32,538 nt of DNA from a bacterium BMS3Bbin13 (GTDB lineage: Bacteria; Pseudomonadota; Gammaproteobacteria; 21-64-14), in contig BDTW01000057.1 of NCBI GenBank assembly GCA_002897735.1, positions 1-32,538 of the forward strand, read 5' to 3'. The notes below the pieces were generated by a model. It was not told the DNA's origin and searched no databases. It was given only the letters and a program-made list of their open reading frames with translations. This document shows, piece after piece, positions 1 to 32,538 of the stretch; within the stretch, counting starts at the first letter, position 1; the number at the start of each line of letters is the position of its first letter. Position numbers and translations under genes: made by a program.

Positions 1-1
1 G

Positions 2-352
2 CCGATGGTGAATCGTCATATTGAACTCTATGGCTATCCCCCCAAGCAGGTGGCCGCCGATGGCGGCTATGCCAGTAGCGCCAATCTGGAAGCCGCCAAG
101 GGGTTGAAAGTCAAGGATGTCGCCTTTCACAAGAAGCGTGGGCTTTGCATTGAAGCCATGGCCAAGAGTCTGTGGGTCTATCGTAAGCTCAGGAATTTTC
201 GTGCGGGTATCGAGGCGGGGATCTCCTGTCTGAAACGCGCCTATGGATTGAGCCGTTGCACCTGGAAGGGCATTGCGCATTTCCGGGCGTATGTCTGGTC
301 ATCCGTGGTTGCGCACAATCTGGCGCTGTTGACACGACTGAAACCGGCGTAG
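2..352 (+). CDS. IS transposase, C-terminal part (runs off the left edge)
   Basis: The reading frame is open to the left window edge, so this is the end of a larger transposase, not a 115-aa protein starting at the internal ATG. It would cut and join IS ends. The segment VAADGGYAS holds the second Asp expected of a DDE catalytic core. RNFRAGIEAGISCLKRAYGL carries the likely final Glu and is followed by a Tyr/Trp-rich end. The wording resembles ISNCY-type elements that I recall, but the exact IS family cannot be fixed without a search. The stop TAG at 350-352 is followed by about 200 bp without a gene, ending near GGACGGACACTAGG (around 552-566), a plausible right IS end. Confidence is high for a DDE transposase and lower for the family. 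Confidence 0.8.
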   Translation, partial: PMVNRHIELYGYPPKQVAADGGYASSANLEAAKGLKVKDVAFHKKRGLCIEAMAKSLWVYRKLRNFRAGIEAGISCLKRAYGLSRCTWKGIAHFRAYVWSSVVAHNLALLTRLKPA

Positions 353-559
353 GCGCCGCTGGTACCGTGTCGGCTATCGGTGGTTCACCCATCGAGGGTT
401 GGGTGTGCCTCGAGCCGGGTGAGTGCGCTCAATCGCCCGTGATCATTGCGCGGTTCGGGTGGAAAACGATGGGGTTTATCCGGGTCGACCCAAAATGCAG
501 GTTTGTCGATCGACAATATCAACGGGTTGCCGTTGAAAACAGGCGTTTCTGGACGGACA
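353..559. other. Non-coding tail between transposase and broken AlbA-type gene
   Basis: I see no credible gene here; short ORFs on both strands look like shadows. It probably holds the right end of the insertion sequence, because the decayed minus-strand gene begins to be recognisable immediately after it. I could not identify a matching left inverted repeat because the left end of the element lies outside the window. Confidence 0.4.
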
Positions 560-1662
560 CTAGGTAGTATCGCTTGTTGAAACCTCGCTCGCGGATGTGC
601 GCCCTGCCTCGCCGGCTGCCTTCGCAATCGCTCCAGCCACGATCAGGTTGGGATAGCGACTCTCAACCAACCCGTCAGACTTCAGGCGACGGTGCTCGTC
701 CCGGCTGATCCGCTGCTTCTTTTGTATCCGGTCGAGAAACATGACCTGCCCGAGATTAAGGTCGGTCCGCTCCATCAGGAACCGCGTGTAGCGCTCGTCG
801 AGGATCCGGCCCGCGAGACTCACGGTAACCTAACCCGGATTGCTCAAGTCCGTAGTCCGGCAACGGAAACGAGCGTCGCCGCTGGGCCTCGAACATGCGT
901 TTGATACCGCCACCCTGGGTGTCAATCAGGTTCAACTCGACCATGGCGTCGGCCAGAAAGGGGTTGCGGTAGATAGCCTGGGGCGCATCCTGTCGGATCA
1001 CGGTCTCGACATCACCCGGCAGGAAGTCGCCGACATTCGTCAAGAGCACCCGATCCGGAAACTCGACCACGGCGATCCGCCCATGCCGTCGGTAGTCCTG
1101 GTGCGCAATGGCGTTGTGCAGCGCCTCCCGAATTACCCATGGGTCGTACTGGGTAATTTCCTGGGGGAACAGGGTCCCACTCGGTAGCGCGCGCACGGTC
1201 AGGTTGCGGATGCGCGTCAGCAACCGGTCACCGGCGAGCAGGATCGGTCTTGCTCGATCCAACGCGTACGTACGCCGAGCCATAAAAGCTGACCGGTTCG
1301 CCCTGCGCGGGCCCAATCTCGAACAGGACAACCCGGCCATCAGGATGCAAAACGATAGGCGTCTCCACACCAGGGTTCGGGTGCAGACCGACCGCCAGCC
1401 ACGGCAACAGGTCCTGATTGCCCTTGCCTTTGACCACGTACGGGTCGAAGCCCGTGCCAACAACAGCATGGGTCGCGTCGTCAATGCCGAAGACAAGGTA
1501 ACCGCAAGGCTGATTCGCGAGGCAGGCCGCATTGGCGAGCGCCGACAGGTACTCGCCGAGTACCTGTGACTCGCAGCGGTTGCGTTTGAACTCGAACCAC
1601 TCCGTCTCTGCCGGCAACGCACGCAGGCGGTCGATGAGTGCGATTTGCTCGCGCTCGCTCAC
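560..1662 (-). pseudogene. Broken AlbA_2-domain / RecG-like ATP-binding protein
   Basis: Three consecutive minus-strand frames together spell one protein. 1662-1228 (GTG start) gives the N-terminal AlbA_2-type domain (ETEWFEFKRN, GYLVFGIDD, AYVRVGSS). The next frame gives the ATPase-like part (REALHNAIAHQDY, DTQGGGIKRMF). 823-560 gives the C-terminal winged-helix-like part (LNLGQVMFLDRIQ). At the second junction (about 830-850) the sequence reads PDYGL in one frame and, after a 1-nt shift, LSNPG-stop-VTVSLAGRIL in the next, so there is both a frameshift and an in-frame TAG. At the first junction roughly 100 codons seem to be missing compared with relatives of about 480 aa. Such genes often sit beside type I restriction genes, as here, where its GTG overlaps the hsdS remnant stop as GTGA. 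It is almost certainly non-functional. Confidence 0.75.
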
Positions 1663-1868
1663 CCCCCGGCCTCCTCGGGCGCCGCATCGAGGTCGTCGGT
1701 GGCAGCGTCCGCGGCATCGGTCAGGGCGTCGGGCGGCCCGGGTTCCTCGGCCTCATCCTGCAGGCGCAAAGCCGCCTCGCGGACGTCGAGCTTGCCGGTG
1801 ACGACATCGGCGATCAGGCGGGTGCGGTATTCGCGGAGGAGGGAGATCTCGCTGTGGGCCACTTGCAC
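1659..1868 (-). pseudogene. hsdS: C-terminal remnant of type I restriction specificity subunit
   Basis: The minus-strand frame reads SEISLLREYRTRLIADVVTG followed by KLDVREAALRL. This is the conserved C-terminal coiled-coil and tail of many HsdS proteins, which in the intact complex choose the DNA target for methylation and cleavage. Only about 69 codons remain. In-frame TGA about 17 nt upstream and the fnr gene beginning at 1940 show that the two target-recognition domains, hsdM and hsdR are gone from this side. The possible GTG at 1868 is not a meaningful start. The end overlaps the next minus-strand gene by 4 nt, as expected for an old hsdS-AlbA_2 operon. What remains after the core is acidic and Asp/Ala-rich, a usual variable tail. 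Confidence 0.6.
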
Positions 1869-1939
1869 CGCATGGCCGAGTCAGCGAAGGCGCCTCTCTT
1901 CGTGGCAGACTGGAACGAAGGCGGCCCCCTGAGCGCGCA

Positions 1940-2719
1940 TCACGAACGCTGTCCGTGGTAGGAGCGCGGGTCCGGCTCCAGGGGCCGCACGCCGGCCAGC
2001 ATGCGGAGCCGCTCCGGTTCCCTGAGTTGCACCAGCTTGCGGTCCACCGAGATACAGCCCTGGCCCTGGAGGCGGGTGAACAACCGGCTCACGGTCTCCA
2101 CCGCCAACCCGAGGTAGTTGCCGATGTCGCCGCGCGACATGCTGAGGCGGAACTCGACCGCGGAGTAGCCGCGTTCATGGAAGCGGTTCGACAGGGTAAT
2201 GAGGAAGGTCACGAGCCGCTCCTCGGCATTCCTCTTCCCCAGCATGAGCAGGTGCTCGTGGTCGCGCAGCACCTCCCGGCTCATCAACCGGTGCATCTGC
2301 CGCTGCAGGCCCGGGACCTGTCCGGCGAGCGACTCGAGCTGCGGGAACGGGACCTCGCACATGCTGGTCGTCTCCAGGGCGACGGCCCCGCAGTGGTGTT
2401 CTTCAACGTGAATGGCATCCAGGCCCACCAACTCGCCCGGGAGGTGGAACCCGGTGACCTGCTCCTGGCCCCGGTCGGTGGGCACACAGCTCTTGATCGA
2501 TCCGGAGCGCACCAAGTACACGGAATGGAACCGATCGCCCGTGCGGTAGAGATGCTCGCCGCGCCGCAACGGCCGACGGCGCTTGATGATCGCATCGAGC
2601 CGCTCGATGTCGTCGCGCGAGGCCCCCACCGGCAGGCACAATTGCGCCAGACTGCAGGCTCGACACGCCACCTTGAGCCGTTTCAGGCTGACGACCTTGT
2701 CCATGTCGTTTCGATCCAT
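1940..2719 (-). CDS. fnr: Fnr/Anr-type oxygen-sensing transcription regulator
   Basis: This is a CRP/FNR-family regulator that binds a [4Fe-4S] cluster without oxygen and then dimerises on TTGAT-N4-ATCAA sites. With the ATG at 2719 the protein is 259 aa and the N-terminal cysteines are C19, C22 and C28 ([10 protein letters not shown]), with the fourth ligand C121 in SMCEVPF, matching E. coli C20/C23/C29/C122. The cyclic-nucleotide-like beta-roll includes [14 protein letters not shown]. The recognition helix holds VETVSRL with the Glu-Ser-Arg reading residues. I chose 2719 because GGAGG lies just upstream. The in-frame TTG at 2770 falls inside an FNR box and would be an odd start. The gene is divergent from hisB. 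It fits an anaerobic lifestyle and probably controls anaerobic genes elsewhere. Confidence 0.93.
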
Positions 2720-2756
2720 GCGCCCCCCCCTCCGGCTCCCGATTTCAACAGATTCA

Positions 2757-2770
2757 TTGACTGGGATCAA
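2757..2770 (-). promoter_or_regulatory. FNR/Anr box in front of fnr
   Basis: On the minus strand the site reads TTGATCCCAGTCAA, one mismatch from the consensus TTGAT-N4-ATCAA. Its centre lies about 44 nt upstream of the fnr ATG at 2719. A box that close to the start codon, with little room for an activated promoter at -41.5, suggests that it overlaps the promoter or start of transcription and serves negative autoregulation. That role is inference; the match itself is seen directly. Confidence 0.65.
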
Positions 2771-2921
2771 ATTTCACCGCTTCCGGGCGGGCGCCGACGC
2801 CGGCCGGGCACACAACTCCCCGGGTTTTAACCGGTTACGGTTTCCCGGGGCGTCCGATCCCGGTATCATGGTGCGGATCGGACCGACCCCCCGGTCGGAT
2901 CCCCAGCGGGAGCCCAAGGGC

Positions 2922-3512
2922 GTGTCACGCAGTGCCGGCAGCGAACGCAGCACCCGGGAGACCCGTATCCGGGTCCGCCTGGATCTCGACGGGAGCGGAT
3001 GCGCCACGCTGCGCACCGGCCTGCCGTTTTTCGAACACATGCTGGAGCAGGTGGCGCATCACGGGCTGGTGGACCTGGAGATCGAGGCCGAGGGCGACCT
3101 CGAGGTCGACGCCCACCACACGGTGGAGGACGTGGGTATCGCGCTCGGGCAGGCGTTCCTCACCGCGCTCGGGGACAAGCGCGGCATCCGTCGCTACGGC
3201 CATGCCTACGTCCCGCTCGACGAGGCCCTGTCACGCGTAGTGTTCGATTGTTCGGGGCGTCCGGGCCTGGAGTACCGCGTACGCTTCCCACGGGCCCGCA
3301 TCGGCGATTTCGACGTGGACCTGTTCCGGGAGTTCTTTCAGGGCTTCGTGAACCACGCCCGGGTGACCCTGCACATCGACGTCCTGCACGGGGACAACGC
3401 CCACCACGTCGCCGAGACGATCTTCAAGGCGTTCGGCCGGGCCCTGCGCGCGGCCGTGGAGACCGATCCGCGCGTCGCCGGCGCGGTACCCTCGACGAAA
3501 GGGAGTCTGTAG
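2922..3512 (+). CDS. hisB: Imidazoleglycerol-phosphate dehydratase
   Basis: HisB performs the sixth step of histidine synthesis, dehydrating imidazole glycerol phosphate with a di-manganese centre. The metal-binding motifs are visible: HHTVEDVG, a second HH in [17 protein letters not shown], and [17 protein letters not shown] in the N-terminal half. GTG at 2922, preceded by GGGAG, gives 196 aa and aligns with the usual length of about 197 aa in pseudomonads. An in-frame ATG at 2868 would add 18 residues without family support. This is the monofunctional dehydratase; the phosphatase domain of the enterobacterial fusion is absent. It is the first gene of a his operon continuing with hisH 69 nt downstream. 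Confidence 0.95.
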
Positions 3513-3581
3513 GCCGGAAGCGATCTCCGCCGTGACCCGCCCCCGCCCCGGAGCGCACGCCGAAACCCGCCGCACACCGAC

Positions 3582-4226
3582 ATGAACACCGTCGCGATCA
3601 TCGACTACGGCATGAGCAACCTGCGTTCCGTGCACAAGGCACTGGAGCATGTGGCCCCGCACGCACGCATCTACGTCACGGACGACCCGCGGCGGGTCCG
3701 GGAGGCGGCGCGCATCGTCTTCCCGGGGCAGGGGGCGATCGGCGAGTGCATGGAGCGGCTGCGCGCGCGCGGCCTGGACGAGGCGATCGTCGAGACGCTG
3801 CACGCGCGGCCGTTCCTCGGCATCTGCCTGGGACTGCAGGCGCTCATGGGATTCAGCGAGGAGAACGGCGGAACCCCGGGGCTCGGCGCCTTCCCCGGAT
3901 CGGTGGTGCGGTTTCCCGAGGACGCGCGCGATCCCGACGGCGGGCGCCTCAAGATCCCCCACATGGGCTGGAACGAGGTGCACCGGACGCGCGACCACCC
4001 GCTGTGGGACGACATCGCCCGGGACGACCGGTTCTATTTCGTGCACAGCTACCACGTGGTCCCGGAGGACGGGGCGCTGGTGGCCGCGACCACGCCCTAC
4101 GCCGGGGGATTTGCATCGGCGCTGGCGCGCGATAATATCTTCGCGGTGCAGTTCCATCCGGAGAAGAGCCAGCGCGCGGGGCTCACGCTTCTGAGGAATT
4201 TTCTGCGCTGGGACGGCACCGCCTGA
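3582..4226 (+). CDS. hisH: Imidazole glycerol phosphate synthase, glutamine amidotransferase subunit
   Basis: HisH hydrolyses glutamine and passes ammonia to HisF through the HisF barrel. It is a class I amidotransferase: the nucleophile is C82 in FLGICLGLQ, and the His/Glu pair is H192 and E194 in QFHPEKS. The N-terminus [14 protein letters not shown] is typical. It has 214 aa, normal for the family. It sits between hisB and hisA, as in most proteobacterial his operons. A 55-nt gap separates it from the hisA start, and all genes read rightwards, so co-transcription is likely. Confidence 0.96.
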
Positions 4227-4281
4227 TCGGACGGCGACAGGCGTCGTGACCATCGGACAAAGGCTAAATGAAGACCGGACC

Positions 4282-5025
4282 ATGTTGCTGATACCCGCCA
4301 TCGATCTCAAGGACGGCAAGTGCGTGCGGCTGCGCCAGGGCCGCATGGAAGAGGAGACGATATTCTCCGACGACCCGGTGGAGGTGGCCGGGCGCTGGGC
4401 CGGGGCCGGGGCACGGCGCCTGCACATCGTGGACCTCAACGGGGCGTTCGCCGGCCACCCGGTCAACGCCGAGATCATCGGGCGCATCGCCGAGGCCCAT
4501 CCCGGCCTGGACCTCGAGGTGGGCGGGGGGATCCGCGACGAGGACACGGTGCAGGCCTACCTCGACGCCGGCGTGCGGTACGTGATCATAGGGACGCAGG
4601 CGGTCAAGGCCCCGCACTTCATCAACGACCTGTGCCTGGAGTTCCCGGGCCACGTCCTGGTGGGCCTGGACGCGCGCGACGGCAGGGTGGCCATCGAGGG
4701 CTGGTCCAAACTCTCCAACCGGAAAGTGGTCGACCTGGCGCGGCGCTTCGAGCAGGACGGCGTGGAGGCGATCATCTACACCGACATCGGCCGCGACGGG
4801 ATGATGAACGGCGTCAACGCCGAGGCCACCGCGGAACTGGCGCGCGCCATCCACATACCGGTCATCGCCTCGGGCGGCATCCACGACCTGGACGACGTGC
4901 GCGCCCTGTGCGACGTCGCCGGGGAGGGCATCACGGCCGCCGTGATCGGTCGCGCGCTCTACGAGGGAACCCTGGATCTCGCCGAGGCGCAGCGCCTGGC
5001 CGATGAACTCTGCGGCGCCGACTGA
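4282..5025 (+). CDS. hisA: ProFAR isomerase (phosphoribosylformimino-5-aminoimidazole carboxamide ribotide isomerase)
   Basis: HisA is a (beta/alpha)8 barrel that converts ProFAR to PRFAR by an Amadori rearrangement. With the ATG at 4282 the protein begins [17 protein letters not shown] and is 247 aa, the normal size. The catalytic acids are D8 in PAIDLKDG and the Asp in [12 protein letters not shown]. The phosphate-binding loops GGGIRD and [10 protein letters not shown] are present. An upstream in-frame GTG (4246) would add 12 residues that the family lacks. hisF follows after 29 nt. Confidence 0.96.
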
Positions 5026-5054
5026 ATGCCGCACCCCGCGGCGGAAAGCCACCA

Positions 5055-5828
5055 TTGAGTCTCGCCAAGCGCATCATCCCCTGCCTGGACGTCGACGCCG
5101 GTCGCGTCGTGAAGGGCGTGCGCTTCGTGGAGATCCGCGACGCCGGCGACCCGGTCGAGGTGGCGCGCCGCTACGATGAGCAGGGCGCCGACGAGATCAC
5201 CTTCCTGGACATCACCGCCAGTTCCGATGAGCGCGACACCATCGTGCACGTGGTGGAGCAGGTCGCCTCCGAGGTGTTCATCCCGCTCACCGTGGGCGGC
5301 GGAATCCGCAGCGTCGAGGACGTGCGCCGCATGCTAAACGCCGGCGCCGACAAGGTCGCCATCAACACCGCGGCGGTCCACGACCCGGAACTGGTGCGCG
5401 AGGCGGCGCGGCGCTTCGGCGCCCAGTGCCTGGTGGTGGCCGTCGACGCCAAGCGGACGAGCGCCGCGGGCGAGACGCCGCGCTGGGAAGTCTTCACGCA
5501 CGGCGGGCGGCGCGCGAGCGGCCTGGACGCCGTCGAATGGGCGGCGCGCATGGCCCGCTACGGTGCCGGCGAGATCCTGCTGACCAGCATGGACCGGGAC
5601 GGCACGCGGGAGGGTTTCGACCTGGCGCTGACCCGGGCGGTGAGCGAGGCGGTACCGGTCCCGGTGATCGCCTCGGGAGGCGTGGGCACCCTCGATCACC
5701 TGGTGGCGGGGGTGCGCGAGGGGCGCGCGGACGCGGTACTCGCGGCCAGCATCTTCCACTACGGCGAGTACACGATCGCCGAGGCCAAGGCGTACATGGC
5801 CCGACACGGCGTCGTGGTGCGAAACTGA
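5055..5828 (+). CDS. hisF: Imidazole glycerol phosphate synthase, cyclase subunit
   Basis: HisF uses ammonia from HisH to turn PRFAR into imidazole glycerol phosphate and AICAR. It is a barrel related to HisA. The start codon is TTG at 5055, giving [21 protein letters not shown], with GGAAAG a few nucleotides upstream; no ATG or GTG fits better. Catalytic Asp residues are D12 in PCLDVD and the Asp in VVAVDAKR. Phosphate loops [12 protein letters not shown] and [12 protein letters not shown] are visible. Length is 257 aa, as expected. The rare TTG start may lower expression relative to its neighbours. Confidence 0.96.
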
Positions 5829-5885
5829 CCGGCCGGGCGCCGCCCGCGCCTTGCAACCTGGCCCCATTAGCCGGAGACTCTCGGG

Positions 5886-6272
5886 ATGAGCGCGACGTGG
5901 CTGGATGAGATCCAATGGAACCCGGACGGACTGGTGCCGGTCATCGCCCAGGACGCCGACAGCGGCACCGTGCTGATGCTCGCCTGGGCGAACCGCGAGT
6001 CGCTGGAGGCGACACGGGCCGGCGGGCGCGCCGTCTACTGGTCCCGATCCCGCGGGCGGCTGTGGCGCAAGGGCGAATCCTCCGGACACGAGCAGGTGGT
6101 GCGGGAGATCCGCCTGGACTGCGACGGCGACACGGTGTTGCTGCGCGTCGAGCAGAAGGGCGGCATCGCCTGCCACACCGGGCGCCGGGACTGCTTCTTC
6201 CGGCGTATGGACGGAGATCGCTGGAACACCGTCGAACCGGTCCTCAAGGACCCCCGTGAGATCTATGGCTGA
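5886..6272 (+). CDS. hisI: Phosphoribosyl-AMP cyclohydrolase
   Basis: HisI opens the adenine ring of phosphoribosyl-AMP, the third step of histidine synthesis, using zinc. It is a stand-alone 128-aa enzyme, not the HisIE fusion. Hallmarks are [31 protein letters not shown] with SSGHEQVV, the metal-binding run [10 protein letters not shown], and the Cys pair in [14 protein letters not shown]. Its last codons overlap the hisE start (ATG 6265) by 8 nt, so the two are translationally coupled and likely made in equal amounts. Confidence 0.96.
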
Positions 6273-6582
6273 GATCCTGGACCGGCTCGGAGAGATCCTG
6301 GAGGCGCGCAAGGACGCCGACCCGCGGAGTTCCTACGTCGCCTCGCTGTACCACAAGGGCCAGGATGCGATCCTGCGCAAGATCTCCGAGGAGGCGACCG
6401 AGACGATTCTGGCCGCGAAGCAGGGCGACCGGGAGCAGATCGTCTACGAAACCGCGGACCTGTGGTTCCACACCCTGGTGCTGCTGGCGAGCGAGGATCT
6501 GCGCCCGGGTGACGTGTGCCGGGAGCTGGAGCGGCGTTTCGGCGTCTCGGGGATCGAAGAGAAGGCCGGCCGCGGCGACTGA
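6265..6582 (+). CDS. hisE: Phosphoribosyl-ATP pyrophosphatase
   Basis: HisE removes pyrophosphate from phosphoribosyl-ATP, the second step of the pathway. It is an all-helical MazG-like protein. The motif [17 protein letters not shown] and the following [14 protein letters not shown] carry the acidic residues that bind magnesium. ATG at 6265 gives [16 protein letters not shown] and 105 aa. A GTG three codons upstream is possible, but the ATG matches family N-termini. It overlaps hisI by 8 nt and is followed 46 nt later by tatA, a linkage common in gammaproteobacteria. Confidence 0.95.
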
Positions 6583-6628
6583 AGGCGCGGGGGCGGCAAG
6601 CCGCCCCGGCATGACGAGGGATAGGCAG

Positions 6629-6886
6629 ATGGGTTTCGGATTCAAAGAACTGTTGATCATCCTGGTGATCGTCCTGGTGCTGTTCGGCGCCAAGCGCCTG
6701 CGCAACATCGGCTCCGATCTTGGGTCCGCGGTCCGCGGCTTCCGCGGTTCGCTGCATGAGGACGAGGACAAGACCCCGCCTCCCGAAACCGACCAGGAAC
6801 CGACGTCCTCCAAAGAAGCGACCGGCCGCGTGATCGAGGGCGAGGCCCAGCGGCAGGAACATCGCCAGGAGAAGGACAAGGTCTGA
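6629..6886 (+). CDS. tatA: Twin-arginine translocase protein TatA
   Basis: TatA forms the pore-like assembly through which folded proteins with RR signal peptides cross the inner membrane. The 85-aa protein has a short periplasmic N-terminus, one membrane helix (ELLIILVIVLVLFG), the conserved FGAKRL hinge and an amphipathic helix (IGSDLGSAVRGF). It ends with a charged, disordered tail rich in Glu, Lys and Gln. ATG at 6629 is preceded by GAGGG. It follows hisE closely and precedes tatB and tatC, so his and tat genes may share transcripts. Confidence 0.94.
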   Translation: MGFGFKELLIILVIVLVLFGAKRLRNIGSDLGSAVRGFRGSLHEDEDKTPPPETDQEPTSSKEATGRVIEGEAQRQEHRQEKDKV

Positions 6887-7000
6887 AGCGGGGCGCCGTC
6901 CGCGCCCCCGGGTCCCCCCGGGGGTTGCGGGCGTCCGGCGGGCTTCGCAGCGGCCCGGATTCCGCCCCACACTCGTTGAACCCGCGCCCGGTACACCTCA

Positions 7001-7501
7001 ATGTTCGACTTCGGCTTTTGGGAACTGGTGGTCGTGATGGTCGTGGCCCTGGTCGTAGTGGGTCCCGAGCGGCTGCCGCAGATCGCGCGCACCGCGGGGC
7101 TGTGGATCGGGCGCCTGCGGCGCATGGCCGACGGGGTGCGCGAGGAGATCCAGCGGGAACTGGCCGCCGAGGACCTGAAGAAAAGCATCAAGGACCTCAA
7201 GGGAGAGGCCGGATTCGACGAGTTGGATCAGGTGATGCGCGAGACCGAGGCGGCGATGCACGACACCCCGGATTCGCCGGCGCACGACGCCAAGTACGAG
7301 ATCCTGGAGGAGGAACCGGAGGAGTCCACGACACCGGGTGCCGCCACGGAGAGCGACGGCCCGGCGCCCGACACCGAACCTCACACGCCGCCGGCGTCCG
7401 GAACGATTCCGGACGCCGCGCCGGCTCCGGGCCCGAAGGCGACGGCAGACGCCGCCCCGACCGAACCGCGCCGGGATGGAGCCCATGACGGAACGGCCTG
7501 A
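7001..7501 (+). CDS. tatB: Sec-independent translocase protein TatB
   Basis: TatB forms the substrate receptor with TatC. The protein begins MFDFGFWELVVVMVVALVVV, then the diagnostic GPERLPQIAR, which separates TatB from TatA, and a long amphipathic/coiled-coil helix (GRLRRMADGVREEIQREL). The last 80 residues are Pro/Ala/Glu-rich and look disordered. At 166 aa it is of normal length. Its end overlaps the tatC start by 17 nt, pointing to coupled translation. A gap of 114 nt separates it from tatA; I see no clear terminator in it. Confidence 0.94.
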   Translation: MFDFGFWELVVVMVVALVVVGPERLPQIARTAGLWIGRLRRMADGVREEIQRELAAEDLKKSIKDLKGEAGFDELDQVMRETEAAMHDTPDSPAHDAKYEILEEEPEESTTPGAATESDGPAPDTEPHTPPASGTIPDAAPAPGPKATADAAPTEPRRDGAHDGTA

Positions 7502-8288
7502 GAAAAAACGCGAGGCGGGAGACGAAGAACAGCCGTTCGTCTCCCACCTGATCGAGCTGCGCGGCCGGCTGCTGCGCAGCATCGCGGTGGTCGTCGTGAT
7601 CTTCATGGGGCTCTCGGCGTACGCCGACACGCTCTATTCGATGCTCGCCAAACCGCTGCTCCGCCAGTTCCCCAAGGGGAGCAGCATGATCGCCATCGAC
7701 GTCACCTCGCCGTTCCTGGCCCCGTTCCACTTCGCGCTGGTGCTCGCGATCTTCCTCGCCATGCCCTACCTGCTCTACCAGATCTGGGCGTTTATCGCCC
7801 CGGGACTCTACCGCCACGAGCGCCGGTTCGCCCTGCCGCTACTGGTCTCCAGCACGGCGCTGTTCTACGGCGGAATGGCGTTTGCCTACTTCGTGGTGTT
7901 TCCGCTGATGTTCCGCTTCTTCACTCACGCCGCACCGCGCGGCGTGAAGGTCATGACCGACATCAAAAGCTATCTCGATTTCGTACTGACCATGTTTTTC
8001 GCCTTCGGAATCGCCTTCGAGACCCCGATCGCCACCATCCTGCTGGTGTGGACCGGGGCCACCACCCCGCAGAAGCTGGCCCGGATGCGCCCGTACGTGA
8101 TCGTCGCCTGCTTCGTGATCGGGATGCTCCTCACGCCGCCCGACGTACTCTCCCAGGTGTCGCTGGCGGTGCCTATGTGGCTGCTGTTCGAACTCGGGGT
8201 CGCGTGGTCGCGGTTCTTCGTCCGGCGCCGGGAGACGGCCGACGCCGTGCCGGCCGGGGACACGCACGGCGACGGCGACGGCGCATAA
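7485..8288 (+). CDS. tatC: Sec-independent translocase protein TatC
   Basis: TatC is the six-helix inner-membrane protein that recognises the twin-arginine signal. Family signatures are seen: FVSHLIELRGRLLRS at the N-terminus (with the conserved Glu), the helix ending PYLLYQIWAFIAPGLYRHER, FFAFGIAFETPI with the conserved Phe and Glu, and LLTPPDVLSQ near the end. ATG at 7485 (MTERPEKKREAGDEEQ) gives 267 aa. ATG at 7476 is also possible but adds only three residues. It closes the his-tat operon; a GC-rich hairpin follows the stop. Confidence 0.95.
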   Translation: MTERPEKKREAGDEEQPFVSHLIELRGRLLRSIAVVVVIFMGLSAYADTLYSMLAKPLLRQFPKGSSMIAIDVTSPFLAPFHFALVLAIFLAMPYLLYQIWAFIAPGLYRHERRFALPLLVSSTALFYGGMAFAYFVVFPLMFRFFTHAAPRGVKVMTDIKSYLDFVLTMFFAFGIAFETPIATILLVWTGATTPQKLARMRPYVIVACFVIGMLLTPPDVLSQVSLAVPMWLLFELGVAWSRFFVRRRETADAVPAGDTHGDGDGA

Positions 8289-8289
8289 G

Positions 8290-8316
8290 GCGCCGCCCTC
8301 CCCTCAGGGGCGGCGC
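8290..8316. terminator. GC-rich hairpin between convergent tatC and PilZ-like gene
   Basis: A 9-bp perfect stem (GCGCCGCCC / GGGCGGCGC) with a 9-nt loop lies directly after the tatC stop. It contains the stop codon of the convergent minus-strand gene in its loop. There is no T-run on either side, so it would be an imperfect intrinsic terminator or an mRNA-stabilising hairpin shared by both transcripts. Confidence 0.45.
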
Positions 8317-10148
8317 TCGGGAATCTCCGGCAGGAACTCGCGCTCGCCGACCGGCGCGGGCACGGTGCGGTATTCGAACTGTGCGAACGCGCGGGTCGAC
8401 TCCCGGATCCGGGTGAGCTGCACGTAGAGCAGCCGCGCCCCCAGGTTCACGGCCAGCACCGTCCCCACCTCATACATCACCGCGGGCACGATGAGCGCGG
8501 CCACGGTCCGTTGCGGCCCCGGCATGGGGACCCCCAGGGCGCGAAAGTACTCCGTCCCGCCACCGGCCCCGACCACCGCCCGCGTCGCGACGGGCTCGGC
8601 CCGTTCCGCGAGCCGCTTGATGCCCATCTCCAGGTGCCCGCCGAGAGGGGCCCTGAGCCAGCGGACCACGCCCAGCGCCCACGCCTCCTCACCCGGGTTG
8701 GAATCGGAATCGGCGAAACCGACCAGTTGGCCGACCCGGACCCGGGTGGATGGCGGCGGAGCGCCGCATACCGCCAAGCCGCCGACGCTCACATCGGAAC
8801 ACTCCCAGAGGGACGACTCGAATCCGCGGGTCGTGGGGAGTTCGTCCACCGGGTAGGCGTAGATCTTCCCCCAGACGTCGTGCCGCCGATCGTCCGGGTC
8901 GAAGCGCGATTCGCGCGGGCGGACGATGCCGTTGCGCAGCCGCTCCTCCTCGCCGTGCCGCCCCCAGGGCTCCAGTTCCTTGGGCACCAGCGTCAACTGC
9001 GGGGACTCGCCCGCCGAGGGACCGTTGCGGATCCGCACCTCGTCCCACTCCGGGCGGAAGTCCGCCCCGCGCGACAGAAAGTAATGGCAGGTGCCGATGC
9101 CCACCACCAGGCGCAACGGCGCCGACTGCGGTGTCCGCCCCTGACGGCGCGGGGCGCGAGCCGACCACGCGCGGTGCAGGCGCAGCCACATGCCGCGCTC
9201 GAGGCGCTGCGCGAGCGACAGCCGCGCGCCCGTCCCGGCGCGTCGCCGCACACCGAAGGCGGTGATTCGCTCGGCAACCCGCCCCAGCACCGGAGCGACC
9301 TCCAGGATCCGCACGCCGCCCGCCGTCACCACACCGCCGGGAACGCCGAAGCCGGGCGGGGATTCGCCGTCGAGGGCGACGAAGAAGCGGCCGTCGACGC
9401 CATCCGGACCGGGCGGTTCGAGACGCGCCGCCGACACCCACTCTCCAAGCGCCCGATCGACCTCATGGGCCTCCCCCTGCATCAGATGGTAGGGATTGGC
9501 GAGCGCGAGCAACGCCGCGCGCTGATAGGCCCGGGACAGGTCCGCCAGGGCCGCGGCCGCGGGACCTGCACCGCCCGTCGCCCCCGAGAGCGCCTCGCCG
9601 TGGCGATACAGGCGATGCAGTTCGCCCCAGACGCCCTCGGGCACGGGGGCATAGACTCGATAGTGTTCCAACAGCATCCGACCGAGCGCCGCGGCGCTGC
9701 GCGCCAGGGCCTCCGGGTAGGCCGGCGCAGCCCCGGAGGGGCGGGCGGTGCCGAGCGCGGCGGCCGGCCGGGCCGCCAAGGCCTTTTCGGCGTAGGCACC
9801 CTCCTCCGCCAGGGCCAGCACGCGCGCCGCACAACGCCGATCGCGCTCGCGCAACGGCAGCATCGCCTGCGCGTAGCGCCCACCCAATGCCCCCATGACC
9901 CCCGCCACCGGCGCACGCAGCCGTGCGAACGCCTCGCGCCGCTGGTCCGCCGGCAGGCGGGTGCGGTTCAGTACCCGCAGGATCTCCAGCAGCAGATCGG
10001 CGGTACGCTCGGGATCGGCCAGCGGCAACCCCGCCACCCAGGCGTCGAGGGCCTTGGGGCGCAGGTCCGGACCGGCGCCGGGCGCCCGATCCTGATCCGG
10101 AATCCGCAATGGCGGCCCGGCCCGGAACGGGTCCGAAATCCAGGTCAT
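8304..10148 (-). CDS. Large protein with C-terminal PilZ-like domain (possible c-di-GMP receptor)
   Basis: I do not recognise a named homologue. The protein of about 614 aa is cytoplasmic by appearance, with no signal peptide or membrane helix. The first 300 residues are Ala/Leu/Arg-rich helices (LLLEILRVLNRTRLPADQRR, LANPYHLMQGEA). The last third contains a segment (SDVSVGGLAV, then GVVRWLRAPLGGHLEMGIKRL) that resembles the DxSxxG half of PilZ c-di-GMP domains; a clear upstream RxxxR partner is not obvious. The ATG at 10148 has GGAGGGAG upstream; the in-frame GTG at 10151 is equally possible, while the ATG at 10166 would include the ribosome site. It is divergent from a GGDEF-EAL protein 241 bp away, which supports a c-di-GMP link. 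Function is inference. Confidence 0.7.
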   Translation of the reverse strand: MTWISDPFRAGPPLRIPDQDRAPGAGPDLRPKALDAWVAGLPLADPERTADLLLEILRVLNRTRLPADQRREAFARLRAPVAGVMGALGGRYAQAMLPLRERDRRCAARVLALAEEGAYAEKALAARPAAALGTARPSGAAPAYPEALARSAAALGRMLLEHYRVYAPVPEGVWGELHRLYRHGEALSGATGGAGPAAAALADLSRAYQRAALLALANPYHLMQGEAHEVDRALGEWVSAARLEPPGPDGVDGRFFVALDGESPPGFGVPGGVVTAGGVRILEVAPVLGRVAERITAFGVRRRAGTGARLSLAQRLERGMWLRLHRAWSARAPRRQGRTPQSAPLRLVVGIGTCHYFLSRGADFRPEWDEVRIRNGPSAGESPQLTLVPKELEPWGRHGEEERLRNGIVRPRESRFDPDDRRHDVWGKIYAYPVDELPTTRGFESSLWECSDVSVGGLAVCGAPPPSTRVRVGQLVGFADSDSNPGEEAWALGVVRWLRAPLGGHLEMGIKRLAERAEPVATRAVVGAGGGTEYFRALGVPMPGPQRTVAALIVPAVMYEVGTVLAVNLGARLLYVQLTRIRESTRAFAQFEYRTVPAPVGEREFLPEIPERRP

Positions 10149-10389
10149 CACGCGTGCTCCCTCCATGATCCAGGCCCTGATCCGGCGCCGGCCCGAACCG
10201 GATTCGGGCCGCTCGACACCTCGGAGCGTTAGCGCCCGACCACCCGAAATCCTGAGGCGGCGCTCAAGTTCGGGCGATCCCGGCCGAAAAGTCCGTGGGG
10301 AGTTGCACGCCCCGGCCGGACGGTCTCAACCGGCCACACCTGCGGGCCATCCGAGGCGTTCCGGAGTCGCCCACGCCCAGACCAGGTTT

Positions 10390-13254
10390 ATGAAGCATCC
10401 GCCACACCAACCGCATCCGCCGCAAGACGGCCGGCCGCCCCGGGGACTGCGACGCGACGCGCGCATCCAGGCCAGCCGGCTCGATCTCCTCTACGCCCGT
10501 CACCGCGGCGGATCGCTCGCTGCCCTGTTGTTCGTAGCCCTGCTCTATCCGGCCCTGCGCCCGATCGTACCCCCGCTCCAGCTCATACCGTGGCTCGTCC
10601 TTGCGGCGCTGCTCGTAGTAGCGCGCTTCGGCCTGGTACACGCCTACTGGCGCCGGAAACGGCCTCTGGACCTGGGCGTCTGGTACCGCCGATTCAATGT
10701 CGCCACCCTGGCCGCGGGCCTCGTATGGGGGACCGGCGCCGTCCTGGTCGCGCGTTTCGGCGGCCCCGTACATCAGATGTTTCTGTCCTTCACCCTCTGG
10801 GGCCTGGGCGCCGCGGCACTCTCGGGGATGGCCGCCTCCGCCGCCTCGTTCCTGCTCTTCCTCGTGCCCGCCTTCGTACCCCCGGTGCTGTGGCTGTGCC
10901 TGAGCGGCGATCCGCTGCATGTGGCCATCGGCGCGATGACCCTGGCGTTCGGCGCACTGCTGGCATTGACCGCGCGCCGCCTGGACCGCACCCTGGCGCG
11001 CTCCTTCCAGCTCGGAATCGAGAACACCGATCTCATCGAACACCTCGCAACGGCACGCCGACAATCGGACCATGCCCGTACCCAGATCGAGACCACCAAC
11101 GTCGCGCTGGGCAAAGAAGTTCACGAACGCCGGCGCGCCGAGGACAAGATCCGCTCCTCCGAGACGCAGTTGCGCTCGATCCTCCACAACCTGCAAGACG
11201 TCGTGTACCGGACCGACGCTTGCGGACGCATCGTCTGGGCGACACCCTCGGTCGAGCAACTGCTTGCCTATCCGCCCGAGGAGTTCACCGGAATGACCTT
11301 CGCGGACCTGTACCGCGATCCCGACGCCGCCGCCGGCATGGAGCGGGAACTCGAGGTGCATTTCGGGATTCTGGAGAACTTCGAGGTGGCACTGCGTACG
11401 CGCACCGGGGCCACGGTGTGGGCGTCGATCAACGCCCACTTCTACCATGATGCGGCCGGCGCGATCGCCGGCATCGAAGGCGGCATCCGCGACATCAGCG
11501 GCCTGAAATACGCCCGTGAGGCACTGCACAAGGAGAAAGAGAAGATCCAGGTCACGCTCGAATCCATCGGCGACGGCGTACTCACCACCGACGTTACCGG
11601 CATCATCGAATACCTGAACCCGACCGCCGAACGACTCACCGGCTGGCACCTGCTCGAGGCACGCGGCCTGCCGCTGCACAAGATCCTGCACCTGATCGAC
11701 GAGACCACCCGGCGCGCGGTCGCCAATCCGGTCAAGCGCTGTCTGCGGGAGAACCGCGCGACCGTGGTGCCGGGCAACACGACCCTGTTGCACCGCGGGG
11801 CGGAACACGAGCATTCCATCGAGGTCACCGCCGCACCGATCCGCGACGGCGCCGACCGGGTGATCGGCGCGGTGGTGGCCCTGCACGACGTCACGCGGCT
11901 GCGCGGACTGGCGCGCCAGATGAGCCACCAGGCCACCCATGACGCGCTCACCGGTCTGATCAACCGCCGCGAGTTCGAGGTGCGCGTGAAGAACGCGCTG
12001 ATCACGGCGCGCAACGACCACAAACACCACGCGCTCTGCTACATAGACCTCGACCAGTTCAAGGTGGTCAACGACACCTGCGGGCATGGCGCCGGAGACG
12101 AACTGCTCAAACAGCTCACGCATCTGTTCCGCGACAAGATCCGCGAAAGCGACACGATCGCACGACTCGGCGGCGACGAGTTCGGGGCGCTGCTCGAGGG
12201 ATGCCCCTTGCAAAACGCCCGACTGGTCGCGGAGGACCTGCGACGCAGCGTGGAGGCCTTCCGGTTCACCTGGGAATCCAACACCTTCCGGGTCAGCGCC
12301 AGCATCGGCCTGGTCCCGATCACCGCCGACAGCGGCACGCTGTCCGATGTGCTCAGCGCCGCCGACGCCGCCTGCTACGTGGCCAAGGATCAGGGCCGCA
12401 ACCGGGTCCACCTCTACCAGCCGGACGACGGCGCCGTGGCTCAGCGCCAGGGCGAGATGCAGTGGATCCACCGTATCCAGCTCGCACTCGACGAGGACCG
12501 CTTCCGCCTCTACTACCAGCCGATCCTGCCGATCTCCCACCGGAGCACCGCCGGGCGGCACTGCGAACTGCTGCTGCGCATGCTCGACCGCACCGGCGAG
12601 GTGATCCCTCCCTGCGCGTTCATACCGGCGGCCGAGCGCTACCACCTCATGCCGGCCGTGGACCGCTGGGTCGTGCACTCGGCCATCACCTCGATGGCGC
12701 GCGGTGAAGGCGTGCTCAAGGATATGGACAGCTGCTCCATCAACCTCTCCGGGCAATCCCTGTCCGACGAGGGCTTCCTGGAGTTCTTCGTCGACCTCAT
12801 CGAGACATCCGGCATCGACGCGCATCACGTGTGCCTGGAAATCACCGAGACGGCGGTCATCGCCAATCTGGCCAGCGCCGGGCGGTTCATCTCAGTCCTG
12901 CGCGAGATGGGCTGCCGGTTCGCCCTCGACGACTTCGGCAGCGGGCTGAGTTCCTTCGCCTACCTCAAGAACCTGGCCGTCGACTATCTGAAACTCGACG
13001 GCAGCTACGTAAAGAATCTCGTCCATGACGGCACCGACCGCGCCATGGTCAAGGCGATCAACCAAGTGGCGCACGCCATGGGCATCCAGACTACCGCCGA
13101 GTTCGTGGAATCGGAAAACATCCTTAAAATCCTGCGGATGTTCAAGGTCGACTACGCCCAGGGCTACCACATCGGCAAGCCCCAACCGCTCGATGCACCC
13201 ATCGCCGCATCCGCTGTCACACCCGGCCCGCTACGGCAGGGCCAAAGCGCCTGA
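10390..13254 (+). CDS. Membrane PAS-PAS-GGDEF-EAL c-di-GMP turnover protein
   Basis: This is a 954-aa sensor enzyme that can make or degrade cyclic di-GMP at the inner membrane. In order: a hydrophobic region of about five or six helices (residues 35-180), a coiled linker, two PAS domains (about 256-376 and 378-500), GGDEF (about 510-680) and EAL (about 690-940). The GGDEF signature is intact at 594-598, with an RESD inhibitory I-site (RxxD) five residues before it. The EAL motif is ELLLR (E726), and ITETAVI, DDFGSGLSS, KLDGSYVKNL and AEFVES follow, so the catalytic set of a phosphodiesterase looks complete. Both activities are therefore possible. ATG 10390 follows AGG; the frame is open far upstream without family support. 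The adjacent PilZ-like gene may be its receptor. Confidence 0.92.
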   Translation: MKHPPHQPHPPQDGRPPRGLRRDARIQASRLDLLYARHRGGSLAALLFVALLYPALRPIVPPLQLIPWLVLAALLVVARFGLVHAYWRRKRPLDLGVWYRRFNVATLAAGLVWGTGAVLVARFGGPVHQMFLSFTLWGLGAAALSGMAASAASFLLFLVPAFVPPVLWLCLSGDPLHVAIGAMTLAFGALLALTARRLDRTLARSFQLGIENTDLIEHLATARRQSDHARTQIETTNVALGKEVHERRRAEDKIRSSETQLRSILHNLQDVVYRTDACGRIVWATPSVEQLLAYPPEEFTGMTFADLYRDPDAAAGMERELEVHFGILENFEVALRTRTGATVWASINAHFYHDAAGAIAGIEGGIRDISGLKYAREALHKEKEKIQVTLESIGDGVLTTDVTGIIEYLNPTAERLTGWHLLEARGLPLHKILHLIDETTRRAVANPVKRCLRENRATVVPGNTTLLHRGAEHEHSIEVTAAPIRDGADRVIGAVVALHDVTRLRGLARQMSHQATHDALTGLINRREFEVRVKNALITARNDHKHHALCYIDLDQFKVVNDTCGHGAGDELLKQLTHLFRDKIRESDTIARLGGDEFGALLEGCPLQNARLVAEDLRRSVEAFRFTWESNTFRVSASIGLVPITADSGTLSDVLSAADAACYVAKDQGRNRVHLYQPDDGAVAQRQGEMQWIHRIQLALDEDRFRLYYQPILPISHRSTAGRHCELLLRMLDRTGEVIPPCAFIPAAERYHLMPAVDRWVVHSAITSMARGEGVLKDMDSCSINLSGQSLSDEGFLEFFVDLIETSGIDAHHVCLEITETAVIANLASAGRFISVLREMGCRFALDDFGSGLSSFAYLKNLAVDYLKLDGSYVKNLVHDGTDRAMVKAINQVAHAMGIQTTAEFVESENILKILRMFKVDYAQGYHIGKPQPLDAPIAASAVTPGPLRQGQSA

Positions 13255-13333
13255 GGAGACACGGACACGGCGGGGGCCCGCGTGGAGTCGTGGTTTACAG
13301 TGTCATCGCAAATGTAATACGCTGCCGGACGCC

Positions 13334-14044
13334 ATGCGCCCGCCCTCACAGAACCGGCCGACCCGCCGCCTTTTCCACCACGGCGCGCGGATCCTGTTCC
13401 TGATCGGCGCCGTGCTGCTCGCGGCCTGCGCCACCCGGCCGCCGGCCGCGGGCGGTACGGCGCGGGCCGATCACGGCGGGCTGAAAGCGGTCGTAGCGAC
13501 GATCAAGCATGCGCGCCTCGCCTATCGGGCCGGGCGCTACGTGGAGGCGATGCGCCTGCTGACCCCCCTCGCCCGCGCGGGCAACGCCGGCGCGCAGTAC
13601 ACCATCGGCTATCTCTACTACTACGGCTACGGCACCAACCGCGATCCGCAACAGGCATTGAAGTGGATCCGCCGCGCGGCGGCCCGGGGCAACGCGCGGG
13701 CGATCACCGCACTGCGCACGATATTCTCGATGAGCGCGCGATCCGGCGCCGCCGTGCGTGCCGCCGACCCGATGGCGGCCGCGGAAGCGGCCTATCGCGC
13801 AGGGGACTACCGGCGCGCGCGCGCGGACTGGCTGCGACTGGCGGAGAACGGCGAGTGCCGGGCGCAACTCGCCCTCGCGCGCATGCACGAATTCGGCATC
13901 GGGGTGTCCGCGAGCTTCGCGCAGGCGGCCCGCTGGTACCACCTCGCCCTGCAACGCGGGTGCCCGAACGCCGACGCCGTCCTGCGCCTGGTCCGCCCGC
14001 GAAGGAATCCGCCGAAACCCGGCACACCCGCGCCCCGCAAGTGA
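13334..14044 (+). CDS. Sel1-like repeat lipoprotein
   Basis: A 236-aa exported protein. The N-terminus has Arg residues, a hydrophobic stretch and the lipobox LLAAC with the acylated Cys at position 32, so it should be anchored in a membrane by lipid. Two Sel1/TPR-type helical repeat blocks follow: AGNAGAQYTIGYLYYYGYGT plus QQALKWIRRAAARGNARA, and GECRAQLALARMHEFGIGVS plus AQAARWYHLALQRGCPNA. Such repeats bind partner proteins; the partner is unknown. The C-terminus is Pro/Arg-rich. It lies 79 nt after the GGDEF-EAL gene and may be co-transcribed with it. Confidence 0.85.
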   Translation: MRPPSQNRPTRRLFHHGARILFLIGAVLLAACATRPPAAGGTARADHGGLKAVVATIKHARLAYRAGRYVEAMRLLTPLARAGNAGAQYTIGYLYYYGYGTNRDPQQALKWIRRAAARGNARAITALRTIFSMSARSGAAVRAADPMAAAEAAYRAGDYRRARADWLRLAENGECRAQLALARMHEFGIGVSASFAQAARWYHLALQRGCPNADAVLRLVRPRRNPPKPGTPAPRK

Positions 14045-14108
14045 CGGCGAGGGCGGGGAACCCGAACCGGGAGGAAGCCCCGCCGATGCCGCGCCGCAAC
14101 CGCCTCGA

Positions 14109-14912
14109 TCACGGATAGATTTCCGGCACGAAGTTCTGATCCGACAACGGCGGCCTGACGTAGCCACGGCCCGCTTTTCGCTTCGGCAACTCAATGGGTT
14201 CCGGCGTCAGATCCCGATACGGAATCATGCTTAACAGGTGTGCGATACAATTGAGACGCGCATACCTTTTTACATCCGACTTCACGACATACCACGGGGC
14301 CTGCTTGATATCCGTGTAGGCGAACATCTGATCCTTGGCCCTGGAATACTCGACCCAGCACGAACGGGACTCGATGTCGATGGGACTGAGTTTCCAGCGC
14401 TTGTTGGGCTCTTCCAACCGGCGCTGGAAGCGGCGCTCCTGCTCCTCGTCGGAAATGGAGAACCAGTACTTGATCAGAATGATGCCGGAACGGACCAGCA
14501 TGCGCTCGAACTCGGGACAGGAACGCAGAAACTCCTCGTACTCCTCATCCGTGCAGAATCCCATCACCCGCTCGACGCCGGCACGGTTGTACCAACTGCG
14601 GTCGAAGAGCAGGATCTCGCCCGCCGCGGGCAAATGCGTGGCATAACGCTGAAAATACCACTGGCTTTTTTCCCTCTCGGTGGGAGCGGGCAGGGCCACG
14701 ACGCGGCAGACACGGGGGTTCAACTGCTGGGTGATCCGCTTGATGGCACTGCCCTTGCCGGCGGCGTCACGCCCTTCGAATATCACCACGACCTTGAGCC
14801 CCTCCTGTCTGACCCATTCCTGGAGTTTCACCAGTTCCAACTGGAGTTTGAACAGGGCTTCCTCATAGCTTTTCTGGTCCATTTTCTTTTTGGATATGTT
14901 TTCCACCTTCAC
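14109..14912 (-). CDS. ppk2: Polyphosphate kinase 2
   Basis: PPK2 moves phosphate between polyphosphate and nucleoside diphosphates or monophosphates. The 267-aa, single-domain protein has the Walker A loop FEGRDAAGKGSAIKR (K53), the lid region with RYATHLPAAGEI, and the Walker B region LLFDRSWYNRAGVERV. IKYWFSISDEEQERRFQRRL and SPIDIESRSCW are typical of the short one-domain class. The acidic/basic N-terminus MKVENISKKKMDQKSYEEAL fits the family, although the second Met (residue 11) could also be used. It lies 68 nt downstream of pilU on the same strand; shared transcription is possible, but a functional link is not obvious. Confidence 0.95.
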   Translation of the reverse strand: MKVENISKKKMDQKSYEEALFKLQLELVKLQEWVRQEGLKVVVIFEGRDAAGKGSAIKRITQQLNPRVCRVVALPAPTEREKSQWYFQRYATHLPAAGEILLFDRSWYNRAGVERVMGFCTDEEYEEFLRSCPEFERMLVRSGIILIKYWFSISDEEQERRFQRRLEEPNKRWKLSPIDIESRSCWVEYSRAKDQMFAYTDIKQAPWYVVKSDVKRYARLNCIAHLLSMIPYRDLTPEPIELPKRKAGRGYVRPPLSDQNFVPEIYP

Positions 14913-14980
14913 GGACAGGCCCCCTGATGTCTATATCGCATTTTCCAAGTACTCCGACTCCTTGAATTCGAATTCGCGCA

Positions 14981-16114
14981 TCAGGACCCCGGCGTCCCGT
15001 CCGAATCTTCGATCTGAAGTCCATCCGCCTCCTGCGCCAGTTCGCCGAGCCGGCCGCCATCGACCAAACGGATGCGCATCGCCAAATTATTGTGCGAGTC
15101 GGCGTGGCGCAACGCTTCCTCCCGGCCGATGCGCCCCGACCGATAGAGCGTGAAGAGCGCCTCATCGAAGGTCTGCATCCCCTCCTGCGCGCTACGCACC
15201 ATGGCCTCGCGGATTCCCGCAATCTCACCCCGGCGGATGAGTTCCTCCACGTAGGGCGAGTTGAGCAGGATCTCCACGGCCGGCACCCGCCGCCCGTCCA
15301 CGCCGAGCAGCAGGCGCTGACCGATCACCGCGCGCAGATTGAGCGAGAGGTCCAGGTGGAGCCGGGGGTGCGCATCCTGCGGGAAGAAGCTCACGATCCG
15401 CTCGAGCGCCTGCTCGGCGTTGTTGGCGTGCAGCGTCGAGAGGCACAAGTGCCCGGTCTCCGCGTAGGCGAGCGCGCTCCGCATCGTCTCGCGCTCGCGG
15501 ATCTCCCCGATCAGGATCACATCGGGCGCCTCGCGCAGGGCGTTTTTGAGCGCCGCCTCGTAGGAGTGGGTGTCGAGCCCCACCTCCCGTTGATCGACGA
15601 TGGAACGCCGGTGGCGATGCACGTACTCGATCGGATCCTCGATGGTCAGGATGTGGCCCGCCACGTTGCGGCTGCGCTGCTCGATCATGGCCGCCAGCGT
15701 GGTCGATTTTCCGGATCCGGTCGGACCGATGACGAGCACCAGCCCGCCCGGCAGCATTACCAGATCCGCAAGCCGCTGCGGCAGGCCCAACTCATCGATG
15801 GTCGGAATGCGCGATTTGAGAAAGCGCACGACCATCGCCACATCGCCGCGCTGGCGGTAGACGTTCACGCGGAAACGGCCGAGATCCGGCACCGAGACCG
15901 CGATGTTCTGCTCCAGGTCGCGCTCGAACTCCCGGCGCCGGACCTCGTTCATCAACGCATAGGCGAGTTCGCGCACACGCCCGGGTCCCAGCGGATCGTC
16001 ATCGAGCGGCGTGAGCACGCCTTCCACCTTGATCTGCACGGGCGCGCCGACACTGAAGAAGAGATCCGAGGCATCGCGCTCGACCATATGGTGCAGATAA
16101 TCGTTGATCTCCAT
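14981..16114 (-). CDS. pilU: Type IV pilus retraction ATPase-like protein PilU
   Basis: A hexameric motor ATPase that helps PilT retract type IV pili for twitching. The 377-aa protein has the N-terminal PAS-like domain, the Walker A loop GPTGSGKSTTLAAMIEQRSR (K136), the Asp box ILTIEDPIEYVH, Walker B DVILIGEIRERETM and the His box HLCLSTLHANNAEQALERI. The C-terminus (EEALRHADSHNNLAMRIRL, then LQIEDSD) follows PilU of Pseudomonas and not PilT, which ends differently. ATG 16114 has GAGGGGG upstream; the longer frame to 16333 has no family support. PilT and other pil genes are not in the window, so PilU stands alone with ppk2. Confidence 0.92.
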   Translation of the reverse strand: MEINDYLHHMVERDASDLFFSVGAPVQIKVEGVLTPLDDDPLGPGRVRELAYALMNEVRRREFERDLEQNIAVSVPDLGRFRVNVYRQRGDVAMVVRFLKSRIPTIDELGLPQRLADLVMLPGGLVLVIGPTGSGKSTTLAAMIEQRSRNVAGHILTIEDPIEYVHRHRRSIVDQREVGLDTHSYEAALKNALREAPDVILIGEIRERETMRSALAYAETGHLCLSTLHANNAEQALERIVSFFPQDAHPRLHLDLSLNLRAVIGQRLLLGVDGRRVPAVEILLNSPYVEELIRRGEIAGIREAMVRSAQEGMQTFDEALFTLYRSGRIGREEALRHADSHNNLAMRIRLVDGGRLGELAQEADGLQIEDSDGTPGS

Positions 16115-16414
16115 TCCCCGCCCCCTCAAGCGAGCCGCACCCGGCAGACCTCGTGGAACGAGGTACGGCGGAATCGACGCACTCCTCGGCGGGACGATCC
16201 GGGCGGTTGCGGCGCACCGAGCGTTGCGCGAGCATCCCGGACAGGGTGCCCGCCGCAAGGGAATGTCCGCCCACCAACACCGCGAAACCAAAAACGAAAC
16301 CCAACGGAATCGATTATCCATCGAAGAGCGCATCGGCTCGATTCAGTATATTCGATCTCTTCTCGAATCACGAGATCGAGCCCTTCCAACGACACATGAG
16401 CCCGAGGCAAGTCC

Positions 16415-16523
16415 GTGCCTTCCTCGAAGGCACCCGACCCCCCGACTTCACACCGATCCGGTCGTAGGATCGCGTTTCGACATCGAAGTGCCTTCCTCGA
16501 AGGCCCCCGACCCCTCGGCTTCA
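16415..16523. repeat. Pair of 36-nt direct repeats with 37-nt separation
   Basis: Copies at 16415-16450 and 16488-16523 begin GTGCCTTCCTCGAAGGC and end CTTCA, differing at three positions. The core CCTTC-CTC-GAAGG is itself a short hairpin. The intervening 37 nt has no repeat relation. With only two imperfect copies and no cas genes nearby I regard it as a dispersed intergenic repeat, not a CRISPR array. Confidence 0.5.
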
Positions 16524-16706
16524 CCGTCCCGACCCGGGGGACGCCTACGAGCGGATCGCCGCCGGGCTGCGCCCGGCCCGGTCGGGAAGAGGTGCCTGCG
16601 GCGCCATCCGCGCAAGGTCGCCCGCCTCATCGCCCGGTTCCGCGACCGCAATTTCCTTTGCAGAGGTTCAAGGAGTCAGAACCCCCCTTGAACTGCCCCC
16701 TTCCTC

Positions 16707-16974
16707 GTGACACCGCTTTCTCGTGACACCGCTCCGCGGTGTCACGCCTCCGTGAAGACCCAAAACCCTTGAATCTCCGCCCCCTTCCTCGTGACACCGC
16801 TCCGCGGTGTCACGCCTCCGCAAGACCCAAAACCCGCAAAACCCTCCCGTAGGCACTAAACTCGTATTTTGCCGAAACGAAACCCGTCTCTCGAAAGACA
16901 GGCAATTCCCGCGCTCCGATCATGTGGTTGAATCTCTGCCCCCCTTTCCTCGTGACACCGCTCCGCGGTGTCAC
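16707..16974. repeat. Three copies of a 23-nt perfect palindrome plus one half copy
   Basis: The sequence GTGACACCGC-TCC-GCGGTGTCAC (10-bp perfect stem, 3-nt loop) occurs at 16723-16745, 16791-16813 and 16952-16974, each preceded by CCTTTCCTC or CCTTCCTC and followed by GCCTCCG. A half copy stands at 16707-16716. Flanks also repeat (TTGAATCTC before, AAGACCCAAAACCC after). The arrangement resembles REP/BIME-type or other palindromic intergenic elements moved in trans; no REP-associated transposase is in the window. Confidence 0.7.
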
Positions 16975-17057
16975 GCCTCCGAAGACAGACGATTCCCGCA
17001 CTCCGATCATGCAGTTCCGGTGGAATAGTTCCGAAGAACACGGAGGCAGTGAAAAAA

Positions 17058-17234
17058 ATGAACAGGCCACGACGAGTTGCAATGATTCAGTGGGTCCTTG
17101 TCGGAGCCATAGGGTTCGGAATGATGGCCGTGCAGGGGGGAGTCGCACAGGGGATGGGGAGCAGAGTGAGACTGGTGCCGGACTATTTCGTCATTTGCAC
17201 CGCCACGCTGGACGGGCAAAATTTTCGCCGATGA
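17058..17234 (+). CDS. Possible small exported protein (58 aa), doubtful
   Basis: ATG at 17058 follows GGAGG with a rather long spacer. The peptide starts with two Arg, has a hydrophobic run (MIQWVLVGAIGFGMMAV) that could be a signal peptide, and a short remainder with one Cys. No family is recognised. It lies in a repeat-rich stretch and part of it overlaps an unlikely minus-strand frame. I list it only because the ribosome site plus signal-like start is better than in the other frames here. Confidence 0.25.
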   Translation: MNRPRRVAMIQWVLVGAIGFGMMAVQGGVAQGMGSRVRLVPDYFVICTATLDGQNFRR

Positions 17235-17418
17235 CGGATTTTCGCCCGTGATTCGTCGGGTTTTTCGAAGTCGACCGCGGTGCGGTATCGATCCTCGATG
17301 TCGGATTCCATCGCAAGAACGGCACCGGAAGGGCACGCCCTTTCAGGGCGCGGCATCGTCCCGGCCGAAGTACCGCCGTTTGCAGGGCGGGGAAGGAACC
17401 GCCGGCATCCGCCCGGGC

Positions 17419-18093
17419 TTACGTCGCCCCCCGGATCTCGAAACGCTCGAACCTCCGCGCGAGTCCGTCCCGCACCGCCCGCCAAGCGCCGTCCCCGGCG
17501 GGCGAGCCGCCGGGGCGGCGCATCTGCCACACATAGCGACGTACCCCATGCTCTGCGAGCCAATGCCCCAAACCAAGCAGTTCCTCCGGCGTCGCCCCCT
17601 CGTAGATCGTGGTGCGCACCTCGTGGTCGACGCCGCTGCCGATCACCAGCTCCAGGCTGCGCCGAAACCGCCCGCCCGCGCCCCGAACCCCGGTGATGGC
17701 CGTGTAGCGCTCGATCGGACCCTTGGCGTCGAGCCCGATCCAATCGAGATCCGCGAGGACCGGTTCCAACCGCTGCGGATAGATGCCGGCCGTGTGCAGC
17801 CCGATCTGGAAGCCCAGGGCCTTCACCTGTACCACGGCCGCCGCCAGCGCCCGCTGCGCCGTGGGTTCGCCGCCGCTGAACACCACGCCGTCCAGCAATC
17901 CGCGGCGTCGCTCGAGAAAGACCCGCACCTCCTCCCAGGCGGGTCCGTTCCTTTCCGCCGGCGGCAACAGGTGCGGGTTGTGGCAGTAGCCGCAACGCCA
18001 CGGGCAGCCCTGGCAGAAGACGACCGCCGCCAGGCGCCCGGGGAGATCGATGGTGGTAAGCGGCGTGAGCCCGCCTACGCGAAGCTCCTGCAC
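17419..18093 (-). CDS. nrdG: Anaerobic ribonucleotide reductase activating enzyme (radical SAM)
   Basis: NrdG uses S-adenosylmethionine and a [4Fe-4S] cluster to place the glycyl radical on NrdD. The 224-aa protein has the radical-SAM motif CPWRCGYC (C30, C34, C37) with an additional C27 just before it, then FSGGEPTAQ (SAM-binding GGE), GLHTAG and WIGLDAKG. The start is GTG at 18093, inside the end of the preceding small gene, with GGGAGG upstream; overlap is 19 nt, so translation is probably coupled. It belongs to the longer NrdG type that accompanies NrdD with an ATP cone. Confidence 0.92.
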   Translation of the reverse strand: MQELRVGGLTPLTTIDLPGRLAAVVFCQGCPWRCGYCHNPHLLPPAERNGPAWEEVRVFLERRRGLLDGVVFSGGEPTAQRALAAAVVQVKALGFQIGLHTAGIYPQRLEPVLADLDWIGLDAKGPIERYTAITGVRGAGGRFRRSLELVIGSGVDHEVRTTIYEGATPEELLGLGHWLAEHGVRRYVWQMRRPGGSPAGDGAWRAVRDGLARRFERFEIRGAT

Positions 18094-18281
18094 TGCTCGG
18101 CCGCCTCCCGATGCGGCGCCGTCTGCGCGCGCACCTCGCGAAAGTGCCGGCGCTCAGCGTGCTCGGACTGCTTGCCGGGATTGAACTCCGACACCGGCCG
18201 GTGATAGCCCATTACGCGCGTCCAAACCTCGCAGGGTTGGCGCTCCTCGTCCGTCAACGTGATCGTAGTACCCTCGGTCAT
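18075..18281 (-). CDS. nrdD: Separate glycyl-radical subunit/domain of anaerobic ribonucleotide reductase
   Basis: The 68-aa protein contains CEVWTRVMGYHRPVSEFNPG followed by KQSEHAERRHF, the C-terminal glycyl-radical segment of class III reductases; the radical-bearing residue should be G25 in RVMGY. The large NrdD upstream lacks this segment. The small gene has its own strong ribosome site (AGAGGAG, 7-8 nt before ATG 18281), 42 nt after the nrdD stop. It is in the same frame as nrdD, separated by one TAG. It overlaps nrdG by 19 nt. The simplest reading is a two-polypeptide NrdD in which this piece docks in the active site, as YfiD/GrcA does for pyruvate formate-lyase. TAG readthrough is less likely, since TAG is an ordinary stop here (hisB) and the ribosome site is good. 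Confidence 0.85.
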   Translation of the reverse strand: MTEGTTITLTDEERQPCEVWTRVMGYHRPVSEFNPGKQSEHAERRHFREVRAQTAPHREAAEQCRSFA

Positions 18282-18323
18282 TTCGGTGCTCCTCTTTTCG
18301 GATGGAACCTCGCGCGGCCGGGA

Positions 18324-20381
18324 CTAGGCGCCCGCGCACCCGCGCTTGCGCGCGAGAATCTCCTCGTCGCAATGCGGGCAGAACTTGTGTTCGCCGGCCA
18401 GGTAGCCGTGCTTCGGACAGATCGAGAAGGTCGGCGTCACCGTGAGATACGGCAGCCGGAAGCGCTCCAGCGCCCGGCGCACGAGGCGCTTGCAGGCCTC
18501 CGCACTCGAGATCCGCTCGCTCATGTAGAGGTGCAGCACCGTGCCGCCGGTGTAGCGGCGCTGGAGCGCCTCCTGGCGTTCGAGCGCCTCGAAGGGGTCG
18601 TCCGTGAACCCCACCGGAAACTGGGTCGAGTTCGTGTAATAGGGCTTCTCGGGCGTACCCGCCTGGAGGATGCCCGGGAAGCGACGGCGGTCCTCCTTGG
18701 CGAGGCGATAGGTCGTGCCCTCCGCCGGTGTCGCTTCCAGATTGTAGAGACGCCCGGTCTCCTCCTGGAAGGCGACGATGCGCCCGCGCACATGATCGAG
18801 CAGCCGGCAGGCGAACTCGTGTCCCCACGGCGTGGTGATATCGTGCTCGTCCCCGGTGAAATTGCGGATCATCTCGTTGACGCCGTTCACCCCCAGCGTC
18901 GAGAAGTGGTTGCGCAGCGTGCCCAGATAGCGCTTCGTGTACGGGAACAGCCCCTCGTCGATCAGGCGCTGAATGACCTTGCACTTGATCTCGAGGCTCG
19001 ACTTTCCCAACTCCAGCAATACGTCCAGGCGCGCGAACAGCGCATGCTCGTCGCCACGGTAGAGATATCCGAGGCGCGCGCAGTTGATGGTCACCACCCC
19101 GATGGAGCCGGTCTGCTCGGCCGATCCGAACAGACCGTTTCCGCGCTTGAGCAGCTCGCGCAGATCGAGCTGCAGCCGACAGCACATCGAGCGGACCATG
19201 CGCGGCTCCAGGTCGGAGTTGATGAAATTCTGGAAATACGGCAGCCCGTACTTCGCCGTCATCTCGAACAGCCGCGTGGCGTTCTCCGAGTCCCACGGGA
19301 ACTCGGAGGTGATGTTGTAGGTGGGGATCGGGAAGGTAAAGACGCGACCCTTGGCGTCGCCGGCCGTCATGACCTCGATGTAGACGCGGTTGATGAGGTC
19401 CATCTCCGGGCCCAGTTCGCCGTAGGTGAACGCCATCTCCTCGCCCCCGATCACCGGGTGCTGTTCCCGCAGGTCCTCGGGGCAGACCCAGTCGAAGGTG
19501 AGATTGGTGAACGGGGTCTGCGTGCCCCAGCGCGAGGGGACGTTGAGGTTGAAGACGAGTTCCTGGATGTTCTGGCGCACCGCCTCATAGGACAGTGCGT
19601 CCTTGCGCACGAAGGGTGCGAGATAGGTGTCGAAGGAGCTGAACGCCTGGGCGCCCGCCCACTCGTTCTGCAGCGTCCCCAGGAAATTCACCATCTGGCC
19701 TACCGCGCTCGAGAGGTGCCGCGGCGGGCCCGCCTCCACTTTCCCCGGCACACCGTTCAGGCCCTCGGCGAGCAGCGTGCGCAGCGACCACCCCGCACAG
19801 TAGCCGCACAGCATATCGAGGTCGTGGATATGCAGATCGGCATTGCGGTGCGCCTCGCCCACCTCCGGCGGATAGACGTGGCTGAGCCAGTAGTTGGCGA
19901 TCACCTTACCCGAGACGTTCAAGATCAGGCCGCCCAGCGAATACCCCTGATTGGCGTTGGCATGCACCCGCCAGTCGGCGCGCGTGAGGTACTCCTGGAC
20001 CGAGGATTCCACGTCCACCAGCGTCCTGCGGTCTTCGCGCAACCGGCGGTGCTGCTCGCGATAGAGCGCATAGGCGCGCGCCACGCGGTAGTGGCCGGCG
20101 CGCATCAGACACAGTTCCACCCGATCCTGAATGTCCTCGACGTGAATGGTATCGCCGGGGTTCAGGTGACGAACGAGCCCTTCGGTGACCTGCGCCGCCA
20201 GCGCCCGCACCGTGAGCGCGACGCCCTCGGCATGGTCGCCGCCGTCCACGGCCAGGAAGGCCCGGGTCATGGCGTATTCGATTTTGCGCGGGTCGAACGC
20301 CACCGCCTCGCCGTTGCGACGAATCGCGTGATAGACATCGGAACGGACGGGTGCCGCGAGGGTTTCGCAATTCGTATCCAT
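18324..20381 (-). CDS. nrdD: Anaerobic ribonucleoside-triphosphate reductase, catalytic subunit without the glycyl domain
   Basis: Class III reductases make dNTPs without oxygen. The 685-aa protein begins with an ATP-cone (about residues 15-105: RRNGEAVAFDPRKIEYAMTR onward) for allosteric control, followed by the ten-stranded barrel: GYSLGGLILN, SRWGTQTPFTNLTFD, MCCRLQLDLREL (with Cys expected to carry the thiyl radical), GSIGVVTINCARLGYL and STLGVNGVNEMIRNFTGDEH. The C-terminus has the zinc-type cluster CPKHGYLAGEHKFCPHC and then stops at TAG 18326-18324, before any RVxGY glycyl motif, which is on the next small gene. ATG 20381 follows AGGAAG. Its mRNA leader carries a cobalamin riboswitch. 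Confidence 0.93.
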   Translation of the reverse strand: MDTNCETLAAPVRSDVYHAIRRNGEAVAFDPRKIEYAMTRAFLAVDGGDHAEGVALTVRALAAQVTEGLVRHLNPGDTIHVEDIQDRVELCLMRAGHYRVARAYALYREQHRRLREDRRTLVDVESSVQEYLTRADWRVHANANQGYSLGGLILNVSGKVIANYWLSHVYPPEVGEAHRNADLHIHDLDMLCGYCAGWSLRTLLAEGLNGVPGKVEAGPPRHLSSAVGQMVNFLGTLQNEWAGAQAFSSFDTYLAPFVRKDALSYEAVRQNIQELVFNLNVPSRWGTQTPFTNLTFDWVCPEDLREQHPVIGGEEMAFTYGELGPEMDLINRVYIEVMTAGDAKGRVFTFPIPTYNITSEFPWDSENATRLFEMTAKYGLPYFQNFINSDLEPRMVRSMCCRLQLDLRELLKRGNGLFGSAEQTGSIGVVTINCARLGYLYRGDEHALFARLDVLLELGKSSLEIKCKVIQRLIDEGLFPYTKRYLGTLRNHFSTLGVNGVNEMIRNFTGDEHDITTPWGHEFACRLLDHVRGRIVAFQEETGRLYNLEATPAEGTTYRLAKEDRRRFPGILQAGTPEKPYYTNSTQFPVGFTDDPFEALERQEALQRRYTGGTVLHLYMSERISSAEACKRLVRRALERFRLPYLTVTPTFSICPKHGYLAGEHKFCPHCDEEILARKRGCAGA

Positions 20382-20547
20382 GGCGCTTCCTGAGCCGGGC
20401 TCGTTCGGGATGGGCGCCTGCGCGGACCGCTGGGGGGAGAGGGCGCAACCCCGGCGCCGGGCGCGGCGCGGGCATATCGACCCCTCACCCGAAGCCTGTG
20501 TCGCGAAGGCCTGGGCGTATCACGGACCGGGCGCCGGGCCCGGCTCG

Positions 20548-20757
20548 ACCTCCGACAGGTCTTCGGACTCGGGGGCGGGCCGTGCCCGGTTGGGCACGGC
20601 GACCTCGACACACGGCTTCCCATCCCCGCGGGACAGTGCCTGGGATCCGCCGGACCCCGCGTGTGCCTCGTTCCCCCTCACCGCTGCGCGTCAGTCCCGG
20701 ATTTGCACCGGGTTCCCTTTTTCGGCCGACCCTACATATTGGGTCGACGCCGGAGGT
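20548..20757 (-). ncRNA. Cobalamin (AdoCbl) riboswitch upstream of nrdD
   Basis: On the minus strand the leader shows the ordered cobalamin-riboswitch landmarks: P1 ACCTCCG (20757-20751) pairing with CGGAGGT (20554-20548); GGGAACCCGGTGCAAATCCG and GGGACTG; the GCACTG and GGGAAGCC elements; and the B12 box GTCCGAAGACCTG. The 166-nt stretch from P1 to the nrdD ATG would be the expression platform. In it GAGCCGGGC (20546-20538), just after P1, is complementary to GCCCGGCTC (20400-20392) directly before the AGGAAG ribosome site, which suggests control of translation. Known biology: such switches shut B12-independent reductases when a B12-dependent class II enzyme can work. Confidence 0.92.
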
Positions 20758-20764
20758 AAGGCAC

Positions 20765-20793
20765 AAGATAAGGGGTAAATGCGGGGAACACAA
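20765..20793 (-). promoter_or_regulatory. Candidate sigma-70 promoter of the nrdD operon
   Basis: Minus strand: TTGTGT (20793-20788), 17-nt spacer, TATCTT (20770-20765). Matches are 3/6 and 4/6, but the position is apt: transcription would begin about 20758, exactly at the first base pair of the riboswitch P1 stem. Confidence 0.45.
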
Positions 20794-20909
20794 GGGGCAC
20801 CACCGAAGCGGCCACGCCCCTGCCCGCCCGCCCTGCGGCCCGCCCCCCGCTACTTGGGAGACGCCCCGCGGCCGGGCGCCGGTGATCTCGTCGATCCGAT
20901 AATCCGGGT

Positions 20910-20925
20910 TGTCACGAAGCTTACA
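20910..20925 (+). promoter_or_regulatory. NifA upstream activator site for nifU
   Basis: TGTCACGAAGCTTACA matches the NifA consensus TGT-N10-ACA exactly and lies about 97 nt before the -24/-12 promoter of nifU, the usual distance for activation through DNA looping. Confidence 0.7.
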
Positions 20926-21022
20926 AGGATCGCGCCCCGTGTACGTGCCCCACCCGCCCACACCCACGAGCGCACTCTGAAAAACTTAGTGGAAACAATG
21001 CATCCACGATTCCGATCCGGTG

Positions 21023-21038
21023 TGGCATGCGGCTTGCA
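21023..21038 (+). promoter_or_regulatory. Sigma-54 (-24/-12) promoter of nifUS
   Basis: TGGCATGCGGCTTGCA has the GG and GC dinucleotides at the required spacing of RpoN promoters (TGGCAC-N5-TTGCA). It is 58 nt before the nifU ATG and downstream of a NifA site. Together they indicate nitrogen- and oxygen-regulated expression through NifA. Confidence 0.8.
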
Positions 21039-21096
21039 CACCGCCGGTCTACCCACCGGGGAAGCGCACCGACGATCACCAGACAGGGGTACGGCC

Positions 21097-21993
21097 ATGT
21101 GGGACTACTCGGAAAAGGTCAAGGACCACTTCTTCAATCCCAGGAACGCGGGCACGGTGGACGACGCCAACGCGATGGGAGAGGTGGGCTCGATCTCCTG
21201 CGGCGATGCGTTGCGCCTCACGCTGCGGGTCGACCCGACCGACGAAGTCATACTGGACGCCGGCTTCCAGACCTTCGGCTGCGGTTCCGCCATCGCCTCC
21301 TCGTCGGCGTTGACCGAGATCATCAAGGGCATAACGCTGGACCAGGCGATGAAGGTGAGCAACCGGGACATCGCCGACTATCTGGACGGCCTGCCGCCGG
21401 AAAAGATGCACTGCTCGGTCATGGGGCGCGAGGCCCTGCGGGCGGCGGTGGCCGACTACCGCGGCGAGGAGTGGAGAGACGACCGCGAGGAAGGCGCACT
21501 GGTGTGCAAGTGCTTCGCCGTCGACGCCGTGATGATCGAGGAGACGATACGCGCCAACGGCCTGCATACGGTGGAAGACGTGACCCATTACACCAAGGCG
21601 GGCGGCGGTTGCACTTCCTGCCACGAGGCCATCGAAGAGATCCTCGCCAAGGTGTCGGCCGGGAGGGACGGGACTCTCGATCCCGCGGCGGTCGAACCGG
21701 CCGCAATCGAACCGGTCGCGGCCGGCGCCCTGACCAACCTGCAGCGTATCCGCCGCATCGAGGCGGTGATTGCGTCCCTGCGGCCCCGGCTGCAGGCCGA
21801 TCACGGCGACGTGGAACTCGTGGACGTGGACGGGGACACGGTCTACGTGAATATGACCGGCGCCTGCTCGGGCTGTCAGATGGCGTCCATGACCCTGGGC
21901 GGCATCCAGCAGCGGTTGATCGAGGACCTGGGGGAGTTCATCCGGGTGGCGCCGGCCGGCCGGATGCCGCGTGCCGCACGCGGGGGGGGCTGA
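21097..21993 (+). CDS. nifU: Nitrogenase Fe-S cluster scaffold protein NifU
   Basis: NifU receives sulfur from NifS and builds Fe-S clusters for nitrogenase. All three modules are present in 298 aa: the IscU-like domain with C35, C62 and C106; a central [2Fe-2S] ferredoxin-like domain with C137, C139, C172 and C175 (VCKCF and [11 protein letters not shown]); and the C-terminal Nfu domain with C257/C260 in [23 protein letters not shown] 21097 ([19 protein letters not shown]) is the family start; the longer open frame upstream runs through the sigma-54 promoter. nifS follows after 3 nt. Confidence 0.97.
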
Positions 21994-21996
21994 GCC

Positions 21997-23205
21997 ATGG
22001 CCGGCATCTATCTGGACAACAACGCCACCACCTGCGTCGACCCGGCGGTCGTCGACGCCATGCTGCCGTTCTTCACGGAGCAGTTCGGGAACCCCTCCTC
22101 GCTGCACGGCTTCGGCAGCCAAGTGGGAAGGGCCATCCGGCAGGCGCGACGCCGGGTGCAGGAGCTGCTGGGCGCCGAGTACGACTCCGAGATCATCTTC
22201 ACTTCCTGCGGGACGGAATCAGACTCCACCGCGATCCTCTCGGCCCTCAAGGCCCAACCGGACCGGCGCGAGATCATCACCACCACGGTGGAACATCCCG
22301 CGGTGTTGACCCTGTGCGAACACCTGGAAAAGGACGGCTATACCGTACACCGCCTCGGCGTGGACCGGCGCGGGCGCCTGGACCTGGACCGTTACCGCAG
22401 CCTGCTGTCCGGGCGGGTCGCCGTCGTGTCGGTGATGTGGGCGAACAACGAGACCGGCACTCTGTTTCCGGTCCGGGAGATGGCGGAGTCGGCCGCCGCC
22501 GCCGGCGTGATGTTCCACACCGACGCAGTACAGGCGGTGGGCAAGGTGTCCGTCGACCTCAAGCACACGGCCATCGACCTGCTGTCTTTGTCCGGCCACA
22601 AGCTGCACTCGCCCAAGGGCATCGGCGTACTGTACCTCAGGCGCGGCACACGTTTCCGGCCGCTGCTGCGGGGCGGACACCAGGAGCGCGGCCGCCGGGC
22701 CGGCACCGAGAACAGCGCCTCCATCGTCGCCCTGGGCAAGGCCGCCGAGCTGGCCATCGCACACATGGACTACGAAAACGGTGCCGTGCGCGCGATGCGG
22801 GACCGGCTGGAGGAAGGAATCCTGGCCGCGGTGCCCAACGCCTTTGTCACGGGCGACCCGGACCGGCGCCTGCCCAACACCACGAACATCGCCTTCGAGT
22901 ACATCGAGGGCGAGGCCATCCTGCTGTTGCTCAACAAGGACGGCATCGCCGCCTCCAGCGGTTCGGCCTGCACCTCGGGCTCGCTGGAGCCCTCCCATGT
23001 CATGCGCGCCATGGGTGTTCCCTATACCGCCGCCCACGGTACGGTGCGATTTTCCCTGTCGCGCTACAACACGATGGATGAGATCGAGCGGGTGATCGAA
23101 GCGGTGCCCCCCATCGTCGCACGGCTGCGCAAACTCTCGCCCTACTGGGCCGACGGTGCGCCGGTGAAAGACCCGGGAAAGGCCTTCGCACCCACCTACG
23201 CCTGA
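21997..23205 (+). CDS. nifS: Cysteine desulfurase NifS
   Basis: A pyridoxal-phosphate enzyme that takes sulfur from cysteine and hands it to NifU. The protein is 402 aa. PLP-binding K202 lies in LSLSGHKLHSPKG, the ring-stacking H100 in TTTVEHPAV, and D176/Q180 in FHTDAVQAVG. The persulfide-forming C325 is in SSGSACTSGSLEPSHV, the shorter loop typical of NifS/IscS. It begins 3 nt after nifU, with the start codon next to the nifU stop, so the two are co-translated. A 10-bp inverted repeat follows at about 23266-23292. Confidence 0.97.
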   Translation: MAGIYLDNNATTCVDPAVVDAMLPFFTEQFGNPSSLHGFGSQVGRAIRQARRRVQELLGAEYDSEIIFTSCGTESDSTAILSALKAQPDRREIITTTVEHPAVLTLCEHLEKDGYTVHRLGVDRRGRLDLDRYRSLLSGRVAVVSVMWANNETGTLFPVREMAESAAAAGVMFHTDAVQAVGKVSVDLKHTAIDLLSLSGHKLHSPKGIGVLYLRRGTRFRPLLRGGHQERGRRAGTENSASIVALGKAAELAIAHMDYENGAVRAMRDRLEEGILAAVPNAFVTGDPDRRLPNTTNIAFEYIEGEAILLLLNKDGIAASSGSACTSGSLEPSHVMRAMGVPYTAAHGTVRFSLSRYNTMDEIERVIEAVPPIVARLRKLSPYWADGAPVKDPGKAFAPTYA

Positions 23206-23271
23206 GACCCCGCTCATTTTCCCAAGGGCCGTTTCGCGCACCCTCCGGCGCGGATTTTTCCCGGCGGCCCT

Positions 23272-23287
23272 TGTTGGAAAGGCGACA
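23272..23287 (+). promoter_or_regulatory. NifA upstream activator site for nifV, inside a perfect inverted repeat
   Basis: TGTTGGAAAGGCGACA fits TGT-N10-ACA and is 85 nt before the nifV -24/-12 promoter. The dyad extends outward to CGGCCCTTGT...ACAAGGGCCG, a 10-bp perfect inverted repeat. In RNA this forms a hairpin downstream of nifS, so the same bases could serve as a weak terminator as well as the activator site. Confidence 0.65.
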
Positions 23288-23372
23288 AGGGCCGTGCCGG
23301 ATGTCCTCCAAGTAGCGGGCCGCCGTTGCGCCGGCGTGCGCTAACCCCCTGTTTTACGGGATGACGCGGGAT

Positions 23373-23388
23373 TGGCATGAGGGTTGCA
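23373..23388 (+). promoter_or_regulatory. Sigma-54 (-24/-12) promoter of nifV
   Basis: TGGCATGAGGGTTGCA, spaced as a RpoN promoter and nearly the same as that of nifU (TGGCATG...TTGCA). It lies 39 nt before the nifV ATG. Its own promoter separates nifV-TPR-nifW-nifZ from nifUS as a second NifA-controlled unit. Confidence 0.8.
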
Positions 23389-23427
23389 CCCGAGAGTGCG
23401 AGGGCGATGCCGCGAGGGAGCCGCATC

Positions 23428-24582
23428 ATGACCGTGTCCCGACCAAGCGTTGTGATCGACGATACCACCCTGCGAGACGGCGAGCAGTCGGCCGGGGTCG
23501 CCTTCACCCTGAAGGAGAAATTGGACATCGCGCGGCGCCTCGACGGCCTGGGGGTGCCGGAACTGGAGATCGGCATCCCGGCCATGGGCGCGCAGGAGTG
23601 CGACGGCATCCGGGCGGTGGCGGCGCTGGGCCTGCGGGCGCGGCTGCTGGTATGGAGCCGTATGCGGCGGGACGACCTGCTGGCCTGCGCCGGACTGGGG
23701 GTGCACATGGTGGACCTGTCGATACCGGTATCCGACCAGCAGATCCGCGGCAAACTCGGAAAGAACCGCCGGTTCGTCCTGCAGGCGGTGCGGCGTCACG
23801 TGGACCACGCGCTGGAGATGGGCCTGGAAGTGTGCGTGGGGGCCGAGGACGCCTCCCGGGCCGACCCCGGCTTTCTGCACCAAGTGGCGGAGACGGCGCA
23901 ACGTGCCGGCGCGCGCCGGTTCCGCTTCGCCGACACGGTCGGGGTGATGGAGCCCTTCCGGGTATTGACGGCGTTCCGGGAGCTGCATGCCGCCGTCGAT
24001 CTGGAACTGGAAATGCATGCCCATGACGATCTCGGCCTGGCAACCGCCAACTCCCTGGCCGCCGCGGTGGCCGGAGCGACCCACCTCAACACCACGGTCA
24101 ACGGCCTTGGAGAAAGGGCCGGCAATGCACCCCTGGAAGAGGTGGTGGTCGGACTGAAGCAACTCTACGGCTTCACGGTGGACGTCGACCTGCACGAGTT
24201 CCCGCCGCTGTCCGCTGCGGTGGAACGCGCCTCGGGCCGCCGGCTCTCCTGGCACAAGAGTCTGGCGGGCGCGGGCGCCTTCACCCACGAGGCGGGCATC
24301 CACGTGGACGGTCTGTTGAAGGATCCGATGAACTACCAGGGGGTGGACCCGGCGCTGGTGGGACGCCGGCACCGCTTCGTGCTCGGCAAACACTCGGGGC
24401 GGCGGGCGCTGCACCAAGCCTATGACGAACTCGGGATCGCACTGGAGGGACAGGAGCCGGCCCTGTTATTGGAACGCGTGCGCGGCTTCGTGATGCAGGC
24501 CAAACGGGCCCCCACGGGCCGGGACCTGGAGACGATGTACCGGGCACTGCGCAATGAGACGTGTACGGCGAGTCACGCATGA
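23428..24582 (+). CDS. nifV: Homocitrate synthase NifV
   Basis: NifV condenses acetyl-CoA and 2-oxoglutarate to homocitrate, the organic ligand of the nitrogenase FeMo-cofactor. A DRE-TIM barrel: DDTTLRDGEQSAGVAF near the start (R16/D17 of the active site), the metal-binding HAHDDLGLATANSLAAAVAG, and NTTVNGLGERAGNAPLEEV. With ATG 23428, preceded by GAGGGAG, it has 384 aa, as usual. The in-frame ATG at 23377 lies inside the sigma-54 promoter and cannot be the start; 23407 is possible but has no good ribosome site. Confidence 0.96.
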   Translation: MTVSRPSVVIDDTTLRDGEQSAGVAFTLKEKLDIARRLDGLGVPELEIGIPAMGAQECDGIRAVAALGLRARLLVWSRMRRDDLLACAGLGVHMVDLSIPVSDQQIRGKLGKNRRFVLQAVRRHVDHALEMGLEVCVGAEDASRADPGFLHQVAETAQRAGARRFRFADTVGVMEPFRVLTAFRELHAAVDLELEMHAHDDLGLATANSLAAAVAGATHLNTTVNGLGERAGNAPLEEVVVGLKQLYGFTVDVDLHEFPPLSAAVERASGRRLSWHKSLAGAGAFTHEAGIHVDGLLKDPMNYQGVDPALVGRRHRFVLGKHSGRRALHQAYDELGIALEGQEPALLLERVRGFVMQAKRAPTGRDLETMYRALRNETCTASHA

Positions 24583-24743
24583 CGCCGGCCCGGCCCCGTC
24601 GCGTGCCGACGACGAGCCGGCGGCCACGCAGATCGGGAAAACGGCGGCGGCCGAAGATCGAGGCGATTGCGAAAACTTCGGCGTGTGCGACGGCGGCGTG
24701 GCGAAGTTCGAAGCGCCCGTGCAAAAGATCGCCGGAGGTGAAC

Positions 24744-25277
24744 ATGGATCTGCTCGACTTTGATGGTAAAGGTCTGTATTTCGATGAGCCGCTGCCGGAG
24801 CAGGTGGGCAGGCTTTTGACCGAGGCCGCCCGGGCCTACGGCGGCGGGGCCGCGGAAATCCGGTTGTTGCGGGCCCATGCCCTGGCACCGGACAGCCTGA
24901 CCGTACTGGTTGCGCTGTATCGATTCCACTACTACCAGCACCGGCCGGCGGATGCCCTGAAGGTGGCCCGGAAGGCGTTGGAGGTATCGGGGGCCCGCCT
25001 GAATCTGCCGGCGAGTTGGCGCCAGGTCGGTGTCTACGACCTGGGCCGTGCGGCCATCCAGTCCATGGGCATAGTGCGCTTCTACCTGCTCGCCCTGAAG
25101 GGGGCCGGATATCTGTCCCTGCGCATGGGCGATATGGCGGAGGGTATCGCCATGCTGGGCAAGGTATGCGAACTGGACCCCAAGAACCGTATGGGTGCGG
25201 CCGCCCTGCTGGAACTGCTCAAAGACGACGCCGCGGGGACCGGCGCCGGGTTCGAGTACGCCGGGCGGGCGGATTGA
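24744..25277 (+). CDS. nif-cluster TPR-like protein of unknown function
   Basis: A 177-aa soluble helical protein. ATG 24744 directly follows GGAGGTGAAC. The centre reads LRAHALAPDSLTVLVALYRF followed by HYYQHRPADALKVARKALEV, and later GAGYLSLRMGDMAEGIAMLG followed by KVCELDPKN, both of TPR type. Similar short TPR proteins occur between nifV and nifW in other nif clusters that I recall, but they have no settled function; a role in holding nitrogenase maturation partners together is inference. It is 161 nt after nifV and 47 nt before nifW, in the same orientation. The frame upstream of 24744 is Arg-rich shadow. Confidence 0.75.
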   Translation: MDLLDFDGKGLYFDEPLPEQVGRLLTEAARAYGGGAAEIRLLRAHALAPDSLTVLVALYRFHYYQHRPADALKVARKALEVSGARLNLPASWRQVGVYDLGRAAIQSMGIVRFYLLALKGAGYLSLRMGDMAEGIAMLGKVCELDPKNRMGAAALLELLKDDAAGTGAGFEYAGRAD

Positions 25278-25324
25278 GACTTTCCGAGGCGCCCTCGGGC
25301 AGGACGGAAACGGAGGAACGACGA

Positions 25325-25648
25325 ATGAGCGACAGCACGCTGAACGAGGACCTGCAGGAACTGAGCAGCGCGGAGGACTTCCTGGAATATTTCGGTATCG
25401 AATACGATCCGCGGGTCGTGCAGGTGAACCGCCTGCACGTACTGCAGCGCTTCCATGATTACCTGGCTCAAGCGAAAGACGCCGCGCCGGACGCCGAAGG
25501 TCACGGGCGAGAGGTATACGAGCGGTTGCTGAAACGGGCCTACCAAGACTTCGTGGAGTCGGACGCCCTGACCGAAAAGGTGTTTCGAGTATTCCGCATG
25601 CACGAACCCCGGACCGCCTTCATTCCGGTAGCATCGCTATTCAAATAG
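25325..25648 (+). CDS. nifW: Nitrogenase-stabilising protein NifW
   Basis: NifW binds the MoFe protein and protects or helps to mature it, notably under oxygen. The 107-aa sequence carries the family run SSAEDFLEYFGIEYDPRVVQ, then VNRLHVLQRFHDYL and FVESDALTEKVFRVF. ATG 25325 has GGAGG upstream. It lies 8 nt before nifZ, as in many nif clusters, and should be expressed from the nifV promoter. Confidence 0.94.
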   Translation: MSDSTLNEDLQELSSAEDFLEYFGIEYDPRVVQVNRLHVLQRFHDYLAQAKDAAPDAEGHGREVYERLLKRAYQDFVESDALTEKVFRVFRMHEPRTAFIPVASLFK

Positions 25649-25656
25649 GAACGATC

Positions 25657-26136
25657 GTGCCCCCCTGCTTCGACTACGGAGATCCGGTCCGGGTAGTTCG
25701 CAACGTGCGCAATGACGGCACCTATCCGGGACTGGACACCGGTGCGCCCCTGATCAGGCGGGGCAGCCTGGGTTTCGTGCACAACGTCGGAACCTTCCTG
25801 CAGGACCAAATCATCTATGCGGTTCACTTTCCCGATACGGGACGGGTGGTAGGTTGCCGCGAGGAAGAACTGATCCCGGCCGGGGCCGATTGGGTGCCGA
25901 CCCGCTTCGAGTCCCGAGACAAAGTGGAGGCGGCCCGGCGGCTCGCAATCGGCGGCGAGGTAGTGGCGGAACCCGGCACCGGCGGAGAGGTCGTTCGAGT
26001 ATTACGGGACGCCCCCGGAGGCCCGACCTACCACGTACGCTTCCCCGACCGTACGCTGCAAGTACCGGAAAGCGCCCTGCGAACCGGCGGCGGACAGGGC
26101 GACGTAGGAGACACCTCCGGGAAGGCGGGTCCGTAA
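25657..26136 (+). CDS. nifZ: Nitrogenase maturation protein NifZ
   Basis: NifZ assists the stepwise formation of the second P-cluster in the MoFe protein. The 159-aa protein starts with GTG at 25657 after TAGGAAC. It shows the family's N-terminal block FDYGDPVRVVRNVRNDGTYP, then RRGSLGFVHNVGTFLQDQII and the FPDTGRVVGCREEELI segment. A second, similar beta-rich block (EVVRVLRDAP onward, YHVRFPDRTLQV) repeats the pattern, so the protein is an internal duplication, longer than some relatives. It is the last nif gene here. Confidence 0.92.
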   Translation: MPPCFDYGDPVRVVRNVRNDGTYPGLDTGAPLIRRGSLGFVHNVGTFLQDQIIYAVHFPDTGRVVGCREEELIPAGADWVPTRFESRDKVEAARRLAIGGEVVAEPGTGGEVVRVLRDAPGGPTYHVRFPDRTLQVPESALRTGGGQGDVGDTSGKAGP

Positions 26137-26278
26137 CCGCGACGATCTCACACAGCCGCGCCCACAGAGCCGGCACCGGCCTGCCACCGCTTGCAGGCGG
26201 CGCCGGTTCGCCCCGGGCGGTCTCCGACGGAAACTTCAGCCCCGCATCCCGACCGCCGCCCTTCGCGCAACAATCGAC

Positions 26279-26297
26279 CGCGCGGTACAACCGCGCG
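26279..26297 (+). terminator. Hairpin downstream of nifZ, possible terminator
   Basis: CGCGCGGT-ACA-ACCGCGCG is a perfect 8-bp stem with a 3-nt loop, 142 nt after the nifZ stop, followed by ATTTATC and not by a clean T-run. It is the only strong hairpin before the cassette region and may end the nif transcript. Confidence 0.45.
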
Positions 26298-26632
26298 ATT
26301 TATCACTCACGCCCATGAATCCCCCCGCGCGCCCGTGGTCACCGGATTCGCGGCCCAGCGGTGCAGGGTCACCCCGCCTCTCGCGCGACTCAGCCCCAAA
26401 GCACCCCGGGATGACGCTTGACATAAAACGGGATGTGGCGCTTGATTCACTGAATGCTGAATGGAGCGCTGTCCGGCGCGGATACTGTAGTGGCGCACAC
26501 ACAACGCGCCGCACACCCGATCCGGCAGGCGGGATCCGGCCAGTCCATAGCCTCCTCAAAGCTCCTTTTGAAATTCCATTTCGGCTCCGTTTAATGCACA
26601 ACAAGTCCATGATTTTCTGGAAGCCGGATTCG
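26298..26632. other. Boundary between nif cluster and cassette region
   Basis: No gene is supported. Base composition shifts from very GC-rich to mixed across this stretch. A TTGACA at 26418-26423 is followed at 17 nt by CTTGAT, a poor -10, so a cassette promoter is possible but unproved. The final frame ending in TAA at 26636-26638 might be the last codons of a lost cassette gene. Confidence 0.35.
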
Positions 26633-26693
26633 CTATAACGCCGAAAAGCTCCATTTGCAATCGGACATTTCGGGCGCCGAATTATAGTTGCGC
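26633..26693 (+). other. Candidate degenerate attC site before the HEPN cassette
   Basis: CTATAAC (R''-like) is followed by GCCGAAA, paired with TTTCGG (26668-26673), and the stretch ends with GTTGCGC (R'-like, 26687-26693). The outer boxes match only at AAC/GTT. Supporting evidence is that GTTGCGCCCTAAG here is complementary (11 of 13) to CTAAGGGCACAAC at 27479-27491, as expected for the two ends of one cassette. Confidence 0.35.
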
Positions 26694-26704
26694 CCTAAGA
26701 GACT

Positions 26705-27514
26705 ATGAAAGAAGTTGACATACTGCCATTGACCGTAGATCTCGTCGGAAGTTTCTTTCGATCCTCCCGCGATGCCCTTGAACGCGCTCATCATGCGAAG
26801 TCGATCCAGCCAGCGATTCCTGAGGCAACCGGACTCAACATCTTCACGCATCGCAGAGGCGAAACACAGGCTTCTCTGGAGAGTCTGGTGTTCTCCTTCC
26901 TAACCATCGAGGCGACCATCAACTACACCTTCTTCCACCAACAAAGGTCCTCACATTCGACACCAATGGACGAATGGTTGCGAAACAAGTGGAAGCAGCA
27001 CCTCAGCGTCTATGATCGCTTCGTGCTACTCATTGCACACTACTCATCTGACTCCCCCGACAGACACCAGCGCATTGTCACACTCCTCCGGGAGTTCATC
27101 AGATTCCGCAACCGGATCGTGCATGCGCATCCCGAGGAATATGCTGCTCTGGTTGAGTCGGGTGACGAACCTGACCAAGTCCTTATCCACGATGTGGAAC
27201 GGGTGTCGCAGACGAAGGCTTTCCCGATGTCGGGACTTTCTGAAGAAATCGGAAGGATAGACAGTCACGACGCGGCTCGGGCATTCGAGGTCATGTTGAT
27301 CGTTGTTGCATTTCTTGATGAGCAGTTCGTTTCCGAACTGGAATTACCATGGCCAACAGGTGTTGCCGGTTCCAACCAGCAACGGGGCGTGAGCCCGGCA
27401 GGCATTCTTTTGGCAATGGATGTTCGTCAATACCCAAAGATCGACCTAGGCACGTTCGTCCCGGAAGTGATCGTAAACCTAAGGGCACAACAAGAACCTG
27501 AACGCGACAAGTGA
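26705..27514 (+). CDS. HEPN-like protein, possible RNase effector
   Basis: The 269-aa protein is not a family I can name. It is helical and contains RFRNRIVHAHPEEY, i.e. R135-N-R-I-V-H140, the RX4H motif of HEPN domains; many of these are RNases in toxin, abortive-infection and CRISPR proteins. A second conserved-looking feature is the upstream Phe/Glu-rich helix LESLVFSFLTIEATINYTFF. No signal peptide or membrane helix is seen. GC content is clearly lower than in the nif genes. It sits alone in an apparent cassette, 78 nt before a STAND gene that also carries a HEPN-type motif, so the two may act together. Start ATG 26705 has only a weak AAGAG site. Confidence 0.6.
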   Translation: MKEVDILPLTVDLVGSFFRSSRDALERAHHAKSIQPAIPEATGLNIFTHRRGETQASLESLVFSFLTIEATINYTFFHQQRSSHSTPMDEWLRNKWKQHLSVYDRFVLLIAHYSSDSPDRHQRIVTLLREFIRFRNRIVHAHPEEYAALVESGDEPDQVLIHDVERVSQTKAFPMSGLSEEIGRIDSHDAARAFEVMLIVVAFLDEQFVSELELPWPTGVAGSNQQRGVSPAGILLAMDVRQYPKIDLGTFVPEVIVNLRAQQEPERDK

Positions 27515-27565
27515 AGGCCGCCGCAGCCGGCGTCCTCCCCTTGCGCGTTAGGTTAGTCGCTGGGC
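27485..27565 (+). other. Candidate attC site between HEPN and STAND cassettes
   Basis: The core 27496-27553 folds into a long imperfect hairpin: ACCT-G-AACGCG-A-CAAG on the left pairs with CTTG-CGCG-TTAGGT on the right, leaving an extrahelical G and A on one strand as attC sites do. Outer boxes are GCACAAC (27485-27491) and GCTGGGC (27559-27565). GCTGGGCGTCAC is complementary (11 of 12) to the start of the next attC (GTGACGCCCA plus AC). The exact limits, and whether GTTAGGT at 27547 is the true R' box, are uncertain. Confidence 0.5.
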
Positions 27566-27592
27566 GTCACTTTTACTCTGCAGGAGACTTGA

Positions 27593-30211
27593 ATGATGAA
27601 GGCAGGCCCCCTTCTTGAGCAAATGCAAGTTCGCCTCGCTTTCGACAAGGAAGAGGGCGATATTGCGTACTTCTATGCGTTGCTTTTTCAACTTGAGTAC
27701 CTAACGAAGCTAGTAGTCTCCGGAGTCGTGGCCTGCTTGGGTGAAGATGCTGATAGGAGTAGGTACTCACTGGAATACGAACTCGTGCGTGCTGACTCAA
27801 TAGGTGATTGGGTAACGTCACTCAATTCGGTTCTGACGGGGCCGGCCGCGCAATTTTTCATCCCGAAAGCGACCCACATAACGCGTGATTTAACGGAACG
27901 AGTACCCGAAGGTGACTGGAGATATCATGCCGTCTCAAAAATTTCCGAGGTGGCACTGAGGTTTGGGCTTGATGCAAAAATAGGGAACAGAGTCGCACTT
28001 CGTCAGTTCTTCGAATTTGCTGCTGGAATTCGGAACCGAACTCGTGGTCATGGTGCGGTTACGAGCAACGAATGCAACGCAGTGTGTCCTGCACTTGAAG
28101 ACGCCATGAATGCGATCGTCAGCAATCTCCGGCTCTTCAAGCATGACTGGGCTCACATCCATAGGAATCTATCTGGGAAATACCGAGTCTCCCCACTACT
28201 CGGTGGGTGTGCAGACTTCGCATACCTTAAGAGCACTAAGGAGGAAGGGATCCAGAATGGCGTTTATGTGAGCATAGACGGCCTACATTTGCTTCCGTTT
28301 ATTTACAGTAATGTAGGGATTGATGACATTCTGGTTCCGAATGGAAACTTCAAGTCAAAAGAATTTGAAGTTCTTTCATTCATTACGAATGAAGTAGCAA
28401 GAAAGAATGGATCATCGTGGTCAATCCCTCCGGGCAGGCTTCCTCCCAGTCATACCGAGGGACGAAATTGTCTCGACCAACTGGGCAACACCTTTACAAA
28501 CCTGCCAGAGCAGCCTACGGGTCACATCGCAAGAGAACGGCTAGAAAGCAAATTATTGGAGGAACTCCTAAAACTGGATCGTCACCCTATCATAGCGCTC
28601 ACTGGAACAGGTGGGATCGGAAAAACTACGCTTACACTTGCAGTAGTTGAATCTCTTGCAAAATCTGCGGATTGCCCTTACGAGGTAATTCTATGGATGA
28701 GTTCGCGGGACGTCGATCTTCTCGATTCGGGGCCCAAGCCAGTAAATCCCAAGGTCGTTACAAAGATCTCGATTTCTAGATTTGCCGCCGAACTCCTTGA
28801 GCCTCAGGAACAAAAAGGTAAGGGTTTCGATCCCCAATCATATTTCGAAAATTGCTTGGCCAAAGGTGCGGCAGGTAAAACTTTATTCATTCTTGACAAC
28901 TTTGAAACAGTCGAAAATCCGGCTGAGGTTTTTCAATGGATCGATACACATATTCGCCATCCGAATAAGGTGCTAATTACGACGCGATTCAGAGATTTCC
29001 ATGGTGACTATCCTATCGAGATCGGCGGAATGACTGATTCGGAAGCTAACCTACTCGTTAATCAAGAGGCGAAGAGGCTCGGAGTCTTGGAGCTGATGTC
29101 GGGAGACTACACGCGTAAATTGATAGAAGAGTCCGACGGACATCCTTACGTGATAAAGATTCTGTTGGGTCAGGTAGCGAAAGAGCGACGCGCGGTCAAA
29201 CCCGAACGAATTATTGCGAACGAAGACCAGCTACTCGTTGCGCTATTTGAAAGGACGTTCGAAGGGCTCAGTCCAGCCGGCCAGCGGGTTTTCTTGTTGC
29301 TTTCTAGCTGGCGGGCCTTTGTTCCGGCGATTGCCGTTGAGGCTGTCGCGCTTAGGCCAGCGAATGAGCGATTCAACGTCCTTGGCGCGATTGATGAGCT
29401 CCGGAGGTATTCATTTATTGAAGTTATTAGCGAATCAGAAGATGAGTCTTTCGTCGGGGTTCCTCTGGCAGCTGCGAGTTTTGGGCGAAGAAAACTGGAA
29501 GTCAGCTCGTTCAAAGTTGCAGTCGAACAGGATCGGAAGATTCTAATGGAGTTTGGTGCTGGTAACCGCGAATCTTCACGGCAAGGAGTCATGCCAAGAA
29601 TCGACAGGTTGGTGGGGGTAGCGGCCGCGCGAGCTAGCGATAATCCTAAAGCGTTGAAGGAGTTTTTGCCAATTCTCGAGTATCTAGCATCCAGGATCCC
29701 GAAAGCGTACTTGCGGATTGCAAGACTTCTTAATGAATCCGCTGACGGTGCGGCGGACCCGGAGCGAGTAAAGGGATATTTGCGCCGGTATCTTGAGAGT
29801 TCTGATACGAGCGAAATTGAAATGGTCTGGTTTTGGTTGGCAGACCTTTGTCATTCTACTGATGATGCCATTGGAGAAGTTCACGCCCTAGGAGAGGTTG
29901 CAATGCTCCCAACGGCGACTTCGGAAACAATTGGCATTGTCGCGAATCGGATCAATAACAAGCTGCGTGATCTAAAAGTCCGTGGGGTTGAAGATTCCTG
30001 GTCAGATGAGGTGCAACAGCTCATTGAAAGGGTTGCGGAGGAAATGCGTCGACATCTGCCGGATTTAGATGCTACCGACTGTTCAAGACTTGCGTGGTTG
30101 TATTTGAACATAGGAAACGCAGATCGGGCTCGCGATATTGCAAAAGTAGGAGTTGAAAAGGATTCCGCTCATGAGCATTGTTTGCGACTCATTGAACGGC
30201 TAGAGCTATAA
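27593..30211 (+). CDS. STAND NTPase (NB-ARC type) with N-terminal HEPN-like motif
   Basis: An 872-aa signal-transducing ATPase. Residues 1-300 form an unfamiliar sensor/effector region with RNRTRGHG (R147 to H153, RX5H), a HEPN-type signature. The NB-ARC core follows: Walker A TGTGGIGKTT (K344), Walker B LFILDNFE (D435), the ITTR sensor (R465) and GHPYVIKILLG in place of GLPL. After about residue 550 come a winged-helix-like part (LSPAGQRVFLLLSSWRAF) and a helical TPR-like tail (DCSRLAWLYLNIGNADRARD). Such plans belong to anti-phage STAND proteins (Avs-like), where target sensing releases an effector; that role is inference. ATG 27593 follows AGGAG; a second ATG is adjacent. The codons are AT-richer than those of the chromosomal core. 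Confidence 0.8.
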   Translation: MMKAGPLLEQMQVRLAFDKEEGDIAYFYALLFQLEYLTKLVVSGVVACLGEDADRSRYSLEYELVRADSIGDWVTSLNSVLTGPAAQFFIPKATHITRDLTERVPEGDWRYHAVSKISEVALRFGLDAKIGNRVALRQFFEFAAGIRNRTRGHGAVTSNECNAVCPALEDAMNAIVSNLRLFKHDWAHIHRNLSGKYRVSPLLGGCADFAYLKSTKEEGIQNGVYVSIDGLHLLPFIYSNVGIDDILVPNGNFKSKEFEVLSFITNEVARKNGSSWSIPPGRLPPSHTEGRNCLDQLGNTFTNLPEQPTGHIARERLESKLLEELLKLDRHPIIALTGTGGIGKTTLTLAVVESLAKSADCPYEVILWMSSRDVDLLDSGPKPVNPKVVTKISISRFAAELLEPQEQKGKGFDPQSYFENCLAKGAAGKTLFILDNFETVENPAEVFQWIDTHIRHPNKVLITTRFRDFHGDYPIEIGGMTDSEANLLVNQEAKRLGVLELMSGDYTRKLIEESDGHPYVIKILLGQVAKERRAVKPERIIANEDQLLVALFERTFEGLSPAGQRVFLLLSSWRAFVPAIAVEAVALRPANERFNVLGAIDELRRYSFIEVISESEDESFVGVPLAAASFGRRKLEVSSFKVAVEQDRKILMEFGAGNRESSRQGVMPRIDRLVGVAAARASDNPKALKEFLPILEYLASRIPKAYLRIARLLNESADGAADPERVKGYLRRYLESSDTSEIEMVWFWLADLCHSTDDAIGEVHALGEVAMLPTATSETIGIVANRINNKLRDLKVRGVEDSWSDEVQQLIERVAEEMRRHLPDLDATDCSRLAWLYLNIGNADRARDIAKVGVEKDSAHEHCLRLIERLEL

Positions 30212-30222
30212 CGCTTGTGATG

Positions 30223-30232
30223 GTGACGCCCA
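30223..30232 (+). other. Left piece of a split attC (R'' box interrupted by intron)
   Basis: GTGACGCCCA stands immediately before the bottom-strand intron. Joined to ACAAGGCG at 31289 it becomes GTGACGCCCAACAAGGCG, carrying the R'' box GCCCAAC. Its complement GCTGGGCGTCAC begins the STAND cassette at 27559. Confidence 0.75.
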
Positions 30233-30325
30233 ATCGGGTAATGGCGGAGGTTTAGCCCGCCCTCCCACACCGCCTGGCATGCGGGTCCGCACCAGGCGGT
30301 TCACGAGAAGGGAGGACACGAGGGG

Positions 30326-30614
30326 TCAGGCATCGCCATGGGCCTTCATTCACATAGTGCGGATATCGATCAGCCCCTGGCTCTTCAGCCACTCATTGGT
30401 CATCCCGGATTGTGTCGCCGGCGTCTGCGACAGGTGCCGGCAGCTCTTGCTGCTGAGTGGCGTCAGGATCGCGTGGCGTCTGCTCGTTCCTAGGGCCGGC
30501 AGGTTGCGTACCTTAGTTCGCGTTCTGCGCCACTGTTTCCAGTAACACATGCGAATGCGGCGGCGCAGCCACTGATCGAGTTCCGAAATAGCATCCACAC
30601 GCCCGCGTCCGAAC
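30326..30614 (-). pseudogene. ltrA: C-terminal remnant of group II intron maturase
   Basis: The minus-strand frame reads ISELDQWLRRRIRMCYWKQW, then RRTRTKVRNLPALGTSRRHA, then GMTNEWLKSQGLIDIRTM: the X/maturase domain end of intron reverse transcriptases. The final codons carry a nonsense change (TGA at 30352-30350 where relatives have Trp), followed in frame by MKAHGDA and the original-looking stop at 30328-30326. Everything upstream, including the reverse transcriptase and its YADD box, is absent, cut at about 30615 by a foreign repeat. It is non-functional. Confidence 0.85.
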
Positions 30615-30680
30615 GAATTCTGGGACAGCGTACCTAATCTGTGCCTGTCTGTTATGTGATTACGGTGATCCGCGGACCGG
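30615..30680 (+). repeat. 66-bp direct repeat, copy 1
   Basis: It begins GAATTCTGGGACAGC and ends ATCCGCGGACCGG, and matches 32263-32328 at about 60 of 66 positions. Its first 17-20 nt also recur inverted at 30747-30765 (minus strand TTCCGGGGACAGTATACCC), so 30618-30765 is a 148-bp unit with terminal inverted repeats, like a small non-autonomous element. The GGGGACAG...TAC motif resembles ends I associate with IS200/Y1-type transposases; that link is recall, not proof. Confidence 0.6.
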
Positions 30681-30896
30681 CCTCGGCCTCTCCTTGAACG
30701 ACTGCAAACGCCGGCGCGATCCGGCGAGCTGGTGACAATCACAAATGGGTATACTGTCCCCGGAACACCTACCGGATCACCCTCAAGGGTGAGTCGACGC
30801 GCAAACATCGGGGCAGAAACTTGACCGCAACCACCCCCGGCGAGTAACAATACAGGCCCGCGTCGCTTTGCTCCGACTGCCCCGGCCTAATCACCG

Positions 30897-30975
30897 TGGA
30901 ACCGGTGTCCGAATGCGTCTGGAATTTCTGGCCGGATGCCGCTGGAACCGGTGGCCGAATCACGTGGAATGCGCA
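30897..30975 (+). repeat. Tandem 22-23-bp repeats, probably an IS21-type end
   Basis: Units starting TGGAA occur at 30897, 30920, 30943 and 30965 (spacings 23, 23, 22), with a consensus near TGGAACCGGTGTCCGAATGCG. Serial sites of this kind at element ends bind IS21-family transposases. No istA or istB remains beside them. They lie inside the group II intron, between domain I and the maturase remnant. Confidence 0.5.
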
Positions 30976-31288
30976 CTCAGTCCGGCTCCCGCATGCCGGG
31001 AAGATCTCCCCGAATAAGAACATGAACTGTCCGTGCACAACCGCCGCATTCACCCTGTCCCCCGCACCGGTTGGGATTCGTCATCTTGTGCTGACTCGCC
31101 CGGGGACTGGGCCTTATATGCGATTTCTGTCCGTCGTCTCGCACTTTTGCGCTCAGGCTTCCTTCGAACATCCCCTCACGGGTTTGCCCTTGCGTCGGCT
31201 AGTAGTTACATTGGTCCAAATTCCAGACACTACAGGTGCTCCTACAGGGGACTCTCACCCCATCAGTTCATGCCCATGTCGGGCGTAC

Positions 31289-31346
31289 ACAAGGCGCTCC
31301 GCCAGCCGACGCCAAAAAGCGGCGCGGCTAAGCGGGGTCGTTGGGC
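31289..31346 (+). other. Right piece of the split attC, before the Cas4-like cassette
   Basis: The sequence runs from ACAAGGCG to the R' box GTTGGGC (31340-31346). Inside, GCCAGCCGACGCC pairs with GGCGCGGCTAAGC and leaves an unpaired A, a standard attC feature. Together with 30228-30232 it makes a 63-nt attC with exactly complementary R'' (GCCCAAC) and R' (GTTGGGC). Confidence 0.8.
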
Positions 31347-31353
31347 GCAGACA

Positions 31354-32166
31354 ATGATTAGCAAAGGCTTACCATCAAAGCCACTTACCAAGCAGTCGCT
31401 TACGAAGCTTCTGCGTGCGGAGAAGAAAAGGCGAGGAATACCGCAATCACAGTTAGTCTTTGTCGGGATACACAATATCGCACAATGGTGGTGGTGCGGT
31501 ATGTATTCAGTGCTGAAGAGTCAAAGAAATGAACTCGAATTCTTTGCCACCTATCTGGCTGATCGCGTTTCTCTAGCGCTCTCGCTCGATCAAGTTGACA
31601 CAATACCTACGGCTGCATTTGAATTGCTCGAAGTAGGCGCCGGCCTAACCTTGGCTGATCTAGAGCTACACACAAAGTCGTCGACTCAGGCACAATCGCA
31701 AGACATAGTAGCCGATTTAATTTCCATATCCCCAGCCATTGATAAATACGAGAATGGTCTGGCTGTAGAAATGGCTCAGGCTGAGCGTTATCCTAAGCTT
31801 CGGTGGTCTTTTCAGTGGAATGATTTTGTTTTGATCGGCATTCCGGATGGGATCACAAAGAAGATTGTATATGAGTTTAAGGCCTCATCAAATGAGCATT
31901 TCTTCAGGACTGCGGCGCGCCCAATTGCGAACACACAGGCTGATCTGTACGGCTTGTTCTTTGGTCGAAACGAAAAGCGCGTTCAAGTCTATATACGCGA
32001 AACTGGGGAGGTGATTACATTGGAAGGGCCTATTGACAAAGATCGGGCAATATCAACCTTGCGTAAGTTTGCTTCCGTGGTTGCCGGCAGCCTACCGATG
32101 GCGCCGAAACCCTTTAAGTGCGTGTCTTGTGAAGAGCGTGATGCCTGCACAATTCGAGCACGTTAG
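31354..32166 (+). CDS. Solitary Cas4-like Fe-S exonuclease (PD-(D/E)xK)
   Basis: A 270-aa protein with the Cas4/RecB-nuclease plan. One N-terminal Cys (C48 in WWWCGMYS) and three C-terminal ones (C256, C259, C265 in CVSCEERDAC) make the four ligands of a [4Fe-4S] cluster. The nuclease core has D165 in IGIPDG, E174 and K176 in YEFKAS, and a QxxxY motif in TQADLYGLF. It should degrade or trim single DNA strands. No cas1, cas2 or repeat array is present, so it is not an ordinary CRISPR adaptation gene. The ATG at 31354 is 8 nt after the attC R' box; the open frame upstream to 31033 is intron and attC DNA, not coding. No strong ribosome site is seen. It is AT-richer than the core genome. Confidence 0.85.
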   Translation: MISKGLPSKPLTKQSLTKLLRAEKKRRGIPQSQLVFVGIHNIAQWWWCGMYSVLKSQRNELEFFATYLADRVSLALSLDQVDTIPTAAFELLEVGAGLTLADLELHTKSSTQAQSQDIVADLISISPAIDKYENGLAVEMAQAERYPKLRWSFQWNDFVLIGIPDGITKKIVYEFKASSNEHFFRTAARPIANTQADLYGLFFGRNEKRVQVYIRETGEVITLEGPIDKDRAISTLRKFASVVAGSLPMAPKPFKCVSCEERDACTIRAR

Positions 32167-32202
32167 GATAATCATGCCTTATTCGTTACTCCAAGTCGCT
32201 GC

Positions 32203-32263
32203 GCCCAACAAGGCGCACCAGCCGACCACTCAACCGCTACGCGGTTTCGTGTCGGCTGGTGCG
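32203..32263 (+). other. attC after the Cas4-like cassette, missing its R' box
   Basis: R'' GCCCAAC (32203-32209), then AAGGCGCACCAGCCGAC, a loop with CCGCTACGCGG, and GTCGGCTGGTGCG (32251-32263), which pairs with CGCACCAGCCGAC. A final GTTGGGC should follow but GAATTCGGGGACAGC begins instead, so another element has replaced the R' end. CTGCGCCCAAC (32199-32209) is the exact complement of GTTGGGCGCAG (31340-31350). Confidence 0.8.
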
Positions 32264-32328
32264 AATTCGGGGACAGCACACCTAATCCGTGCCTGTCTGT
32301 TATGCGATTACGGTGATCCGCGGACCGG
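32263..32328 (+). repeat. 66-bp direct repeat, copy 2
   Basis: This is the second copy of the sequence at 30615-30680 (GAATTCGGGGACAGC ... CCGCGGACCGG). It follows the truncated attC directly. The pair flanks the right half of the intron and the whole Cas4-like cassette, so recombination between the copies would delete 1.65 kb containing that cassette. Confidence 0.65.
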
Positions 32329-32449
32329 TGTTACGTCCCGCCCTATTTTCACCACTTCATTCCGACCTATTTGAGGTGAGATAAGCGAGGTTATCCCACG
32401 CTCTTTCGGGGAGGACTGATGCCTTCAAGAGCGTGGGACGAGAGTGGTG
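32329..32449. other. Insertion-sequence tail without a gene
   Basis: Minus-strand wording GGTCGGAATGAAGTGG and a nearby hairpin with arms CCCACGCTCTT and AAGAGCGTGGG (32396-32438) suggest the downstream end of an insertion sequence whose transposase ends at 32450. No ORF is supported. Confidence 0.4.
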
Positions 32450-32538
32450 TTATGCAGCGGGTGTGGAGGTGTTCCAGGGCCGATCGGGGTCGAGCGGCCT
32501 GGCTTCGTTCAGGGTCGCCATGTGGCGTCGTATCTGGG
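32450..32538 (-). CDS. Transposase-like C-terminal end (runs off the right edge)
   Basis: Minus-strand frame open to the window edge: 28 codons ending HMATLNEARPLDPDRPWNTS followed by TPAA and stop. The location beside IS-like ends and the Pro/Arg-rich terminus suggest the end of a transposase, but the family cannot be named from this little sequence, and it could be any gene's C-terminus. Confidence 0.35.
   Translation of the reverse strand, partial: QIRRHMATLNEARPLDPDRPWNTSTPAA

Follow-up and report, generated by a model that had tools for sequence, protein, structure and literature searches.

Integrons are already known to carry nuclease cassettes. Many integron cassettes, cited for Vibrio and mobile integrons, are anti-phage, and integrons are regarded as libraries of anti-phage functions (reviewed in PMC12409362 and PMC12444791). 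On the nuclease side, solo-Cas4 proteins occur outside CRISPR loci, with defence or repair proposed for them, and mobile-element Cas4 proteins have been described as well (PMC5704561). In addition, a Cas4-like nuclease lowers the transfer or maintenance of RSF1010 plasmids in Synechococcus elongatus (PMC10653904). Against this background, what appears to be new at the locus described here is a Cas4-type protein carried as an integron cassette, an arrangement for which a word-based, non-exhaustive search of the open-access literature returned no example.

The window, meaning the whole stretch of DNA analysed (32,538 nt), is the entire contig C57 of a 2.69-Mb assembly that is 96.9% complete. GC content is 67% up to position 26400 and 48-53% across the three genes that follow. 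The features listed here make up the end of a decayed integron cassette array of the chromosome.

27493-27553, plus strand: possible attC of an earlier cassette A, tentative; a hairpin flanked by CCTGAAC and GTTAGGT.
27593-30211, plus strand: gene of cassette B, encoding an 872-aa NB-ARC ATPase (Pfam NB-ARC, 2.9e-10).
30233-31288, minus strand: degenerate group IIC-attC intron lying in R'' of the cassette B attC, recognised by RF02001, GIIM and similarity to plasmid p1.
31289-31346, plus strand: right part of the cassette B attC, which ends in R' GTTGGGC (31340-31346) and folds as an attC when joined to 30223-30232.
31341-32263, plus strand: integron gene cassette C, beginning with TTGGGC, directly behind the G of R' upstream, and truncated at its right end; supported by an R'/R'' pair, a circular-junction fold and a match to the attC model R1.
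31354-32166, plus strand: gene for a predicted Cas4-like Fe-S PD-(D/E)XK nuclease, supported by an intact 270-aa ORF, motifs, Cas4 profiles, fold and homologues.
32199-32263, plus strand: attC of cassette C, with R'' CTGCGCCCAAC and a stem at 32214-32226/32251-32263; R' box absent.
32262-32328, plus strand: repeat of about 66 nt, CGAATTCGGGGACAG..., directly adjoining the truncated attC; a second copy lies at 30614-30680.

Elsewhere in the window, a cobalamin riboswitch (RF00174, 77 bits) is found at 20537-20769 on the minus strand.

The protein encoded by cassette C is very probably a nuclease of the Cas4/Exo5 type. Its only cysteines are residues 48, 256, 259 and 265, and its core residues are D165 (within PDG), E174-F-K176 and Q195-A-D-L-Y199, so that the motif positions given in the original prediction (four cysteines, D165, E174-x-K176 and QxxxY) are all exact in the 270-aa ORF. 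Nine positions, namely C48, C256, C259, C265, D165, E174, K176, Q195 and Y199, are invariant in all five sequences (the ORF and four homologues), and the four cysteines of Fe-S type follow the arrangement C48 plus C256-x2-C259-x5-C265. The reading frame is open on its 5' side to 31033; the start at 31354 is preferred because the N-termini of the homologues align approximately at its M1. The unit had been placed at 31340-32209. Its 11-nt bounding pair stands, whereas the gene begins at 31354 and the cassette extends to about 32263.

Structure prediction, one of the checks named at the outset, returned a Cas4-like fold. In an AlphaFold2 model built from four sequences (pLDDT 57, pTM 0.57), a beta-beta-beta-alpha-beta core spans residues 151-214. 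The top Foldseek match of this model is Cas4 SSO0001 (PDB 4ic1; E 8e-6, prob 1.00). Next in rank are RecE, alkaline exonuclease, a DinG, Exo5 and ACE1, a Cas4 family protein associated with Argonaute. In VIA-align the model scores Z 10.3 against SSO0001 and 10.1 against human Exo5 (PDB 7lw7), with other Cas4 and RecB-type nucleases lower. The cysteine-bearing residues 40-53 and 251-270 score pLDDT <50 and are the poorest regions of the model; the putative Fe-S site is assigned from the sequence.

Profile searches point in the same direction at modest scores. The NCBIfam Cas4 model TIGR00372 matches the nuclease at E 0.0016 and 18.3 bits, far short of its equivalog cut-off of 65 bits, and PADLOC Cas4 matches at E 4e-4. 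Across the family, PADLOC Cas4 models match five of five members (best 2.5e-10, for a relative), Pfam Cas_Cas4 is matched by three of the five, and Pfam Exo5 is reached by one, at E 0.037. Searches with the cassette C nuclease alone gave no match to Pfam profiles, no relatives in the genome contig collection and no meaningful match in the PDB, the last two as single-sequence searches.

A hypothetical protein of a Thermoanaerobacterium plasmid was recovered as a relative by tblastn (29% identity, E 9e-20). Further relatives came through this match and then through a search with the two-sequence alignment, in MAGs labelled Micrarchaeota (L003), Woesearchaeota (L004) and Aminicenantes (L005). These four full-length homologues share 29-40% identity with the nuclease. 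A Chloroflexi MAG (L006) gave a weak match to residues 134-236 only, in an ORF without the cysteines, and was excluded from the family alignment, which has five members. Three ORFs in tandem at L006 5293-7336 look like the catalytic half of the family, lack the cysteines and adjoin a DNA methyltransferase-like gene.

A tree of 20 Cas4-like proteins places all five members of the family in one clade (support 98/98), distinct from the solo-Cas4-type proteins of the same and related archaeal genomes. Other Cas4-type proteins are also encoded in the genomes of the archaeal and Aminicenantes relatives. The family has WC where most of the compared Cas4 proteins show CxR or similar, and it bears a long insert ahead of the catalytic PD. 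The GxxxH helix motif of Cas4 carries a metal-binding histidine; most Cas4 proteins in the comparison have it, whereas in the family alignment G95 is retained and the histidine is absent or unconserved. By these sequence characters, the nuclease is a divergent Cas4-like protein in a sparse clade of its own rather than Cas4 proper. The claim of a Cas4-type nuclease is thereby narrowed: profiles, motifs and fold bear it out, and the divergent clade and the score below the Cas4 equivalog cut-off set its limit.

The distribution of the family is sparse. Scans of the phyla to which three relatives belong found it at strong E-values in 1/371, 1/396 and 1/156 genomes and otherwise gave only weaker Cas4-type matches. 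Beside these, they yielded a 105-aa fragment (G549 C2:305358-305624, L021) that matches the C-terminal part of the family only, at E 6.7e-30, and is perhaps a decayed copy. Two sets taken from the phylum and near relatives of the host, of 398 and 93 genomes, held no family member apart from that of the host itself, and vertical inheritance of the nuclease was rejected on this ground.

That the nuclease unit is an integron cassette is close to certain. The original prediction described it as bounded by an 11-nt perfect complement, and GTTGGGCGCAG at 31340-31350 and CTGCGCCCAAC at 32199-32209 do form a perfect 11-nt inverted pair. The pair represents R' and R'' of the attC that belongs to cassette C itself; within it, GTTGGGC (31340-31346) and GCCCAAC (32203-32209) fit RYYYAAC/GTTRRRY. 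When both flanking sequences were shuffled 20,000 times, a perfect 11-nt pair arose 22 times (about 0.1%), so the pair taken alone is unusual, not impossible. It is backed by the 13-bp perfect stem (32214-32226/32251-32263) directly after R'' and by the excised-circle junction of cassette C, which folds into one continuous attC hairpin of -36.6 kcal/mol with DNA parameters. The R1 covariance model matches 32201-32262; R1 was built from three sites, two from the window and one of them this very site, so both window matches are by construction, and its other scores are rough.

The right end of cassette C is incomplete. The attC ends at 32263 and is followed by the repeated element, with no R' after it, and excision via the normal right-hand site therefore looks impossible now. 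Cassette C is probably fixed, not excisable as it stands. Packaging as an integron cassette is thus upheld by the R'/R'' boxes, the stem and the circular attC fold, and qualified at this truncated end. Copies of the repeat of about 66 nt occur elsewhere in the host genome on contigs C8, C31, C34 and C38, and the second copy in the window (30614-30680) sits inside the intron remnant. On contig C46 (L070, about 1569), a similar repeat start, GGAATTCGGGGACAG, adjoins an attC-like site, and a repeat starting GAATTCGGGGACAG abuts attC-like hairpins twice in the genome, as if targeting or replacing the R' side of attC. A REP-like or IS200/605-like origin of the repeat is a guess.

Upstream, cassette B starts with TGGGCGTCAC (27561-27570), which complements its R'' GTGACGCCCA (30223-30232). 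Its NB-ARC ATPase gene is large for a cassette. The attC of cassette B is split by the intron, which runs from 31288 to 30233 on the minus strand, opposite in orientation to the cassettes, and is flanked by TTGT and TGGGC. Introns of the IIC-attC type target TTGT/T in R'' of attC (PMC7923331), and the insertion point matches this target on the attC bottom strand. The ribozyme domains D1-D4 are recognised at 31019-31185 on the minus strand (Rfam RF02001, 118 bits), and the maturase is down to a GIIM fragment (Pfam match within 30350-30850, minus strand). With the intron removed, GTGACGCCCA is joined to ACAAGGCGC... and folds as an attC.

The 3' end region, maturase remnant and 5' region of the intron align with a group II intron of Klebsiella michiganensis plasmid p1, located in a class 1 integron (intI1 cassettes) between a cassette and qacEdelta1, and the attC of cassette B resembles the attC adjoining that intron. 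A 311-nt part of the window intron is 85.6% identical to a plasmid of Candidatus Methylocalor cossyra. Preceding cassette B, a 269-aa gene may represent a third cassette; the possible attC of cassette A gave no match to the R1 model. Neither of the two genes upstream of the nuclease matched a PADLOC model.

The 32.5-kb contig carries no intI or attI, and the array is either a CALIN-like cluster without an integrase or one severed by the assembly. The very end of contig C52 encodes an integron-integrase-like protein, of which the C-terminal half is present (234 bits). Contig C34 has a shorter integrase fragment beside a 60-nt attC-like site (L046 7281-7340 and 7600-7760), which together are a second decayed integron remnant, and C46 holds further attC-like sites at E 3e-4 to 6e-3, rough scores from the R1 model. 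From these integrase fragments and additional attC-like sites, it follows that the host is an integron-bearing bacterium. A Cas1 search gave no match in the host genome and was positive in 9 of 14 control genomes. Given this negative result in a genome 96.9% complete, linkage to CRISPR was rejected, and the placement of the gene away from CRISPR is supported.

We lean towards the reading that the nuclease is a stand-alone Cas4-like enzyme captured as a cassette and defending against foreign DNA; for the defence role as such, the balance tips slightly in favour. The enzyme would bind an Fe-S cluster and a divalent metal, and, like Cas4 and Exo5, it may degrade DNA whose ends are free or single-stranded. 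Such degradation could limit incoming phage or plasmid DNA, either alone or together with host helicases. The gene would have been captured as a cassette and fixed later, the intron splitting the upstream attC and the repeat removing the R' of its own attC. The plasmid effect of the Cas4-like nuclease in Synechococcus elongatus (PMC10653904) and the anti-phage cassettes of integrons (PMC12409362, PMC12444791) speak for a defence role, and the gene neighbourhoods are consistent with it. The NB-ARC ATPase gene of the preceding cassette is a defence-like neighbour, the Aminicenantes relative (L005) has an HmaA/DrmD-type SNF2 helicase gene at a distance of 600 nt and an RmrA-like gene nearby, and the Woesearchaeota relative (L004) adjoins a TumE-type toxin gene. 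Against the favoured reading count the Cas4 score far under the cut-off, the modest confidence of the model, the unconserved GxxxH histidine and the two upstream genes that match no PADLOC model. Expression of the nuclease is uncertain as well, since the plus strand of 30200-32400 shows no promoter-like site ahead of the gene. A wider proposal, that the family is a distinct, CRISPR-independent and so far undescribed type of single-gene defence nuclease, moving as cargo among archaea and bacteria and here on an integron cassette, is tentative and rather doubtful.

Other readings deserve weight to different degrees. The structural match to human Exo5 is on a par with that to Cas4 (Z 10.1 vs 10.3), and repair is proposed next to defence for solo-Cas4 (PMC5704561); both would suit an Exo5-like repair or DNA-end-processing nuclease, captured in a cassette by chance, that acts on host single-stranded or flapped DNA and takes no part in defence. 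However, the very sparse distribution (1/371, 1/396 and 1/156, with no other member in 398 and 93 genomes) is unlike that of a housekeeping repair gene, and the neighbours are mobile or defence genes, so we consider this reading unlikely. The gene could also be a cassette pseudogene or silent passenger, intact and either unexpressed or no longer useful. The degenerate array, with its dead upstream intron and truncated attC, and the missing plus-strand promoter-like site in 30200-32400 fit that picture, but 270 intact codons and the retention of every catalytic and cysteine position at 29-40% family identity make it improbable.

A phage source was considered since Cas4-like nucleases are known in phages (PMC5704561) and phrog_1990 matches the nuclease weakly (E 0.23). 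No relative was present in 50,697 phage records or four IMG/VR scans, however, and no phage genes adjoin the nuclease gene. Phage origin was rejected on those zero counts; the counter-defence role first suggested finds no support in them, and a phage counter-defence or recombination nuclease acquired by the bacterium is very improbable. Relatives among Cas4 and Exo5 have single-stranded DNA as their substrate, and recombination of attC proceeds through a folded single strand; a nuclease that modulates integron recombination could thus act on cassette or attC single-stranded DNA. Yet relatives occur in archaea and on a plasmid, nothing links the family to integrases, and the association of homologues with attC that the original prediction had posed as a test did not appear. 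No attC-like site lies near the five relatives in other genomes (L002-L006), several of them on short contigs, in a scan that required both core boxes nearly intact and could miss a degenerate attC. Action on cassette DNA is thus left unsupported and has scarcely any probability. Cassette carriage is one instance, no proven habit of the family.

The favoured reading, a captured stand-alone Cas4-like nuclease, can be set beside several described systems. Cas4 itself (TIGR00372/PF01930/COG1468; SSO0001, 4ic1), the best structural match, shares the PD-(D/E)XK core with D, E-x-K and QxxxY, and the same arrangement of four cysteines, one N-terminal and a C-terminal C-x2-C-x5-C. Unlike Cas4, the cassette nuclease stands without cas1/cas2 or CRISPR context, scores under the cut-off, lacks CxR after the first cysteine, leaves GxxxH unconserved and carries a long insert before PD. 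Exonuclease V (Exo5; PDB 7lw7) has in common the fold of an Fe-S PD-(D/E)XK single-strand nuclease (Z 10.1), but it is eukaryotic and 13% identical, and the cassette nuclease has no mitochondrial or repair context. With group IIC-attC introns (PMC7923331), the window intron shares its position at TTGT/T in R'' of attC and its orientation opposite to the cassettes, whereas the window copy is degenerate and its maturase a fragment.

Solo-Cas4 and MGE-Cas4 (Hudaiberdiev et al. 2017, PMC5704561) resemble the present case as Cas4-like genes outside CRISPR and on mobile elements, with similar kinds of host (DPANN archaea, Thermoanaerobacterales and Chloroflexi). They differ in that the text of PMC5704561 leaves integrons unmentioned and that the nuclease clade is separate, a small Cas4-like clade common to DPANN archaea, Aminicenantes, a Thermoanaerobacterium plasmid and an integron. 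A member carried on a cassette, in a genome where no Cas1 was detected, makes a natural unit of one gene. The anti-phage cassettes of Vibrio and mobile integrons (cited in PMC12409362 and PMC12444791) are likewise single genes with a probable DNA-targeting function, and the cassette nuclease would extend the stock of integron functions by an Fe-S nuclease.
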